DNA of 64,000 nucleotides from an uncultured Alistipes sp. (GTDB taxonomy: Bacteria; Bacteroidota; Bacteroidia; Bacteroidales; Rikenellaceae): the NCBI GenBank assembly GCA_944321955.1, contig CALUNG010000001.1, positions 124,001-188,000 on the forward strand. Direction: 5' to 3'. This document shows positions 1 to 64,000 of this stretch, in pieces. Position numbers and translations under genes: made by a program. Numbering within the stretch: the stretch's first letter is position 1; the number at the start of each line of letters is the position of its first letter. The notes under the pieces were generated by a model. The model did not search any database. It was not told where the DNA came from and was given only the letters and a program-made list of their open reading frames with translations.

Positions 1-446
1 CCTACACCGAGGCCGTCGCCAGGGCAATCGAAGGCGAGGGGGCCGAGATGCTGATCATTGCGGCGGCCACCGAGGCCGACATTGCGGAGCTCGGCACCTA
101 CGAGGAGCGACAGATGTTCCTCGAGGACATGGGACTCGAGGAGTCGGGCGTAAACCGCCTCATCAAGTCGGCATACAAGCTGCTCAATCTCGAGACCTTC
201 TTCACGACGGGACCCGACGAGACCCGTGCATGGACCTACAACAAGGGCATGAAGGCTCCGCAGACCGCCGGCATCATCCATACCGACTTCGAGAAGGGCT
301 TCATCCGTGCCGAGGTTATCAAGTACGACGACTACGTGACGCTGGGATCCGAGAAGGCCTGCCGCGATCTGGGCAAGATCGGTATCGAGGGCAAGGATTA
401 CGTCGTTCAGGACGGAGACATCATGCATTTCCTCTTCAATGTCTGA
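1..446 (+). CDS. ychF: YchF/Obg-family ATPase, C-terminal part (cut by window edge)
   Basis: The frame is open from base 3 and ends at the TAA-type stop at 444-446, so only the last ~147 residues are present. The visible part holds the end of the helical region and the C-terminal TGS domain typical of the redox-regulated ribosome-binding ATPase YchF (an Obg-family P-loop protein that prefers ATP). The segments FFTTGPDETRAWT and GIIHTDFEKGFIRAEVI are highly characteristic of the family, as is the ending HFLFNV. The P-loop and G motifs lie outside the window. The SIMPL-domain gene follows after 19 bases and may be cotranscribed. Confidence 0.95.
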   Translation, partial: YTEAVARAIEGEGAEMLIIAAATEADIAELGTYEERQMFLEDMGLEESGVNRLIKSAYKLLNLETFFTTGPDETRAWTYNKGMKAPQTAGIIHTDFEKGFIRAEVIKYDDYVTLGSEKACRDLGKIGIEGKDYVVQDGDIMHFLFNV

Positions 447-465
447 CATATAAAACACGGGAGTT

Positions 466-1197
466 ATGAAAAATCTTTGGAAGTTCGTCATCATCGGTGC
501 CGCCATCGTATTGGCGGCTGCGGTTCTGGGTTATGCCTACACCTACAAGTACCGCTGTCAGAACACGGTAACGGTAACGGGACTCGGCGAGACGGAGTTC
601 ACGTCTGATTTCATCGTGTGGGGCGGGTCGCTTCAGGTCGAGTCGCCAGACGCCATTACGGGCTATGCCAAGATCGAGGCCGACCGCAAGAAGGTCATGG
701 ACTACATTACCTCGAAGGGTATCGATCCGTCGTCGGTCGTATTCCAGTTCGTCAACGTCTACAAGGAGACCGAACCGGTCTACAATGCACAGGGCAACTA
801 TGCCGGTTCGCGGTTCAAGTGCTACAATCTGAGCCAGTCGTTCACCATCGAGTCCAAGGAGGTCGACAAGGTCGAGAACATCTCGCGCGAGATATCGTCG
901 CTGATAGCCAAGGGGGTGTCGATCGATGCGCAGATGCCGTCATATTACTATACGGGGCTCGACAACGTGAAGCTGTCGCTCATAGAGAAGGCATCGGCCG
1001 ATGCGTTGGCGCGTGCCCGCAACATCGTTGACAATGCGGGAGCGCGTTTGGGCAAGGTTATGTCGGCGCGTCTGGGGGTATTCCAGATTACGGGTGCCAA
1101 CACCAATGAGGAGTTTTCGGCTGGAGGCTCGTTCAACACGTCTAACCGCAACAAGAAGGCACGGGTAACGATCCGTGTGGAGTACAGGGTAAAATAG
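466..1197 (+). CDS. SIMPL-domain (DUF541) membrane-anchored protein
   Basis: The 243-residue protein starts with a single hydrophobic segment (about residues 8-26, preceded by KNLWK). This acts as a signal anchor or uncleaved signal peptide and puts the rest in the periplasm. The body matches the SIMPL/DUF541 pattern: VTVTGLGE near the start, alternating strands, a conserved block ALARARNIVDNAGARLGKV near residue 185, and a C-terminal strand KKARVTIRVEY. Family members are periplasmic or surface proteins of mostly unknown function, several linked to stress or oxidative protection. It sits between ychF and gltX with 19- and 16-base gaps, so a housekeeping operon is likely. The function is not known. 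Confidence 0.85.
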   Translation: MKNLWKFVIIGAAIVLAAAVLGYAYTYKYRCQNTVTVTGLGETEFTSDFIVWGGSLQVESPDAITGYAKIEADRKKVMDYITSKGIDPSSVVFQFVNVYKETEPVYNAQGNYAGSRFKCYNLSQSFTIESKEVDKVENISREISSLIAKGVSIDAQMPSYYYTGLDNVKLSLIEKASADALARARNIVDNAGARLGKVMSARLGVFQITGANTNEEFSAGGSFNTSNRNKKARVTIRVEYRVK

Positions 1198-1213
1198 CAA
1201 AAAACGATAATTC

Positions 1214-2749
1214 ATGAACAGACCAGTAAGGGTGCGCTTTGCACCCAGTCCCACCGGCCCGCTGCACATAGGCGGCGTGCGCACGGCACTTTACAACTAT
1301 CTTTTCGCCCGCCACAACGGCGGCAAGATGATTCTGCGTATCGAGGATACCGATTCGCAGCGATTCGTCCCCGGAGCCGAGGAGTACATAATCGAGTCGC
1401 TCCGCTGGTGCGGTATCGAGATCGACGAGGGTGTCGGTGTAGGCGGCCCTCATGCACCGTATCGTCAGAGCGAACGTCGCGAAATATACCTGAAGTATGC
1501 CCTTCAGCTTGTCGAGAACGGCTGGGCCTATTATGCTTTCGATACTCCGGCAGAGCTCGACGCCATCCGCAAGGAGTACGAACAGCGCGGCGAAACCTTC
1601 GCCTACAACTACGCCGTGCGCGAGAAGTTGCCCACGTCGCTGTCGTTGCCGCAGGAGGAGGTACGTGCGCGTATCGACCGTGGCGACCAGTGGGTCATAC
1701 GATTCAAAATGCCGGAGAACGAGACCGTGAAGATGCACGATCTTATCCGCGGCGACGTAGAGGTCAACACCTCGACGCTCGACGACAAGGTGCTCTACAA
1801 GTCGGTCGATGCGCTTCCGACATACCACCTTGCCAATATCGTGGATGATCATCTGATGGAGATATCGCACGTGATACGCGGTGAGGAGTGGCTGCCGTCG
1901 CTGCCGCTGCACTACCTGCTTTACAGGGCTTTCGGCTGGGAGGATTCGCAACCCGAGTTTGCGCACCTGCCTCTGCTGCTGAAGCCTACGGGCGGCGGCA
2001 AGCTGTCGAAGCGCGACGGCGACAAGATGGGATTCCCGGTCTTCCCGCTCTACTGGGTGTCGCCGACAACGGGCGAGACGGCCCACGGCTACCGCGAGGA
2101 CGGATATTTCCCCGAAGCGTTCATCAACATGCTGGCGCTGCTCGGGTGGAATCCCGGAACAGAACAGGAGATCTTCTCGATGCAGGAGCTTATCGACGCC
2201 TTCTCGCTCGATCGCGTATCGAAGTCGGGCGCACGTTTCCAGCCCGAGAAGGCCAAGTGGTTCAATGCCCAGTACATGCACCACAAGAGCGATGCCGAGC
2301 TTGCCGTGCTCTACCAGCCGATACTCAAGGCACACGGCATAGAGGCGTCGGACGAGGTTGCCGGCCGCGTTGCCGGCATCATGAAGGAGCGTGCCACGTT
2401 TATCAGCGACTTGTGGGATCTCACGTCGTTCTTCTTCATTGCCCCGACCGAATATGACGAAAAACAGGTGCGCAAGTACTGGAAGGGCGACAATCCGGCC
2501 ATCCTTGTACGTCTGCGCGAGGTACTGGCGTCGATCGACGACTTCTCGCTCGAGAATACCGAACGTATCGTGCATGCATGGATCGAGGAGAACGGCTATC
2601 CGATGGGGCAGGTGATGAATACGCTTCGCCTGGCGTTGGTGGGAGCCGGCAAGGGCCCCGGCATGTATGACGTGACCTCGTTCCTGGGCAAGGAGGAGAC
2701 GCTTCGCCGCATCGATTCGCTTCTTGCGAACCTGAAACCTGCCGAGTGA
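1214..2749 (+). CDS. gltX: Glutamyl-tRNA synthetase
   Basis: Class I aminoacyl-tRNA synthetase of 511 residues that charges tRNA-Glu with glutamate in the cytosol. The catalytic domain opens with [12 protein letters not shown] (HIGH motif, residues 10-21). The KLSKR signature is at residues 263-267 and is followed by [15 protein letters not shown]. The anticodon-binding helical domain fills the last ~150 residues. The length is normal for bacterial GltX. A separate glnS is at 22399, so glutaminyl-tRNA can be made directly and GltX need not be non-discriminating. It lies 16 bases after the SIMPL gene and just before galM. Confidence 0.97.
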
Positions 2750-2756
2750 TACCATA

Positions 2757-3839
2757 ATGAACCTTAAAACCGAAAAGACGATGAATACTGAAATTGAACA
2801 GCATGTCTGGGGCATGACGCCCGAGGGGGAGGCCGTAATACTCTATACGTGGCGCAACGGCAACGGATGCGAGGTGCAGGTCTGCAACCTCGGAGCGGCG
2901 ATGGTGTCGGTGAAGTGTCCCGACCGCGACGGCAATGTTGCCGACGTGATTTTGGGATACCGCGACTTTGCAAGCTACTACAACGATCCGGCCTGCAGCG
3001 GCAAAAGCGTAGGCCGCGTGGCCAACCGCATAGCCGGAGGCCACGTGCGCGTCGACGGCGTAGACTACAATCTCGAAACCAACAACGGCCCCAACCACCT
3101 GCACGGCGGCTCGCACGGTTTCGGAACGAAACTGTGGGAGGGGCGTATAGAGACCAACCGCGTGGTCTTCGCCCTCGTCTCCGAAGACGGCGACAGCGGT
3201 TACCCGGGCGAATTGAGTGTAGAGGCGGCATACGATCTCGACGATGACAACAATATCTGCATAACGTACGTGGCGCAGTCGAGCAAACTGACGCCCGTGA
3301 ATCTGACAAACCACACGTATTGGAACCTTGCCGGCGAGTCGTCTGGCGACATCCTGTCGCACGAACTGCGGCTGAACTGCTCGCACGTGCTGGAGATGAA
3401 CGATGTGCAGATACCTACGGGCCGGCTGCTCGATGTGAAGGGCACGCCCATGGACTTCACGTCATTCCGCCGTCTGGGCGACGGAATCGCGTCGGAGTTC
3501 AACCACATACGCGATTTCCGCGGATACGATCACTACTTCGTGCTCGACGGTTGGCAGCGCAACATACTTGCCGAGATCGGCGAACTGCGTCATGCCGCTT
3601 CGGGTCGCAAGGTCACCGTTCTGTCGTCGCAGCCCGGCGCAATGGTCTATACGGGCAACTGGCTTGCGGGCGGATGCCCCGTCACCAAGTCGGGCGGTCG
3701 TTATGCCGATTATGCCGGTGTGGCCATCGAGTGCCAGAACTATCCCGATGCCGTGAACCACGACAACTTCCCGTCGTCGCTGCTTGCTCCCGGCGAGACC
3801 TATTGCCAGAAGATAGTATTCAGACTGGGCGTCGAATAG
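2757..3839 (+). CDS. galM: Aldose 1-epimerase (galactose mutarotase)
   Basis: GalM interconverts the alpha and beta anomers of galactose and other aldoses. Family hallmarks are GGSHGFGTKLWEG (binding loop), TNHTYWNLAG with the conserved active-site His, and AIECQNYPDAVNHDNFPSS carrying the catalytic Glu near the C-terminus. There is no signal peptide, so it is cytoplasmic. The start is uncertain: ATG at 2757 gives 360 residues and ATG at 2781 gives 352. The second start has a purine-rich stretch upstream and lines up better with the family N-terminus. The gene follows gltX by 7 bases and ends at a strong bidirectional terminator. Confidence 0.93.
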   Translation: MNLKTEKTMNTEIEQHVWGMTPEGEAVILYTWRNGNGCEVQVCNLGAAMVSVKCPDRDGNVADVILGYRDFASYYNDPACSGKSVGRVANRIAGGHVRVDGVDYNLETNNGPNHLHGGSHGFGTKLWEGRIETNRVVFALVSEDGDSGYPGELSVEAAYDLDDDNNICITYVAQSSKLTPVNLTNHTYWNLAGESSGDILSHELRLNCSHVLEMNDVQIPTGRLLDVKGTPMDFTSFRRLGDGIASEFNHIRDFRGYDHYFVLDGWQRNILAEIGELRHAASGRKVTVLSSQPGAMVYTGNWLAGGCPVTKSGGRYADYAGVAIECQNYPDAVNHDNFPSSLLAPGETYCQKIVFRLGVE

Positions 3840-3853
3840 AACAGTACAAATAA

Positions 3854-3899
3854 GATACGGGCGGAATCCCTTCGAAGGATTCCGCCCGTATCGTTTTTT
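3854..3899. terminator. Bidirectional intrinsic terminator
   Basis: A perfect 16-bp inverted repeat (gatacgggcggaatcc and its complement) around a short loop, with GTTTTTTG on the right. It lies between convergent galM (+) and the Spy/CpxP-like gene (-). Confidence 0.9.
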
Positions 3900-3913
3900 G
3901 CTGTTGAAGAGTG

Positions 3914-4444
3914 CTATTTTTTCTCGGGAGCCGGTTTGGCTGCACCTCTGCGGTGAGGACCGTCGCCCGTACATCCGGCAGGACAATCGGGATTGCGGCG
4001 TTTGGCCAGCTCTTCGCGGGCCTGACGCGAAAGACGGTTGTCGATGTTGTACAGCTTGTAGACCTGCTGCGGGGTCAGTACGCGCTCGAAGATCTGGATG
4101 TAGACCTTGCGTACCATGCCGACGTTGATGTTGTTGTCGAGGCGGTTCTTCAGATAGTCGTTTATCTCCTGCTTGGTGGCCTTCTCGACATCTATGCGGC
4201 CGGCGCGGCGGCGGTTGAAGTTGATGTTGCGGGTGTACTGACGGTAGAGCGGTGCAAACTTGTCGAACTGCTCGTCGGTCAGCGAGAGCTCCGTCTTGAT
4301 TATCTGAAGTTTCGCATCCATCAGCTCCTTCTGCTCGGTGCGGATCTTATCCTTGTCGATTTCGGGTTTGGGCTGCTGTGCCTGTGCGAACGATAACTGG
4401 GTTGCTGCGAACAGAAGCAGCATCGAAATGATTGTGCGTTTCAT
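3914..4444 (-). CDS. Secreted Spy/CpxP-like periplasmic protein (sigma-operon partner)
   Basis: A 176-residue protein with a clear signal peptide (MKRTIISMLLLFAATQLSFA, cleavage near residue 20). The mature part is helical and very charged. It carries two spaced LTxxQ motifs, LTDEQ near residue 54 and LTPQQ near residue 121, the hallmark of Spy/CpxP periplasmic chaperones and sensors. The C-terminus is a Gly/Pro/Arg-rich tail with two cysteines. The ATG at 4444 was chosen because the signal peptide begins there; the frame runs further upstream only through the anti-sigma gene. It is the third gene after a sigma factor and an anti-sigma candidate (25-base gap), so a role as stress sensor or chaperone of that regulon is inferred. 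Confidence 0.75.
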   Translation of the reverse strand: MKRTIISMLLLFAATQLSFAQAQQPKPEIDKDKIRTEQKELMDAKLQIIKTELSLTDEQFDKFAPLYRQYTRNINFNRRRAGRIDVEKATKQEINDYLKNRLDNNINVGMVRKVYIQIFERVLTPQQVYKLYNIDNRLSRQAREELAKRRNPDCPAGCTGDGPHRRGAAKPAPEKK

Positions 4445-4469
4445 GACTTTCGTTTTTTGGTTTGAATTG

Positions 4470-4799
4470 TTATAAATCGGTTGAGATCTCTTCCATGTAG
4501 TTTCCGGCCAGCTCCTCGAGCGTATCGTCCGATACCTCCGAAAGCAGCGAGGCGTAGTATTGTTCCGGATCGACGGCCGTATGTCGCGCATCGAGGAGGC
4601 GTATGCCGACTATTGCCGCTCCTATGAGCACGGCTGCAGCCGATACTATTGCCGCCGTGCGGCGCAGTATTACCTTTCGTCCCGTGACGGCATGTTCGCC
4701 GCATACGTTAGTGGCGCGTTGTTTGGCTTCGTCGAAGAAGCCCGCCGGAACACGGTACGGCATTTGTTTGCCAATGTTGTCGAAATCGAAATCTTTCAT
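4470..4799 (-). CDS. Small single-pass membrane protein, candidate anti-sigma factor
   Basis: A 109-residue protein with a cytosolic N-terminus of about 45 residues (MKDFDFDNIGKQMPYRVPAGFF), one transmembrane helix (about residues 49-68, AAIVSAAAVLIGAAIVGI) and a short acidic periplasmic tail. Its start codon overlaps the stop of the upstream sigma factor (ATGA, 4 nt), which implies translational coupling. The segment PYRVPAGFFDE is common in Bacteroidota sigma-adjacent membrane proteins. No zinc-binding HxxxCxxC motif is seen. Anti-sigma function is inferred from position and topology only. Confidence 0.7.
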   Translation of the reverse strand: MKDFDFDNIGKQMPYRVPAGFFDEAKQRATNVCGEHAVTGRKVILRRTAAIVSAAAVLIGAAIVGIRLLDARHTAVDPEQYYASLLSEVSDDTLEELAGNYMEEISTDL

Positions 4800-5335
4800 A
4801 GTGTCATCAACTCCCTGATGCGCTTCTGCGCGTAGTGGTAATCGGTTTTCAACGTATTCTCGCTCATGCCCGTAATGCGGCTTATTTCGGCATAGGGCAG
4901 TTCGTCGTAGTATCGCAGGTTGAAGACGAGACGCTGTTTTGTCGGCAGCGCAAGCAACGCCTTCTGGAATCGGGCCTCGATGCTGTCGGCGTCGATATCG
5001 GCCGACGTTTCGAACGATTCGGCCAGTTTGCGCCCCACATCCTCGAGAGCCATAAGCCGCCACATGTACCTTCGTCTCAGGCGCGAGAGGCAGAGGTTGG
5101 TGGCTATGGCATAGAGCCATGGTCTCAGCTCCTGACTGCCGCCGCGCAGCTTGCCGATGCCGCGCCATGCCCGTACCCACATCTCCTGCAGCAGGTCCTG
5201 AGCCTCGTCATGGCGTACGACCATGCGTCGTATGTGCCAGTAGAGCGGTTCGGTGTATGTATCGACCAGAGCGGCGAATCCGCGTTCGCGGGTGGCGCCG
5301 TCGGTCAGCAGTTCCATAATCTCTTTCGTTTCCAT
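4796..5335 (-). CDS. ECF-type RNA polymerase sigma factor
   Basis: A 179-residue sigma-70 family protein. Region 2 (about residues 20-90) contains the core-binding and -10 helix, with HDEAQDLLQEMWVRAWRGI and the following LRPWLYAIATNLCLSRLRRR. Region 4 (about 120-175) has LPTKQRLVFNLRYYDELPYAEISRITGMSENTLKTDYHYAQKRI, a helix-turn-helix for -35 recognition (named here in parts; key residues PYAEIS and SENTLK). The start is the ATG at 5335 (METKEIMELL); an in-frame start 8 codons earlier is less likely. It heads an operon with the anti-sigma candidate and the Spy-like protein. The set resembles an envelope-stress module. Confidence 0.92.
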   Translation of the reverse strand: METKEIMELLTDGATRERGFAALVDTYTEPLYWHIRRMVVRHDEAQDLLQEMWVRAWRGIGKLRGGSQELRPWLYAIATNLCLSRLRRRYMWRLMALEDVGRKLAESFETSADIDADSIEARFQKALLALPTKQRLVFNLRYYDELPYAEISRITGMSENTLKTDYHYAQKRIRELMTL

Positions 5336-5431
5336 GCCCGTTTTGCTGCGTGCTCTCACATGTTAAGACTGCACTTATGTCGTAAAGTTAAAAAATGCGG
5401 TGCAAAAAATCGATTTTTTTCACATGACGGG

Positions 5432-5468
5432 TAAAAACGATACGGGCGGAGAACCATCTCCGCCCGTA
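5432..5468 (-). terminator. Intrinsic terminator of the thiamine operon
   Basis: A 12-bp GC-rich inverted repeat (tacgggcggaga with its complement), followed on the minus strand by a T-run (the AAAAA at 5433-5437). It lies downstream of the lipoprotein gene at 5494. Confidence 0.85.
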
Positions 5469-5493
5469 CTGTTTTCTGCATGTACATCGTGTG

Positions 5494-6057
5494 TCAGTCG
5501 AACTCCTCGATCACGACCGTCCAGTTGAAGAGGTCGCTTGCGCATTGCTGCTGCATCATCGAGATCTGCGACATGCTGGTGGTGTCGGCCATCACCGCAT
5601 TGACGAACTGGTTCATCGTGGCAAAGTTGCTGTTGATCTTGCCGGCCAGACATTTGTAGAACGACTGCTGCTGGGCGCGGTCGAGACCTGCAGGCAGAAC
5701 GTTGTTGGCCACCAGATACGGGTACGGATAGATGTGCCTCATGTTGCGTGCGTCGGCATTGAGCTCCTCGACGATCGTGGTGACAACATATACCTGCACC
5801 GTATCGTTTACGCCGGGCATCTGCACGAATGTCGTGTAGACGGGGTAGTCCTCCTCGAGGGCCAGAGCCACGTCATCCGAGAAGAGCATGAATTCGGCAT
5901 CGGTCAGATCGTTGAGGTAGACCATCTGCCTGTATTCGCGCAGCGCTTCGCGCATGGCCTGACGCTGCGAGCGGTTCCATTTGGCCTGCTGCGAGCAGCC
6001 GACCGTCGAGATGATTGCGAGTGCCAGCACCGACACTGAAAGTAGAAATCTTTTCAT
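5494..6057 (-). CDS. Lipoprotein of unknown function, third gene of the thiamine operon
   Basis: A 187-residue protein with a lipoprotein signal peptide (hydrophobic MKRFLLSVSVLALAIISTVG, then the lipobox Cys at residue 21). The mature part has no motif I recognise. It begins with a charged helix (SQRQAMREALREYRQMVY), followed by a strand-rich middle with VYTTFVQMPGVNDTVQVYVVTTIV, and ends with a helical Gln/Met-rich stretch. It starts 43 bases after pnuC, with no terminator between them and one just after it, so it should be transcribed with the TPP-riboswitch operon. In related Bacteroidetes operons this slot is often taken by thiamine pyrophosphokinase; this protein shows no sign of being a kinase. 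Confidence 0.75.
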   Translation of the reverse strand: MKRFLLSVSVLALAIISTVGCSQQAKWNRSQRQAMREALREYRQMVYLNDLTDAEFMLFSDDVALALEEDYPVYTTFVQMPGVNDTVQVYVVTTIVEELNADARNMRHIYPYPYLVANNVLPAGLDRAQQQSFYKCLAGKINSNFATMNQFVNAVMADTTSMSQISMMQQQCASDLFNWTVVIEEFD

Positions 6058-6100
6058 TGCGAAATTCTGTTTTGTGGTTTACTTTCGCAATGAACAGCAA

Positions 6101-6679
6101 TCAGCGTGCCAGCTTTCCGTATTCCCTTCTCCACTTGAGGTATCCGACCACGGCCAGTGCCGAATATACGAGATAGAGACCTGCGGTGAGGGGAATGCCC
6201 TTGTAGATGTAGAGCGCCACGGTCGTAAGGTCGACGACGAGCCAGACGAGCCACTGTTCGATGTATTTGCGCGAGAGCATCCACATGGCTATGATGCTCA
6301 GAGCCGTTGTGAAGCTGTCCCAGAACGGTACGCTGCTGTCGGTGAAACGCACCAGCACGAAATATATGACGGCATGGGCGGCCGCGTATGCGGTGATGAT
6401 GTAAGGCAGCTTTGCCAGCGGCGTATGGGCTATGCTGGCATGTTTGCTGTCCTTTTTCGGGGCGTTGCGCCATACCGCGAGACCGTAAATGCCGGCCAGT
6501 ACGTAATATACCTGCATCGAGCAGTCGGCATACAGCCCCGCCTTGAAGTAGAGGGTGCCGTGCACTACGGGCATTATCAGGCCGACGATCCAGAGCCTGA
6601 TGTCGGCGCGGTACTCGAGCCACAGGTAGAGCAGCCCGAGTACGACGCCGACGATCTGCAGTATGAGTTTTACGTCCAT
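6101..6679 (-). CDS. pnuT: PnuC-family transporter, probably thiamine-specific (PnuT)
   Basis: A 192-residue integral membrane protein with about seven hydrophobic segments. It shows PnuC family features: W-rich helices, VYYVLAGIYGLAVWRN in the first half and WLVWLVVDLTTVALYIYKG near residue 150. PnuC proteins are facilitators that work with a cytosolic kinase that traps the vitamin. PnuC takes nicotinamide riboside, PnuT thiamine and PnuX riboflavin. The thiamine assignment rests on context: it lies 4 bases after a TonB receptor whose transcript begins with a TPP riboswitch. Confidence 0.88.
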   Translation of the reverse strand: MDVKLILQIVGVVLGLLYLWLEYRADIRLWIVGLIMPVVHGTLYFKAGLYADCSMQVYYVLAGIYGLAVWRNAPKKDSKHASIAHTPLAKLPYIITAYAAAHAVIYFVLVRFTDSSVPFWDSFTTALSIIAMWMLSRKYIEQWLVWLVVDLTTVALYIYKGIPLTAGLYLVYSALAVVGYLKWRREYGKLAR

Positions 6680-6683
6680 CGTG

Positions 6684-8936
6684 TCAGAACCTTACGGTTA
6701 CGTTGGCCAGCACGTTGAGCGGGGCCTGTGCGAAGTAGTATGCCATGTTTATGAGCTTGGGATTGTTCTCGTCGGTCCAGTTGTCGACGTAGGAGTATCC
6801 GTAGCCGTTGCTGCAATACTTCTGGTTGAAGAGGTTGTAGATGGTCAGACCGAAACGGACGCTGCGCGACGAACGGGTCTTGAGCGTGTATGCCAGGTTG
6901 AGGTTGGTCACGCAGTAGCTGTCGAGGGCGAGATCCTCGTTCTCGTTGTTGGTGAAGTACTGCTTGCCTACGGCCTGCGTGTGGAATACGGCCTCGAAGC
7001 CCTTGACGTGGAAGTCGAGGAACAGCGAACCCATAATCGACGGAGAGTAGGCTATGGTCATGTTGCCCAGATTCTGTCCGTACGTGGGGCTGTCGGCCAA
7101 CTGGTCCACGTAGTCGCGTATGCGGTTCTGCGAGAACGTGGCGTTTCCGCCCAGACGGAACCATTTGGTCGCCTCCCACGATGCCGTAATCTCCACGCCG
7201 CGGCGGTAGCTCTTGGGTACGTTGGTGTTGAGCACGTCCGAGCTGTCGTTGACCATGCCGGTGGGTACGAGCTGGTTGCGGTAGAACATGTAGTAGAAGT
7301 TTACGCCCACGGCCAGACGCAGAGCGGTGTATGTATAACCCAGTTCATAGTCGTATAGCTCCTCGTGCTTGGGATATGTGTCGTCAGAGGCGAAACGGTA
7401 ACGGTCCGTGAAGTCGCTGCGCGTCGGCTCCTTCTGTGCCACCGAGAACGAGAAGTAGGCGTTGTGGCGTCCGTTGGTGTAGCTGATGCCGGCACGCGGA
7501 TTGAAGAAGTGGTACTGCTTGTCAACGTCTATGGGCTGCATGCCGACCTCTTCCGATACGTAGTTGTCGTTGACGCCCCATGCACGGTAATCGACGAAGC
7601 GGTACTGCAGGTCGCCGAAGAGCCGGAGACCTTTGGTCACCTGCCAGTTTGCGCGGACGAATACGTTGGCGTCATGCTTGTTGACGTCGTTGTCGTACCA
7701 GTACTCCGTCGGCAGCTGCTGGTCGTATCCCTCGATCCAGTCGATCTCTCCCCAGTGGGGGCATGTGTAGTAGCTCCACGATCCGCCGAAAACGAGGTCG
7801 AGATTGGTTGTCGTGTATGCTGCAGCGGCATTTACACCGCCCGTATGGTTGCGCATCAGCTTTTCGCGAATGATGTCGGCCCGGGGTGTATCCGACGGCA
7901 GTCCGAGAGGCAGATACTCATAGAGCTTGGCGTTGTCCTTGTACTGCTTGTAGTATCCGTATCCGTAGGTGTAGAAACCGGTGACGTTCATGTTCCACTT
8001 GTCGTTGAAACGGTGGCTTACGACTATCTGGTTGTTGATCTGCAGGTAGTTGTCGGTCTGGTCGTCATAGTAGGCCACATCCTTCCACTCGGGGGGATCG
8101 CCGTGCCATACGTGCCAGCTCAGTCCGTCGCTCACCTCGTACATTCCTTCGGGATTGAACCGGCGACCGTTGCGGGCCATCTCCTCCTTGGTCGCTCCCG
8201 TGTACGTAAGTCCGGTCTTGGCCTTGCCGCCGAACGAGAGAACCTTGACCATGGTGCTGCCGTTGTAGTATCCGGCCTGCAGCATGTACGACTTGAGGTC
8301 GGTTTCGCCACGGTCGATGTATCCGTCCGATCCGATGTGTGTCAGTCGTGCGTCGACGAGCCAGTGACCGCCCATCAGACCCGACGATATGTGTATGGCC
8401 TGCTTGTTGGTGTTGTACGAACCGTAGGAGAGTGATGCCTCGCCTCCGAATTCGGTTTTCAGGGCATCGGTCGACATGGTCACGGCACCGCCGAATGCAC
8501 CCGTTCCGTTGGTCGAAAGGCCCGCTCCGCGCTGTACCTGCACCGTACCTACCGACGATATGAGGTCGGGAGTGTCGTACCAGTATACCGAGTGCGAGTC
8601 GGGATTGTTGAGCGACATGCCGTTGACTGTGACGTTTATGCGCGTTGCATCGGTACCGCGCAGGCGTATCGACGTGCCGCCTATACCTATGCCGGTCTCG
8701 TTCGTGGCAATCATCGAAGGCGTCAGGGCCAGCAATGTCGGGATGTCGCTTCCGTAGGAGTAGCCGGCGATCTGGTCGCGCGAGATGTCGGTGTAGGCTA
8801 CCGGCGAGGTTTTGGCTGCACGTGTGGCCTTCACCTCGATCTGCTGAATTTCATGCACTTCGAGCGAATCGGTCTGTTGGGCAGCAGCCGCGGCGGTCAG
8901 AAGCGAAGCCGCCGTAAAAAGAAAAATCCTTTTCAT
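6684..8936 (-). CDS. TonB-dependent outer-membrane receptor, probable thiamine transporter
   Basis: A 750-residue receptor with a Sec signal peptide (residues 1-20, ending AAAAAQ). A TonB-box-like and plug region follows (about 30-150), including IEVKATRAAKTSPVAYT, GTSIRLRGTDATRINVTVNG and VQVQRGAG, and then a 22-strand-type barrel ending in an aromatic-terminated strand (VLANVTVRF). It imports a scarce substrate across the outer membrane using TonB energy. The TPP riboswitch in its leader and the downstream PnuC-type gene make thiamine or a phosphorylated form the likely ligand. The start ATG at 8936 directly begins the signal peptide. Confidence 0.9.
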   Translation of the reverse strand: MKRIFLFTAASLLTAAAAAQQTDSLEVHEIQQIEVKATRAAKTSPVAYTDISRDQIAGYSYGSDIPTLLALTPSMIATNETGIGIGGTSIRLRGTDATRINVTVNGMSLNNPDSHSVYWYDTPDLISSVGTVQVQRGAGLSTNGTGAFGGAVTMSTDALKTEFGGEASLSYGSYNTNKQAIHISSGLMGGHWLVDARLTHIGSDGYIDRGETDLKSYMLQAGYYNGSTMVKVLSFGGKAKTGLTYTGATKEEMARNGRRFNPEGMYEVSDGLSWHVWHGDPPEWKDVAYYDDQTDNYLQINNQIVVSHRFNDKWNMNVTGFYTYGYGYYKQYKDNAKLYEYLPLGLPSDTPRADIIREKLMRNHTGGVNAAAAYTTTNLDLVFGGSWSYYTCPHWGEIDWIEGYDQQLPTEYWYDNDVNKHDANVFVRANWQVTKGLRLFGDLQYRFVDYRAWGVNDNYVSEEVGMQPIDVDKQYHFFNPRAGISYTNGRHNAYFSFSVAQKEPTRSDFTDRYRFASDDTYPKHEELYDYELGYTYTALRLAVGVNFYYMFYRNQLVPTGMVNDSSDVLNTNVPKSYRRGVEITASWEATKWFRLGGNATFSQNRIRDYVDQLADSPTYGQNLGNMTIAYSPSIMGSLFLDFHVKGFEAVFHTQAVGKQYFTNNENEDLALDSYCVTNLNLAYTLKTRSSRSVRFGLTIYNLFNQKYCSNGYGYSYVDNWTDENNPKLINMAYYFAQAPLNVLANVTVRF

Positions 8937-8989
8937 ACTTTTAATAGTTAATTAAACAGTTGAAAAGGGGCCTTTTGACAGATTATGCT

Positions 8990-9066
8990 TGTTCCCGGTC
9001 TCGGCATTACCCGTATCCGGTCCGATGGGTATAATCTCAGCCTGCCTGAGGCAAGCACCCCTTTCT
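8990..9066 (-). promoter_or_regulatory. TPP riboswitch (THI element)
   Basis: Read on the minus strand, the leader contains the conserved blocks of the thiamine pyrophosphate aptamer in order: GGGGTGC, then GGCTGAGA (complement of 9035-9041), TACCC, and GGGTAATGCCG (complement of 9003-9012). It lies about 55 bases upstream of the receptor start and downstream of a good promoter. High TPP should shut off the operon, probably at translation, since no U-tract terminator hairpin is evident. Confidence 0.95.
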
Positions 9067-9076
9067 GATTTCGGCG

Positions 9077-9108
9077 CAAATATAGCAAAAGGAGAGCGCA
9101 GCGCCAAA
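9077..9108 (-). promoter_or_regulatory. Promoter of the thiamine uptake operon
   Basis: On the minus strand there is TTTG (9105-9108), a 20-nt spacer and TATATTTG (9077-9084), the Bacteroidota -33/-7 consensus. It sits just upstream of the TPP riboswitch. Confidence 0.8.
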
Positions 9109-9181
9109 AGAAAACCGAAGTTTTCGAATCTGGTCTGCGCTCACGATGTGCTGAACCGGCAACCTGACGGTCGGGTCGGGG

Positions 9182-10141
9182 TTACTCCTGCAGGAACTCT
9201 TTCGATACGATGACCTTGATGGCCCGGTGCAGTATTCCGAACTCGAGCGGTGTAGTTCCCAGCAGTTCGCCGTCGACCTCGAGCATTATGTCGGGCGACG
9301 ACGTGATGGTTATGCGGCTGCCCTGAACGTGCTGCACGTGGCCTATCTGGTATATTTCGCCGTTGAAGAGCTTGCGCAGGCGGAATATGATGTGCCACCA
9401 GTGCAGCGGGCGTATGAGCGTAATGTCGAGCAGTCCGTCGTCCGCCACGGCGTCGGGCAACTGTTGTATTCCGCTGCCGTTGTATTTGCAGATACCGACG
9501 GCCAGGCTGAAGAGCAGGTCGTTGTACACGAGCTTGTCGTCGACGTAGAGCTTCACGCCGGTGGACTTGTAGGTAAAGAACGAACGCACGATGCTGAACG
9601 GGTATAGCCACCGGCCGGTACGTCCCTTGGCCTTCAGATGGTTGAACCTCCGTATGACGAAGGCGTCGAAACCGGAACCGGCCACATTTGCCACATAGCG
9701 CTTCTGTTTGTATTGCGACTCTTCGTATGTGACCTCGCCGACATCCTGCAGAAACGACTTGCCTTCGCGTATGGCCCTGATGGCTTCGGAGTATCGTGTC
9801 GGTATTCCGAACATGCGTATCCAGTCGTTGCCCGTGCCGACCGATATTACGGCCAGCAGCACCTCGTCGGGACGTACGGCCTTCTGTATGAAGAGGCCGT
9901 TGACCACTTCATGCAGCGTACCGTCGCCGCCGATGACGATTATCTTGCGGTAGCCCTTGTTTACGGCCGATACGGTCAGTTCGACGGCGTGATACTTGTG
10001 CTCGGTGAATACCGGGTCGCTCGGGATGCTGTTGTCCCGCAGCAGTTTGGAGATCTGCGGAAAGTCCTCGAGACCCCGTCCCGTACCGGCAACGGGGTTT
10101 ACGATGACGAACCATCTTTCGCTTATCGGAAGACGCTCCAC
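9182..10141 (-). CDS. Diacylglycerol/sphingosine kinase-like lipid kinase (DagK/YegS family)
   Basis: A 319-residue soluble lipid kinase of the DAGK catalytic fold. NPVAGTGRG near residue 16 and VIGGDGTLHEVVNGL near residue 70 form the nucleotide-binding loop of this family. ISVGTGNDWIRMFG and a C-terminal beta domain with HVQGSRITI are also typical. It phosphorylates a membrane lipid such as diacylglycerol, or in Bacteroidota possibly a sphingoid lipid; the substrate cannot be read from sequence. It is the last gene of a tight operon, 3 bases after pepD. Confidence 0.9.
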   Translation of the reverse strand: MERLPISERWFVIVNPVAGTGRGLEDFPQISKLLRDNSIPSDPVFTEHKYHAVELTVSAVNKGYRKIIVIGGDGTLHEVVNGLFIQKAVRPDEVLLAVISVGTGNDWIRMFGIPTRYSEAIRAIREGKSFLQDVGEVTYEESQYKQKRYVANVAGSGFDAFVIRRFNHLKAKGRTGRWLYPFSIVRSFFTYKSTGVKLYVDDKLVYNDLLFSLAVGICKYNGSGIQQLPDAVADDGLLDITLIRPLHWWHIIFRLRKLFNGEIYQIGHVQHVQGSRITITSSPDIMLEVDGELLGTTPLEFGILHRAIKVIVSKEFLQE

Positions 10142-10144
10142 AGC

Positions 10145-11596
10145 CTATTTCTTTTTGGGGGCATGTTCGAGCGTATCCACAAGGAACTTGTAGAAACGTT
10201 CTACCGATGCGATTTCAACCTTTTCGTCGGGCGAGTGCGGGTAGCAGATCGTCGGACCGAACGATATCATGTCGAGCGACGGATATGTGCCGCCGATGAT
10301 TCCGCATTCGAGACCTGCATGTATTGCCGTGACGGCCGGAAGTTTTCCGAACAGGGCCTTGTACGACTCCTTCATGGCGTGGAGTATCGGCGACGACATG
10401 TCGGGATTCCATCCGTCATAGCTGCCGGTAAGCTCCACCCTGGCGTCGGCGAGTTCGAATACGCCCTTTATGGCTTCGCCCAGAGCGACCTTTTCGCTGT
10501 TGACCGAGCTGCGGAGCAGGCACTGCATCTTGATGCAGCTGCCGTCCGATACCACGCGTGCGAGGTTCGTGGAGGTCTGTACCAGACCCTCCATCGCCGT
10601 CGACATGCGTATTACGCCGTCGGGTGCGCCGACAACGGCACGGGTCAGGTTCATGGCAACCGTGTCGGGAATTATTGTTGCGGGATATTCGCATGCCTCA
10701 CTCCTGATCGATATGCTGTCCTCGATGCCGGCGAATTCGGCGATAACGGTCTTTTCGTATTCGGCCACCTCACGGGCGAATGCTGTGGCATCCTTGACCA
10801 GAAGCGTAGCCGTCGCCTCGCGCGGAATTGCGTTGCGCAGACCGCCGCCGTCAACCGAAGCGAGGTGGAACGGCTCTCCGGTGTGCAGCAGCAGGCGGAA
10901 GAGCACCCTGTTTGCATTGGCGCGCTGATATCCTATCTGTATTCCGGAGTGGCCGCCCTTGAGACCCTTGACGGTGAGCTTCACGGCCTCCATACCTGCC
11001 GGAGCGGCTTCGGCCCTGTATTCGATCGTCATGTTGGCGTCGAGACCTCCGGCGCAGCCCACATAGAGTTCGCCTTCGGTTTCGGAGTCGAGGTTGAGCA
11101 GGATCTCGCCCTTGAGAAGTCCGGGTTTCAATCCGAAGGCACCGTCCATGCCGGTCTCCTCGGTGGCGGTGAAGAGAGCCTCGATTTCGCCGTGGGGCAG
11201 GGTGTCGTCCTCGAGTACGGCGAGGATCGCGGCCACGCCTATGCCGTCATCGGCGCCGAGCGTCGTGCCGTTCGCCGTAACCCACTCGCCGTCGACGTAT
11301 GCTTCGATGGGGTCGGTCGTGAAGTCGAAGACCTTGTCGTTGTTCTTCTGCGGCACCATGTCCAGATGGGCCTGCATGATGATGCCCTTGCGGTCCTCCA
11401 TGCCGGGCGTTGCGGCCTTGTGTATGTAGACGTTGCAGGCATCGTCGACCTTGCATTCGAGCCCGTGGGCCGCGGCGAAGTCAACTATATATTGGCGTAT
11501 CTTCTCCTCGTGGTACGAGGGACGCGGTATTTGCGTGATCTCGCTGAAGTGCTTCCACACCAGCGCCGGTGAGAGTGATTTCAGATTCTTGTCCAT
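10145..11596 (-). CDS. pepD: Aminoacyl-histidine dipeptidase (Xaa-His dipeptidase)
   Basis: A 483-residue M20-family zinc peptidase that cleaves dipeptides, classically Xaa-His such as carnosine. Metal and catalytic motifs are visible: MQAHLDMVPQ (metal His and Asp), GTTLGADDGIG (bridging Asp), FTATEETGMDGA (general base Glu and metal Glu) and a C-terminal HAGLECG. A dimerisation domain with GLKGGHSG lies in the middle. There is no signal peptide. The start ATG at 11596 (MDKNLKSL) was preferred over a longer frame that runs into phoH coding sequence. It lies 4 bases after phoH and 3 bases before the lipid kinase gene. Confidence 0.95.
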   Translation of the reverse strand: MDKNLKSLSPALVWKHFSEITQIPRPSYHEEKIRQYIVDFAAAHGLECKVDDACNVYIHKAATPGMEDRKGIIMQAHLDMVPQKNNDKVFDFTTDPIEAYVDGEWVTANGTTLGADDGIGVAAILAVLEDDTLPHGEIEALFTATEETGMDGAFGLKPGLLKGEILLNLDSETEGELYVGCAGGLDANMTIEYRAEAAPAGMEAVKLTVKGLKGGHSGIQIGYQRANANRVLFRLLLHTGEPFHLASVDGGGLRNAIPREATATLLVKDATAFAREVAEYEKTVIAEFAGIEDSISIRSEACEYPATIIPDTVAMNLTRAVVGAPDGVIRMSTAMEGLVQTSTNLARVVSDGSCIKMQCLLRSSVNSEKVALGEAIKGVFELADARVELTGSYDGWNPDMSSPILHAMKESYKALFGKLPAVTAIHAGLECGIIGGTYPSLDMISFGPTICYPHSPDEKVEIASVERFYKFLVDTLEHAPKKK

Positions 11597-11600
11597 AACT

Positions 11601-12611
11601 TTATCGTGTTTTTGATTGTTGTTGATCGTTGTTTTCCCCGTTCCGGACGTCGGCATCGGCCGTGCGTTCCGACTGCCTGTCGAATGCATCGACAATATGT
11701 TTCACCAGCTCGTGCCGCACGATGTCGCGCTTGTCGAACTCGACGAACCCTATGCCCTTGATGCCATCGACGATCTTCATGGCGCGTGTCAGTCCGCTGT
11801 CGTTGCGGTGCGGCAGGTCTATCTGTGTGACGTCGCCCGTTACGATGAACTTGGCGTTGCGTCCCATGCGCGTCAGAAACATCTTTATCTGCGACAGGGT
11901 AGTGTTCTGCGCCTCGTCGAGAATGACGAAGGCGTTGTCGAGAGTACGGCCGCGCATGTATGCGAGCGGCGCTATCTGTACGGTCCCGTCCTCCATGTAC
12001 TTCTGCAGTTTGAGCGGCGGTATCATGTCGTTGAGGGCGTCGTAGAGCGGTTGCAGGTAGGGGTCGAGCTTATCCTTGAGGTCGCCGGGCAGGAAGCCCA
12101 GCTTCTCGCCGGCCTCGACGGCCGGACGCGTCAGTATCACGCGCTTGACCTGCTTGTCGCGCAGTGCGCGTACGGCCAGCGCTATGGCCGTATATGTCTT
12201 GCCCGAACCGGCGGGACCGGTCGCAAACAGCAGGTCGCACGAGTCGTACAGCTCGACGAGGCGCTGCTGGTTGACCGTGCGGGCGCGGATTATGTTGCCG
12301 TTGTTGCCGTAGACGATGACGTGGTTGTCCGCGGACTGCTCCTCGTGCGAGAAACCACGGCTGAACGATTGCGCCACAACCTCGCGCGAGATGTGTCCGT
12401 AACGGTTGTAGTATGCTATAAGCCCCTTCATCTTGCGCTCGAAGTCGTCGATGTCGGCTTCGCTGCCCAGCACCTTGAGCGTAGAGCCCCGGGCTATGAT
12501 CTTGAGTTTGGGGTGCAGTGTCTTTATCTGTTCGATGTAAGCGTCGTTCACGCCGTAAAGTTCGCGGGTGTCGACGCCTTCGATGACTATTTCTCTGTTG
12601 GTCTGACTCAT
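11601..12611 (-). CDS. phoH: PhoH family ATPase
   Basis: A 336-residue protein with a small N-terminal nucleic-acid-binding-like domain (about residues 1-100) and a RecA-like ATPase core. Walker A GPAGSGKT is at residues 132-139 and Walker B AFVILDEAQN near 236, followed by TGDVTQIDLP. This is the YbeZ-type PhoH, implicated in RNA metabolism and ribosome maturation together with YbeY. The polar Gln/Asn-rich C-terminus looks disordered. It lies in an operon after an outer-membrane protein gene (4-base gap) and before pepD. Confidence 0.95.
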   Translation of the reverse strand: MSQTNREIVIEGVDTRELYGVNDAYIEQIKTLHPKLKIIARGSTLKVLGSEADIDDFERKMKGLIAYYNRYGHISREVVAQSFSRGFSHEEQSADNHVIVYGNNGNIIRARTVNQQRLVELYDSCDLLFATGPAGSGKTYTAIALAVRALRDKQVKRVILTRPAVEAGEKLGFLPGDLKDKLDPYLQPLYDALNDMIPPLKLQKYMEDGTVQIAPLAYMRGRTLDNAFVILDEAQNTTLSQIKMFLTRMGRNAKFIVTGDVTQIDLPHRNDSGLTRAMKIVDGIKGIGFVEFDKRDIVRHELVKHIVDAFDRQSERTADADVRNGENNDQQQSKTR

Positions 12612-12615
12612 TCGG

Positions 12616-13260
12616 TTAAAACAAATATCCTAATTTCAGCGATACGGTATATGTTTTCGAGCGGAAGTCGTTCCGTTCGAAGTTGTTGAGCGTGGTGTTG
12701 AACTGGCCCGTGAAGCGCGCGTCGACAAGCAGGTGCTGCCGGATGCACACCGAGGCCCCGACCGTATAGAAGAGTGTCGGCCGCGTGCTGCCGAAGAGCG
12801 TCTTCGTGCCGTCGGGAGCCATGTAGCTGCTGTTGTTCATGAGCGTGATCACGGGGCCGGCGTTTATCCTTACCGGATCGAGTATCCGCAGCGACACCAT
12901 CACCGGAAACTCTATCGCATGCGACTTGACCCTGTACTTTTCCGTATTTTCGCCCAGCTGCATGTCTATGGCCGTGTGGCTGTAGTAGATTTCGGGCTGC
13001 AGTGCCACCCAGTCGCCGAAACGCAGGGCCATGTGCAGACCGGCCTCGTATCCGAGCCGTGGAGATGCCTTCAGCGCGGCGTCCGTTCCCGATATCTTCA
13101 TGCCGGTGTAGTGGGCTCCGGCGGTGATGCCCCATTCGGTTCTTACGTTCCGCCTGCGCCTGTTCATGTTGCGGTAGTCGAAGTCGTCGCCGACTCCGGC
13201 TGCAAGCGTCGGAACCGCCATGGCGAGGGCCAGTATTGTCGTAAAAAGTCGTACGGTCAT
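12616..13260 (-). CDS. PorT-like outer-membrane beta-barrel protein
   Basis: A 214-residue protein with a signal peptide ([21 protein letters not shown]). Alternating hydrophobic/polar strands typical of a small eight-stranded barrel follow ([34 protein letters not shown], and a final VSLKLGYLF ending in Phe). The pattern fits the PorT/outer-membrane beta-barrel family of Bacteroidota, whose members are mostly uncharacterised. An in-frame ATG at 13272 would add four residues; 13260 gives the better signal peptide. It heads the phoH-pepD-kinase operon. Confidence 0.8.
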
Positions 13261-13276
13261 GTCGTATATCAATCTT

Positions 13277-13284
13277 CAAAGTTA
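13277..13284 (-). promoter_or_regulatory. -7 promoter box for the outer-membrane protein/phoH operon
   Basis: TAACTTTG on the minus strand, 17 bases upstream of the ATG. No clear -33 element is found at the expected spacing. Confidence 0.55.
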
Positions 13285-13338
13285 GTGATTTTTCCAAAAA
13301 TCATACATCGTCGTCGGCTTTTATTTGCCAAAATAGCG

Positions 13339-13346
13339 TATCTTTG
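13339..13346 (+). promoter_or_regulatory. -7 promoter box for der
   Basis: TATCTTTG in the divergent intergenic region, about 80 bases upstream of the der start. The -33 element is unclear. Confidence 0.55.
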
Positions 13347-13424
13347 CTGCGGCATTCAACGGAACGGACTGAAAATTGTGTGATTGCAACGATGTTTTCG
13401 GTCCCTTTATTATGTGATGAATTT

Positions 13425-14729
13425 ATGAGTCTTGTAGCAATCGTCGGCCGCCCGAATGTGGGCAAGAGTACGCTGTTCAATCGTCTTGTCGGTCAGCGTC
13501 AGGCCATTGTGGATTCCACTGCAGGAACCACGCGCGACCGCCATTACGGCAAAACCGACTGGAACGGACGTGAGTTCTCGGTAATCGATACGGGCGGATA
13601 CTCCGTCAACAGCGAAGACATCTTCGAGGATGAGATACGCCGCCAGGTGCTGTTGGCCATAGACGAGGCCGACGTGATACTGTTTCTGGTTGAGGTCACT
13701 ACGGGCGTCACCGATCTGGACATGATGATGGCCGACATCCTGCGCCGTTCGTCGAAGAAGGTGATACTCGTCTGCAACAAGGTCGACAATTACGATCTGA
13801 TCTATTCGTCGCACGAGTTCTATTCGCTGGGTCTGGGCGATCCGTTCTGCATCAGTTCGATGTCCGGAAGCGGCACGGGCGACCTCATGGACGAGATATT
13901 GAAGGCCCTGCCGGAGGATTGCACGGCGGAGTATGCCGAGGATCTTCCGCGCATAACCATCGTCGGACGCCCCAACGTCGGCAAGTCGTCGCTGACCAAC
14001 GCCCTGCTGGGCGAGGAGCGCAACATCGTGACGTCGATAGCCGGAACCACGCGCGATTCGATACATACGCGCTACAACAAGTTCGGCATGGATTTTTATC
14101 TTGTCGATACGGCCGGTATGCGCAAGAAGGGCAAGGTGACCGAGGATCTGGAGTTCTATTCGGTGATGCGGTCGATACGGGCCATCGAGAATTCCGACGT
14201 CTGCATACTGATGCTCGACGCATCGCAGGGCATCGAGTCGCAGGATCTCAACATCCACAACCTGATAGTTCGCAACCGCAAGGGGTGCGTGATCGTGGTC
14301 AACAAGTGGGATTTGATCGACAAGGGCAACAATACCATGAAGGAGTGGCGCGAGTTCCTGTCGAAGAAGCTCGCCCCGTTCGACGACATACCGGTGATAT
14401 TCACCTCGGTGATCAACAAGCAGCGTATCATGGAGGTGCTGCAGACGGCATTGCGCGTGTATGAGTCGCGCCGCCGCCGCATATCTACGTCCGAGCTCAA
14501 CGACTACATCCTTCCGATCATCGAGGAGACGCCTCCGCCGTCGACCAAGGGCAAGTACATCCGCATAAAGTACGCTACGCAGCTGCCTACGCCTACGCCG
14601 CAGTTTGCCTTTTTCGTCAATCTGCCGCAGTATGTCAAGGAGCCGTACCGCCGTTTCATCGAGAACAAGATACGCGAACACTGGGACTTCTCGGGGGTTC
14701 CGATGCAGATATATTTCCGCCAGAAATAG
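13425..14729 (+). CDS. der: Ribosome biogenesis GTPase Der (EngA)
   Basis: A 434-residue double GTPase needed for 50S subunit assembly. There are two tandem P-loops, GRPNVGKST at residues 7-15 and GRPNVGKSS near residue 181. Each is followed by DTGG or DTAG switch motifs and NKVD or NKWD specificity motifs. The C-terminal KH-like domain ends with [13 protein letters not shown]. The start ATG at 13425 ([11 protein letters not shown]) is the family start; a longer frame to 13344 would add 27 unrelated residues and runs into the promoter. Confidence 0.98.
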
Positions 14730-14752
14730 CTGAACTGCATGACGTAATTATT

Positions 14753-14785
14753 GACGGGTCCGGAATCAGGATCCGTCTTTTTTCT
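14753..14785 (+). terminator. Intrinsic terminator after der
   Basis: A 9-bp stem (gacgggtcc with ggatccgtc, one wobble) followed by TTTTTTCTTTT, 23 bases after the der stop. Confidence 0.8.
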
Positions 14786-14873
14786 TTTGGGCCGTCCGGT
14801 GTCGCTTAAGGGCGACCGTATGCCGCATGGGGTTCTGTTTTGTCCCACGGGGTTACGCGGGTGTACTTTTTTA

Positions 14874-14903
14874 TTGCCGTTTCGTAAAAAATATTTAACT
14901 TTG
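14874..14903 (+). promoter_or_regulatory. Promoter of the rsmI operon
   Basis: TTG (14874-14876), a 19-nt spacer, then TAACTTTG (14896-14903). The first ATG is at 14930, giving a leader of roughly 20 nt. Confidence 0.75.
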
Positions 14904-14929
14904 AAAGTTGAACATGTTTTTGCGAAATT

Positions 14930-16393
14930 ATGAATTTTGACAAGATAGACAACGACCTGCACGAAGTCCTGCAGATGCTCGGAGAGTGGCGCTCGAAGGG
15001 CTCGGTCGACGTTCTCGAACGCGATATGGCACTTGAAAGATTGCGTGCCGTCTATTCGGCCCTGCGTTTCGGCGATGCGGGCGCTGTCGCAGACGAACGG
15101 CAGGAGATGCCGGCCGAAGAATCGGCGCCGGTAATGGAGCCTCGCTCTGCTTCCGAAGTAGAGATCAGTCTCGACGAGGTGTTCGAGCAGCCCATATTGA
15201 CAGAGGAGCGGTCCGACGTAGATGTGCCTGCCCACGACGGCGATACCGATTCCGTGGCGCAGCAAGAGACCGGGGGTGCCTCTTCGGATACTGTTGCGGA
15301 CGACGATGCGACTGTAACTGCACCAGATCTCCGGCCCGAAGAGGATAAGGAATCGGAAGGTGACCCCGAAGAGATATTGACGCATTCTACTGCCGCGGAG
15401 CCGGCTGCGCAGACTGAGCCTAACAAGGACCCTGAGCCTGTTGTGCAGTCAGAACCGGAAACTGAAATCTCGCCATCCGCCGAACCGGTATCGGAGCCAC
15501 AGCCCGACCTGCAACCGGTGAATGAACCAGTAGAATCGTCTGCGCCTGCCGAGACGAAGCCGTCAATGGATACGATCCCTGAGGAACATCCGGTTGAACA
15601 TTCCGCATCCGGACATGGAGATACTGGACGACGTGCCGACAGGTCGCGTTCGCTGTTCGGCGATGACGATGCCGTGTTGCGCCGTACGCCGCGCCGCGTG
15701 GTTATGATGTCGCTCTATGACGACGAACCGGACGTAACGGTAGACTTCGAGGCTAAACCGGCTCCACATGCCTTTACAACATCCAATATCATTTCTTCGA
15801 AACCTTTGCATGGAGCCGATGCCGTAACTGTTTCTTCCGAATCTGCCGACGGTGTATCGCCCGTGGCTGAAACAGCAAAACCCGAAGTGGAAGGGGACGA
15901 AACATCTGCGCATGAAACTGAAAGGTCCGCGGCCGATGCTTCGGCTGTTGAGCCCGTCGTAGATAAGCAGAAGTCTGAACCGGCGGAAATGCCGACAAAA
16001 ACATCCGAAGATGCTCATCGTCCATACTCCATGCCCAATATCGACGTGGCTGCGTCGCAATCCGAAGGCCAGCCCGTAATCGGCGAGGTGATCAACAACA
16101 ACGTCAAGACCGTAGCCGACACTATTGCTCCGGTTCGCAATGTGGCATCCGAGCTGGCACGCAAGGAGCATGTCGAGGACTTGGCCGCAGCCGTAGGCGT
16201 GAATGACCGCTATCTGCTCATCCGCGACCTGTTCAAGGGCGATTCCGCGGCATACGAGACGGCCATGGCCAAACTCAACGGCTTCGACAATCTCGATGAC
16301 TGCATGATATACATAGTCGAGCATTACAGCTGGAACCCCAACTCCGATGGAGCCAGACTGCTGATGGATCTTCTCGAACGCAAATACAGTTGA
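14930..16393 (+). CDS. Acidic low-complexity protein with conserved Bacteroidota end domains
   Basis: A 487-residue soluble protein in three parts. The N-terminal helical ~50 residues (MNFDKIDNDLHEVLQMLGEW onwards) and C-terminal ~80 residues (VGVNDRYLLIRDLFKGDSAAYETAM, here split into its core NDRYLLIRDLF) resemble segments I know from uncharacterised Bacteroidota proteins. The middle ~330 residues are a disordered Glu/Pro/Ala/Ser-rich linker full of EPE/PVSEPQ-type repeats. There is no signal peptide or membrane segment. It ends one base before rsmI and heads a five-gene operon. The function is unknown; a scaffold or adaptor role is only a guess. Confidence 0.8.
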   Translation: MNFDKIDNDLHEVLQMLGEWRSKGSVDVLERDMALERLRAVYSALRFGDAGAVADERQEMPAEESAPVMEPRSASEVEISLDEVFEQPILTEERSDVDVPAHDGDTDSVAQQETGGASSDTVADDDATVTAPDLRPEEDKESEGDPEEILTHSTAAEPAAQTEPNKDPEPVVQSEPETEISPSAEPVSEPQPDLQPVNEPVESSAPAETKPSMDTIPEEHPVEHSASGHGDTGRRADRSRSLFGDDDAVLRRTPRRVVMMSLYDDEPDVTVDFEAKPAPHAFTTSNIISSKPLHGADAVTVSSESADGVSPVAETAKPEVEGDETSAHETERSAADASAVEPVVDKQKSEPAEMPTKTSEDAHRPYSMPNIDVAASQSEGQPVIGEVINNNVKTVADTIAPVRNVASELARKEHVEDLAAAVGVNDRYLLIRDLFKGDSAAYETAMAKLNGFDNLDDCMIYIVEHYSWNPNSDGARLLMDLLERKYS

Positions 16394-16394
16394 C

Positions 16395-17099
16395 ATGCCG
16401 GGTTTGTACATAGTTCCGACGCCGATAGGCAATCTGGGCGACATAACGTTGCGGGCCATCGACGTGTTGCGCGAGGTCGATTTCATATTGGCCGAGGATA
16501 CGCGTACCACATCTGTATTGTTAAAGCATCTTGGTATCGAGAAGAGGCTCTATTCGCATCACAAGTTCAACGAGCATGCCACCGTGGGCATGGTAGCCGA
16601 GGCGATAGCCGCCGGTCATACCGTGGCGCTGGTATCTGATGCCGGAACGCCCGGCATTTCCGATCCGGGCTTCCTGCTGGTGCGCACATGCGTCGAGGCC
16701 GGCATCGAGGTCGAGACGCTGCCGGGAGCCACGGCCTGCATACCGGCTCTCGTGCAGAGCGGTTTCCCGTGCGACCGTTTCTGCTTCGAGGGATTCCTGC
16801 CGCAGAAGAAGGGCCGCAACAAACGGTTGCAGGAGTTGCGCGACGAGGAGCGTACGATGATCTTCTACGAGTCGCCGTACCGTGTTGTCAAGTGCCTCGA
16901 ACAGTTCGCCGAGGTCTTCGGCGCCGACCGTGAAGTGTCGGTCACGCGCGAGATCTCCAAGAAATTCGAACAGACCGTACGGTCGACCGTTTCGGAGGCG
17001 GCGGAGTATTTCCGTCAGCACGAACCGCGCGGCGAGTTTGTCATAGTGCTTGCCGGCAAGCCTAAACGTAACAGGAAAGAAGAGGATGAGGAACAATAA
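16395..17099 (+). CDS. rsmI: 16S rRNA (cytidine1402-2'-O)-methyltransferase
   Basis: A 234-residue SAM-dependent methyltransferase of the tetrapyrrole-methylase fold. RsmI adds the 2'-O-methyl to C1402 in the ribosomal P site. Hallmarks are YIVPTPIGNLGDITLRA at the start, AEDTRTT, SDAGTPGISDPG (SAM site) and EGFLPQKKGRN. It starts right after the acidic protein gene, and its last bases overlap the next gene by 14 nt, so the operon is very tight. Confidence 0.96.
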   Translation: MPGLYIVPTPIGNLGDITLRAIDVLREVDFILAEDTRTTSVLLKHLGIEKRLYSHHKFNEHATVGMVAEAIAAGHTVALVSDAGTPGISDPGFLLVRTCVEAGIEVETLPGATACIPALVQSGFPCDRFCFEGFLPQKKGRNKRLQELRDEERTMIFYESPYRVVKCLEQFAEVFGADREVSVTREISKKFEQTVRSTVSEAAEYFRQHEPRGEFVIVLAGKPKRNRKEEDEEQ

Positions 17100-18039
17100 C
17101 GAACATGTACGTTTGAACCTGTGGCAGCGCATCGGTCTCGAACTGTTATGGATCATGTGCCGTTTCGTGGCGATCCTGCCGTACTGGTTCCAGTATTACG
17201 TGATTCAGGAGGTGATCCGTTTCGTGCTTTACAGGTGCCTGCGGTACCGTTACCGATGCATAACCCGCAATCTGCACAACTCATTCCCCGACAAGAGCGA
17301 GGAGGAAATTGCACGCATACGCCGCCGGTTCTACGATACGTTGGCCGAGATGATGGTCAATACGATAGTCATGGCCCGCATGAGCGACAGCGAGTGCCGC
17401 CGCCGCATGGACTTTGTCAATACCGATGATGTTCTGCCGCTGATCGCCGACCGCAACTGCATAACGCTGACATCGCACCTCGGGTGCTGGGAGTATTACG
17501 GTTTCTGGGGCATGTGGCTTCCGGACCACGTACTGGTGGCCGTATACCACAAAATCAGCAGCGTTGTTGTCGATGAACTCTACAAACGTCTCCGCGATCA
17601 TACGATGGAGCTGCCGGTTCCGGCACATGACGCATTGCGATTCTTCATACGTCATCTCGACGGTTGTGAAGGACATCGCATGGTACTGGGGCTGATATCG
17701 GATCAGAATCCGCCGCGTTTGCCGGACAGCCACTGGTTCCATTTCCTCAATCAGGAGACGATCTTTTTCGAGGGCGGCGAGCAGTTGGCCGTGAAGTACG
17801 GGCTTCCGGTGTTCTACGTGACGCAGAAACGTGTGCGCCGCGGCTATTACAAGGCTCACCTTGAACTCATATACGACGGAGTGGAAAAGGTCGAGCAGCA
17901 TGAGATTACCGAACGTTACGTACGCCGGCTCGAGAAGGACATAATCGAACAGCCCGAGATGTGGATGTGGTCGCACAACAGGTGGAAACACCGTCCCGAC
18001 CGGGAATATCGTCCCGTCATGCGGCCAAACGGAAAATGA
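17086..18039 (+). CDS. Lysophospholipid/lipid A-type acyltransferase (LpxL/HtrB family)
   Basis: A 317-residue inner-membrane acyltransferase with an N-terminal membrane helix (about residues 18-45). The catalytic HxxxxE motif reads SHLGCWE (near residue 136). Other family blocks are ITRNLHNSFPDKS, LISDQNPP and MWMWSHNRWKHRP at the C-terminus. Members transfer acyl chains during late lipid A or related lipid synthesis; Bacteroidota often make penta-acyl lipid A with one such enzyme. The start ATG at 17086 overlaps the end of rsmI; an earlier in-frame ATG at 17050 lies deeper in rsmI. Two glycosyltransferases follow. Confidence 0.9.
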   Translation: MRNNNEHVRLNLWQRIGLELLWIMCRFVAILPYWFQYYVIQEVIRFVLYRCLRYRYRCITRNLHNSFPDKSEEEIARIRRRFYDTLAEMMVNTIVMARMSDSECRRRMDFVNTDDVLPLIADRNCITLTSHLGCWEYYGFWGMWLPDHVLVAVYHKISSVVVDELYKRLRDHTMELPVPAHDALRFFIRHLDGCEGHRMVLGLISDQNPPRLPDSHWFHFLNQETIFFEGGEQLAVKYGLPVFYVTQKRVRRGYYKAHLELIYDGVEKVEQHEITERYVRRLEKDIIEQPEMWMWSHNRWKHRPDREYRPVMRPNGK

Positions 18040-18046
18040 TCGGAAC

Positions 18047-19063
18047 ATGTCAACGGTAGCGGTGGTCATACTCAACTGGAACGGAGAGGCGTATCTGCGC
18101 CGCTTCCTGCCGGGCGTTGTGCGCAATACGCCGTCGTGGGCCGAAGTGATTGTCGCCGACAACGGTTCGACAGACGGATCCGTGGAGCTGCTACGAAGCG
18201 ATTTTCAGTCGGTGCGTGTCATTCGCCTTGACCGCAATTACGGTTTTGCCGAGGGTTACAACCGAGCGCTTGCAGCAGTCGATGCCGACTATTGCGTGTT
18301 GCTCAACTCCGATGTCGAGACCCCGGAGGGGTGGCTTGAACCGCTGGTTGCGCGTCTCGATGCCGATCTGTCGGTTGCGGCCGTGGCGCCGAAACTGCTC
18401 TCGTTGGCGCAACGTGACATGTTCGAGTATGCCGGAGCATCGGGCGGATTCATCGACTATCTGGGATATCCGTTCTGCCGCGGACGCATATTGAAACATC
18501 TCGAACGGGATCATGGCCAATACGACGATTGCCGGCGCGTATTCTGGGCGAGCGGTGCGGCCATGTGCTGCCGCCGTTCGGTCTTTATGGAGCTTGGCGG
18601 ATTCGCTACGGAGTTTTTCGCTCACATGGAGGAGATAGACCTGTGCTGGCGCATGCAGATAGCGGGACATGCGGTCGAAGTTGAACCGCGCAGTCGCGTA
18701 TATCACCTTGGCGGAGGAACGCTGGCTGCGGATTCGCCGAACAAGATATTCTATAACCACCGCAACAATCTGGCGATGCTTTACCGATGTGCGACGTCGG
18801 GACAACGGATTGTCGTGGCGGTGTTGAGGCCTCTGTTAGATGCGGCAGCGGCTTTGAGTTATCTGGCCGGAGGACATGCACGGGCCGCATGGGCCGTATG
18901 CCGAGCATACGCCGACTTCATCAGGTGGCATGGACGGCTTGCGTCCGAGAGACGCCGCATAAGGAATTCGGCCGTCAGACCCGGAACAATCGATACCATA
19001 TACCGGGGATCGATCGTGGTACGTTATGTGACCGGTAAACGAGAATTTGAAAAAATGATGTAG
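18047..19063 (+). CDS. GT2 family glycosyltransferase (rhamnosyltransferase-like)
   Basis: A 338-residue GT-A fold glycosyltransferase. VVILNWNG at the start, VADNGSTDGS, the DxD-like LLNSDVETPEGW and FWASGAAMCCRRS with GFATEFFAHMEEIDLCWR are typical of WbbL-like enzymes that build cell-envelope polysaccharide. The C-terminal ~80 residues are hydrophobic and basic and may dock at the membrane. The sugar and acceptor cannot be told from sequence. It lies 7 bases after the acyltransferase and 2 bases before the next glycosyltransferase. Confidence 0.9.
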   Translation: MSTVAVVILNWNGEAYLRRFLPGVVRNTPSWAEVIVADNGSTDGSVELLRSDFQSVRVIRLDRNYGFAEGYNRALAAVDADYCVLLNSDVETPEGWLEPLVARLDADLSVAAVAPKLLSLAQRDMFEYAGASGGFIDYLGYPFCRGRILKHLERDHGQYDDCRRVFWASGAAMCCRRSVFMELGGFATEFFAHMEEIDLCWRMQIAGHAVEVEPRSRVYHLGGGTLAADSPNKIFYNHRNNLAMLYRCATSGQRIVVAVLRPLLDAAAALSYLAGGHARAAWAVCRAYADFIRWHGRLASERRRIRNSAVRPGTIDTIYRGSIVVRYVTGKREFEKMM

Positions 19064-19065
19064 CC

Positions 19066-19788
19066 ATGAGAAAACTTGTAGTCATTCCCACTTACAACGA
19101 ACGTGAAAACGTAGCCGCCATGGTTTCCCGTGTCATGTCGCTCGACGGCGGGTTCGACATGCTCGTCGTGGACGATGCCTCGCCCGACGGCACGGCCTCC
19201 ATTGTTCGTGAACTGCAGAAGGAGTACCCGAAGCGCCTCTTCCTTGTCGAGAGGTGCGGCAAACTGGGCCTGGGTACGGCCTATATCGCCGGTTTCAAAT
19301 GGGCTCTCGGTCACGGATACGACTATGTATTCGAGATGGACTGCGACTTTTCGCACAATCCCGACGACCTGCTGCGCATGAGTGCCGCGCTCGACGGCGA
19401 TGCCGATGTCGTTGTAGGTTCGCGGTACGTGTCGGGCGTCAATGTCGTGAACTGGCCGTTGTCGCGTCTGCTGATGTCCTATTTTGCATCGAAGTACGTG
19501 CATTTCGTCACCCGCATGCCGGTCAACGATGCCACGGCCGGATTCGTAGGTTACCGCCGCTCGGTGCTCGAAACCATCGACCTCGACCGCGTGCGCATGG
19601 TCGGATACGGATTCCAGATCGAGATGAAATATACGGCATGGAAGCTCGGATTCAGAATCAGGGAACTCTCCATTATCTTCATCGACCGCGTTGTCGGAAC
19701 GTCGAAGATGTCGAGCGGAATTTTCGGCGAGGCCTTTTTCGGCGTGCTGAAGCTGCCGTTCAGACGCATACGCCCGCGAAGAGGGTAG
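19066..19788 (+). CDS. Polyprenol monophosphomannose synthase (DPM1-like GT2)
   Basis: A 240-residue enzyme that transfers a sugar, typically mannose, from GDP-mannose to polyprenyl phosphate on the cytosolic face. DPM1 hallmarks are VIPTYNERENV, VVDDASPDGT, the metal-binding EMDCDFSHNP, and GSRYVSGVNVVNW. There is no C-terminal membrane domain, so it is the short soluble type. It provides lipid-linked sugar for protein O-glycosylation or envelope glycans, which fits the common Bacteroidetes O-glycosylation pathway (inference). It is the last gene of the rsmI operon. Confidence 0.93.
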   Translation: MRKLVVIPTYNERENVAAMVSRVMSLDGGFDMLVVDDASPDGTASIVRELQKEYPKRLFLVERCGKLGLGTAYIAGFKWALGHGYDYVFEMDCDFSHNPDDLLRMSAALDGDADVVVGSRYVSGVNVVNWPLSRLLMSYFASKYVHFVTRMPVNDATAGFVGYRRSVLETIDLDRVRMVGYGFQIEMKYTAWKLGFRIRELSIIFIDRVVGTSKMSSGIFGEAFFGVLKLPFRRIRPRRG

Positions 19789-19807
19789 AGACCGTCGTTA
19801 CAAACAA

Positions 19808-19843
19808 CGAGAGACCCGCCTGCATCTGCAAGCGGGTCTCTCG
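19808..19843. terminator. Hairpin between convergent operons
   Basis: A 12-bp perfect stem (cgagagacccgc with its complement). A T-rich run follows on the minus strand (panB side) and a weaker one on the plus strand. Confidence 0.75.
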
Positions 19844-19847
19844 TGTC

Positions 19848-20663
19848 TCAGTATTGTTCCTTTTCGTTGGGGAAGTCGAGCGACTTCACGTCGTCGATAT
19901 ATTGCGTCACGGCGTTGGTCATTACCGTATCGAGATCGGCGTACCGACGCAGGAACCGTGGCGAAAAGCCCTTGTTTATGCCGAGCATGTCGTGGATTAC
20001 GAGTACCTGTCCGTCGCATCCCGAACCGGCTCCGATGCCTATCGTGGGTATTCTCAACTCCTTGGATACGCGGGTGGCGAGGGCTGCCGGAATCTTCTCG
20101 AGCACGCACGAAAAGCAGCCGGCCTCTTCGAGCAGATGGGCATCGCGGATGAGTTTGGCGGCTTCGGCCTCCTCTTTGGCGCGTACGGTGTAGGTTCCGA
20201 ACTTGTGTATCGACTGCGGTGTCAGTCCGAGGTGACCCATGATCGGTATTCCGGCCGAGAGTATGCGCTGTACCGATTCGAGAATCTCCTCGCCGCCTTC
20301 CATCTTGATGGCGTCGGCTTCGGTCTCCTTCATGATCCGCACGGCCGAGTCGAGAGCTACCTTCGAGTTTCCCTGATATGTACCGAACGGCATGTCGACC
20401 ACGACGAGGGCTCGCTTGGTGGCCCTTACAACGGAGCGGGCATGGTATATCATCTCGTCGAGGGTAATCGGCAGGGTGGTCTCGTATCCGGCCATGACGT
20501 TTGCGGCCGAATCGCCCACGAGTATCACGTCGATACCTGCGGCATCGACTATCTTGGCCATCGAGTAGTCGTACGACGTCAGCATGGCTATCTTTTCGCC
20601 GCGTTGTTTCATCTCCGTGAGGCGGAGGGTGGTAACGGCTCTTACGGTGCTTTCAACAGACAT
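19848..20663 (-). CDS. panB: 3-methyl-2-oxobutanoate hydroxymethyltransferase
   Basis: A 271-residue TIM-barrel enzyme of pantothenate synthesis. It adds a hydroxymethyl group from 5,10-methylene-THF to alpha-ketoisovalerate to give ketopantoate. Visible motifs are [29 protein letters not shown] (metal-binding Asp), [18 protein letters not shown] and [18 protein letters not shown]. Length is normal. It follows the SpoU methyltransferase gene by 37 bases. Confidence 0.97.
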
Positions 20664-20700
20664 TTCCTATCTTTGCAATTAAAGTTAAACAGCGGCAAAT

Positions 20701-21237
20701 TTAGGGCTTTAATCTAATTTGGCAAAATAAATCCCACAAAACGACTCCGCCCGATACGGCGACATTGAGTGAATGTTTCGTTCCGGCCTGCGGTATCTCG
20801 ATTGCGGCGTCGCACATGTCCACGACCTGCTGGTCTACTCCCTCGACCTCGTTGCCGAACACGAGGGCATACTTGCGGCCGGCCTCGATGCGGAAACTGC
20901 CGAGCATCACGGCTCCCTCGACCTGCTCTATGGCAACGATGCAGTAACCTTCGTCGCGCAGCCGCCCGATACATTCGGCCGTCGTGGCATGGTGGCTCCA
21001 TGCGACGCTCTCTTCGGCTCCGAGTGCCGTCTTGTGTATTTCGCGGTTGGGCGGTGCGGCCGTAATGCCGCACAGGGCTATGTGTTCGATCGCAAATGCG
21101 TCGCCGGTACGGAAGAACGAACCGACGTTCTGAGCCGAACGGACATTGTCGAGCACGACGGTTACGGGAATCTTCTCCATGCGGGCGAACTCCTCGACCG
21201 TGGGACGGTGCAGCTCTTCGTTGGTAATTTTTCTCAT
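20701..21237 (-). CDS. SpoU/TrmH family RNA 2'-O-methyltransferase
   Basis: A 178-residue SPOUT methyltransferase. Motif 1 is LDNVRSAQNVGSFFRTGD, motif 2 ALVFGNEVEGVDQ, and motif 3 IPQAGTKHSLNVAVSGGV, which form the knotted SAM site. It 2'-O-methylates tRNA or rRNA; the target cannot be fixed from sequence. The ATG at 21237 (MRKITNEEL) was chosen; an upstream extension crosses the promoter region. Confidence 0.92.
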   Translation of the reverse strand: MRKITNEELHRPTVEEFARMEKIPVTVVLDNVRSAQNVGSFFRTGDAFAIEHIALCGITAAPPNREIHKTALGAEESVAWSHHATTAECIGRLRDEGYCIVAIEQVEGAVMLGSFRIEAGRKYALVFGNEVEGVDQQVVDMCDAAIEIPQAGTKHSLNVAVSGGVVLWDLFCQIRLKP

Positions 21238-21255
21238 GGCTCCATGATTTTGACG

Positions 21256-21263
21256 CAAAATTA
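21256..21263 (-). promoter_or_regulatory. -7 promoter box for the SpoU/panB operon
   Basis: TAATTTTG on the minus strand, 19 bases upstream of the ATG at 21237. Confidence 0.5.
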
Positions 21264-21285
21264 AAACTATTAAAAATATTTTGCC

Positions 21286-21293
21286 TATTTTTG
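21286..21293 (+). promoter_or_regulatory. -7 promoter box for the outer-membrane protein gene
   Basis: TATTTTTG, 30 bases upstream of the ATG at 21323. It rules out an in-frame TTG at 21281 as the start. Confidence 0.5.
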
Positions 21294-21322
21294 AGGTCAT
21301 AAATGGACATTTGGCCACGCTG

Positions 21323-22393
21323 ATGCTTAAAAGGTTGCTTGCATGCATATTCATGACGACGGTGATCGGTACCGTTTCGGCTCAGGAACTCTTCTTCTCG
21401 GGCGAGGTATCGACGCACTTCGACAATACGGAATATACGGGCAGCGACTGCGGTACTTCTGGGACTATCTTCGCCGTGAGGATGATCCCGACCATAGGCT
21501 ACCGCTGGAATGACCGCCACTCGATTATAGTGGGCGCCGAGCTGCTCAAGGATTTCGGCTCGAGCCGCTTTCTCGACGATGCCAACATGGTGGCCTACTA
21601 CCGTTTCAGGCATGGCAGGTACGGGGCCTATGCCGGCGTATTCGAACGCAACAATCTCATAGGCCGCTATTCGCGGGCCTTTTACAGCGACTCGACACTC
21701 ATCTACAACCCTCTGGTGCAGGGCATAGCCATGAACTACAGGAGTGACCGGGCCTTTGCCGAGTTTGCCATCGACTGGGAGGGACTCTACTCGCCGCAGA
21801 CACGCGAAAAATTCCGCATACTCGTCTCGGCGGGCGGCGATTTCGGCAAATACTTCGATGCCGGAGTGTCGTTCTCAATGCAGCACTACGCCAACCGTTC
21901 GACCTTCATGAGCAACGTTGTGGACAACTTCCTGCTCAATCCGTACGTCGGGGCGCGCTTTACGGCCTTTTTCGACTTCGACATACGTCTGGGATATCTT
22001 CTGGGCATGCAGCGCGACCGCATGATGGAGGAGGGATGGAAACTGCCCATGGGCGGCGAACTTGGTTTCCGCATGAGCCGCTGGGGCGTATTCATATCGA
22101 ATGACCTCTATGTAGGCGGTAATCTCATGCCGTTCTACAACCGTACCGGCAAGGACGGACTGGCCTATGCCGACGACCTTTATACGGGCGACCCGTTTTA
22201 CGGCACTCCGCACAAGGTCTACAACCGTACGGGCATAGGATACGAGCGCAGCTTCGCCAACGACAGCGTGTCGGTGCGGGCCGAGATGGTTCTGCAATGT
22301 ACGGGCGGACGAATTTACTACCAGCAACTTGTCGGCATATCGGCGCGTATATGCCCGACGCTTTATGACAAACGCAATCACACAAGGAATTGA
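21323..22393 (+). CDS. Predicted outer-membrane beta-barrel protein
   Basis: A 356-residue protein with a signal peptide ([20 protein letters not shown]). Many amphipathic strands follow, rich in aromatic girdle residues ([58 protein letters not shown] in parts). The pattern suits a mid-size outer-membrane barrel, but no plug domain or known family motif is seen. It ends 5 bases before glnS, so the two are probably cotranscribed. The function is unknown. Confidence 0.75.
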
Positions 22394-22398
22394 AACAT

Positions 22399-24078
22399 AT
22401 GGCAACAGAAGCTAATGAAACAAGGGAGAAGTCGTTGAACTTTCTCGAGGAGATTATCGAAGAGTCCATCGCCAGGGGCGAAACGCGTGTACAGACCCGT
22501 TTCCCGCCCGAGCCGAACGGCTATCTGCATATCGGCCACGCCAAGAGTATCTGCATCAATTTCGGGCTGGCCAAGAAGTACGGAGGCAAGTGCAACCTGC
22601 GTTTCGACGATACCAACCCCGTGAAGGAGGATGTCGAGTATGTCGATTCGATCAAGCGCGACATACACTGGCTCGGTTTCGACTGGGCCCTCGAGCGCTA
22701 TGCGTCGGACTACTTCGACCAGCTTTACGAGTGGGCGATCGTCCTTATAAAGAAGGGGCTTGCCTACGTTGACGACCAGACGCAGGAGCAGATCCGCGAG
22801 ACGCGCGGAACGGTATCTGAACCGGGCAAGGAGTCGCCGTGGCGCAACCGTTCGGTAGAGGAGAACCTCGACCTGTTCGAGCGCATGCGCGCCGGAGAGT
22901 TCCCCGATGGATCGAAGGTGCTGCGCGCCAAGATCGACATGTCGCACCCGAACATGCTCTTCCGCGACCCGATCATGTACCGCATAATCCACGCCGAGCA
23001 TCACCGTACGGGCAACAAGTGGTGCATCTACCCGATGTACGACTATGCTCACGGACAGAGCGACTCCATCGAGCACATCACGCATTCGATCTGCACACTC
23101 GAGTTCGACGTTCACCGCCCGCTGTACGACTGGTTCATCAAGGCGCTGGATATATATCCGTCGCACCAGTACGAGTTCGCACGCCTGAACCTCACCTATA
23201 CGATGATGTCGAAGCGCAACCTGCTCAAGCTGGTGAACGAGGGCGTTGTCATGGGCTGGGATGACCCGCGCATGCCGACCATCTGCGCGCTGCGCCGCAA
23301 GGGCTATACGCCGGCATCGGTGCGTGCGTTCGCCGAGATGGTGGGTGTGGCCAAGCGCGACAACGTGATCGATCTGGGCAAGCTCGAGTACTGCGTACGC
23401 GAGGACCTGAACAAGGTGGCCGAGCGCCGTATGGCCGTTCTCAATCCGTTGAAGGTGGTGATCACGAACTATCCAGAAGACAAGGTTGAGATGTTCCGTT
23501 GCGTGAACAATCCCGAGGACGAGAGTGCCGGTACGCGTGAGGTGCCGTTCTCGCGCGAGCTCTATATCGAGCGCGACGACTTCATGGAGAATCCTCCGAA
23601 GAAGTATTTCCGCCTGCAGCCGGGTGGCGAGGTGCGCCTGCGCTACGCCTACCTGATCAAGTGCGAGGAGGTGGTCAAGGATGCCGATGGCAACATCGTT
23701 GAATTGCGCTGCACCTACGATCCGATGTCGGGCGAAGGTTCGTCGAGCGACGGACGTCGCGTGAAGGGCGTTATTCACTGGGTATCGGCTCGCCATGCCG
23801 TCGAGGCAGAGGTACGCCTGTTCGATACGCTGTTCCGCACCGAGGACCCGAACGACACCTCCGAAGGTCAGACCTCGTGGGAGGACAACCTCAATCCCAA
23901 CTCCATGGTCAAGATCAAGGCATGGCTCGAGCCGTCGCTGCGCGAGCAGCCGGTCGGCAAGACCGTGCAGTTCGAGCGTGTGGGCTATTTCTGCCCCGAT
24001 ACCGATTCGACGCCTGAACATCTGGTGTTCAACCGTACGGTTACGCTCAAGGATTCGTGGGCCAAGATGAATAAATAA
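22399..24078 (+). CDS. glnS: Glutaminyl-tRNA synthetase
   Basis: A 559-residue class I synthetase that charges tRNA-Gln. [16 protein letters not shown] near residue 37 is the HIGH motif. [21 protein letters not shown] and YTMMSKRNL (the KMSKS-equivalent MSK) follow. The C-terminal half forms the two beta-barrel anticodon-binding domains. The ATG at 22399 was preferred to an in-frame TTG at 22390. It ends at a strong terminator. Confidence 0.97.
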
Positions 24079-24096
24079 AATAAGTACTGCATATGT

Positions 24097-24135
24097 ATGG
24101 CGGCTGCCGCGAATCGCGACGGCCGCCATTTTTTG
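24097..24135 (+). terminator. Intrinsic terminator after glnS
   Basis: An atggcggc/gccgccat stem with extra internal pairing, followed by a T-run at 24129-24134. Confidence 0.85.
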
Positions 24136-24218
24136 TCGCTTCTGCGGTTTTGCCGAAATTGTTGATAAAATATTGACAATATTCCTGCGGCGGGCGATGC
24201 CAAGCCGAAAATTATCCT

Positions 24219-24226
24219 TACTTTTG
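24219..24226 (+). promoter_or_regulatory. -7 promoter box for guaBA
   Basis: TACTTTTG, 23 bases upstream of the guaB ATG. I looked for a purine riboswitch between the terminator and guaB; the ~115 bases there show none. Confidence 0.6.
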
Positions 24227-24249
24227 CGAGCAACAAAAACCGAAGTCCC

Positions 24250-25725
24250 ATGTCATTTATCAATGAAAGGGTGCAACCTGAAGGACTGACATTCGATGAT
24301 GTTCTGCTTGTACCCGCCTATTCAGAAGTGTTGCCGCGAGAAGTCGATCTCCGAAGCCGTTTTTCGCGAAATATCAACCTCAATATTCCGATCGTTTCCG
24401 CCGCCATGGATACCGTTACCGAGGCGGAACTGGCCATAGCGCTTGCGCGTGAGGGTGGTATCGGTGTGATTCACAAGAATATGACCATAGCCGAGCAGGC
24501 TGCTCAGGTCCGCCGTGTGAAGCGTGCCGAGAACGGTATGATCTACGATCCGATCACCATATCGAAGGATCAGACTGTGGGCGATGCGCTGCGCCTGATG
24601 CACGAAAACAAGATCGGCGGTATTCCGGTAGTGGCTGAGGACCGCAAGCTGATCGGTATCGTCACCAATCGCGACCTGCGTTTCCAGCGCGACATGAAGC
24701 GTCTCATCAGTGAAGTCATGACTCCAGCCGAGAGGCTTATAACGACTCATAATTCGGCCTTGGAGAACGCTTCTGAAATTCTTCTTCGCAACAAGATCGA
24801 GAAGTTGCCCGTAGTCGATGACGAAGGCCGTCTGGTCGGGCTCATCACATATAAGGACATAACCAAGGTACAGGACCATCCCAATGCATGCAAGGACGAC
24901 AAGGGACGTCTGCGTGTGGCTGCCGGCATAGGCGTTACGCCGGATGCCATGTTGCGTGTCAAGGCTCTGGTCGACGAGGATGTCGATGCCGTTGTAATAG
25001 ATACGGCTCACGGCCATTCGAAGGGTGTTGTAGCCCTGCTGCGCAAGGTCAAGGCCGAATATCCGACGCTCGACGTGGTTGTCGGCAACATCGCTACGGC
25101 CGAGGCTGCCGAGTTCCTTATCAAGGAGGGAGTCGACGGTATCAAGGTCGGCATAGGTCCCGGTTCGATCTGCACGACGCGAATAATCGCCGGTGTGGGT
25201 GTTCCGCAGCTTTCGGCCATCTACGACGCTTCGACCGTTGCCCGCAAGTACGATATTCCGTTGATCGCCGACGGCGGTTTGCGCTATTCGGGCGATATAG
25301 TCAAGGCTCTGGCTGCAGGCGGCGACTGCGTGATGATAGGGTCGATGTTCGCCGGCGTCGAGGAGGCTCCGGGCGAGACAATCATATACAACGGCCGCAA
25401 GTTCAAGACCTATCGCGGCATGGGTTCGATCGACGCCATGAAGGCCGGTTCGAAGGACCGATATTTCCAGGGTGACGAGACGAACGTCAGCAAACTGGTT
25501 CCCGAAGGAGTCGTTGCACGTGTCCCGTTCAAGGGGAGCCTGAGTGAAACCGTATATCAGCTCGTTGGCGGTCTGCGTTCCGGTATGGGCTACTGCGGTG
25601 CGAAGAATATCGAGACGCTCAAGAGCGCGAAGTTCATACGCATCACCTCGTCTGGCATGCTCGAGAGCCATCCTCACGACGTGGCAATCACGCGCGAGGC
25701 TCCTAACTATTCGAGCGAACGCTAA
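24250..25725 (+). CDS. guaB: IMP dehydrogenase
   Basis: A 491-residue TIM-barrel enzyme that oxidises IMP to XMP with NAD+, the committed step of GMP synthesis. The catalytic loop [11 protein letters not shown] (Cys near residue 306) is present, as are [10 protein letters not shown], the flap region with [18 protein letters not shown] (key residues only) and two CBS domains at about residues 95-210 ([19 protein letters not shown]). It lies 60 bases upstream of guaA. Confidence 0.98.
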
Positions 25726-25785
25726 TGTATGGCGGGCCGTACGATAACGGTTTGCCGCTACGCATGAATGAAAACAACAGATTGA

Positions 25786-27312
25786 ATGGAAAAGATATTG
25801 ATTCTCGATTTCGGGTCGCAGTATACCCAGCTCATAGCGCGCCGCGTTCGTGAGATGAACGTCTACTGCGAGATACACCCGTACAACAAGATTCCGGCCA
25901 TCGACTCAACGGTTCGGGGCGTGATCCTTTCGGGCAGTCCTTCGTCCGTTCGCGATGCAAACGCTCCGATACCCGATCTCTCGGGCATCAAGGGCGTGCT
26001 GCCGTTGCTCGGCGTATGCTATGGAGCGCAGTATCTCGCATCGGCCTATGGCGGTGAAGTTCAGCCGGCCCCCAGCCGCGAGTACGGCAGGGCCATGCTG
26101 ACCGTAACCGACGCAGATGACGAGTTGATGCGCGGGCTTCCGTCGCCGACTCAGGTGTGGATGTCGCACGGCGATACGATCACGTCGGTGCCGGAGCAAT
26201 ACCATATCGTTGCAAGTACGGAAGATGTCCGCGTGGCCGCCTTCCATATCGAGGGCGAGCGTACGTGGGGCATACAGTTCCACCCCGAGGTATATCACTC
26301 GACCGACGGACGGGTGCTGCTTCAGAACTTCGTCGTAGGCATCTGCGGCTGCACGCAGTCGTGGACCTCGGAGAGTTTCGTCGAGACGACGGTTGCCGAC
26401 CTGCGCGCCAGGATAGGTGACGACAAGGTGGTACTCGGACTCTCGGGCGGTGTCGACTCGACCGTTGCCGCCGTACTGCTTCACAAGGCCATAGGCGACA
26501 ATCTCTACTGCATATTCGTCGATTCGGGCCTGCTTCGCAAGAATGAGTTCGACGAGGTGCTGGCTTCGTACAAGGGCATGGGCCTTAACGTCAAGGGCGT
26601 GAAGGCTCACAAACGCTTCTTCGACGACCTGAAGGGCCAGACCGACCCCGAAAAGAAACGCAAGGCCATAGGCCGCGATTTCGTCGAGGTGTTCAACATC
26701 GAGGCACAGCAGCTTGAAAATGTCAAGTGGCTGGCTCAGGGTACCATATATCCCGATGTCATCGAGTCGGTTTCGGTCAACGGACCGTCGGCCACGATCA
26801 AGTCTCACCATAATGTCGGCGGACTTCCCGAAAAGATGAACCTGAAGATCGTCGAGCCGTTGCGCCTGCTGTTCAAGGACGAGGTGCGCCGCGTTGGACG
26901 CGCGCTCGGTATCGACCCGTTGATTCTGAACCGTCATCCGTTCCCGGGACCGGGTCTCGCAATCAGGGTACTTGGTGAGGTAACGCCCGAACGTGTTGCC
27001 ATACTGCAGGAGGTGGACAAGATCTATATCGATGCCCTGCGTGCGTGGGATCTTTACGACAAGGTATGGCAGGCCGGAGCCATCCTGCTGCCCGTCAAGA
27101 GCGTCGGCGTCATGGGCGACGAACGTACATACGAGAGCTGCGTGGCGTTGCGTGCCGTAGCTTCGACCGACGGCATGACGGCCGACTGGGTACACCTGCC
27201 TTATGAATTTCTGGCCGAGGTGTCGAACGACATCATAAACAAGGTCAAGGGGGTGAACCGCGTAGTTTACGACATCTCGTCGAAACCGCCCGCCACGATC
27301 GAATGGGAATAG
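25786..27312 (+). CDS. guaA: GMP synthase (glutamine-hydrolysing)
   Basis: A 508-residue amidotransferase converting XMP to GMP. The N-terminal class I glutaminase has the nucleophile in [12 protein letters not shown] (Cys near residue 83) and the His-Glu pair in [10 protein letters not shown]. The ATP-pyrophosphatase domain has the PP-loop [15 protein letters not shown] near residue 221, and the C-terminal dimerisation domain ends in [11 protein letters not shown]. The guaB-guaA order is the usual purine operon. Confidence 0.98.
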
Positions 27313-27340
27313 ACTCGCACAACCGATATGAGTTTTTCGG

Positions 27341-27376
27341 ACGGAGCCTTCAACACGTTGAAGGCTCCGTTTCTTT
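27341..27376 (+). terminator. Intrinsic terminator after guaA
   Basis: A 13-bp perfect stem (acggagccttcaa with its complement) and a 4-nt loop, followed by TTCTTT. Confidence 0.8.
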
Positions 27377-27393
27377 GTCAACTTTGGCCCATG

Positions 27394-27425
27394 TTTGTCA
27401 GCCGGGCATTTTTTTGTTAATTTTG
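27394..27425 (+). promoter_or_regulatory. Promoter of the CDF exporter gene
   Basis: TTTG (27394-27397), a 20-nt spacer and TAATTTTG (27418-27425). An ATG at 27427 lies too close to the -7 box, which favours the ATG at 27445. Confidence 0.75.
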
Positions 27426-27444
27426 CATGTCAAACACATGCGGT

Positions 27445-28368
27445 ATGGGACACGAAGATCATATACATCAGCACGTGCATTCGCACGACCATTCACATCT
27501 TGTCGAGGCGGGCTCCATTGGCCGCGCACTCGTCATAGGCATAGTTCTCAATGTGGCATACGCCGCCGCCGAGTTCGGTGTCGGTCTGTGGCAGGGATCC
27601 ATGGGATTGATTGCCGATGCCGGTCACAATCTGAGCGATGTTGCGGGACTGCTGCTGGCGCTTGTCGCCGTTAAGCTGGTTCAGAAGCATGCGACGGCGC
27701 AATATACGTTCGGCTACAAGAAGGCTTCCGTTCTGATATCGCTGGTTAATGCAGTGATACTTCTTGCGGCGGTTGTCGGCATTGTCTGGGAGAGCGTCCG
27801 CAAGTTTTTCAATCCCGAGCAGGTCGAAGGTTGGACCGTTGCCGTTACGGCAGCCGTCGGTGTTGTTGTCAACTTCATATCGGCCCGTCTGCTTATGGGC
27901 GGTAAGGAGCACGATCTCAATGTCAAGGGAGCATATCTGCACATGATACTCGATGCGCTGGTTTCGATCGGCGTTGTCGTGTCTGGAGTAGTCATCTCGC
28001 TTACGGGGTGGAACTTCATTGACCCGATCATAGGTATAGTCGTTGCTGCGGTAATAGTCTACTCGTCGTGGAATCTGCTTACGGCTTCGTTGAGGCTTGC
28101 TGTCGACGGCGTACCCGATGGTATCGACATGGACAAACTTGTACGAGACATGGAGAGTGTCGAGGGCGTGAGCGAAGTGCACCATGTGCATGTTTGGGCC
28201 CTGAGTACGACCGAAACGGCCATTACGGCACATATCGTGGTCAATGACATGTCGCGTTCGGATGCCGTGCGGGCCGCCGAACGTCGGCTGCTCGGACGAT
28301 CGGGCATATCGCATGCCACGCTCGAGGTCGAGACTCATCGCGGCGACGCCTGCGGCGAGTGCTGCTGA
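27445..28368 (+). CDS. Cation diffusion facilitator (zinc/divalent metal exporter)
   Basis: A 307-residue CDF antiporter of the CzcD/ZitB type that exports Zn2+ or similar ions against protons. A His-rich N-terminus (HEDHIHQHVHSHDHSH) precedes six membrane helices. The HxxxD metal sites read DAGHNLSD in helix 2 and HMILDALVS in helix 5. The cytosolic C-terminal domain (VSEVHHVHVWALSTTE) is the usual ferredoxin-like metal sensor. The tail ends CGECC, possible extra metal ligands. The start at 27445 follows from the promoter position; 27427 would add six residues. Confidence 0.93.
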   Translation: MGHEDHIHQHVHSHDHSHLVEAGSIGRALVIGIVLNVAYAAAEFGVGLWQGSMGLIADAGHNLSDVAGLLLALVAVKLVQKHATAQYTFGYKKASVLISLVNAVILLAAVVGIVWESVRKFFNPEQVEGWTVAVTAAVGVVVNFISARLLMGGKEHDLNVKGAYLHMILDALVSIGVVVSGVVISLTGWNFIDPIIGIVVAAVIVYSSWNLLTASLRLAVDGVPDGIDMDKLVRDMESVEGVSEVHHVHVWALSTTETAITAHIVVNDMSRSDAVRAAERRLLGRSGISHATLEVETHRGDACGECC

Positions 28369-28385
28369 CAAGCGGATGCAGCCAT

Positions 28386-28423
28386 GAAAAAAGCGGTACA
28401 TTTCCTTCGGGAAGTGTACCGCT
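28386..28423 (-). terminator. Intrinsic terminator of the cold-shock gene
   Basis: A 14-bp stem around a TTCG-type loop (28392-28423), with a T-run on the minus strand at 28386-28391. Confidence 0.85.
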
Positions 28424-28447
28424 GCCTGGTTATGAGTATAGTATCTT

Positions 28448-28648
28448 TTATTCCACTATAGTCACGTTAACCGCCTGTTCGCCTTTGGCGCCCTGTCCGA
28501 TCTCGAATTCTACTTTCTGTCCTTCGCTGAGGGCCTTGAAACCCTCCTTGACGATACCCGAGAAGTGGACGAATATCTCTTTGCCGTCTTCGGCGATAAT
28601 AAATCCGTAGCCTTTCTTGCTATCGAACCATTTTACTTTGCCTGTCAT
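28448..28648 (-). CDS. Cold-shock protein (CspA family)
   Basis: A 66-residue single-domain OB-fold RNA chaperone. It has [17 protein letters not shown] (RNP1, KGYGFI) and IFVHFSGI (RNP2). The Trp, Phe and His nucleic-acid-stacking residues are all present. The length is normal for Csp. It is monocistronic, with its own promoter and terminator. Confidence 0.97.
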
Positions 28649-28676
28649 ATGAAGTTTATTAAAAGTTTAGGTATAA

Positions 28677-28708
28677 CAAATATAGCAAAAAAGATGGCGT
28701 CGCGCAAA
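28677..28708 (-). promoter_or_regulatory. Promoter of the cold-shock gene
   Basis: On the minus strand there is TTTG (28705-28708), a 20-nt spacer and TATATTTG (28677-28684). The leader is about 25 nt, much shorter than the E. coli cspA leader. Confidence 0.8.
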
Positions 28709-28785
28709 ACTTTCGGGTAATTATTTTCGGTTTAGCCTAAAATGAGTTATTTTTGTGGGAAGTACCAATAAAAACGCTTTTTGCA

Positions 28786-29037
28786 ATGATCAACAAGATT
28801 AAACTGGCCATAGTGGCGCTGCTCGGATTCTCGACGGCGTGCTCGAGCGTGAAGCAGACGACAAAAAGCAAAGACGATAAAACCCCGTCGGAAGAGGTTA
28901 CGCCTGCCATAAAGGTGATGTACGGAGTGCCGTCGCCGCGACCCGTTGATCCGTCGGAGAAGGAGCCTGCTCCCTTGAAGCAGGAGGCCGTAAAGGTTGA
29001 AAACCCCATTGAGGTCAATTCCGCCGAGGAGAAGTGA
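28786..29037 (+). CDS. Short lipoprotein paired with a radical SAM enzyme
   Basis: An 83-residue protein with a lipoprotein signal (MINKIKLAIVALLGFSTA, then Cys19). The mature part is a Lys/Thr/Pro/Glu-rich, apparently unfolded chain containing IKVMYGVPSP (residues 42-51). The MYGxP motif is what I recall from the Bacteroidota 'radical SAM-associated putative lipoprotein' family; most members carry a further domain after it, which is missing here. The ATG at 28786 is the signal-peptide start; a longer frame from 28753 overlaps a TATTTTTG promoter box at 28748-28755. Its stop codon overlaps the start of the radical SAM gene by one base. Confidence 0.75.
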   Translation: MINKIKLAIVALLGFSTACSSVKQTTKSKDDKTPSEEVTPAIKVMYGVPSPRPVDPSEKEPAPLKQEAVKVENPIEVNSAEEK

Positions 29038-30104
29038 TGCGTCCGGGTCTGCGCAAGAGAATTGCTCTGCGGCTGTTTGCCGACATGTATGCCGACAAGG
29101 TTGCCCGTCATGAACTGCGGACGCTGTTCTGGGAGATGACTTTGCGGTGTAATCTTGCGTGCCGTCATTGCGGCAGCGACTGTCGTGCCGACTCATCGGT
29201 TGCTGACATGCCGTTGGCGGATTTTCTCAAAGTCCTCGACGAGGAGATTACGCCGCATGTGCGTCCGAAGGATGTGCTGATCGTCTTTTCTGGCGGCGAG
29301 GTCCTCGTGCGGGACGATCTCGAGGAGGCCGGCCGTGCCGTCACTGAAAGAGGCTACGCCTGGGGTATGGTTACCAACGGCATGCTGTTGACGGAGAAAC
29401 GTCTTGCCGGCCTTGTCGATTCGGGCCTGCGTTCGCTCTCCGTAAGTCTCGACGGCTTTGCCGATACCCACAACTACATACGCCGCAATCCGTTGGCTTT
29501 CGATCGCGCCGTAGCGGCGATCGATGCCGTCGTGGCGCGCCCGGCGCTGGCGTTCGACGTCATAACATGCGTTACGTCGCCCATGGTCCCGCGTCTTGGT
29601 GAGTTCGCCGGGTGGCTCGTATCGCGCGGCGTACGGTCGTGGCGTATCTTCTCGATATTTCCGGCCGGAAGGGCCGAAGGCGACGATACGCTGTCGCTGT
29701 CGAACGAAGAGTTCCGTGCGGTTCTCGACTTCATAGTTCGTACGCGCCGTCAGGGCCGTATTGATGTCAGCTATGCATGCGAGGGCTTTCTGGGCGACTA
29801 CGAAGCCGAAGTGCGCGACGATTTCTACCAGTGTGCCGCCGGCGTGTCGGTAGCATCGATAAGGGTCGACGGATCGATTTCGGGGTGTACGAGCGTGCGC
29901 TCCGACTTCACGCAGGGAAACATCTACAGGGACCATTTCTGGGATGTGTGGCAGAACCGCTTCGAGCCATTCCGCAACAGGGAGTGGGCACGTACGGGCG
30001 AATGCGCCGAGTGCGACATGTTCCGATATTGTCAGGGCGGCGGAATGCACCTGCGCGACAACGACCGTCACCTCATGTATTGCCATTACAAGAAACTTTT
30101 ATAA
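29037..30104 (+). CDS. Radical SAM/SPASM-type maturase (lipoprotein-associated)
   Basis: A 355-residue radical SAM enzyme. The [4Fe-4S] site is CNLACRHC (Cys38, Cys42, Cys45), followed by VFSGGEVLVRDD and SVSLDG of the TIM-like core. The C-terminal part resembles a SPASM domain, with cysteines in FYQCAAGV, SGCTSV, GECAECDMFRYCQGG and MYCHY that could hold one or two auxiliary clusters. SPASM enzymes modify peptides or proteins. The tight coupling to the upstream lipoprotein (1-nt overlap) points to that protein as substrate or partner, as in the TIGR04133-type rSAM/lipoprotein systems (family recalled from memory). The reaction is unknown. Confidence 0.88.
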   Translation: MRPGLRKRIALRLFADMYADKVARHELRTLFWEMTLRCNLACRHCGSDCRADSSVADMPLADFLKVLDEEITPHVRPKDVLIVFSGGEVLVRDDLEEAGRAVTERGYAWGMVTNGMLLTEKRLAGLVDSGLRSLSVSLDGFADTHNYIRRNPLAFDRAVAAIDAVVARPALAFDVITCVTSPMVPRLGEFAGWLVSRGVRSWRIFSIFPAGRAEGDDTLSLSNEEFRAVLDFIVRTRRQGRIDVSYACEGFLGDYEAEVRDDFYQCAAGVSVASIRVDGSISGCTSVRSDFTQGNIYRDHFWDVWQNRFEPFRNREWARTGECAECDMFRYCQGGGMHLRDNDRHLMYCHYKKLL

Positions 30105-30124
30105 ACATATCCAAACCTGAATTC

Positions 30125-32344
30125 ATGAAACGATTTTACCTTATTGTCTCGGCCGTGAGCCTTTTTTTTGCTGTGTCGTGCGGCGGCAGCGATGTGCCCG
30201 TCTATCTCGATGACAGCAAGCCAATTGAGGATCGCGTCGAGGATGCCTTGAGCCGCATGACGCTCGAGGAGAAGATAGCCATGCTGCATGCTCAGTCAAA
30301 GTTTTCGTCACCGGGAGTCCCGCGCCTTGGTATTCCCGAGGTGTGGTGCTCGGACGGCCCTCACGGTATCCGTGAAGAGGTGCTGTGGGACGAGTGGGGC
30401 GGCGCCGGATGGACCAACGACTATTGTACGGCATTTCCGGCTTTGACATGCCTTGCCGCCTCGTGGGATCCGTCGATGTCGGCCATCTACGGCAAGGCCA
30501 TCGGCGAGGAGGCGCGCTACCGCAACAAGACCGTGCTGCTCGGCCCGGGCGTGAATATCTATCGCACGCCGCTCAACGGACGTAACTTCGAGTATATGGG
30601 CGAGGACCCGTATCTTGCCGGCCGCATGGTCGTTCCCTACATTCGCAACGTTCAGGAGCAGGGCGTGGCCACATGCCTCAAGCACTTTGCGCTGAACAAT
30701 CAGGAGTACCATCGCCATGACGTCAATGTCGAGGTAAGCGACCGTGCCCTGTATGAGATTTATCTGCCTGCATTCAAGGCCGGAGTCGTCGAGGGCGGAA
30801 CATGGTCTGTCATGGGATCGTACAACCTTTACGGCGGCGAACACTGCTGCCACAACAAACGCCTGCTTGTCGACATACTGCGTGGCGAGTGGGGCTTCGA
30901 CGGTACGGTCATATCTGACTGGGGCGGCGTGAGCGATACGCGTCAGGCTCTCGACAACGGCCTCGACCTCGAGTTCGGAACATGGACCGACGGCCTCGCA
31001 CGCAACAGCGGCGGCAGCGATGCCTACAACAACTACTATATGGCCAACCCGTTGCTGGAGTTGATCCGCTCGGAGGAGGGTGACGCGGCAAAGGCCGATA
31101 TCGCCAAGGTCGATGACAAGGTGCGCAACATCCTGCGCATGATCTTCCGCACGTCGATGGACCGTACGCGTCCGTACGGATCGTTCGCGACGCAGGAGCA
31201 TGCCGACGTGAGCCGCCGCATAGCCGAGAACGGTATCGTGCTGCTCAAGAACGACAATGCCGTGTTGCCCATATTGCCCGACAGTGTCTCGAAGATACTG
31301 GTTGTCGGCGAGAATGCGGCGCGCCGCATGACCATCGGCGGCGGCAGTTCGTCGTTGAAGGTCAAGTATGAGGTGCTGCCTGTCGAGGGTATGCGCAACG
31401 TCTACGGCGAAGATCGTATCGTCTTCATGAAGGGCTATTCGAGCGATTCCGACGAGAAGGTCGAGTCGCTTGACGAACTTCGTGCGGCTGCAGCCGAATG
31501 CGATGCCGTTGTTTTCTTCGGCGGTCTGAACAAACGCGGACATCAGGATTGTGAGGGAGGCGACCGTCAGGAGTATGGTCTGCCTTACGGACAGGATGCC
31601 GTCATCGAGGCACTGGTTGAGGCCAACCCGCGTACGGCTGTCGTCATAATCAGCGGCAATGCCGTTGCCATGCCGTGGGTAGACGACGTACCCGCCATTG
31701 TCGAGGGCTGGTATCTCGGTACGGAAGCCGGCAATGCTCTTGCAAACGTCATCTCGGGTGCCGTCAATCCGTCTGGCAAGCTGCCATTTACCTATTATGC
31801 GAAACTTGAGGATTGCGGAGCACATGCCTTTGATGAAGCATGCTATCCGGGTGTCGCTTCCGAAACCGATGAACGAAAAATATATGACGAGCGTTACAGC
31901 GAAGACATCTTCGTCGGATATCGTTGGGTCGACCTCTACAATATCGAGCCGACATTCCCGTTCGGTCACGGTCTCAGCTATACGACCTTCGAATACTCCA
32001 ATCTGCAGCTCGACAGAACGACGATGCCCGTCGACGGCAAACTGACCGTGACGGTTGATATCCGCAATACGGGTTCTGTGCGAGGTGGTGAGGTCGTGCA
32101 GCTATATGTCGGTGACAACGAATCGACGGTAGAGCGCCCGGTTCGTGAGCTCAAGGCTTTCGACAAGGTGTTCCTCGATCCGGGAGAGACGGCAACCGTC
32201 AGGTTCGAACTTGACCGTACGGCACTGCAATATTTCGATGCCGCCAAACATGACTGGCAGGTCGAACCGGGAGTATTTACCGTGTATGTCGGTTCGTCGT
32301 CGCGCGATCTGCGCGAAAAAGCCGAGTTTACGGTGGAAGGGTAA
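30125..32344 (+). CDS. GH3 family beta-glycosidase (lipoprotein)
   Basis: A 739-residue glycoside hydrolase family 3 enzyme, probably a periplasmic or surface beta-glucosidase or xylosidase. The signal peptide ends in a lipobox (FFAVSC, Cys19). The (alpha/beta)8 domain contains GVPRLGIPEVWCSDGPHGIR (key GIP and DGPHG), CLKHFALNNQE and the catalytic nucleophile in VISDWGGV (Asp near residue 265). The alpha/beta sandwich domain (about 370-560) and a C-terminal fibronectin III-like domain (VVQLYVGD) follow. The ATG at 30125 was chosen; a frame open further upstream only overlaps the radical SAM gene. It starts 20 bases after that gene. Confidence 0.93.
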   Translation: MKRFYLIVSAVSLFFAVSCGGSDVPVYLDDSKPIEDRVEDALSRMTLEEKIAMLHAQSKFSSPGVPRLGIPEVWCSDGPHGIREEVLWDEWGGAGWTNDYCTAFPALTCLAASWDPSMSAIYGKAIGEEARYRNKTVLLGPGVNIYRTPLNGRNFEYMGEDPYLAGRMVVPYIRNVQEQGVATCLKHFALNNQEYHRHDVNVEVSDRALYEIYLPAFKAGVVEGGTWSVMGSYNLYGGEHCCHNKRLLVDILRGEWGFDGTVISDWGGVSDTRQALDNGLDLEFGTWTDGLARNSGGSDAYNNYYMANPLLELIRSEEGDAAKADIAKVDDKVRNILRMIFRTSMDRTRPYGSFATQEHADVSRRIAENGIVLLKNDNAVLPILPDSVSKILVVGENAARRMTIGGGSSSLKVKYEVLPVEGMRNVYGEDRIVFMKGYSSDSDEKVESLDELRAAAAECDAVVFFGGLNKRGHQDCEGGDRQEYGLPYGQDAVIEALVEANPRTAVVIISGNAVAMPWVDDVPAIVEGWYLGTEAGNALANVISGAVNPSGKLPFTYYAKLEDCGAHAFDEACYPGVASETDERKIYDERYSEDIFVGYRWVDLYNIEPTFPFGHGLSYTTFEYSNLQLDRTTMPVDGKLTVTVDIRNTGSVRGGEVVQLYVGDNESTVERPVRELKAFDKVFLDPGETATVRFELDRTALQYFDAAKHDWQVEPGVFTVYVGSSSRDLREKAEFTVEG

Positions 32345-32362
32345 CCGCGAACGTCTTGATGT

Positions 32363-32403
32363 AAAAACTACGGGCAAGCTTTCAGGCTTGCCCGTAGTTT
32401 TTT
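32363..32403. terminator. Bidirectional intrinsic terminator
   Basis: An actacgggcaagc stem with its complement and an A-run/T-run on either side. It serves GH3 (+) and possibly the tRNA-Pro transcript (-). Confidence 0.85.
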
Positions 32404-32445
32404 GCGGATACAAAAAAGCCGCGAATCGATAGGATTGCGGCCTTG

Positions 32446-32520
32446 TCGAGGTACCCGGATTCGAACCGGGGACCCCCTGCTCCCAAAGCAGGTGCGCTAA
32501 CCGGACTGCGCTACACCTCG
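32446..32520 (-). tRNA. tRNA-Pro (anticodon TGG)
   Basis: A 75-nt cloverleaf on the minus strand. The acceptor is CGAGGTG paired with TACCTCG, the D-arm contains AGCGCAGTCCGGTTAGCGC, the anticodon stem CCTGC/GCAGG closes the loop TTTGGGA (anticodon TGG), and the T-arm is CCCGG-TTCGAAT-CCGGG. CCA is not encoded. Confidence 0.97.
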
Positions 32521-32530
32521 TTTGCGGCTG

Positions 32531-32561
32531 CAAAGATAACCGCTTTTTTGGTTACGTGCAA
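32531..32561 (-). promoter_or_regulatory. Promoter of tRNA-Pro(TGG)
   Basis: On the minus strand there is TTG (32559-32561), a 20-nt spacer and TATCTTTG (32531-32538), 10 bases upstream of the mature tRNA 5' end. Confidence 0.75.
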
Positions 32562-32644
32562 CTTTTTCGGATGCAGAACGCCGAAATGCCGTGATGGCAG
32601 TGTTAAAACCTGCGGCAGCGTGAGTGCCGACCCGTGTTTTTTCG

Positions 32645-32652
32645 TATCTTTG
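32645..32652 (+). promoter_or_regulatory. -7 promoter box for the EEP-family gene
   Basis: TATCTTTG, 18 bases upstream of the ATG at 32671. No clear -33 element. Confidence 0.5.
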
Positions 32653-32670
32653 TTAAACATAAACGATAAG

Positions 32671-33594
32671 ATGATGAAACGGGTATTTTTGTTTGCAGCC
32701 TTTTTGCTGATGTCGCTTGGTGCGGTGTCGCAGGATCTGGTGGTCGCCACCTACAACCTTCGCAACGATAATGAATCGGACCGCCGTGCCGGAAACGGAT
32801 GGGACAGGCGTCGCGACAAGGTGTGCGATATCATAGAGTACAACGGGTTCGATATTTTCGGGACGCAGGAGGTCAAGCACGGCATGCTGCTCGACATGTG
32901 TGCGGCGTTGCCCGGGTACGGATATGTAGGCGTTGGACGTGACGACGGTGCAACCGGCGGCGAATATTCGCCGATTTTCTATCGCAAAGATCGGTTCACG
33001 CTTCTCGACGGCGGCACGTTCTGGCTCTCGCCGCAGCCTGACCGCCCGAGCAAGGGCTGGGATGCGGCCCTGCCGCGTATATGTACGTGGGGACGCTTTC
33101 GGGATGAAAAGTGCGGCCGTGAGTTGTGGTTCTTCAATCTGCACATGGATCACATAGGCGTTGTGGCCAGACGCGAGAGTGCAAAGATGGTCGTCGATAC
33201 GATCGGACGCATGTGCGGCGCCGGTGCCGACGTGATCCTCACGGGCGATTTCAATGTCGACCAGCATAACGAGATATACGGCGTGTTGACCGGCCCCGGT
33301 ACGGTTGTCGATTCGTTTGTCGAGGCTGACAGGCGTTATGCCCGAAACGGAACGTTCAACGCTTTCGACCCGCAGGCATGGTCCGACAGCCGTATCGACC
33401 ATGTACTGGTTACGCCGACGTGGCACGTATGCAGTTATGCCGTGCTGACCGACGTCTACTGGAGCGAGGTTGCGGATGCCGAGAAACAGGGCTCGGATAA
33501 TTTTCCACGCGAGTTGTCGTATAGGCAATATGAGGTGCGCCTGCCTTCGGATCACTATCCGGTGGTCGTGAAACTCGAATATGCCGACAGGTGA
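32671..33594 (+). CDS. Secreted endonuclease/exonuclease/phosphatase (EEP) family protein
   Basis: A 307-residue protein with a signal peptide (MMKRVFLFAAFLLMSLGAVSQ). The EEP fold is clear: VVATYNLRND (Asn), GTQEVKHGML (metal Glu), FFNLHMDHIG (His), LTGDFNVDQ (Asp and Asn) and a final SDHYPVVV (catalytic Asp-His). Such secreted Bacteroidota enzymes may be phosphodiesterases or sphingomyelinase-like; the substrate is unknown. A second ATG three bases downstream is equally possible. It appears monocistronic. Confidence 0.9.
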   Translation: MMKRVFLFAAFLLMSLGAVSQDLVVATYNLRNDNESDRRAGNGWDRRRDKVCDIIEYNGFDIFGTQEVKHGMLLDMCAALPGYGYVGVGRDDGATGGEYSPIFYRKDRFTLLDGGTFWLSPQPDRPSKGWDAALPRICTWGRFRDEKCGRELWFFNLHMDHIGVVARRESAKMVVDTIGRMCGAGADVILTGDFNVDQHNEIYGVLTGPGTVVDSFVEADRRYARNGTFNAFDPQAWSDSRIDHVLVTPTWHVCSYAVLTDVYWSEVADAEKQGSDNFPRELSYRQYEVRLPSDHYPVVVKLEYADR

Positions 33595-33618
33595 CATTCC
33601 GCCTGCTGAATGAACTTG

Positions 33619-33660
33619 TGCGCCACGGCCTTTGCAGAGGCTGTGGCGCATCTGTTTTTG
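33619..33660 (+). terminator. Intrinsic terminator after the EEP-family gene
   Basis: A 12-bp stem (tgcgccacggcc with ggctgtggcgca, one wobble) followed by TCTGTTTTT. Confidence 0.8.
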
Positions 33661-33711
33661 AGGGCCGGGGTGTGCGGAAGTTCGTGTCATGATAAAAAAA
33701 GGTTGAAAATA

Positions 33712-33741
33712 TTTGTATTAATGAAATAATTGCTACTTTTG
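33712..33741 (+). promoter_or_regulatory. Promoter of the B12 uptake locus
   Basis: TTTG (33712-33715), an 18-nt spacer and TACTTTTG (33734-33741), right before the cobalamin riboswitch. Confidence 0.75.
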
Positions 33742-33745
33742 CAAC

Positions 33746-33937
33746 TGCATGGGTTTCCCGGGAGACGCGCTCTCGAGGGAATTAAAAGGGAATGCCGTGA
33801 AAATCGGCGACAGTTCCCGCTGCTGTAAGTTCCTGCCCGCAAGGGCACACGAGGTTTCGGCAATCTTTTAGCCACTGCCTGTCTGACAGGTCGGGAAGGC
33901 GCCGGAATCGGAACGAGTCAGAAGACCTGCCCGTGCA
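33746..33937 (+). promoter_or_regulatory. Cobalamin (AdoCbl-type) riboswitch
   Basis: The RNA contains the canonical B12 box, GCCACTG (33871-33877) followed by GGGAAGGC (33893-33900). The upstream core AAAAGGGAATGCCGTGAAAA and GCTGCTGTAAG segments are also present. The outer P1 stem pairs TGCATGGG (33746-33753) with CCCGTGCA (33930-33937). Cobalamin binding should repress the downstream uptake genes. Confidence 0.96.
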
Positions 33938-34186
33938 TTATACGTTTTGCGACCTGCGGAGGACGGGGCAGAATTCGGACAGTATTCAGCATATATCGTT
34001 CAACGGTATTATTCATTGTCGGAGTCGGGCATCTCCTTGCGGAGCGGTTACGTCGGGAAGTACGTGTGGCTGCGGTTGTCGCAAAGCTTTGTTGCAGAAT
34101 TGATATTTTTACGAAACATCCAGGTACCGGATGCGTTGTGTAAAATACGATTATAACAGACAATGACTTTTAATGTAAATTTAGAG
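33938..34186 (+). other. Long leader between riboswitch and first B12 gene
   Basis: About 250 bases without a convincing gene. A short frame at 33947-34156 begins with TTG and has no recognisable features. Small hairpins (CTCC-TTGC-GGAG near 34033 and the palindrome CAAAGCTTTG near 34082) may belong to the riboswitch expression platform. No classic U-tract terminator is evident. Confidence 0.5.
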
Positions 34187-35032
34187 ATGAACAAATTTAG
34201 ACTTTTGGCATTTGTGCTTTTGGCATCAGGTGTCGTTGCGTGCAGCAAGGAGGAGAACACTAACCCGACGGTTGATCCCGAACCAGCGACCGTAGTTGAT
34301 TTCGAGGAGGCCGAACTTGGCGATATCACCATGGACGGTTATAATCCTACGACATATCACAACGTATTGACAGGTAAACCTCAGGCCGGGTTGTGCGTGG
34401 ACGAGGACAATGCATATCTGGTGGACTGCATGGTATATGACGGTCTGCTCTATACCGAGAACGGCGTATCGTTCGGATCGTTCTACTCCGACTTCAAGGA
34501 GTTGTGGGGCGGTATTTACGATACGTGCTATGGTTTTGTCTTCTCGTCAAACCATGATGTGGAGGACGGTACTGTGGCAAACCAGTACAGCGTTTATTCG
34601 GCTACCAACGGCGACAACAAGTTCGCCGTGGCGTATGACGGTTCGTGGTGGAGCCCAACGTATCAGCAGCTTTACGGTACGTACGATCTCTCGACCTTCG
34701 TACTTGAGAAGAGTGCTACGGTACGCAGTGCCAGGTTTGCGCTTACGACCTATACCTACAAGACCATCATGGCTACCGACCCCAATGTAAACTATGCCAT
34801 CAAGGCTACGGGCTATCTCAACGGTTCGGAGACGGCAACACTCTCTATTGCACTGGCCAAGAACGGAACTGTCATTACGGACTGGACCGAGGTCGACATG
34901 AGCGGCCTGGGCGTTGTGGATAAGGTCACCTTCACCGTAGACTGGAGCAATACATCGTCGGCAGTCAACAGCCCCGAGAAATGGTTGCCTTTCTACTGGT
35001 GCATTGATGATGTGGAGATAGAACTTGAATAA
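34187..35032 (+). CDS. DUF4465 surface lipoprotein, probable BtuH-type cobalamin-binding protein
   Basis: A 281-residue lipoprotein (signal MNKFRLLAFVLLASGVVA, Cys19). The mature part begins with an acidic tether and VDFEEAELGD, then GVSFGSFYSDFKELWGGIYDTCYGF and SWWSPTYQQLYGTYD (quoted in parts), the sandwich typical of DUF4465. BtuH-type DUF4465 proteins bind cobamides on the surface of Bacteroides. Position directly downstream of a cobalamin riboswitch supports this role. The ATG at 34187 begins the signal peptide. A hairpin and a new promoter follow, so it may also form its own transcript. Confidence 0.85.
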   Translation: MNKFRLLAFVLLASGVVACSKEENTNPTVDPEPATVVDFEEAELGDITMDGYNPTTYHNVLTGKPQAGLCVDEDNAYLVDCMVYDGLLYTENGVSFGSFYSDFKELWGGIYDTCYGFVFSSNHDVEDGTVANQYSVYSATNGDNKFAVAYDGSWWSPTYQQLYGTYDLSTFVLEKSATVRSARFALTTYTYKTIMATDPNVNYAIKATGYLNGSETATLSIALAKNGTVITDWTEVDMSGLGVVDKVTFTVDWSNTSSAVNSPEKWLPFYWCIDDVEIELE

Positions 35033-35060
35033 AAAGTTTTTTGCCGAACTTTTGTGGGGG

Positions 35061-35095
35061 AGTTGCCTGCGTGCATGATGAGGACGCAGGTAACT
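35061..35095 (+). terminator. Hairpin between the DUF4465 gene and the rest of the B12 locus
   Basis: A 12-bp stem (agttgcctgcgt with acgcaggtaact, one wobble) and an 11-nt loop, followed only by CTTTGG. It may be a weak terminator, an attenuator or an mRNA-stability element. Confidence 0.5.
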
Positions 35096-35101
35096 CTTTG
35101 G

Positions 35102-35132
35102 TTTGAAGAGTCGGCGGATTTTGGTAATTTTG
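35102..35132 (+). promoter_or_regulatory. Second promoter inside the B12 locus
   Basis: TTTG (35102-35105), a 19-nt spacer and TAATTTTG (35125-35132), only 9 bases before the next ATG. The expected transcript would be almost leaderless and free of riboswitch control. Confidence 0.6.
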
Positions 35133-35141
35133 CAGTTCGAT

Positions 35142-36110
35142 ATGAGAAGGTCAGTTGAAACAGCGTTGGCGGCAGCCTGTATTGTGTTGTCCGTGTCGTG
35201 CAACCGTGACGGTTTCATCGAGGAGAAGACCGGAGGAGATGATACCCGTCGTCCGGTTACCGGGACGAGTTCCTCGACGGCTTCGAAGGTATTCGAGTAT
35301 ACGCCGGCGCCGGGCCAGTTCATCGGTGATGTGATCCTGAGCGGTTTCGACGGCAGCGAGACGACGCCCGAGGCGGCCTGTGCTTATGCCGAACGGCGCC
35401 TTTCGGAGCGTAACTACGTGTCGCTCGGCGGTTTCGGCGGCTATATCGTCGTGGGCTTCGACCACAGCATCGACAACGATGGTGGCTACAACATAGCAAT
35501 CGAAGGCAACTCGATGGCCGGCAGTTCCGAACCCGGAATCGTCTGGGTCATGCGTGACGAGAACGGCAACGGACTTCCCGACGATACGTGGTACGAGCTC
35601 AAGGGCTCGGAATATGGTGCCGAAGGAACCTTGAGCGGCTATTCCGTGACCTACTACCGTCCCGAGAACGCAAAATCGCCCGTGAGATGGACCGACAGCC
35701 TTGGCGGGGAGGGTGAGATAGACTATATCAGGGCACACTCTCAGGACAGTTACTATCCGGCGTGGGTCGAAGCGGATTCATATACGCTGACAGGTACCCG
35801 TCTTGCACCCAAAAACTATGTCGACGAAGAGACGGGCAACTGGGTGCAGCCTCCCTACGACTGGGGCTATGCCGACAACTTCAGCCCCGTTGACCGGCTA
35901 ACGGACGACGACAACGCCAATGCCGATCCCAGCAGCAACCACTTCAAGATAAGCAATGCCGTTACGGCCGACGGCCGTGCGGCCAACCTGCCGTACGTCG
36001 ATTTCGTGAAGGTGCAGACGGCGCTCAATACCAAGAGCGGCGGTTTGGGTGAGAACTCCACGGAGGTCTTTTCGGTTTCGGACTTCAACATGACGAAATA
36101 TTCGGAGTGA
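35142..36110 (+). CDS. Surface lipoprotein of the B12 uptake locus
   Basis: A 322-residue lipoprotein (signal MRRSVETALAAACIVLSVS, Cys20). The mature protein has SLGGFGGYIVVGFDHSIDN, GNSMAGSSEPGIVWVMRDEN and RDENGNGLPDDTWYELKGSE (quoted in overlapping parts). The DENGNGLPDD stretch looks like a calcium-binding loop. Similar 'cell surface protein' genes sit beside BtuG-like genes in Bacteroidota, but I do not know a proven function. It ends 1 base before the propeller gene, and the two are surely coexpressed. Confidence 0.8.
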   Translation: MRRSVETALAAACIVLSVSCNRDGFIEEKTGGDDTRRPVTGTSSSTASKVFEYTPAPGQFIGDVILSGFDGSETTPEAACAYAERRLSERNYVSLGGFGGYIVVGFDHSIDNDGGYNIAIEGNSMAGSSEPGIVWVMRDENGNGLPDDTWYELKGSEYGAEGTLSGYSVTYYRPENAKSPVRWTDSLGGEGEIDYIRAHSQDSYYPAWVEADSYTLTGTRLAPKNYVDEETGNWVQPPYDWGYADNFSPVDRLTDDDNANADPSSNHFKISNAVTADGRAANLPYVDFVKVQTALNTKSGGLGENSTEVFSVSDFNMTKYSE

Positions 36111-36111
36111 C

Positions 36112-37164
36112 ATGCGTCGTGCATTCCATACTCTGTTGACGGTGCTCGCTTCGGCGGGCATCTGGTCGTGTATGGACTATGGCCCGCAGCCCGAGGAGCG
36201 CTTTTCGGAGAGCGGCAAGGGCGTATTCATCGTCAACGAGGGCAATTTCAATTTCGGCAACGCTTCGCTGTCGTATTATGATGTCGCCGGCATGCGTGTC
36301 GAAAATTCCGTCTTCAGCCGCGCCAACGGCATATCACTCGGCGACGTGGCGCAGTCGATGACCGTGCATGACGGCCGCGGATATGTCGCCGTGAACAATT
36401 CGGGCGTCGTCTTCGTCATAGATCTGTCTACGTTCCGGCTTGTCGGCATGCTCGAAGGACTCACTTCGCCGCGCTACGTTCACTTCGCGAGCGACACCAA
36501 GGCCTACGTTACGGACCTTTACGATACGCGCATTACGATCTTCGATCCGACGACCATGCAGGTTACGGGTCATGTCGAGACGGGCCGCACGTCGACCGAA
36601 CAGATGGTGCAGTACGACCGCTACCTTTTCGTCAACTGCTGGTCGTACGACAACCGGATACTGGTCATCGATACGGAGACGGACGAGGTTTGCGACGAAA
36701 TAACCGTCGGCATACAACCGACCTCTCTCGTGCTCGACCGCAACGGCAAGATCTGGACCATAACCGACGGTGGATATGAAGGCAGTCCCTACGGATACGA
36801 GGCTCCGGCGCTTTACCGCATCGATGCCGCCACGCGCAAGGTCGAACGCGAGTTTCTCTTTGTTTTGGGCGATGCTCCGTCCGAAATTCGCATTGACGGT
36901 GACGGCGGTACGCTCTACTTTATCAACGGCGGCGTATGGCGCATGAGCGTCGATGCCGACCGGTTGCCCGACGAACCCTTCATCCCCGGTAGCGGAACGA
37001 TATATTACGGTCTCGGGGTCGATCCCGAAACGTCGGAGGTCTATGTGGCCGACGCCGTAGACTACATGCAGTCGGGTGTTGTCATGCGTTACTCGCCGAC
37101 AGGCGAGCTGCTCGACAGTTTCAGGGTGGGAGTGACCCCGGGCGATTTCTGTTTTGTAAGGTGA
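36112..37164 (+). CDS. btuG: BtuG-like surface beta-propeller lipoprotein (YncE/DUF5074 type)
   Basis: A 350-residue lipoprotein (signal MRRAFHTLLTVLASAGIWS, Cys20). The mature part is about seven repeats of YncE-like propeller blades, for example GKGVFIVNEGNFNFGNASLS, YVAVNNSGVVFVIDLSTF, KAYVTDLYDTRITIFDPTTM and YLFVNCWSYDNRILVIDTET. BtuG captures vitamin B12 with very high affinity at the cell surface and caps BtuB. The role is strongly supported by its place between the cobalamin riboswitch and the TonB receptor. It overlaps the region just before the receptor start. Confidence 0.9.
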   Translation: MRRAFHTLLTVLASAGIWSCMDYGPQPEERFSESGKGVFIVNEGNFNFGNASLSYYDVAGMRVENSVFSRANGISLGDVAQSMTVHDGRGYVAVNNSGVVFVIDLSTFRLVGMLEGLTSPRYVHFASDTKAYVTDLYDTRITIFDPTTMQVTGHVETGRTSTEQMVQYDRYLFVNCWSYDNRILVIDTETDEVCDEITVGIQPTSLVLDRNGKIWTITDGGYEGSPYGYEAPALYRIDAATRKVEREFLFVLGDAPSEIRIDGDGGTLYFINGGVWRMSVDADRLPDEPFIPGSGTIYYGLGVDPETSEVYVADAVDYMQSGVVMRYSPTGELLDSFRVGVTPGDFCFVR

Positions 37165-37166
37165 CG

Positions 37167-39230
37167 ATGCGTAGCAGGGTAGTCATATCGTTGTTGCTGA
37201 TGCTGCTGCCGTTCGTGACGGCGGCTCAGGAGGAACGGCCCGCATGGTCGCTCGACATCGACAGCGTGGAGGTGGTGACCGAACGCCATATAAAGGACAT
37301 AGGCGTTCAGAAGAGCGAGATGGATACCACCGTGCTGCATCAGAACATATCGCTGTCGATGGCCGACGTGCTGACTCACAACTCTTCGCTCTTCATCAAG
37401 AGCTACGGACGCGCCACGCTTTCGACGGCCTCGTTCCGCGGAACGTCGGCCTCGCATACGCAGGTGACCTGGAACGGCATGAACCTCAATTCGCCGATGC
37501 TCGGAATGACCGATTTCTCGATGATCCCGGCATACTTCATCGACAGGGCCACGCTCTATTATGGCACATCATCCGTGAGTGTTTCGGGCGGAGGTCTTGG
37601 CGGTGCCGTCGCCCTTTCGACGGGACCGGTTTCGGAGCACGGTTTCGGCCTGCAGTTCGTGCAGGGCGTGGGGTCGTTCTCGACCTTCGACGATTATCTG
37701 CGGTTCACCTATTCCGACGGCCGCTGGTCGGTGTCGACACGTGTGGTCTACTCCGATTCCAAAAACAACTTCAAATATACCAACTACCGCCGCAAGACGG
37801 GCCTTGTCTTCGATGACACGGGCGCTCTTACTGGTTTCGAGTATCCGGTCGAACGCAACAAATGCGGCGATTTCCACGACCTGCATCTGCTGCAGGAGCT
37901 CTATTATGACGCCGGCAACGGACACCGTTTCGGTCTGGCGGCATGGTATGTCGACTCCGACCGCGGCGTGCCCATGCTCAATGTCGATTACCGTGACGAT
38001 GCCGATTACAGCAACCGCCAGCGTGAAAATACATTCCGCGGCGTGATGTCATGGAGCATGATACGCGGGTCGCTGAAACTCGGGGCCCGTGCCGGATACA
38101 TATACACCTATCTCGGTTATGACTATTCGCGCCAGATCGGCGGCGGCGAGTGGGCGCAGATGACACGGTCGCGCAGCTATGTGAATACCGTTTACGGCGC
38201 CTTCGATGCCGAGTACTACATCGGACGCAAGTGGCTCTTTACGGCCGGAATCACTGCCCATCAGAATTTCGTGGTCAGCAAGGACCGTAACATCATACGG
38301 CAGGACGGCAACAGCGCGATAGTGGGGTACGACAAGGCTCGTATCGAGCTCTCGGGACACGTGTCGGCCAAATGGCTGCCGACCGAACGCCTCGGCATAT
38401 CGGTGACCCTGCGCGACGACTTCTACGGTACGGAGTTCACGCCGGTGATACCCGCTGCATTCCTCGATTTCGTGGCATCGAAACGCGGAAATGTCGTGCT
38501 GAAGGCATCGATCTCCCGCAACTACCGCTATCCGACACTCAACGACCTCTATTTCCTGCCGGGAGGTAACGACACGCTCCGCGTCGAACGCGGGTTCACG
38601 TATGACGGCGGTGTATCATTCCGTGTGGATGGCAACGGACGCTTATCGTTCGGCGGCGAGGTGACGGCATACGACTCCTATATCAACGACTGGATATGCT
38701 GGCTGCCCACGGCCAAGGGTTTCTGGTCACCGGTAAATATTCGCAAGGTACACAGTTACGGTGTCGAGCTGAAGGCCGATGCGACCGCGCGGTTCGGGCG
38801 TGACTGGCGGCTTGCCATCAAGGGAAGCTACGCATGGACGCCGTCGATCAACCTCGGTGATCCGGTGAACTGGGCCGACGAGTCGATCGGCAAGCAGCTC
38901 GTATATGTACCGCGCAATTCGGCGGCTGTGACGGGACGTCTCGACTGGCGCAGCTGGTCGCTTGCCTACGAGTGGACCTATTACGACAAGCGTTACACGA
39001 CGTCGAGCAACGAGACGGCCACGCGTTTCGACGAGCTGGGCGAATACTTCATGAGCGACGTGTGGATCGAGAAGCGTTTTGCGTTCCGGTGGGCCGATCT
39101 CTCGGTGAAGGGTGTCATACGCAACCTTTTCAATGAGGAGTACGAGTCGGTGCTGGCACGGCCGATGCCGCGCATGAATTTCGAATTCTTCGTCGGCATA
39201 AAGCCGAAGTTCCAGAGCCGGAAGAAGTGA
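37167..39230 (+). CDS. btuB: BtuB-like TonB-dependent cobalamin receptor
   Basis: A 687-residue TonB-dependent receptor with a signal peptide (MRSRVVISLLLMLLPFVTAA). The plug domain (about 35-150) includes SMADVLTHNSSLFIKSYG and ASFRGTSASHTQVTWNGMNL; the barrel ends in FEFFVGIKPKF, with a few charged residues after the terminal aromatic. It lacks the CarboxypepD-like N-terminal domain of SusC proteins, as BtuB does. The ATG at 37167 was preferred to a GTG at 37161. It is the last gene of the B12 locus; no inner-membrane BtuCD is present here. Confidence 0.92.
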   Translation: MRSRVVISLLLMLLPFVTAAQEERPAWSLDIDSVEVVTERHIKDIGVQKSEMDTTVLHQNISLSMADVLTHNSSLFIKSYGRATLSTASFRGTSASHTQVTWNGMNLNSPMLGMTDFSMIPAYFIDRATLYYGTSSVSVSGGGLGGAVALSTGPVSEHGFGLQFVQGVGSFSTFDDYLRFTYSDGRWSVSTRVVYSDSKNNFKYTNYRRKTGLVFDDTGALTGFEYPVERNKCGDFHDLHLLQELYYDAGNGHRFGLAAWYVDSDRGVPMLNVDYRDDADYSNRQRENTFRGVMSWSMIRGSLKLGARAGYIYTYLGYDYSRQIGGGEWAQMTRSRSYVNTVYGAFDAEYYIGRKWLFTAGITAHQNFVVSKDRNIIRQDGNSAIVGYDKARIELSGHVSAKWLPTERLGISVTLRDDFYGTEFTPVIPAAFLDFVASKRGNVVLKASISRNYRYPTLNDLYFLPGGNDTLRVERGFTYDGGVSFRVDGNGRLSFGGEVTAYDSYINDWICWLPTAKGFWSPVNIRKVHSYGVELKADATARFGRDWRLAIKGSYAWTPSINLGDPVNWADESIGKQLVYVPRNSAAVTGRLDWRSWSLAYEWTYYDKRYTTSSNETATRFDELGEYFMSDVWIEKRFAFRWADLSVKGVIRNLFNEEYESVLARPMPRMNFEFFVGIKPKFQSRKK

Positions 39231-39238
39231 CTGTCAAT

Positions 39239-39276
39239 AAAAAAGAGGATCGAACAAATGTTCAATCCTCTTTTTT
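39239..39276. terminator. Bidirectional intrinsic terminator after btuB
   Basis: An AAAAGAGGAT...ATCCTCTTTT stem with inner GAAC/GTTC pairing and an AAAT loop, with a T-run to 39276. It also faces the tRNA-Pro on the minus strand. Confidence 0.8.
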
Positions 39277-39277
39277 G

Positions 39278-39352
39278 TCGGGGAGACTGGATTCGAACCA
39301 GCGACCTCCAACTCCCGAAGCTGGCGCGCTAACCGGACTGCGCTACACCCCG
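39278..39352 (-). tRNA. tRNA-Pro (anticodon CGG)
   Basis: A 75-nt cloverleaf. The acceptor is CGGGGTG with TCTCCCCG-type pairing, the D-arm is identical to that of the other tRNA-Pro, the anticodon stem CCAGC/GTTGG closes the loop TTCGGGA (anticodon CGG), and the T-arm is CTGG-TTCGAAT-CCAG. CCA is not encoded. Confidence 0.97.
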
Positions 39353-39365
39353 AACTTTCGTGGCG

Positions 39366-39373
39366 CAAATATA
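39366..39373 (-). promoter_or_regulatory. -7 promoter box for tRNA-Pro(CGG)
   Basis: TATATTTG on the minus strand, 13 bases upstream of the mature 5' end. Confidence 0.6.
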
Positions 39374-39438
39374 CAACTTTTTTTTATTATGACCTAATTG
39401 TTGACAATTTTTTTGCCGGCAGTGCGCTTTTCAATGAA

Positions 39439-39463
39439 ACAGCCCCGAATTTTTCGGGGCTGT
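39439..39463 (-). terminator. Intrinsic terminator of gadB
   Basis: An 11-bp perfect stem (acagccccgaa with its complement) and a 3-nt T loop; the minus-strand tail is moderately U-rich. Confidence 0.7.
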
Positions 39464-39472
39464 CGTGCAGTG

Positions 39473-40888
39473 TCAGTGGGTGAATACCTTGCCCAGCTGA
39501 TGCTCCTGTTTCTCGTATTTGAGCCTCGACTGGGTGGGGTATTGCAACGTTTCGAATTCGGCCACGGCGTTGCGTATGTCGCTCAACAGCATGTCGGCCA
39601 TGTCGCGCGACATGCCCTGCCGCGCCACGATGCGCATCACGACGATATTCTCCAGATTCTTCGGCAACGTGTATGCCGGAACCATCCATCCGCTCTGCTG
39701 CAGCGTTGCCTGCAGGTCGTAGAGCGTCCATTTCGCCGTCTTGTCGTATTCGGGATCCATGTACCAGATGAAGAGCGGGTTGACCAGCTTGTCGGCATAG
39801 TTCCTGAAGCACTTCATCTTGCCGATCTCGTCGTGGCAGTATTGCGCCACGTCCATCGAGCTCTGCTGTATTTCGCGGTAGCCGTCGAAGCCCAGACGTA
39901 TGAAGTTGTAATACTGTCCGAGGATCTGTGCCGCGGGACGCGAGAAGTTGAGGCCCACCTGCGTGATGTTCGCGCCGAGATAGTTGACGCTGAACGACAT
40001 GTCGCCCGGCAGATACTTCTTGTCGCGCCATACGGTCCAGCCCAGACCAGGATATACGAGGCCGTACTTGTGTCCCGACGTCGAGATCGAGAGTACCCAT
40101 TTCAGACGGAAGTCCCACTTCTCCTCGGGCTTGAGGAAGGGCAGGATGAAACCGCCGGATGCCGCGTCGACATGTATCGGAATCTCGTAGCCGGTCTTTC
40201 GGTTGTAGGCGTCGAGTTCGCGGTCGAGTTCCTCGACGTTGTCGTTGAGGCCCGTCCACGTTACGCCGGCGATAGGTACGATGCAGATGGTGTTCTCGTC
40301 GCAGATCTCGAGGGCCTTTTTAACGTCGAGCGTGGGCTTGTCGAACGATACGGGAACGGTTCTCAATTCGATCTGCCACAGCTGGCAGAACTTCTCCCAA
40401 ACGACCTGATATGCCGAGCTCATCACCAGATTGGGCTTGTCGTAGGGCTTGCCCTGCGCCTTGCGGCGTTCGCGCCAGCGCAACCATGCGGCGACGCCGC
40501 CCAGCATGCAGGCTTCGGACGAGCCGATGCCGACGGCTCCGGCCTTCCACTGCGCCTTCTCGGGTGAGTGCCACAGGTTGGCCAGAATGTTGATGCAGCG
40601 CCCGCACATTACGGCCACGCGCGGATATTCCGTCTCGTCGATGTAGTTCACGTTGATCGCCTCGTTCATCAGGCGGGTGGCGTAGTCATCCATGTAGGTG
40701 GTCACGAACGTGGCCAGATTGAGGCGCGGCTGCGTCTGCGGGTACGTCTCCTCCTTGACCATCTGGTAGGCTATTTCGGGTGTCGTCTTGTGCTGCGGTA
40801 TGAATTCGGTCGGGGCCGACTGCAGCATCTGCTCCGAGCCGAATACGGCAGTGGTAGCATCGTCTTTACTGAGTTTTTCTCGATTCAT
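39473..40888 (-). CDS. gadB: Glutamate decarboxylase
   Basis: A 471-residue PLP enzyme converting glutamate to GABA with proton consumption. The PLP lysine lies in SISTSGHKYGLVYPG (Lys274; E. coli GadB uses Lys276). HVDAASGGFILPF provides the Asp that contacts the pyridine nitrogen, and GSSEACMLGG the phosphate site. The length equals E. coli GadB. The C-terminus ends in HQLGKVFTH, like the pH-responsive plug of E. coli GadB. No GABA antiporter gene lies next to it. Acid resistance and GABA output are likely roles in gut Bacteroidota. Confidence 0.97.
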   Translation of the reverse strand: MNREKLSKDDATTAVFGSEQMLQSAPTEFIPQHKTTPEIAYQMVKEETYPQTQPRLNLATFVTTYMDDYATRLMNEAINVNYIDETEYPRVAVMCGRCINILANLWHSPEKAQWKAGAVGIGSSEACMLGGVAAWLRWRERRKAQGKPYDKPNLVMSSAYQVVWEKFCQLWQIELRTVPVSFDKPTLDVKKALEICDENTICIVPIAGVTWTGLNDNVEELDRELDAYNRKTGYEIPIHVDAASGGFILPFLKPEEKWDFRLKWVLSISTSGHKYGLVYPGLGWTVWRDKKYLPGDMSFSVNYLGANITQVGLNFSRPAAQILGQYYNFIRLGFDGYREIQQSSMDVAQYCHDEIGKMKCFRNYADKLVNPLFIWYMDPEYDKTAKWTLYDLQATLQQSGWMVPAYTLPKNLENIVVMRIVARQGMSRDMADMLLSDIRNAVAEFETLQYPTQSRLKYEKQEHQLGKVFTH

Positions 40889-40965
40889 TGCAATAAAGTT
40901 TTATTGATTTCGTATCCGTCAATTCCACAAATTGTGCCGCAAGCCGAAAAACAAAGGCCGAAAAA

Positions 40966-40997
40966 TTTGGAGATCACCGGAATGTGTGATATATTTG
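40966..40997 (+). promoter_or_regulatory. Promoter of the SPFH operon
   Basis: TTTG (40966-40969), a 20-nt spacer and TATATTTG (40990-40997). It supports a start at 41032 rather than 41008. Confidence 0.8.
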
Positions 40998-41031
40998 TGA
41001 TATCAAAATGATATTACAAAACCTGTTTGAT

Positions 41032-41982
41032 ATGGAAAATCGAAACTTTGAGTACACCGGAAGCCGCTGCAACGGTTTCGTGATGTTGTTTGTCGTGCTG
41101 CTGATGCTGGCGGCGGGGATTGCCTCGATCATTCTCGGCATTATCTACAGCGAGGCTCTGGCCAATATACTGATACCTGTCGGCATCGTGCTTCTGATCG
41201 TGATGCTGATTCTGGCATGCGGATTCATGTTGCTTGAGCCCAACGAGTCGCGCGTGCTGCTGTTTTTCGGCGAATACCGCGGCAATTTCTGCGAGACCGG
41301 TTACTGGTGGGTCAACCCCTTCATGTCGGTAAAGCGCATATCGCTGCGTGCGCGCAACCTCAATGTCGACCCCATAAAGGTGAACGACAAGACGGGCAAC
41401 CCGATACTCATAGGTCTGGTTCTGGTATGGCGCATCAAGCGCGACGAGATCTACCGTGCCGTGTTCGACATCGACGCTCCGGCCAAGGAGAACGAACTTG
41501 CCGTTTCGTCGAGTGCCCGCATGCAGATTCTCGAAAACTTTGTCCGCGTGCAGAGCGATGCTGCGCTGCGTCAGGTTGCGGGGTGCTATGCCTACGATGA
41601 TGCCGGTACGCAGACCGGCGAGCTTACGCTGCGTTCGAACAGCACCGATATCAACGAACAGCTCGAGGCCAAACTCAACGAGCGTCTGGCCATGGCCGGT
41701 ATCGAGATCGTCGAGGCGCGCATCAACTATCTGGCCTATGCGCCCGAGATTGCGGCCGTGATGTTGCGCCGCCAGCAGGCCGACGCCATCATCGCCGCCC
41801 GCGAGAAGATCGTCGAGGGAGCCGTGACGATGGTCAAGATGGCACTGGACAAGCTTTCGGCCGAGGAGGTTGTCGAACTCGACGAGGAGAAGAAGGCCGC
41901 CATGGTAAGCAACCTGCTTGTAGTGCTGTGCGCCGACGAGGCCGCGCAGCCCGTATTGAATACAGGTACGTTGTATCAGTAA
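41032..41982 (+). CDS. SPFH/band 7 domain membrane protein
   Basis: A 316-residue protein with two N-terminal membrane helices (about residues 12-35 and 42-65) and a cytosolic SPFH domain starting at LLEPNESRVLLFFGEYRGNF. A helical segment with IVEARINYLAYAPEIAAVMLRRQQ (in parts) matches the band 7 C-terminal core. Flotillin-like proteins of this type oligomerise at the membrane. A conserved arrangement with a small Arc-like protein follows. An ATG at 41008 would add eight residues but is only about 10 bases past the -7 box. Confidence 0.9.
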   Translation: MENRNFEYTGSRCNGFVMLFVVLLMLAAGIASIILGIIYSEALANILIPVGIVLLIVMLILACGFMLLEPNESRVLLFFGEYRGNFCETGYWWVNPFMSVKRISLRARNLNVDPIKVNDKTGNPILIGLVLVWRIKRDEIYRAVFDIDAPAKENELAVSSSARMQILENFVRVQSDAALRQVAGCYAYDDAGTQTGELTLRSNSTDINEQLEAKLNERLAMAGIEIVEARINYLAYAPEIAAVMLRRQQADAIIAAREKIVEGAVTMVKMALDKLSAEEVVELDEEKKAAMVSNLLVVLCADEAAQPVLNTGTLYQ

Positions 41983-41995
41983 AATCAGCTCCGAA

Positions 41996-42247
41996 GTGGC
42001 TAAACGCGATACATCCGTAAAGAGTTTCGTGCTGCGTGTGGACGGCGAGACGATGGAGGCTCTCGAGAAGTGGGCCTCCGACGAGTTTCGCAGTATCAAC
42101 GGGCAGCTGCAATGGATCATTGCCGATGCCTTGCGGCGCAGCGGCCGCATGCGCGGAGCCGCGACTGCGCCGAAGCGCATGAAAACGGGTGATGACGGTA
42201 CGGACGATATCGAACAAAAACGCGATGGCGATGAAAAAATGGGTTAG
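41996..42247 (+). CDS. Arc/ribbon-helix-helix-like small protein
   Basis: An 83-residue protein. Residues 5-50 (KRDTSVKSFVLRVDGETMEA then LEKWASDEFRSINGQLQWII, quoted in two parts) fit an Arc-type ribbon-helix-helix DNA-binding domain. The strand SFVLRVD would contact DNA, and the two helices end in the typical NGQLQWIIADAL. A basic, then acidic tail follows. The start is GTG at 41996, 13 bases after the SPFH gene; I see no ATG alternative that keeps the strand. It overlaps the next gene by 17 bases if that starts at 42231. Confidence 0.85.
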   Translation: MAKRDTSVKSFVLRVDGETMEALEKWASDEFRSINGQLQWIIADALRRSGRMRGAATAPKRMKTGDDGTDDIEQKRDGDEKMG

Positions 42248-42722
42248 AAATCTGTTCAGCGCGCGCCGCTGGCATGCGTTCATCTTCTCGCCGTTGTGGC
42301 TGGGACTGCCCGTTGCGGCGGCGCTGGCATTCGGCGTTGTCTGGGGCATGTACTCGCTCTCGTCAGATCCTGAGGTCGCAGCCCGCTGTGTGCGCAGAGC
42401 CCTGATCTCCGGCGGCTGTACGGCCTTTGCGTGGATTCTGGGCATGTTTGCGGCAAGCGGCCCCGATATCCCCGACAAGGAGGAAAATGCCGCGGCCGAC
42501 AAATCGGCTGCATCCACGACCGATTCGGGGCCGTGGAGGGGATGGTTCGCTCTGGTTGGATGGTGTCTGCTCTTTTTGTTGCTCATCTCGATACCCGACA
42601 TACGGATGGTCGTCGGCGAAGGCCGTCCGGTGATTGTCGGTGTCGTCGGTGTCGTCACCAAACTCTTTGCCGTCGTTGCCGTGGTCATTCCCGTATATGT
42701 GACCATGCATCGCCGGCAGTAG
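42231..42722 (+). CDS. Membrane protein of unknown function (SPFH operon)
   Basis: A 163-residue protein with about four membrane helices (residues 16-42, 58-74, 100-120 and 128-157 by hydropathy) joined by an acidic Asp/Ala/Ser loop (PDIPDKEENAAADKSAAS). No family motif is recognised. The start at ATG 42231 (MKKWVRNLF) gives the expected basic residues before the first helix; in-frame starts at 42192 and 42225 are also possible. It overlaps the Arc-like gene and ends the operon. Confidence 0.7.
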   Translation: MKKWVRNLFSARRWHAFIFSPLWLGLPVAAALAFGVVWGMYSLSSDPEVAARCVRRALISGGCTAFAWILGMFAASGPDIPDKEENAAADKSAASTTDSGPWRGWFALVGWCLLFLLLISIPDIRMVVGEGRPVIVGVVGVVTKLFAVVAVVIPVYVTMHRRQ

Positions 42723-42775
42723 CCTGCTGTCGTAAAGTGTCGATGGACGGCGTGTGCGAAATCTTCGTTTTTTCT

Positions 42776-42807
42776 TTTGTCCCTGCACACGACTTTTCGT
42801 ATCTTTG
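42776..42807 (+). promoter_or_regulatory. Promoter of the gph/sirtuin operon
   Basis: TTTG (42776-42779), a 20-nt spacer and TATCTTTG (42800-42807). Confidence 0.8.
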
Positions 42808-42840
42808 CAGGCGGTCTCCGATTATACGGTGACCGCCTGT
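42808..42840 (+). promoter_or_regulatory. Leader stem-loop before the HAD phosphatase gene
   Basis: AGGCGGT pairs with ACCGCCT, with a 2x2 internal loop and an inner CCG/CGG pair. The hairpin fills the whole short leader and ends about 8 bases before the ATG, so it may affect translation or mRNA stability. It lacks a U-tract. Confidence 0.5.
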
Positions 42841-42847
42841 TTCAATT

Positions 42848-43495
42848 ATGACACGACTCGTAATATTCGATCTCGACGGTACGCTGCTGAATACCATAGG
42901 CGACCTTGCCGCAAGCTGCGACGCCGTCATGGAGATGCATTCGCTGCCCCGTCATACGCTCGATGAATACCGCCACATGGTTGGCCGCGGAATCCTGCGC
43001 CTCGTCGAGGCAGCCATACCCGAACCGCTGCGTACCCCGGAATTCATCGAGGAGGTGCGGCGCGACTTTGTCGATTACTATCTTGCACACATAGACGCCC
43101 ATACACGTCCCTATGACGGCATTGCGGAACTTCTGGCGGAGCTGTCGGCCCGCGGAATAATGATCGCCGTGGCATCGAACAAGTTTCAGACCGGCACCGA
43201 GCGTCTGATACGTTCGTTTTTCCCGACGACGGAGTTCGTGGCCGTCTTTGGTCAGCGTGCGGGCGTGCCTTTGAAGCCCGATCCACGTGTCGACCGCGAG
43301 ATAATGGATATGGCCGGCGTATCCGCCGCAGAGTGCATCCATGTCGGTGATTCGGGCGTAGACATGCAGACGGCCCGTGCGGCCGGTGTGCGTGCCGTTG
43401 GCGTCACGTGGGGATTCCGTTTTCGCGAAGAGCTTGTCGAGAATGGTGCGGACGTCATTATTGACAGACCTGCGCAACTTGTTGAACTGATATAG
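42848..43495 (+). CDS. gph: HAD-family phosphatase (phosphoglycolate phosphatase-like)
   Basis: A 215-residue HAD hydrolase. Motif I is FDLDGTLLNT (nucleophile Asp8), motif II the S/T in VASNKFQ, motif III Lys in PLKPDPR, and motif IV GDSGVDMQTA. The cap domain (about residues 15-85) is of the Gph/PGMB helical type. The most likely activity is dephosphorylation of 2-phosphoglycolate or a similar small phosphate ester; specificity cannot be read from sequence. The sirtuin gene follows after 4 bases. Confidence 0.9.
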   Translation: MTRLVIFDLDGTLLNTIGDLAASCDAVMEMHSLPRHTLDEYRHMVGRGILRLVEAAIPEPLRTPEFIEEVRRDFVDYYLAHIDAHTRPYDGIAELLAELSARGIMIAVASNKFQTGTERLIRSFFPTTEFVAVFGQRAGVPLKPDPRVDREIMDMAGVSAAECIHVGDSGVDMQTARAAGVRAVGVTWGFRFREELVENGADVIIDRPAQLVELI

Positions 43496-43499
43496 AACG

Positions 43500-44195
43500 A
43501 TGAAAAAGATTGTGGTATTTACCGGTGCCGGAGTGAGTGCCGACAGCGGTCTGGCCACATTCCGCGATGCCGACGGATTGTGGGCCTCCTATCGTATCGA
43601 GGACGTATGTACGCCCGAAGCGTTGCGTGACAACCGCGCGACCGTGATCAAATTCTACAACGAACGCCGCCGCGAGCTTCTCGAGAAACAGCCCAATGCG
43701 GCGCACTATGCCATTGCTGAACTCGAAAAGCATTTCGATGTCGACGTCATTACGCAGAATGTCGACAACTTCCATGAACGTGCCGGTTCCACGCACGTGA
43801 CGCACCTGCACGGCGAACTGACGAAGTTGCGCTCGTCGATCAATCCCGACCTGATAGTCCCGATCGACGGGTGGGAGCAGAAACTTGATGCCAAGGCTCC
43901 GGACGGCTCGCTTCTGCGTCCGCACATCGTATTTTTCGGGGAGTCGGTGCCGATGTTCGACAAGGCTGCGCGCATAGCGGCCACGGCCGACATATTTATC
44001 GTGGTGGGTACCTCGCTGGCGGTCTATCCGGCGGCTTCGCTGGTGCACTACGTGCGTCCAGACGTGCCGATATATCTGGTCGATCCGGGTACGCCCAACC
44101 TCGCGTTGATCCGCAACCCGCTGACGCATATCCGGGCGCGTGCGGCCGAAGGGGTCCCGCAACTCGTGGAAAAACTCGAACACGAATACCTTTAG
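43500..44195 (+). CDS. cobB: Sir2-family NAD-dependent protein deacylase, zinc-free type
   Basis: A 231-residue sirtuin with FTGAGVSADSGLATFRD (NAD site), TQNVDNFHERAG and the catalytic His in THLHGEL (His104). Tyr53 and Arg56 in KFYNERR match the YxxR pair that marks class III sirtuins preferring succinyl or malonyl lysine. The four zinc-binding cysteines are absent; the protein has only one Cys (near residue 37). Loss of the zinc site is, as I recall, common in Bacteroidota homologues. It would remove acyl groups from lysines using NAD+. It forms a two-gene operon with gph. Confidence 0.92.
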   Translation: MKKIVVFTGAGVSADSGLATFRDADGLWASYRIEDVCTPEALRDNRATVIKFYNERRRELLEKQPNAAHYAIAELEKHFDVDVITQNVDNFHERAGSTHVTHLHGELTKLRSSINPDLIVPIDGWEQKLDAKAPDGSLLRPHIVFFGESVPMFDKAARIAATADIFIVVGTSLAVYPAASLVHYVRPDVPIYLVDPGTPNLALIRNPLTHIRARAAEGVPQLVEKLEHEYL

Positions 44196-44199
44196 ACTC

Positions 44200-44241
44200 A
44201 AAAAGAGAGAGCCGTATCGACCGATACGGCTCTCTCTTTTT
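44200..44241. terminator. Bidirectional intrinsic terminator
   Basis: A long AAAAAGAGAGAGCCGTATCG stem with its complement and a 2-4 nt loop, between convergent cobB (+) and meaB (-). Confidence 0.9.
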
Positions 44242-44255
44242 GCCTGTGCCGGACG

Positions 44256-45374
44256 CTATTCGTGCTTCTCGGCGAAATAGATATCGAGCAACTCCTTTGC
44301 CGCGATGAACGAACTGAGCTTTGCGTCGAGAACGCGACGTTCGACGTCGGCTATGCGCAACTCTATTTCGGGATTGCGATAGAAGTCGTTCTTGAGCGTC
44401 TCGTTTATGGTCTCGTACATCCAGTACTTGTTCTGCTGGTTGCGGTTGGACTGGAAGTATCCGTTTGCCTCGATATGATCGAGATACTCCTCGACGCCTT
44501 TCCATACCTCCTCGAGACCCGTATGGTCGACAGCGGAGCAGGTGTATACCCGGGCTCTCCACTCCGATTCGGGCAACGGGAAGAGGTGCAGCGCATTCTG
44601 GAACTGCGCCTTGGCAAGCTGCGCCTTGTTGACGTTCTCGCCGTCGGCCTTGGTTATGACCATCATGTCGGCCATCTCCATAATGCCGCGCTTGATTCCC
44701 TGCAGCTCGTCGCCCGCACCCGATATCTGCAGCAGCATGAACATGTCGACCATCGAGTGTACGGCCGTTTCGGACTGGCCGACGCCCACCGTTTCGATGA
44801 ATATGACGTCGAAACCGGCAGCCTCGCACAGGATTATCGTTTCACGCGTCTTGCGGGCCACGCCGCCGAGCGAACCGGCCGAAGGCGAAGGGCGTATGAA
44901 GACGTCGGGATTCGACGAGATGCTCTCCATGCGGGTCTTGTCGCCGAGAATCGAGCCGCCGCTGCGTTCCGAACTGGGGTCGATTGCCAGCACGGCCAGC
45001 TTGTGGTGCAGCGACGTGACCATGTTTCCGATGGCCTCTATGAATGTCGATTTTCCGGCACCGGGAACTCCGGTTATGCCTATGCGTACCGACTTTCCCG
45101 AGTGGGGCAGGCAGCGCTCGATAATCTCCTGAGCCTGTGCGTAGTGATCGGGATTGCTGCTCTCTATGAGGGTGATGGCCTGCGAGAGAGTGGGTATGTC
45201 GCCTTTCAGAATGCCGTCGACGAACTCGTCGGTCGAGAGTGTGCGACGTCTTTTGCGTACGAAGTAGGGGCTTACGATCGGTTGGTCTTCCACGCCTTCC
45301 GTAACGTTGAGCGCCGATCCGTGATGGGCATCGACATACTCTTTTTCGTAGTGTTCTATTTTAGTGTGTCCCAT
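44256..45374 (-). CDS. meaB: Methylmalonyl-CoA mutase-associated GTPase (MeaB/ArgK)
   Basis: A 372-residue G3E-family GTPase that protects and reloads the B12-dependent methylmalonyl-CoA mutase. The P-loop is GITGVPGAGKSTF near residue 100, followed by LAVLAIDPSSERSGGSILGD, FIETVGVGQSE and the NKxD-like VITKADGEN. It is about 40 residues longer than E. coli ArgK, with the extra at the N-terminus. The methylmalonyl-CoA epimerase and decarboxylase genes start just upstream on the other strand, which fits its role. Its start overlaps the thioredoxin-like gene by 14 bases. Confidence 0.96.
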   Translation of the reverse strand: MGHTKIEHYEKEYVDAHHGSALNVTEGVEDQPIVSPYFVRKRRRTLSTDEFVDGILKGDIPTLSQAITLIESSNPDHYAQAQEIIERCLPHSGKSVRIGITGVPGAGKSTFIEAIGNMVTSLHHKLAVLAIDPSSERSGGSILGDKTRMESISSNPDVFIRPSPSAGSLGGVARKTRETIILCEAAGFDVIFIETVGVGQSETAVHSMVDMFMLLQISGAGDELQGIKRGIMEMADMMVITKADGENVNKAQLAKAQFQNALHLFPLPESEWRARVYTCSAVDHTGLEEVWKGVEEYLDHIEANGYFQSNRNQQNKYWMYETINETLKNDFYRNPEIELRIADVERRVLDAKLSSFIAAKELLDIYFAEKHE

Positions 45375-45846
45375 TTTTACCTGATGTCAGTTTATCGAAA
45401 AAATCATCTTCTATCGTTACCGGATTCCCGAACCACAATGCCTTGCCGCGGCTGTCGACTACCACGCCGAAGGGTACGTATGTGACACCGAATGCCGCAA
45501 ATATGTCGCCGTTGGGGTCGAGAGCCGTTCCTATGTATTCGCCGGAACATTCGCGCAGCAGCTTGTTGATGTTTTCGGGCTTTTCGGCCGTGATGAACAC
45601 CACGCCGATATTCGGGCCGAAACGGTCGGCGCGCTCCCTTATCTTCATGAACGATTCGATGCACGGAACGGTAGTCGAGTGTACGAACTCGATATATGTG
45701 TATCGTGATTTGCGCGGAACGGCATTGTCGAGCCATGAGTGGATTTTGATTTTGGGCACGCGCTCGTCCAGAGCTACCCGCTGGGCCTGAGCCCTGAAGC
45801 CGGTGGCAAGAGTCAGAAGAGCGATGACCGGTAAAATAAATCTCAT
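45361..45846 (-). CDS. Secreted thioredoxin-like protein, single N-terminal cysteine
   Basis: A 161-residue protein with a signal peptide (MRFILPVIALLTLATGFRAQAQ). The rest resembles a TlpA/redoxin fold: YTYIEFVHSTTVPCIESF in place of the usual WCxxC, VVFITAEKPENINKLL, and a cis-Pro-like loop in VTYVPFGVVVDSRGKALWFG. Only one Cys is present at the active-site position (a second lies in LRECSGEY), so it is not a normal CxxC oxidoreductase. The ATG at 45846 was chosen; 45855 would add three residues. It is translated just before meaB with a 14-base overlap. Confidence 0.8.
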   Translation of the reverse strand: MRFILPVIALLTLATGFRAQAQRVALDERVPKIKIHSWLDNAVPRKSRYTYIEFVHSTTVPCIESFMKIRERADRFGPNIGVVFITAEKPENINKLLRECSGEYIGTALDPNGDIFAAFGVTYVPFGVVVDSRGKALWFGNPVTIEDDFFDKLTSGKNGTH

Positions 45847-45959
45847 GATTCGCATGTGTTATTACCAGCGAAGATAATAATTATTTCGTAAAGGACGAGT
45901 TTGGATTGCGATTTATTGCCTGAAATGCGATTTTATGGACGGAACGTGTGAAAAAACGG

Positions 45960-45982
45960 TCGAATTAATTTCTTTAATTCGA
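45960..45982. repeat. Perfect 9-bp inverted repeat, candidate operator of the mmd operon
   Basis: The arms TCGAATTAA and TTAATTCGA are separated by TTTCT. It lies 10 bases upstream of the -7 box at 45993, covering the -33 region. The AT-rich palindrome looks like a dimeric regulator site rather than a terminator. Confidence 0.6.
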
Positions 45983-45992
45983 ATAGAAGGCG

Positions 45993-46000
45993 TATCTTTG
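45993..46000 (+). promoter_or_regulatory. -7 promoter box for the methylmalonyl-CoA operon
   Basis: TATCTTTG, about 80 bases upstream of the epimerase ATG, with no consensus -33 TTTG at normal spacing. The inverted repeat lies where that element should be. The leader to 46081 holds no gene. Confidence 0.65.
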
Positions 46001-46081
46001 TAGAGTTTGTGTCGGAGGGAAGATACGAACGGCTGAAGAATATTCAATTAACATTATAAAAAACCTTAAATTCAAAGAGTT

Positions 46082-46492
46082 ATGAAAGTATCACACATCG
46101 AGCATCTCGGCATCGCCGTCAAGAGCCTTGACGAGGCCATTCCCTATTGGGAGAACGTATTGGGACTGAAGTGCTACGCCATCGAGGAGGTAGCCGACCA
46201 GAAGGTACGTACGGCATTCTTCAAACTCGGTCAGACCAAGATCGAGCTTCTTGAGCCGACGAGCGAGGATTCGACCATCGCAAGTTTCATCGAGAAGAGG
46301 GGTATAGGTATCCATCACATGGCGCTTGCCTGCGAGAATATCGAGGAGCAGCTGGCCGATGCGGCAGCCAAAGGCATCCGTCTGATCGACGCAACGCCGC
46401 GCAAGGGTGCTGAAGGCATGACCATCGCATTCCTTCACCCGAAGTCGACGCAGGGCATTCTGACCGAGTTGTGCGAGAACAAAAACAAGTAA
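46082..46492 (+). CDS. mce: Methylmalonyl-CoA epimerase
   Basis: A 136-residue glyoxalase/VOC-fold enzyme interconverting (R)- and (S)-methylmalonyl-CoA. Metal ligands sit in HIEHLGIAV (His), GIHHMALAC (His) and the C-terminal ILTELCENK (Glu). [18 protein letters not shown] is typical. It is the first gene of a five-gene operon and links the B12 mutase product to the decarboxylase. Confidence 0.96.
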
Positions 46493-46512
46493 ACGAAAAC
46501 ATAAATTCAACT

Positions 46513-48075
46513 ATGAGCGAAATTCAGAAACAAGTCAGCTTACTGATTGAGAATCGCGAACAGGCCCGTTTGGGCGGCGGCCAGAAGGCTATCGACAAAC
46601 AGCACGAGAAGGGCAAGTACACGGCCCGCGAGCGTATACAGATGTTGCTCGACGAAGGCAGCTTCGAAGAGTTCGACATGTTCGTAACGCATCGCTGCAC
46701 GGACTTCGGCATGGACAAGAAGCACACCTTCGGTGATGGCGTGGTTACCGGATACGGAACCATCGACGGCCGTCTGGTTTACATCTATGCCCAGGACTTC
46801 ACCGTGACGGCCGGATCGCTGTCGATCACCATGGCGGAGAAGATCTGCAAGGTGCAGGACATGGCAATGCGCAACGGTGCTCCGTGCATCGGCCTCAATG
46901 ACTCGGGAGGCGCCCGTATTCAGGAGGGTATCAATGCACTGGCAGGATATGCCAACATCTTCCAGCGCAACGTGCTGTCGTCGGGCGTGATACCTCAGAT
47001 ATCGGCCATTCTCGGACCGTGCGCTGGCGGTGCGGTATATTCTCCCGCCCTGACCGATTTCATCATCATGAAGCGCGAGACTTCGAACATGTTCCTTACG
47101 GGCCCGAAGGTCGTGAAGACCGTGACGGGTGAGGATGTAACGCAGGAGCAGCTCGGCGGCGCGTCGATGCATACCACCAAGTCGGGTGTGGCACAGTTCG
47201 CCGTAGATACCGAGGAGGAGTGCATGGCCCTTATCCGCAAGCTTCTTTCGTACATGCCTCAGAACAACATGGAGGATGCGCCTCTGGCTCTCTGCAAGGA
47301 CAGTATCGCTCGTCTTGAGGATTCACTCAACGATATCATTCCCGACAACCCGAACAAGGCCTATGACATGGCCGAGGTTATCAAGGCCATCGTCGATGAC
47401 GGCGAATACCTCGAGTCTGCTGCATCGTATGCCAAGAACATTATCACCTGCTTCGCCCGTTTCAACGGACAGAGCGTTGGTATCATTGCCAACCAGCCCA
47501 AGTTCATGGCCGGAGTACTCGACATCAACGCCAGCCGCAAGGCCGCCCGTTTCGTCCGTTTCTGCGACGCCTTCAACATTCCGCTGGTAACGCTTGTCGA
47601 CGTTCCGGGCTTCCTTCCGGGTACGGCCCAGGAGTACGGCGGCGTAATCACCCACGGAGCAAAGCTGCTGTTCGCATATTGCGAGGCTACGGTCCCCAAG
47701 GTAACCGTTACGCTGCGCAAGGCTTACGGCGGTGCCTACATCGTGATGTCATCGAAGCATATCCGCGGCGACATCAACTACGCATGGCCGACCGCCGAGA
47801 TCGCCGTTATGGGTGCGAGCGGAGCCGTAGGCGTACTTCACGCCAAGGAGCTTGCCGCCATCGAGGATCCCGAGGAGCGTGCAAAGTTCATCGCAGAGAA
47901 GGAGAAGGAGTACAACGACAAGTTCTCGAATCCGTACAATGCGGCACGTTACGGCTATATCGATGACATCATCGAGCCGCGCAATACCCGTTTCCGCATA
48001 ATCCGCGCGCTTCAGTCGCTTTCGACCAAGCGTCTGCAGAACCCGGCCAAGAAACACTCCAACATACCTTTGTAA
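46513..48075 (+). CDS. mmdA: Methylmalonyl-CoA decarboxylase carboxyltransferase subunit (MmdA)
   Basis: A 520-residue carboxyltransferase (crotonase-like fold, two half-domains). [21 protein letters not shown] at the start and the oxyanion-hole glycines in [12 protein letters not shown] and [14 protein letters not shown] bind the CoA ester. The second half has [16 protein letters not shown] and MSSKHIRGD. It moves the carboxyl group from methylmalonyl-CoA to biotin on MmdC. Homologous subunits serve propionyl-CoA carboxylase; the sodium-pump partners downstream favour decarboxylation. The ATG at 46513 (MSEIQKQ) was chosen over an extension into mce. Confidence 0.95.
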
Positions 48076-48095
48076 TCAACTGAAAGGAGAATATT

Positions 48096-48419
48096 ATGGA
48101 ACAGACTGTAGATTGGTCGAGTGCGTTGATGATAGCCCTTATCGGCTTCCTGCTGGTATTGGTGATGCTCGTACTGATGGTCTTCATCATGAAGGCCTTC
48201 GGCAAGGTTTTCACCCTTCACCGCCAGAAGGCGCCGGCCGCCAAGGTGCACATGAGCGACGAGGTCGTAGTGGCCATCACCACTGCCCTGAAGCTCTACA
48301 AGAGCGTCATTCACGACCGCGAGTCGGAGATGCTTACCATCAACCGCATAGCGAGGACATACTCGCCGTGGAGTTCAAAAATATACGGACTTACTTCAAT
48401 GCCAGAACGTAAAAAATAA
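48096..48419 (+). CDS. mmdD: OadG-like small membrane subunit of the decarboxylase (MmdD)
   Basis: A 107-residue protein with one strong N-terminal membrane helix (about residues 10-32, ALMIALIGFLLVLVMLVLMV). A cytosolic part follows with VHMSDEVVVAITTALKLYKS, typical of the OadG/MmdD stabilising subunit that anchors the complex. It lies 20 bases after mmdA and 8 bases before the biotin subunit gene. Confidence 0.9.
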   Translation: MEQTVDWSSALMIALIGFLLVLVMLVLMVFIMKAFGKVFTLHRQKAPAAKVHMSDEVVVAITTALKLYKSVIHDRESEMLTINRIARTYSPWSSKIYGLTSMPERKK

Positions 48420-48427
48420 GCAAAACA

Positions 48428-48886
48428 ATGAAAGATTACGCACTGAAAATAAACGGACATCAGTACAATGTCTCGATAGACGAAATCAACGAAGCTTCGA
48501 CCGTGGCACATGTTACGGTTAACGGAGTCGCATACGATGTCGAGATCGAGGGAGGCAAGGTTCCCTCCGCAAAGAAACCGCACGTAGTGCCTGCTCCGAA
48601 GGAGACGGGTCTGAGCGTTGCTCCCGTAACCGCAGCTCCTACTCCGAAGGTCGGGGCCGTGGCACCGTCGGGAACGCATCAGGTAACCTGCCCGCTTCCG
48701 GGAACGGTACTGTCGTTGCGAGTAAAGGAGGGCGACAGCGTATCGGTAGGCCAGACTCTCGTTGTTGTCGAGGCCATGAAGATGGAGAACAACATCGATT
48801 CGGACCGTGCCGGAGTCGTAAAGTCGATAGCCGTACACGAAGGCGAGACCGTAGCCGAAGGAGCCGTATTGTTAACTATCGAATAG
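48428..48886 (+). CDS. mmdC: Biotin carrier subunit of the decarboxylase (MmdC)
   Basis: A 152-residue biotinyl protein. The C-terminal biotinyl domain has the modified Lys118 in [10 protein letters not shown], with the usual Met on both sides. An Ala/Pro/Lys-rich flexible linker (about residues 50-85) tethers it to an N-terminal domain ([20 protein letters not shown]). It carries CO2 between MmdA and MmdB. Confidence 0.96.
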
Positions 48887-48896
48887 AAGCAGCTTT

Positions 48897-50102
48897 ATGG
48901 TAGGTTCTATTTTAACATCGTTTGTCGGCGACAGCCTGCTTGATTTCGTACATCAGTCGGGTTTCATGGCGTTCTTCAATGAGGGCGGGTACAAGTTCGT
49001 CATCATGATTGCGATCTCCATGTTGCTGCTCTACCTTGCCATCAGACACAAGTTCGAGCCGCTGTTGTTGTTGCCGATCGCTTTCGGAATGCTGTTGACC
49101 AATCTTCCGGGTGCGGAGATGTATCATGCGGAGCTCTTTGCCGGCGGTCATGTTCACTGGGACATCTTCGTCGCCAAGGCAGGTCTGATCGACTATCTCT
49201 ATCTGGGAGTCAAACTGGGTATCTATCCCTGCCTTATCTTCGTGGGCGTGGGAGCAATGACCGATTTCGGACCTCTGATCGCCAACCCCAAGAGTTTCCT
49301 TCTGGGTGCGGCGGCTCAGCTGGGTATCTTCCTGACATTCCTGGGCGCCATTGCCCTCGGATTCACGCCTGCCGAAGCCGGCAGTATAGGTATCATCGGA
49401 GGTGCCGACGGCCCGACCTCGATCTTCCTTACATCGAAACTGGCTCCGGATCTTCTGGGCCCCATCGCCATTGCGGCCTACTCGTACATGGCGCTTGTGC
49501 CTGTGATCCAGCCGCCCATCATGCGCATGCTCACCACCAAGAAGGAGCGTGCCATCAAGATGTCGCAGCTGCGTACCGTATCGAAGACCGAGAAGATCAT
49601 CTTCCCGCTGGTAATTACGGTTATCATATCGTTGCTCCTGCCGAGCGCTGCTCCTCTGATCGGCTGCCTGATGTTGGGTAACCTCATGAAGGAGTGCGGC
49701 GTTGTGGATCGTCTGAGCAAGACCGTACAGAACGAACTGATGAATATCGTGGTCATATTCCTCGGTATCTCGGTCGGCGCTACCGCAACGGCCGATTCGT
49801 TCATCAATGCCCGTACGCTGAGCATTCTGGCACTTGGTGTCATCGCGTTCGGTTTCGGTACGGCCGGCGGCGTGCTCTTCGCCAAGCTGATGAACCTCTT
49901 CCTGAAGGATGGCAACAAGATCAATCCTCTGATCGGTTCGGCCGGAGTATCGGCAGTGCCGATGGCAGCCCGCGTATCGCAGATCGAGGGCCAGAAGGAG
50001 AACCCGAGCAACTTCCTGCTCATGCACGCCATGGGCCCGAACGTTGCCGGTGTGGTAGGATCGGCAGTGGCTGCAGGTATCCTGCTGTCATTCCTCGGAT
50101 AA
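48897..50102 (+). CDS. mmdB: Sodium-translocating decarboxylase beta subunit (MmdB/OadB)
   Basis: A 401-residue membrane protein with about nine to eleven helices. It couples decarboxylation of carboxybiotin to Na+ export. Conserved sites are visible: [17 protein letters not shown] (with the essential Asp of the GADGP motif), [17 protein letters not shown], and [20 protein letters not shown]. The length fits OadB/MmdB/GcdB. It is the last gene of the operon and is followed by a strong terminator. The pump conserves energy from the last step of the succinate to propionate route. Confidence 0.96.
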
Positions 50103-50122
50103 TCCCGCAAAATGAATATCAG

Positions 50123-50157
50123 GGCCGAAGTTCCGTCTGGAGCTTCGGCCTTTTTTC
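50123..50157 (+). terminator. Intrinsic terminator of the mmd operon
   Basis: A GGCCGAAG stem with its complement and extra pairs, followed by TTTTTTCGTTT. Confidence 0.85.
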
Positions 50158-50176
50158 GTTTCAGTCTTGATCTTTC

Positions 50177-50614
50177 TTAATAGAGTATGGAACTCAATAT
50201 GGGCAGGAAATCACGCAAGGCTATGCGCAGTCTTTTCAATGCCTGCTGTATGCGATAGTCCACGGTTTTCGGCGACAGTCCGAGAGCGTCGGCTATCTCC
50301 TTGTAGCTCTTGCCGTGGAAACGGTTCATCTCGAACGCCTGACGATATGTCGGGGGCAGTTCGGAAAGGGCCTTTTCGAGGTGATCGGCCAGGTCCTCGA
50401 CCACGTAGAAGTCGGGCGAGTCGAATGCGCCGCGCATCGAAAGCTGCATCGTATTGACTACCCTTGAACGTATCGTGCCGCGATTTATAAGAGTCAGACA
50501 TCGGTTCTTGACTGCACGGAACAGATATGTGCCGAGAGCGTTCTCGATCATCATGCCGTCGCGGTTTTCCCAAAGCCACAGCATCACGTCCTGAACGATG
50601 TTACGCCTGCTGTC
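50177..50614 (-). pseudogene. N-terminally truncated ECF sigma factor remnant
   Basis: About 145 residues of a FecI-like ECF sigma factor. Region 2 begins abruptly at DSRRNIVQDVMLWLWENRDG, and region 4 is intact (LPPTYRQAFEMNRFHGKSYKEIADALGLS in parts, then PKTVDYRIQQALKRLR). A complete protein should have ~40 more residues before IVQDV. Upstream the frame continues as Arg-rich sequence that is the reverse of the neighbouring plus-strand fragment. No proper start codon or promoter is seen. It is probably a deletion product; a functional short form is unlikely but not excluded. Confidence 0.75.
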
Positions 50615-50620
50615 GGTGTT

Positions 50621-50989
50621 ATGGAGCGTCTCTGGAGGGAAACGGACACGCCTGATACGGCTCCGGTGCTCTCTTCGATAGAGGCAGACGGACGTACGGC
50701 CGCGCAAAGTCCAGTGTTTGCCGTCGGGCGTGAGTTCGATGTTTCTGTCGGTATTACTTCCGGACGACGTGTGAAGTATGTTTGGGAAATTCTTCGCGAG
50801 GCTACGCGTACGGCTACGGGCGGGGCATACGAACCGCGCCCCGAACGGTATGGAGATACGTCCGTTACCCGACGACCCGAACTGAAGGTACGTATCGACA
50901 GTGTTGGCAACTACCGCGTCTATTGTTATGCCGTTTCGGTGGACGGGTATGTCGCCACGGCCAATATTCCCGTATCGGTGACGGAATAG
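50621..50989 (+). pseudogene. C-terminal fragment of a surface (Ig/PKD-like) protein
   Basis: 122 residues with no signal peptide: a strand-rich piece, FAVGREFDVSVGITSGRRV, VKYVWEILREATRT and a closing RIDSVGNYRVYCYAVSVDGY (quoted in part). The pattern fits the Ig/PKD-like repeats of Bacteroidota surface lipoproteins. The frame stays open upstream to at least 50573, inside the sigma remnant, so the true 5' part is lost. It is followed by its own terminator, which supports a once-real plus-strand gene. Confidence 0.6.
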
Positions 50990-51009
50990 AGTTGCCGGTC
51001 GTTTTGCGG

Positions 51010-51043
51010 GCGGAATCTCGTTACGGAGGTTCCGCTCTTTTTT
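51010..51043 (+). terminator. Intrinsic terminator after the surface-protein fragment
   Basis: A GCGGAA/TTCCGC stem with inner partial pairing, followed by TCTTTTTTA. Confidence 0.65.
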
Positions 51044-51127
51044 ATGCTGAAAAGTCGTGTCGTGTTAAATCTTTTTTTGCAGTTTTGCGTCATATGTGTG
51101 GATGCATCCGAAAAACATCGAATGACT

Positions 51128-51637
51128 ATGAACAAAATCAAATCAAAACTCGAACAGCTCGAGAATGTGATATGCCGACGGCAGGACGACCTTTTCCGAT
51201 TTGCGTACATGCGGCTCGGGAACAGGGCCGATGCCGAGGATGCGGTGCAGGACGTCTTCCTGCGTCTGTTCCGCTCGGACGTGGATCTGACCCGTGTCGA
51301 CGACGTCGAGCGTTACCTCTTCAGGGCCGTGGCCAACAGGTGTTGCGACCGCCTGCGCAGTCGCCGTTCCGTCAGTCTCTCCGTCGACACGCTGGCCGCA
51401 CAACCTGTTCCGGATGATGACCGCGAAATACACGCCGAGTATGAACGCGTTGCCGGATTGTTGTCCTCACTTCCCGACGAGCAGGCCGAGGTGCTGCGCA
51501 TGAGGTGCTACGATGCACTGCCATTTGCCCTTATAGCCGAAATCACCGACAGCAGCGAGGCGACCGTGAAGTCGCGTTACAGATATGCTGTCGGCCATCT
51601 CAAACAATTATTGACAACCAAAAACGCAAAACAATGA
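51128..51637 (+). CDS. ECF-type RNA polymerase sigma factor
   Basis: A 169-residue sigma-70 family protein. Region 2 has RLGNRADAEDAVQDVFLRLF and VERYLFRAVANRCCDRLR. Region 4 has LPDEQAEVLRMRCYDALPFA and IAEITDSSEATVKSRYRYAV (helix-turn-helix). The ATG at 51128 was chosen; an ATG two codons upstream (51122) is possible, while a still longer frame runs into the upstream leader. Its stop overlaps the start of the anti-sigma gene (ATGA), which couples their translation. Confidence 0.92.
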   Translation: MNKIKSKLEQLENVICRRQDDLFRFAYMRLGNRADAEDAVQDVFLRLFRSDVDLTRVDDVERYLFRAVANRCCDRLRSRRSVSLSVDTLAAQPVPDDDREIHAEYERVAGLLSSLPDEQAEVLRMRCYDALPFALIAEITDSSEATVKSRYRYAVGHLKQLLTTKNAKQ

Positions 51638-52842
51638 AAAAGATTACAGATACCGAAAACAGCGGCTTCAATTACGATGAGACCGTCGACGAACTGAACC
51701 CTCGTTGTGAATTCCATGCTTCGGACGATCTGCGCGACCGCATAATACGTGCGGCACGTGAGGAGAGTGCTTCCACAGGACGTCGGCCGCGATTCCTGCA
51801 CCGCACGGCTGTGTGGTTGACAGCGGCTGCCGTAGTAGTGGTGGCGTTGTTGGCAGTAAACCCGTTCAGGATTTACCGGGCTTATGCCGTAAGCCGCATG
51901 TTCGCTGCGGCGGCCGATCAATTCGGCGGCACACCGGCCTTCAGCATGGAGATCGACGTGCGCACCGATCCAGCCGAAAACTTTTCGTATATCGACGCTG
52001 ACGCCGACTTCGTCACGCACAGCCTTACGGTCGAGCCTTACGTCGGTCGCTGGAGGTTGGAGAAGCCGCAGCGTGTGGCAGTGAACGACGGACACAACAT
52101 CTGGCTCTGGGTAACTACGATTGATGCCGGAATAAAATTCCAGCCGACAGATCTGGGTGTGCTCGAGGATTTCGCCGTGCTTCTCGATCCGCAGGCGATG
52201 CTGTCTCGCGAAGAGTCGCAGGCTTTGGCCAACCGCAAAGCAAAATATGTGAAACGTGTCGACGGGGATGCAGTCGTGCTGACGGTAGATATTCCGGCTG
52301 AAGGTGAGTTCGTGCATGGCGTCGGTCGCAATACTTCCATCTCGGAGTCGAATACACGCCGCGAGTACCGTTTTGACCGCGGAAGCGGCAGGCTCCTCGG
52401 TATGAAGATCGACATGCTCGATGGCGGCACGGCTACGACCATCGTCGAGATGAAGAACATCGTCTACGACATTGAGGTCGACGCTTCGCTCTTCACCCAC
52501 CCCGAAGACGGAATAGCGTGGACCGATCTCACAAAGCCTGTCGGTTCTGATCTCTTTGCCGGCATAACACCCGAAGAGGCTCTGAAGAGGATGTTTGCGG
52601 CCATGCGTACATGGGATACCTCCGTGCTTGGGCAGATCATCACATTCGTGCCGGTAGACCGTTTCGAAAAGTACAAGGGGTGCATGTTGGTCGAGAGCGG
52701 CGATCATTTCCGCTCGGGAAACTATGCCGGCGTATTCGTACCCTGCAAGGTGAAGTTTGCCGACGGCTCGACCGAGAAACTTCTGGTCGCCCTGCGCAAC
52801 GACAATGAGAAGAAAGCATGGGTTCTTGACGGAGGCATGTAA
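51634..52842 (+). CDS. Membrane-anchored anti-sigma candidate with large periplasmic domain
   Basis: A 402-residue protein with a ~55-residue cytosolic N-terminus (NPRCEFHASDDLRDRIIRAA), a single membrane helix (about residues 58-75, TAVWLTAAAVVVVALLAV) and a large outside domain. The outside part has alternating strands (FSMEIDVRTDPAENFSYIDA, TLDRGSGRLLG-like hairpins near 245) reminiscent of LolA/DUF2092-type lipid-binding folds that act as sensors. Its start overlaps the sigma stop by 4 nt. Anti-sigma function is inferred from this coupling and topology; the fold call is tentative. Confidence 0.75.
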   Translation: MKKITDTENSGFNYDETVDELNPRCEFHASDDLRDRIIRAAREESASTGRRPRFLHRTAVWLTAAAVVVVALLAVNPFRIYRAYAVSRMFAAAADQFGGTPAFSMEIDVRTDPAENFSYIDADADFVTHSLTVEPYVGRWRLEKPQRVAVNDGHNIWLWVTTIDAGIKFQPTDLGVLEDFAVLLDPQAMLSREESQALANRKAKYVKRVDGDAVVLTVDIPAEGEFVHGVGRNTSISESNTRREYRFDRGSGRLLGMKIDMLDGGTATTIVEMKNIVYDIEVDASLFTHPEDGIAWTDLTKPVGSDLFAGITPEEALKRMFAAMRTWDTSVLGQIITFVPVDRFEKYKGCMLVESGDHFRSGNYAGVFVPCKVKFADGSTEKLLVALRNDNEKKAWVLDGGM

Positions 52843-52867
52843 CCGTACGTTTAATCTCCGGCATGCG

Positions 52868-52907
52868 GCGACAGAGGGCAAAACATTGCCGTCTGTCGCT
52901 TTTTTTC
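52868..52907 (+). terminator. Intrinsic terminator after the anti-sigma gene
   Basis: A GCGACAGA stem with its complement and inner GCAA/TTGC pairs, followed by TTTTTTT. Confidence 0.85.
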
Positions 52908-52939
52908 GTCCGATGATGCTTTGGTCTGCCTGAAAACAT

Positions 52940-52947
52940 TAACTTTG
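52940..52947 (+). promoter_or_regulatory. -7 promoter box for the GH97 gene
   Basis: TAACTTTG, with TTTG 16 nt upstream (52920-52923), a spacing shorter than ideal. Confidence 0.55.
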
Positions 52948-52978
52948 TAGGCGATATTAACAAACCTTAACTTCCGAT

Positions 52979-54985
52979 ATGAAAAAACTACTCCCGCTCT
53001 TTGCTTTTGCAATGCTCGCCGTGGCTGCAAGAGCCGAACGCACCTACACTCTCGCGTCGCCCGACGGACGCCTGCAGACGACTGTTTCGGTCGGCGATAA
53101 CCTCACTTACGACATCGTGCTGGACGGCCGTCGCATCATGGAGCCGTCGCCGCTGTCGATGACGCTGGATGACGGAACAGTCTGGGGCAACGACACCCGT
53201 GTGCGCAAGGCCGTACGTTCGAGCATCGACGCCACTGTTGTCTCCCCATTCTACCGCGCGGCCGAAATCAAGGATCGTTGCAACGTGCTCGAACTGCGCA
53301 TGAAGGGCGACTGGTCCGTAGAATTCCGTGCATACGATGACGGTCTGGCCTATCGCTTCGTGTCGGAGAAGGACGTGCCCTGCAAGGTCGTCGACGAGAC
53401 TGTATCCTACCGTTTTCCCGAGGATTATACGGCCATGGCGCCATACGTTCGCAAAGGCAAGGACGGCGACTGGAATGCACAGTTTTTCAACTCGTTCGAG
53501 AATACTTACACCGTAGCGAAACTCTCCGAACTCAATCCGGGACGTCTGGCGTTCCTGCCGTTGATGGTCGACGCAGGCGACGGAGTGAAGGTCTGCATTA
53601 CGGAGTCGGACCTGATAGACTATCCGGGACTTTATCTCTACAACCATGACGGAGACACGTCGCTCGAGAGCATGTTTGCCTCATGTCCGGAGCATACCGA
53701 GGCCGGGGGCTACAACCGCATACAGCGTGTGGTACGCAAATACGCCCCGCACATCGCCGATATTGCCGGAGCACGTACGTTCCCGTGGCGTGTCGCCGTG
53801 GTCGGCACCGATACCGAGGTTGCGGCCAGTGATCTGACATATCTGCTTGCGACGCCGTCGAAGATCGATGACATCTCGTGGATCAAGCCCGGTAAGGTTG
53901 CATGGGACTGGTGGAATGCGTGGAACATTTCGGGCGTTGATTTCCGTGCCGGCATCAATACCCGGACATATAAATATTATATCGATTTCGCTTCGTCTAA
54001 CGGCATCGAGTATGTGATACTCGACGACGGTTGGGCCGTGGGGCGCGGCGAGGATCTCTTCCAGATCAATCCCGACGTGGATCTTCGTCAGATTATCGAC
54101 TACGGCCGCGAAAAGGGTGTAGGTATTATATTGTGGGCCGGATACATGGCTTTCGAGCGTGATCTTGAGAAGGTCTGCAAGCACTACTCGGAGATGGGAG
54201 TGAAGGGTTTCAAGGTCGATTTCATGGACCATGACGACCAGCACATGACCCGGTTCAATTATCGTGCGGCCGAGATGGCGGCCCGTTACCATCTGGTTCT
54301 CGACCTGCATGGAACCCACAAGCCGGCAGGTTTGAACCGTACGTGGCCCAACATACTGAACTTCGAGGGCGTACACGGTCTCGAGCAGATGAAGTGGAGC
54401 ACGAACAGTGTGGATCAGATGCGCTACGACGTCATGATTCCGTTCATACGCCAGGTTGCCGGCCCGATGGATTATACGCAGGGCGCCATGTCCAACGCCA
54501 ACTACAACAACTTCCGTCCCTGCAGTACCGAACCCATGAGTCAGGGTACGCGCTGCCATCAGCTGGCTCTCTACGTGGTTCTCGAGTCGCCGCTGAACAT
54601 GTTGTGCGACTCTCCGACCAGCTATATGCGCGAGCAGGAGTGTACCGATTTCATTGCCGAGGTTCCGACCGTATGGGACGAGACCCGCATACTTGACGGC
54701 CATGTAGGTGAATATATCGTCACGGCACGCCGCAAGGGCGGCAAGTGGTATATAGGCGGCATCACAGACTGGACTCCGCGCAAACTGGAGGTTGACCTTT
54801 CGGCGTTGGGCGACGGCAATTGCAGGGTGACCCTTTTCCGCGACGGTGTGAATGCCGACCGCAAGGCTACCGACTATCGCAAGCTGACGTTTACGGCCGG
54901 TACGTCGGAGCCTCTGGAGATTTCACTCGCTCCGGGCGGAGGCTTTGCCGCGGTTGTGGAGTTTGCGGCCGGCAAGACCGAGTAA
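52979..54985 (+). CDS. GH97 family glycoside hydrolase (retaining, alpha-galactosidase-like)
   Basis: A 668-residue secreted enzyme (signal MKKLLPLFAFAMLAVAARA). The N-terminal beta-sandwich (about 20-270) begins with SPDGRLQTTVSVGD. The TIM barrel (about 280-560) has VAWDWWNAWN, YVILDDGWAVG and FKVDFMDHDDQ, and a C-terminal beta domain follows. Asp414 in KVDFMD is at the nucleophile position of retaining GH97 enzymes (as in the Bacteroides alpha-galactosidase BT1871). SusB-type inverting members lack this Asp. The enzyme therefore probably acts on alpha-galactosides or related alpha-glycosides. It stands alone, with no SusCD pair nearby. Confidence 0.93.
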   Translation: MKKLLPLFAFAMLAVAARAERTYTLASPDGRLQTTVSVGDNLTYDIVLDGRRIMEPSPLSMTLDDGTVWGNDTRVRKAVRSSIDATVVSPFYRAAEIKDRCNVLELRMKGDWSVEFRAYDDGLAYRFVSEKDVPCKVVDETVSYRFPEDYTAMAPYVRKGKDGDWNAQFFNSFENTYTVAKLSELNPGRLAFLPLMVDAGDGVKVCITESDLIDYPGLYLYNHDGDTSLESMFASCPEHTEAGGYNRIQRVVRKYAPHIADIAGARTFPWRVAVVGTDTEVAASDLTYLLATPSKIDDISWIKPGKVAWDWWNAWNISGVDFRAGINTRTYKYYIDFASSNGIEYVILDDGWAVGRGEDLFQINPDVDLRQIIDYGREKGVGIILWAGYMAFERDLEKVCKHYSEMGVKGFKVDFMDHDDQHMTRFNYRAAEMAARYHLVLDLHGTHKPAGLNRTWPNILNFEGVHGLEQMKWSTNSVDQMRYDVMIPFIRQVAGPMDYTQGAMSNANYNNFRPCSTEPMSQGTRCHQLALYVVLESPLNMLCDSPTSYMREQECTDFIAEVPTVWDETRILDGHVGEYIVTARRKGGKWYIGGITDWTPRKLEVDLSALGDGNCRVTLFRDGVNADRKATDYRKLTFTAGTSEPLEISLAPGGGFAAVVEFAAGKTE

Positions 54986-55001
54986 TGTCCGTAGTATTAA
55001 G

Positions 55002-55039
55002 AAAAAAGAGGTTTTCGATTCGTCGAAAACCTCTTTTTC
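55002..55039. terminator. Bidirectional intrinsic terminator
   Basis: An AAAAAAGAGGTTTTCGA stem with its complement and a 4-nt loop, between convergent GH97 (+) and pfk (-) genes. Confidence 0.9.
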
Positions 55040-55056
55040 TGTTGTACCTGCAACCG

Positions 55057-56289
55057 TTACCAGTTGAGGATCTTGCGGAAATCGTATGCCTCGGGGTTGG
55101 GAACGTATGCCTTGGCGGCTTCGTAGTCCTCCGGGGTGATGTAGTTCATCAGGTTGTTGATGACCTGCTGGATCTTGTCCGACTCGATGTTTACCAGACG
55201 GGGCGGAATCTTGCCGGTCGTCGGGTCCTGAAGGTCTTTCAGGTAGAGGGGTGATACGTATCCCTCCTGGCTGATGTAGACCATGCAGCCGGTCTTGCCT
55301 TCGCTGAAGAGCTTGTAGACGCCCATACCCAGCTCGGAGCAGTATACGAGGTCGTATGCGATAGGAGTCTGGCAACGAACCTCGTAGCCGATCTCTACCG
55401 GACGCGACTTGACCTTGATGCCGATCTCCTTGAGCTTCTTCTCGAGCAGCTCGTTGAAGATGTGTGCCTTCGATACCTTGCCGAGTTCGGGGTGTCCATG
55501 CTCGTCATAGGTGAAGTGTACGCCCGAGTTCTTGATCTCCTCGTTGCTCAGAGCGTGGAATACGCCCTCCGAGATCATTGCCACACCGTATTCCACACCC
55601 ATGATCTTGCGCTTGATGATCGAGGAAACCACGAGGTTGACGATCTTCTCGACCGTGATTTCGGTCTTGTTGAACATCTCGGGAATAACGATCATCGGGT
55701 AGTGGCATGCGGTACCGATACCGAATGCGAGGTGACCTGCCGAGCGGCCCATGGCTGCAACGACGAACCAGTTTGCCGACGTGCGGGCGTCGTTGTATAC
55801 GGCGCGGCCGATAACCGTACCGCCCTCCTTTGCCGACTGATATCCGAATGTCGGGGTGCCTGCCGGAAGCGGGAGGTCATTGTCGATGGTCTTGGGCACG
55901 TGGATGTTTGCGATGGGGTATTTCTTTGCCTCGAGGAACTTGGCGATGCGGTTTGCCGTCGAAGCGGTGTCGTCGCCGCCGACCGTTACGAGCAGCTTGA
56001 CGTTGTTCTCCTTGAAGAAGGTGAGGTTGAAGTTCTCCTCGAAATCCTTGTCGGTGGGCTTGAAACGGCTCATCGTGAGATAGGAACCTCCCAGATTGAA
56101 GATGTAGTCCGCTTTTGCGAAATCGAGATCCTCGTGCTTGGGCGCGGGATTGAACAGACCCGAATAGCCGTAGTGCAGACCGATTACGCGATATCCTTTT
56201 GCAAGGAATGTCTTGGCGACGCTGGCGACAACCGTATTCATGCCGGGTGCCGGTCCACCGCCGGTGAGAATTGCAATAGCCTCTTTCAT
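55057..56289 (-). CDS. pfp: PPi-dependent 6-phosphofructokinase
   Basis: A 410-residue phosphofructokinase-family enzyme. LTGGGPAPGMN near residue 9 and TVGGDDTAS (residues 102-110) form the donor site. GGDD, with Asp106/107 instead of the ATP-type GGDGS, and Lys133 in PKTIDND mark pyrophosphate as phosphoryl donor. The catalytic Asp lies in TIDND. It interconverts fructose 6-phosphate and fructose 1,6-bisphosphate reversibly. Bacteroidota often carry both PPi- and ATP-type enzymes. Confidence 0.92.
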   Translation of the reverse strand: MKEAIAILTGGGPAPGMNTVVASVAKTFLAKGYRVIGLHYGYSGLFNPAPKHEDLDFAKADYIFNLGGSYLTMSRFKPTDKDFEENFNLTFFKENNVKLLVTVGGDDTASTANRIAKFLEAKKYPIANIHVPKTIDNDLPLPAGTPTFGYQSAKEGGTVIGRAVYNDARTSANWFVVAAMGRSAGHLAFGIGTACHYPMIVIPEMFNKTEITVEKIVNLVVSSIIKRKIMGVEYGVAMISEGVFHALSNEEIKNSGVHFTYDEHGHPELGKVSKAHIFNELLEKKLKEIGIKVKSRPVEIGYEVRCQTPIAYDLVYCSELGMGVYKLFSEGKTGCMVYISQEGYVSPLYLKDLQDPTTGKIPPRLVNIESDKIQQVINNLMNYITPEDYEAAKAYVPNPEAYDFRKILNW

Positions 56290-56331
56290 TGTATTTGCGG
56301 TTTATAAAGTTAAAAATAGAATTTTCCGTCG

Positions 56332-56339
56332 CAAAGGTA
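56332..56339 (-). promoter_or_regulatory. -7 promoter box for pfp
   Basis: TACCTTTG on the minus strand, 42 bases upstream of the ATG. No clear -33 element. Confidence 0.5.
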
Positions 56340-56462
56340 AAAAAAAATAGCGTTGGTTGAATAATGTTCCCGAAAAATGAACGCATTGCCGATACAATAT
56401 CTCGTGACGGCATGACCGTAAGGTCGTGCCGAATGTCCGAAAGGACCAATCTACAGACGCAC

Positions 56463-56527
56463 TCCGGTGAAAAAGAGTACCGAAGATGGGCATCCGGTGT
56501 TTGGTTTGCGAAAAAATACTATCTTTG
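56463..56527 (+). promoter_or_regulatory. Promoter region of the steroid-reduction operon
   Basis: The -7 box TATCTTTG is at 56520-56527, with TTTG 16 nt upstream (56500-56503). Two direct copies of TCCGGTG start at 56463 and 56493, exactly 30 bp apart, a possible regulator site. The rest of the ~270-base gap to pfp shows nothing else. Confidence 0.5.
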
Positions 56528-56559
56528 TGAAGATTTTTGCAGAACTAATACCTCGCACG

Positions 56560-57321
56560 ATGAGTCTTTTCGACATTTTCCTGATCGTTATGGCGGTGCT
56601 TGCCCTGGTGGTATTCATCGCGCTCTACTTTTTCGAGGCCGGATACGGCTATCTTTTCAATCCCAGGTTCGGCTTTCCGATACCCAACAGAATAGGGTGG
56701 GTGCTGATGGAGTCTCCGGTATTCATTGCCATGACCATATTGTGGGCCTTGTCGGACCAGACGTGGGCTCCGGCGCCGCTGGCGTTGTTTCTGATATTCC
56801 AGATACACTATTTCCAGCGTTCGTTCATCTTCCCGTTCCTTATTCGCGGCAACTCGAAGATGCCTTTCGGCATTGTGCTCATGGGCATGGTGTTCAATAC
56901 GCTCAATGCCCTGATGCAGGGCGGCTGGATCTTCTACGTGGCTCCGCAGAGCGACTACTATGCCGACTGGTTCTCCAAACCGTATTTCTATGTCGGGGCA
57001 GCGATATTCCTCTTCGGGTTCATCGTGAACCTTCAGTCCGACTACATTATCCGCCATCTGCGCAAGCCGGGCGATACGAAACACTACATCCCGCGCGGCG
57101 GCATGTTCCGCTACGTCTCTTCGGCCAACTATTTCGGCGAGTTGATGGAGTGGGTGGGCTTCGCCATAGCGTCGTGGTCGTGGGCCGGCGCCGTGTTCGC
57201 ATGGTGGACCTTCGCCAACCTCGCACCGCGTGCCAATTCGCTCTACAAACGCTATGAGCAGGAGTTCGGCGAAGAGTTTACATCGCTCAAACGCAAGAGA
57301 ATAATTCCATTCATATATTGA
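56560..57321 (+). CDS. 3-oxo-5-alpha-steroid 4-dehydrogenase (SRD5A-like 5-alpha-reductase)
   Basis: A 253-residue membrane protein with about seven helices, the length of human SRD5A2 (254). NRIGWVLMESPVF near residue 43 aligns with the SRD5A WxxQE segment; Glu51 matches human SRD5A2 Glu57, while Gln56 is Met here. The C-terminal half follows SRD5A closely: GMFRYVSSANYFGELMEW, then GFAIASWSWAGAVFAWWTF, YKRYEQEFGEEF and the ending KRIIPFIY. This domain binds NADPH. It would reduce the delta4 bond of 3-oxo-delta4 steroids to the 5-alpha product. The OYE-type gene follows after 4 bases. The ATG at 56560 was chosen because upstream codons overlap the promoter. Confidence 0.88.
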   Translation: MSLFDIFLIVMAVLALVVFIALYFFEAGYGYLFNPRFGFPIPNRIGWVLMESPVFIAMTILWALSDQTWAPAPLALFLIFQIHYFQRSFIFPFLIRGNSKMPFGIVLMGMVFNTLNALMQGGWIFYVAPQSDYYADWFSKPYFYVGAAIFLFGFIVNLQSDYIIRHLRKPGDTKHYIPRGGMFRYVSSANYFGELMEWVGFAIASWSWAGAVFAWWTFANLAPRANSLYKRYEQEFGEEFTSLKRKRIIPFIY

Positions 57322-57325
57322 TATT

Positions 57326-58567
57326 ATGGAGAAAGACCTCAAGGAGTCGAAACTCTTTACCCCCTATCGCCTGGGACATGTCACGTTGTGTAACCGAACC
57401 ATACGTTCGGCGGCATTCGAATCCATGGGAAAGGATTTCGGTCCCACGCAGCAGCTCAAGGACTACCATGTAAGTGTCGCCCGCGGCGGAATCGGCATGA
57501 CCACGCTGGCCTATGCGGCCGTCAACCGCAGCGGTCTGTCGTTCAACAAACAGCTGTGGCTGCGTCCCGAGATTGTTCCCGGACTGAAGGACATCACAGA
57601 CGCCATACATGCCGAAGGTGCGGCCGCAGGCATACAGATAGGCCATTGCGGCAACATGACGCACTGGTCTACGGCCGGATGTTTCCCCGTCGGAGCATCT
57701 ACGGGCTTCAATCTCTACTCTCCGACCTTCGTGCGCGGCATGCGTCGCAGCGAGTGTGTCGAGTTCGCCAAGGATTTCGGTAAGGCCGTGCTTACGGCAC
57801 ACGAGGCAGGTTTCGACAGCGTCGAGGTTCATGCCGGTCACGGTTACCTCATATCGCAGTTCCTGTCGCCCTATACCAACCACCGCCACGATGAATACGG
57901 CGGCTCGCTTGCCAACCGCATGCGCTTCATGAACATGTGCCTCGAAGAGGTTATGGAGGCTGCCGCGAAGACCGGTACCGCCGTGCTGGTCAAGCATAAC
58001 ATGGAGGATGGCTTCAAGCGCGGCATTCAGATCCCCGAGAGCATCGAGATTGCCAAACAGATCGAAAAGTTAGGAGTCGACGGCATAGTCCTTACTTCGG
58101 GTTTCGTGTCGAAGGCCCCGATGGCCGTGATGCGCGGACGCATACCGACCAAGACCATGAGTTACTATATGCCGTGGTCGTCGTGGCCGCAGAAGATCGT
58201 GGTAAACCTTTTCGGCAACATGATGATCCGCCAGTACGATTTCGAGGAGTGCTACTTCCTCGAGAACGCCAAAAAGTTCCGTGCCGAACTGAAGTGCCCG
58301 CTGGTATATGTCGGCGGCCTCATATCGCGAGCCGGTATCGAACGCGTACTCGATGCCGGTTTCGAGATGGTGCAGATGGCGCGTGCGCTGGTCAACGACC
58401 CGGCCTTCGTGAACAAGCTGCGCGATGGCGACATCAATACCCGTTCGGGCTGCGACCACCGTGACTACTGCATGGCCCGCATGTATTCTGTTGACATGCA
58501 GTGCTGCCACAACTGCAAGGAGCATATTCCCGACCGCCTCTGGAAGGAACTGAACAAAATCAAGTAG
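57326..58567 (+). CDS. OYE-family NADH:flavin oxidoreductase, probable steroid 5-beta-reductase
   Basis: A 413-residue FMN TIM-barrel enzyme. LFTPYRLGHVTLCNRTIRSA binds FMN, IQIGHCGN is the His region, VEVHAGHGYLISQFLSPYTN and HRHDEYGGSLANRMRF are core motifs, and YVGGLISR with MARALVNDPAFV forms the phosphate site. It is a short OYE form without the C-terminal FAD/NAD domains of BaiCD. Instead it ends in a Cys cluster (SGCDHRDYC and QCCHNC). OYE-type enzymes saturate the enone of 3-oxo-delta4 steroids, giving 5-beta products. The neighbours make a steroid substrate likely. Confidence 0.85.
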   Translation: MEKDLKESKLFTPYRLGHVTLCNRTIRSAAFESMGKDFGPTQQLKDYHVSVARGGIGMTTLAYAAVNRSGLSFNKQLWLRPEIVPGLKDITDAIHAEGAAAGIQIGHCGNMTHWSTAGCFPVGASTGFNLYSPTFVRGMRRSECVEFAKDFGKAVLTAHEAGFDSVEVHAGHGYLISQFLSPYTNHRHDEYGGSLANRMRFMNMCLEEVMEAAAKTGTAVLVKHNMEDGFKRGIQIPESIEIAKQIEKLGVDGIVLTSGFVSKAPMAVMRGRIPTKTMSYYMPWSSWPQKIVVNLFGNMMIRQYDFEECYFLENAKKFRAELKCPLVYVGGLISRAGIERVLDAGFEMVQMARALVNDPAFVNKLRDGDINTRSGCDHRDYCMARMYSVDMQCCHNCKEHIPDRLWKELNKIK

Positions 58568-58570
58568 CCT

Positions 58571-59377
58571 ATGATACGAGGAGAGGTCGCTCCGGGAACG
58601 AAAACGGCTCTCGTGACCGGCGCTTCGGCTGGAATCGGACGCTGCTATGCACGACGTCTTGCGTCGCTTGGTTATAATCTGGTGATCGTAAGCCGTCACG
58701 AGGATCGTCTGAACGAACTTGCCGAAGAGATACGCGGACAGCATCCCGTATCGGTTACGGTTCTGGCCATGGACCTTGCCCGCGAGCAGGCGTCGTATGA
58801 ACTGTTCGAGGCCGTCAGGTCGCGTGGTATCGATGTCGACGTGCTGATCAACAACGCCGGCATGTTCTCGTTTCTCGACATACTGAAGACCCCGACGGAG
58901 CGCATATCGCGTCTGCTGTTGCTGCATGACATGACCCTTACGCTCAATTGCCGCCTGTTCGGCGAGGAGATGGCACGTCGCGGCGGCGGGCATATTCTGA
59001 ACATGTCGTCGTTCTCGATATGGATGCCTTTTCCGGGTCTGTCGTTATACAGCGCCAGCAAATCCTACGTAAAGAGTTTTTCGGTGGCCTTCTCCAAGGA
59101 GGTTCAGGAACTCGGCATAAAGTGTACGGCCGTATGTCCGGCCGGTATCGCCACCGACCTTTACGGCTTGCCGGCTGACTGGCAGCGTTTCGGTGTGAGA
59201 ATCGGTGTGCTGATGACGGCGGACCGTTGCGCCAAGAAGGGATTGAGGGCCATGTGGCGCGGACGCCGCAAGTGCGTCCCCGACTGGTGGAACAAGATCT
59301 TCATACCTTTCTGTCTGCTGATACCTTATCCGCTGATGAAACTCATACGGCGCTGGACGGCCCGTTTCCAGAAATAA
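58571..59377 (+). CDS. Short-chain dehydrogenase, probable 3-beta-hydroxysteroid dehydrogenase
   Basis: A 268-residue classical SDR. The cofactor loop TGASAGIG is at residues 16-23, NNAG at 94-97, the catalytic Ser in NMSSFS (146-147), and Tyr160 with Lys164 in YSASK. SRHEDRL after the second strand suggests NADP(H) preference. The C-terminal helix (FIPFCLLIPYPLMKLIRRW) is hydrophobic and may touch the membrane, as in steroid SDRs. It starts 3 bases after the OYE gene. In the bile-acid operons known from Parabacteroides and Odoribacteraceae this slot is a 3-beta-HSDH; that assignment is by context. Confidence 0.85.
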   Translation: MIRGEVAPGTKTALVTGASAGIGRCYARRLASLGYNLVIVSRHEDRLNELAEEIRGQHPVSVTVLAMDLAREQASYELFEAVRSRGIDVDVLINNAGMFSFLDILKTPTERISRLLLLHDMTLTLNCRLFGEEMARRGGGHILNMSSFSIWMPFPGLSLYSASKSYVKSFSVAFSKEVQELGIKCTAVCPAGIATDLYGLPADWQRFGVRIGVLMTADRCAKKGLRAMWRGRRKCVPDWWNKIFIPFCLLIPYPLMKLIRRWTARFQK

Positions 59378-59386
59378 ACGACAATG

Positions 59387-59418
59387 GCAGGCAACCTCGA
59401 TGGTTGCCTGCTTTTTTT
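59387..59418 (+). terminator. Intrinsic terminator of the steroid operon
   Basis: A GCAGGCAACC stem with its complement and a TCGA-type loop, followed by CTTTTTTT. Confidence 0.9.
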
Positions 59419-59630
59419 GTCGTATCGTCCTGAACAAAAAAGATTCGGCGGCGATACACTTTTTGTCATTATTTGTTAATTTCGCGCGCCAAAACAGATG
59501 TTGTGGGTTATCTCTAAATGTCATAATGTCGTTATTGGTAGGTTGTCAGGTTTTATGGTGCACCACTTGATTTCATCGGATGTGCGGCTGATGGTCGCCC
59601 GGAATCGCGTGTGCATTGAGAGTGAAAAAT

Positions 59631-60821
59631 ATGGAGAACAAAATGACATTGAAAAACTGGTTGCCTCTGATCGGGCTGACCTGCGCGGCGTTCATATTCA
59701 ATACCTCGGAGTTCATACCCATAGGTCTGTTGAGCGACATAGCGGCCGATTTTGCCATTACCGAAGCACGTGCCGGAATGATAATATCGGTATATGCATT
59801 TGTGGTCATGCTGATGTCGCTGCCGCTGATGATACTGGTATCCAAGGTAGAACTGCGCAAATTGATGCTGGTCATAGCATCGCTGTTCGTGCTGTTTCAG
59901 ATGCTGTCGGGCATATCGACCGGCTACGGCATGCTCATGTTGTCGAGAATAGGCGTTGCCTGTACACATGCGATATTCTGGTCGATAGTATCGCCATATG
60001 CCGTAAGGCTTGTTCCGGAGAAGTTCCAGCCGCTGGCTTTAGGAATGATTGCTACCGGCACCTCCATCGCCCTTATCTGCGGCATGCCGCTGGGACGTAT
60101 TATCGGACTCTCAATCGGCTGGCGCATGGCGTTCATCTGTATCGGCATCTTCGCGTTCGTGCTGCTCGTCTATATGGCTGCCTTATTGCCTAAGGCTCCG
60201 AGCCGCGGCGGATTTTCATTCCACAAGTTGCCGGTACTGCTCAAGGATCCGCTGCTCGTGGGACTATATGTCCTGTCGTTCGCCATAGCAACATCCTATT
60301 ATACCGGATACAGCTATATTGAACCGTTCCTTAAACAGGTAGCCGGCATGCACGATGGCATGATCACCACTACGATGGTCATTTTCGGCTGCATGGGTAT
60401 TTTGGGCAGCATCTCATTCTCGCGTCTTTACGCCAGAAATCCGTTCAGGTACATGAGTATAGTGTTGGGTGGCGTTACCGTCTGCCTTTTACTGTTGCGG
60501 CCGGCTTCGTATTTCATGGTGGCCGCAATTGCGGTCTGTGCATTGTGGGGCGCTTTCTTTACCGCCTCGAACGTGGTAATGCAGTCGGAGATAATACACA
60601 TGTCGCCGCAAGATGCCACTTCGGTGTCGATGTCGATTTTCTCTGGTATATTCAATCTGGGCATTGCGTGCGGTACCTATGTCGGCGGGTCGGTATGTAC
60701 CCACATGTCGATAGCCGATATCGGTTATGTGGGCGGCGCCATGGCCCTTGTGACATTCATATACTGGCGCCGGTATGTCATGGCCCGGTTCCGCAAGGCT
60801 CTGCAGCTGCTGCACAGGTAG
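59631..60821 (+). CDS. MFS transporter (AraJ/SotB-like efflux family)
   Basis: A 396-residue transporter with twelve membrane helices. FNTSEFIPIGLLSDIAADF in helix 1 matches the signature of DHA1-type sugar or drug efflux proteins (AraJ, SotB, YdhP). IFWSIVSPYAVRLVPEKFQP and GWRMAFICIGIFAF mark the second and third conserved loops. It probably exports a small molecule by proton antiport; the substrate is unknown. The ATG at 59631 was chosen; a TTG five codons upstream is also in frame. The ~210 bases between the upstream terminator and this gene show no gene and no clear promoter box. Confidence 0.88.
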   Translation: MENKMTLKNWLPLIGLTCAAFIFNTSEFIPIGLLSDIAADFAITEARAGMIISVYAFVVMLMSLPLMILVSKVELRKLMLVIASLFVLFQMLSGISTGYGMLMLSRIGVACTHAIFWSIVSPYAVRLVPEKFQPLALGMIATGTSIALICGMPLGRIIGLSIGWRMAFICIGIFAFVLLVYMAALLPKAPSRGGFSFHKLPVLLKDPLLVGLYVLSFAIATSYYTGYSYIEPFLKQVAGMHDGMITTTMVIFGCMGILGSISFSRLYARNPFRYMSIVLGGVTVCLLLLRPASYFMVAAIAVCALWGAFFTASNVVMQSEIIHMSPQDATSVSMSIFSGIFNLGIACGTYVGGSVCTHMSIADIGYVGGAMALVTFIYWRRYVMARFRKALQLLHR

Positions 60822-60890
60822 AATGCGAATGATTGGAAGGGCTCAGGAGCATGGGCCCTTTCGCTGTGATAAGAGTTGATAATACGAAAA

Positions 60891-60920
60891 AAAGCCGAAC
60901 TTTACAGTTCGGCTTTTTTC
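60891..60920 (+). terminator. Intrinsic terminator after the MFS gene
   Basis: A 10-bp AAAGCCGAAC stem with its complement and a TTTACA loop, followed by a T-run; flanking A-runs also make it usable on the minus strand for tRNA-Ser. Confidence 0.85.
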
Positions 60921-60924
60921 TTTT

Positions 60925-61014
<90 letters not shown>

Positions 61015-61042
61015 AAACCTGACTCCGTTCAAAAGAGTGGTG

Positions 61043-61050
61043 CAAATATA
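61043..61050 (-). promoter_or_regulatory. -7 promoter box for tRNA-Ser
   Basis: TATATTTG on the minus strand, 28 bases upstream of the mature 5' end. The rest of the gap to sufB (61051-61284) shows no gene; the one short frame there has no recognisable features. Confidence 0.55.
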
Positions 61051-61284
61051 CAATCTTTTTCTAAAACAAACAAGACATGCGGCCAAAAAACTCGAACCTC
61101 ACAATCTTTCATCTTTGCGTGCCGTTTCCAATGTGCAGATGTATGGTGCGAATCAACATGTCTTCGGGTTGATGCCGTTGCGAATCGGGCGGATGCAGCC
61201 TGCAAAGAGACCTGAGGCCGCAATATCGACGTGCAGGCCATATTATATATGGTGTAAAGAGGTATGGCATTTGCATTTTTTTTG

Positions 61285-61292
61285 TACATTTG
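61285..61292 (+). promoter_or_regulatory. -7 promoter box for the suf operon
   Basis: TACATTTG, 17 bases upstream of the sufB ATG. No -33 element at standard spacing. Confidence 0.5.
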
Positions 61293-61309
61293 CAAGTTAA
61301 TGTACGACT

Positions 61310-62755
61310 ATGGATAAAAAAGAAGCTGACATAATCGGAGAGATTGAGAGTCAGGAGTATAAATACGGTTTTACTTCCGATATCGAGACCGAGACCATCC
61401 CGCGCGGATTGAGCGAGGATGTCGTACGCCTCATATCCAGGAAGAAAGGCGAGCCGGACTGGCTGCTTGAGATGCGCCTGAAGGCTTACCGTCACTGGCT
61501 TACGATGGAGATGCCTACATGGGCGCATCTCGATATTCCGGAGATAGATTTTCAGAACATAATATATTATGCCTCACCCAGAAAGCGTCCTCAGGTGGAC
61601 TCGCTCGACGACATAGACCCCGAGTTGAAGCGCACCTTCGACAAGCTGGGCATTCCGCTCGAGGAGCAGATGGCGCTGTCGGGAGTGGCGGTCGATGCCG
61701 TCATGGACTCCGTGTCGATCAAGACCACGTTCAAGGATGTGCTGGCAGAGAAGGGTATCATATTCTGCTCGATGTCCGAGGCGGTGCGCGACTATCCGGA
61801 TCTGGTCCGCAAGTATCTGGGTTCGGTCGTGTCGTATGCCGACAATTTCTATGCGGCGCTCAATACGGCCGTATTTTCGGACGGATCGTTCTGCTACATA
61901 CCCAAGGGGGTGCGTTGCCCGATGGAGCTGTCCACCTATTTCCGCATCAATGCTGCCGGTACGGGACAGTTCGAACGTACGCTGATCGTTGCCGACGAAG
62001 GGGCATACGTAAGTTATCTCGAGGGCTGCACCGCACCGCGTCGTGACGAGAATCAGCTGCATGCTGCCGTCGTGGAGATCGTCGTGTTGCGCGATGCCGA
62101 GGTGAAGTACTCTACGGTGCAGAACTGGTATCCGGGAGACAAGGACGGCAAGGGCGGAATCTACAACTTTGTTACCAAGCGCGGCGTCTGCCATGAGAAT
62201 GCACGCCTTTCGTGGACTCAGGTGGAGACCGGTTCGGCCATAACGTGGAAATACCCGAGCTGCGTGCTGTTGGGCGACAATTCGGTCGGGGAGTTTTATT
62301 CGGTGGCCATGACCAACAACTTCCAGCAGGCCGATACGGGTACCAAGATGATACACATCGGCAGCAATACCCGCAGCCGGATCGTGTCGAAGGGCATATC
62401 GGCCGGGCGCAGCCAGAACTCGTACCGCGGCATGGTCAAGGTGGCCAGGGGAGCGGCAAACGTGCGCAACTATTCGCAGTGCGATTCGCTGCTCATAGGT
62501 GACAGGTGCGGGGCGCATACGTTTCCGGTTATCGACAGCCGCAACGCATCGGCCGTAGTAGAACACGAAGCCACTACGTCGAAGATATCCGAGGAGCAGC
62601 TCTTCTACTGCAACCAGCGCGGTCTGTCGACCGAGGATGCCGTGGGGCTTATCGTCAACGGCTATGCGCGCGAGGTGCTGAACAAGTTGCCCATGGAGTT
62701 TGCCGTCGAGGCCCAGAAGCTGTTGGCGCTGAATCTTGAAGGAACGGTAGGATAA
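61310..62755 (+). CDS. sufB: Fe-S cluster assembly protein SufB
   Basis: A 481-residue scaffold subunit of the SufBC2D complex. The family sequence is strong throughout: [79 protein letters not shown] and the C-terminal [20 protein letters not shown] with the conserved Cys. It has a right-handed beta-helix core and assembles [4Fe-4S] clusters using sulfur from SufS. It starts the suf operon. Confidence 0.98.
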
Positions 62756-62772
62756 AAAAGAAAAACAGATAT

Positions 62773-63525
62773 ATGCTTAGCGTAAAGAATTTGCACGCAC
62801 GAGTTGCGGACAAGGAAATTTTGAAAGGAATAGACCTCGAGGTCAAGGCCGGGGAGGTGCACGCCATAATGGGCCCGAACGGTTCGGGCAAGAGTACGTT
62901 GGCCTCGGTTCTGGCCGGCAACGAGAAATATACGGTCACCGAAGGCGAAGTGCTGTTCGAGGGACGCAATCTGCTGGAGTTGCCGGTGGAGGAGCGGGCA
63001 CGCATGGGACTCTTCCTCGGATTCCAGTATCCGGTGGAGATACCTGGAGTTACGATGGCCAACTTCATGAAGATGGCCGTTGGCGAGATCCGCAAGTACC
63101 GCGGTGAGGAGCCTCTGACGGCTGCCGAATTTCTGCGCATGATGCGCGAGAAGTGCGCCATCGTCGAACTCGATACCAGGATGACGTCGAGAGCCGTGAA
63201 TGAAGGTTTCTCGGGCGGTGAGAAGAAGAAGAACGAGATATTCCAGATGGCCATGCTCGAGCCGAAGCTCGCCATTCTCGACGAGACCGACAGCGGTCTG
63301 GATATCGATGCGTTGCGCATCGTGGCGACGGGTGTGACCAAACTGCGCACTCCGGAGAATGCTACGGTGGTCATCACGCACTACCAGCGTCTGCTCGACT
63401 ACATAGTCCCGGATTACGTGCATGTGCTCTACAAGGGCCGCATTATCTATTCGGGCGACAAGACGTTGGCCCTGAAGCTGGAAAAGGAGGGTTACGACTG
63501 GCTCATAAACGATTATAAGGAGTAG
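62773..63525 (+). CDS. sufC: Fe-S cluster assembly ATPase SufC
   Basis: A 250-residue ABC-type ATPase of the SufBC2D complex. Walker A GPNGSGKST lies near residue 36, the signature FSGGEKKKNEIFQM near 145, Walker B LAILDETDSGLDIDALR, and the H-loop VVITHYQRLLDYI. ATP binding reshapes SufB-SufD. It starts 17 bases after sufB and ends 4 bases before sufD. Confidence 0.98.
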   Translation: MLSVKNLHARVADKEILKGIDLEVKAGEVHAIMGPNGSGKSTLASVLAGNEKYTVTEGEVLFEGRNLLELPVEERARMGLFLGFQYPVEIPGVTMANFMKMAVGEIRKYRGEEPLTAAEFLRMMREKCAIVELDTRMTSRAVNEGFSGGEKKKNEIFQMAMLEPKLAILDETDSGLDIDALRIVATGVTKLRTPENATVVITHYQRLLDYIVPDYVHVLYKGRIIYSGDKTLALKLEKEGYDWLINDYKE

Positions 63526-63529
63526 CGCG

Positions 63530-64000
63530 ATGGAACTTCTGGAGTTGATACGAAACGGAGAGTTCAGGCACTTCGGCGGCGGTCGCATCGAGAGCGCGTG
63601 CGGGCCGTTGGCGGCCGTCGATCCGTCGAAACTGAAGATGACGGTGGCCTCGGGGGTGAGCGCGTCGATCGTGATACTGCATACCCGTGCGGATGAGACC
63701 GTCGTGGATATCGAACTCGAACCGGGAGCATCGCTTGTCGTGGATGATCTCTATCTGGCCGAGACCTTTGCCGAGGTGCGGATACGTCAGGCTGCCGACA
63801 GCAGATGTCGCCTGACGACGGTCGAGCTGCAGAGCGCCAATGCCGATTACGACATCGATCTCGACGGAGCCGGTGCATCGTTCGAGGCCGGAGGCGTATT
63901 TGTTGGGTCGGATTCGGACCATTGTGTTGTCGATCTGACCACACGTCACAACGTTCCCGACTGTACGAGTTCATCGATGGTCAAGGGCGTTGTGTCGGGC
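63530..64000 (+). CDS. sufD: Fe-S cluster assembly protein SufD, start of gene (cut by window edge)
   Basis: 157 codons of an open frame running off the window. The beta-helix strands (LHTRADETVVDIELEPGASL, CRLTTVELQSANADYDIDLD) and TRHNVPDCTSSSMVKGVVSG fit the SufD/SufB family core. The protein begins almost directly at this core (MELLELIRNGEFRHFGGGRI), whereas SufD proteins usually have a ~100-150-residue helical N-terminal domain first. The short start appears real because sufC ends only 4 bases upstream. Confidence 0.88.
   Translation, partial: MELLELIRNGEFRHFGGGRIESACGPLAAVDPSKLKMTVASGVSASIVILHTRADETVVDIELEPGASLVVDDLYLAETFAEVRIRQAADSRCRLTTVELQSANADYDIDLDGAGASFEAGGVFVGSDSDHCVVDLTTRHNVPDCTSSSMVKGVVSG

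Follow-up and report, generated by a model that had tools for sequence, protein, structure and literature searches.

Composition of the locus

The window, a stretch of 64,000 nucleotides from an uncultured Alistipes sp., contains three co-directional genes coding for an SRD5A-type 5-alpha-reductase (5AR), an OYE-family flavoenzyme and a classical SDR, referred to here as SDR-A (Table 1). The three-gene operon with gaps of 4 and 3 bp, one promoter and one terminator described in a sequence-only reading of this DNA was borne out by the open reading frames called in the window (gaps at 57322-57325 and 58568-58570), by the promoter pattern and by an 11-pair terminator, and by this layout the genes constitute a single, presumably co-transcribed operon. 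The first gene product has 253 amino acids counted from its ATG, the longest listed open reading frame beginning at a GTG at position 56467.

Table 1. Features of the operon and the evidence for each
Feature	Position	Strand	Evidence
Bacteroidota-type promoter, TTTG-N16-TATCTTTG	56500..56527	+	Pattern count and conservation of the box in the genus; consensus assumed
5AR, SRD5A-type 5-alpha-reductase	56560..57321	+	PF02544, PDB matches, invariant residues
OYE-family flavoenzyme, presumed 5BR, 413 aa	57326..58567	+	PF00724, identity to relatives, Cys motif
SDR-A, classical SDR, presumed hydroxysteroid dehydrogenase, 268 aa	58571..59377	+	PF00106, catalytic residues, clade
Intrinsic terminator, stem of 11 pairs followed by a T tract	59386..59412	+	Terminator scan

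The promoter was identified by what we take to be the Bacteroidota consensus. Matches to the pattern TTTGN{14,22}TANNTTTG numbered 11 in the window, compared with 0.43 on average in shuffled sequences. Of the 30 same-genus loci, 26 carry a TAnnTTTG box no more than 200 bp upstream of 5AR (the exceptions being L004, L005, L025 and L030), whereas 300 first-order resamplings gave 3.0 such loci on average and never more than 9. The site was not listed by a sigma-70 consensus scan.

The first gene product matched PF02544 with an E value of 2.6e-43 (148 bits; gathering score 22.6), and aligned over its full length with a proteobacterial SRD5A (PDB 7c83, E 7e-52) and human SRD5A2 (7bw1, E 3.1e-41). 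Its Glu51 and Tyr84 align with human Glu57 and Tyr91 (human positions derived by manual counting, offset 4), which we take to be the catalytic pair, the NADP-site residues of SRD5A2 being likewise assumed. Glu51, whose conservation the sequence-only reading had stressed, was invariant together with Tyr84, Asn157, Asp161, Arg168 and Asn190 in all 19 aligned 5ARs. The residue preceding the catalytic Glu differs, since the Gln of 7c83 and of human SRD5A2 (Gln56) is replaced by Met50, itself invariant in the 19 aligned Bacteroidales 5ARs. By homology, the first gene is an SRD5A-type 5-alpha-reductase, and 5AR activity is very likely.

The second gene product matched PF00724 (E 7.4e-50) over residues 9-255 only, has an FMN barrel but lacks a FAD/NAD(P)H domain at its C-terminus, and was 57-65% identical to 37 named relatives. 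The 80 named loci compared below are the best 80 of 586 confirmed, ordered by how close they are to a Parabacteroides OYE, and hence not a random sample; the scan may omit records very near the window. The C-terminal motif C376-x-H-x3-C382-x10-C393 recurred as C-x-H-[SVTAG]-x2-C-x10-C, devoid of a second Cys, in 80 of these best 80 of 586. A predicted model was considered as a way to see if the three Cys come together, but was set aside, its pLDDT being 50-71 across residues 371-400. A distant OYE (L052) carries CNHCNIC.

As a criterion for BaiCD, the bile-acid 5-beta oxidoreductase of Firmicutes, we used a four-Cys Fe-S motif and a C-terminal FAD/NAD(P)H domain, which we presume from 2,4-dienoyl-CoA reductase. 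The OYE-type FMN barrel is common to both proteins (best-scoring stretch 9-263), whereas the window's protein is about 230 amino acids shorter than the 642-position model and lacks one Cys of the cluster motif. Its assignment to BaiCD was rejected (NF041087, 172.5 bits where the cut-off is 825; FAD domain missing), as was a FadH-type enzyme, with a score far under the cut-off and the FAD domain absent. Within the genus, 32 of 37 genomes, the window's own among them, carry the OYE gene, two of the 32 only as fragments at contig breaks. Among the 80 named loci (best 80 of 586), 68 have it no more than 3 kb from 5AR. The sequence of the window's second gene places it in the same OYE family that adjoins 5AR in other Bacteroidales, and it probably acts as 5BR.

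The third gene and gene order across Bacteroidales

SDR-A matched PF00106 (E 1.5e-40, 139.3 bits; gathering score 26.6) and displays the features of classical SDRs, a glycine-rich TGxxxGxG and Ser-Tyr-xxx-Lys, with Ser147, Tyr160 and Lys164 invariant in 20 of 20 aligned sequences. The families that had been named for the second and third genes, OYE and classical SDR, are thus those recovered by the profiles. The third gene is not, however, orthologous to SDR-B, the enzyme encoded next after 5AR-OYE in Bacteroides, Phocaeicola and P. massiliensis. It was 35-46% identical to 24 sequences of its own clade and 22-31% identical to 67 SDR-B sequences, and both groups formed separate clades in the tree (support 99/99 for SDR-A, 91/94 for SDR-B).

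A search of the window's own genome with SDR-B identified no orthologue, the sole hits being SDR-A (5.7e-6) and a second SDR (2.4e-4). Neither was an orthologue found in 81 genomes of the genus, many of them incomplete (35 of the 81 reach 90% completeness with contamination of 5% or less), where the best match reached 5.4e-12; as a yardstick, true SDR-B genes score 1e-46 to 5e-92 with another SDR-B query.

Among the 80 named loci (best 80 of 586), the order 5AR>OYE>SDR-B was observed in 48, 5AR>OYE>SDR-A>SDR-B in 16, OYE>SDR-A in six and other arrangements in 10. The gene-order comparison did not include L034-L036, which are distant OYEs. A contig end lies on the 5AR side in two of the four OYE>SDR-B loci (L063, L097) and in one of the two OYE-only loci (L062). 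In the window's genus, all 30 fetched loci had 5AR>OYE>SDR-A. Another 19 order-level loci comprised five four-gene sets, three each of 5AR>OYE, OYE>SDR-A, 5AR>OYE>SDR-B and OYE alone, and two 5AR>OYE>SDR-A; these were kept apart from the 80 because some records are identical (e.g. L038/L055, L042/L110, L046/L096 and L047/L101). The four-gene loci (Barnesiella L100, Coprobacter L110, Odoribacter L101 and others) share the first three genes and their order with the window, whose operon differs in stopping after SDR-A.

According to PMC10382948, gut Bacteroidota (P. merdae and others; Sato et al. 2021) carry a cluster of 5AR, flavin oxidoreductase (5BR) and 3-beta-HSDH. The presence of this set in the window, as earlier claimed, holds for the 5AR and OYE families, adjacent, co-directional and followed by an SDR, but not for that SDR, which belongs to a separate clade and is accompanied by no SDR-B match in the genus. 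We infer that SDR-B corresponds to the published 3-beta-HSDH, sequences of P. merdae and B. dorei, like those of A. onderdonkii, lying outside the 80 loci compared. Judged by its genes, the steroid-ring operon belongs to a gut-bacterial kind already in print, from whose best-known versions its third gene deviates. The SDR-A/SDR-B distinction was not found in the literature searched, although the 2021 originals (Sato 2021 and the Cell Host Microbe paper) may contain it.

Solved structures were discarded as a guide to SDR-A specificity: the top sequence matches were generic SDRs, and the fold matches of the model were generic too, numbering 1995 at E <= 0.001, with a 7-beta-HSDH appearing only at rank 50. 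HSD17B13 and, from Comamonas testosteroni, a bulky-ketone dehydrogenase are among the best of these fold matches and were counted in favour of the pathway proposed below. Its sequence makes SDR-A a likely hydroxysteroid dehydrogenase; a specifically 3-alpha activity has a slightly less than even chance.

Proposed pathway and competing explanations

Six Parabacteroides loci among the 80 (best 80 of 586), one labelled P. distasonis, share the OYE and SDR-A orthologues with the window as OYE>SDR-A, but differ from it in that a 5AR profile search of their six genomes gave no match in any; three of three control genomes matched, by construction, their 5ARs being within the query profile. SDR-A therefore travels with OYE in the absence of 5AR. 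Passages of PMC11647740 describe P. distasonis as converting 3-oxo-delta4-LCA to 3-oxoLCA and interconverting 3-oxoLCA, isoLCA and LCA, which, given the lack of 5AR in the OYE>SDR-A Parabacteroides, fits OYE as a 5BR. P. distasonis is also among the few Bacteroidetes chicken isolates without a 5AR gene in passages of PMC6069880, where two Odoribacter isolates lack 5AR as well.

We infer the activities, substrates, directions and stereochemistry of all three enzymes as follows. 5AR, an integral membrane, NADPH-dependent enzyme, would turn 3-oxo-delta4 steroids by reduction into their flat 5-alpha (allo) counterparts; OYE would interconvert 3-oxo-5-beta and 3-oxo-delta4 compounds, probably feeding the delta4 substrate to 5AR through oxidation; and SDR-A would act at C3, converting hydroxyl to ketone and back, most probably alongside 5BR on the 5-beta side and possibly as a 3-alpha enzyme, these two steps letting LCA/DCA-type acids enter the pathway. 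Stereochemical branching, previously deduced from the pairing of 5-alpha and 5-beta reductases, is one option only, reviews (in passages of PMC12916643 and PMC9645264) giving oxidation by 5BR to 3-oxo-delta4 followed by 5AR reduction, an A/B-ring inversion.

Since the SDR falls outside the SDR-B clade and SDR-B is unmatched in the genus, the isoallo and iso (3-beta) products earlier predicted do not follow from the sequence; and since the 3-beta-HSDH is likely to be SDR-B, the pathway would be expected to end at 3-oxoallo or allo forms. On balance we favour a steroid A/B-ring redox unit acting mainly on 3-oxo bile acids, with 3-oxoallo/allo rather than isoallo products. The window's own genome contains a choloylglycine-hydrolase-family gene (PF02275, E 1.2e-65), counted for a bile-acid role. 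Met50 in place of Gln, the 5AR-free Odoribacter isolates, the generic SDR folds and the incomplete genus genomes were counted against this explanation.

SDR-A might instead be a functional 3-beta-HSDH without being an SDR-B orthologue, the operon then yielding isoallo and iso bile acids. It occupies the third operon position, and P. distasonis, credited with both 3-alpha- and 3-beta-HSDH activity (the latter in PMC11647740 and in a table of PMC12692668), has SDR-A-bearing relatives without SDR-B, so that SDR-A could be the 3-beta enzyme. We nevertheless consider this unlikely: 16 of the 80 named loci (best 80 of 586) hold both SDRs, which suggests different roles, and the table of PMC12692668 gives A. 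onderdonkii with 3-oxoalloLCA and not isoalloLCA. Alistipes is listed with 3-oxoalloLCA in a passage of PMC13233536. The same product is tabled for B. thetaiotaomicron and P. goldsteinii (PMC12692668, in part), an end point that may not reflect a lack of SDR-B.

Less probable still are steroid hormones, or dietary or animal sterol-derived 3-oxo-delta4 steroids, as the main natural substrates. The SRD5A homology points to steroid-hormone reductases, and gut-bacterial OYE-type 5-beta-reductases act on progesterone in passages of PMC12238238 that name no Bacteroidota; against this, published Bacteroidota clusters of the 5AR-5BR kind use 3-oxo-delta4-LCA (PMC10382948), and the choloylglycine-hydrolase-family gene argues likewise. 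A non-steroid role, such as enoyl or isoprenoid lipid reduction by a 5AR resembling related trans-2-enoyl-CoA reductases, appears very improbable. In its favour, 5AR also matches enoyl-CoA reductase 22of (E 1.6e-9), and naphthoyl- and dienoyl-CoA reductases have the folds nearest to that of the OYE model. The matches of 5AR to SRD5A proteins, however, surpass the one to 22of by a wide margin (7e-52 and 3e-41), and disruption of the P. merdae 5AR abolished allo bile acids according to PMC10382948.

Operon content and bile-acid isomers

Returning to the A/B-ring redox unit, we tentatively propose that the Bacteroidales operon may be bipartite. In its entry half, SDR-A (acting as 3-alpha-HSDH) and an oxidatively working 5BR would convert LCA/DCA-type acids into 3-oxo-delta4 compounds; in its exit half, 5AR and SDR-B (acting as 3-beta-HSDH) would lead on to isoallo acids. 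Lineages would keep subsets, P. distasonis-like strains the entry half only, Bacteroides 5AR-5BR-SDR-B, and Barnesiella and Odoribacter all four genes, while the window's genus would have dropped SDR-B as a group and end at 3-oxoallo/allo acids passed to SDR-B-bearing neighbours.

The occurrence of such a set in an Alistipes-like host, pointed out by the sequence-only reading, is not new, 5AR activity having been reported in Alistipes (passages of PMC12692668 and PMC12789469). Effects on T cells and on gram-positive pathogens of the gut have been described for allo and isoallo bile acids (PMC12692668 and PMC10382948), and the species producing each isomer are usually inferred from the presence of 5AR alone. 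If the SDR-A/SDR-B split sets the outcome at C3, a simple count of genes would be enough to tell 3-oxoallo/allo producers from isoallo producers, with Alistipes-like bacteria placed among the former; if the two halves are real, operon content would predict the final bile-acid isomer of a gut Bacteroidales species. SDR-A itself represents a specific, uncharacterised enzyme family and a candidate for assay.

Architecture and predicted reductases of the operon

Our analysis bore out the three genes, the gaps and the terminator of the sequence-only reading. The promoter, TTTG-N16-TATCTTTG, is of the Bacteroidota type. A TAnnTTTG box precedes the SRD5A-type 5-alpha-reductase (5AR) gene in 26 of 30 loci of the genus; when the upstream sequences were resampled, the mean was 3.0 and the maximum 9. 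Exact matches to TTTGN{14,22}TANNTTTG number 11 in the whole window, where 0.43 would be expected, so that Bacteroidota-type promoters are easy to map there.

Features of the operon, its surroundings and its own genome (G000)
Feature	Position	Strand	Remarks
Phosphofructokinase family gene	55057-56289	-	Upstream of operon, divergent; best NCBIfam match PPi-dependent type, under its cut-off
Promoter	56500-56527		
Gene 1, 5AR	56560-57321		
Gene 2, OYE	57326-58567		
Putative cluster-motif remnant	58451-58516		OYE residues 376-397
Gene 3, SDR	58571-59377		
MFS transporter	59640-60821	+	Just past terminator; NCBIfam PRK03545 'sugar transporter', 411.7 vs 401-bit cut-off
Choloylglycine-hydrolase-family gene (L140)	G000:C13:24099-25028		PF02275 E 1.2e-65; bile salt hydrolase or penicillin acylase

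Gene 1 is assigned by sequence to the SRD5A family. It scores far above the Pfam threshold, can be aligned over its length with both human SRD5A2 and the proteobacterial SRD5A 7c83, and retains the equivalents of Glu57 and Tyr91 of the human enzyme. Human Gln56 is replaced by Met in 19/19 aligned Bacteroidales 5ARs. Gene 2 encodes a 413-aa member of the OYE family, presumed to be the 5-beta-reductase (5BR), with 57-65% identity to 37 named relatives in the alignment and barrel residues His169, His172 and Tyr174 kept in all 38 aligned sequences. In fold it comes closest to 2-naphthoyl-CoA reductase and further enzymes of the OYE type, 2,4-dienoyl-CoA reductase among them; the FAD/NAD(P)H half that BaiCD and dienoyl-CoA reductase possess is missing from it. 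Relatives at E <= 1e-100 occur in 65 of 393 genomes sampled across the order, and nine more distant ones (G192, G215, G238, G286, G301, G307, G323, G386, G111) are reported with one stop within the match, which may be the ordinary end of a shorter protein.

A profile search of genome contigs with an OYE alignment confirmed 586 places, of which the best 80, all named records, were retained. All 80 share a C-terminal C-x-H-x3-C-x10-C, in which the second-Cys position of the usual cluster motif is Ser, Val, Thr, Ala or Gly, and 67 have an extra Cys two residues before the first motif Cys. The window OYE lacks this preceding Cys and has Cys394 and Cys397 instead; a distant homologue (L052) reads CNHCNIC. 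The segment is read as a four-Cys cluster motif that has degenerated to three Cys.

Two SDR clades at the third position

Two SDR types adjoin these genes: SDR-A, the clade of the window's SDR, and SDR-B, which follows 5AR and OYE in Bacteroides, Phocaeicola and P. massiliensis and is probably the published 3-beta-HSDH. Among the best 80 of the 586 places, gene order was 5AR>OYE>SDR-B in 48, 5AR>OYE>SDR-A>SDR-B in 16, OYE>SDR-A in six, OYE>SDR-B in four, and 5AR>OYE>SDR-A, 5AR>OYE and OYE alone in two each. A Bacteroidales-type four-gene operon (L124) stands in a record titled Pseudoflavonifractor MAG, a title that may be wrong. This modular SDR-A/SDR-B pattern was not found in print in the literature searched.

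Sequence comparison places the window's SDR in SDR-A, with 35-46% identity to 24 SDR-A and 22-31% to 67 SDR-B proteins. In a tree of 28 SDRs with several long branches, own-genome outgroups among them, the A group formed one clade (support 99/99) and the B group lay on one side of a branch (91/94). SDR-A had no orthologue in three genomes that carry SDR-B, those of P. massiliensis, Phocaeicola massiliensis and B. fragilis S82 (E at best 1e-29 to 1e-35, compared with 1e-120 to 1e-130 where SDR-A exists, those loci being part of the query profile), and three SDR-A-only Parabacteroides genomes contained no SDR-B (E 1e-7 to 1e-8 vs 1e-46 to 5e-92). The modelled SDR-A most resembles HSD17B13 and bulky-ketone dehydrogenases, a likeness that would suit a lipid-like substrate, though not specifically.

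All 30 genus loci fetched read 5AR>OYE>SDR-A, and two loci of another genus of the family (L040, L049) read 5AR>OYE with neither SDR adjoining. Profile searches for SDR-B gave nothing above background, either in the own genome or among 81 genomes of the genus (best E 5.4e-12 in the 81), of which 35 reach 90% completeness or more with contamination of 5% or less. Gene 3 being SDR-A and SDR-B not above background in the genus, the earlier proposal that the operon yields isoallo and iso (3-beta) bile acids is not supported.

Proposed bile-acid chemistry of the operon

The steroid reading itself is well supported. Published activities are cited here from reviews. According to PMC10382948 (section 12), the 5AR gene lies in a cluster with genes for an NADH:flavin oxidoreductase and a predicted 3-beta-HSDH, and P. 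merdae no longer forms allo products once 5AR is disrupted. As far as 5AR activity is concerned, the set in an Alistipes-like host was already in print; Alistipes is listed for 5AR (PMC12789469) and tied to 3-oxoalloLCA (PMC13233536; LCA, lithocholic acid). 3-oxoalloLCA is also tabled for A. onderdonkii (PMC12692668), and the inference from this species is weakened by the same entry for B. thetaiotaomicron and P. goldsteinii.

On the simplest fit, SDR-A and 5BR would serve the 5-beta side, and 5AR and SDR-B the 5-alpha side. According to PMC12916643, 5BR yields 3-oxo-delta4-LCA in P. merdae and B. dorei, after which 5AR and then 3-beta-HSDH come into use. In PMC11647740, P. distasonis converts 3-oxo-delta4-LCA to 3-oxoLCA and interconverts LCA, 3-oxoLCA and isoLCA. 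Six relatives from Parabacteroides, one of them under the label P. distasonis, read OYE>SDR-A, and a search with controls found no 5AR in their genomes. In PMC6069880, the Bacteroidetes isolates reported to lack a 5AR gene are P. distasonis and two of Odoribacter. Contrary to the simplest fit, SDR-A may itself be 3-beta: 3-beta activity is also attributed to P. distasonis, whose relatives in this set have no SDR-B.

The choloylglycine-hydrolase-family gene in the own genome makes free bile acids plausible as substrates. If SDR-A and 5BR do form the 5-beta side and 5AR and SDR-B the 5-alpha side, the window operon would be able to invert the A/B ring, without the usual last step.
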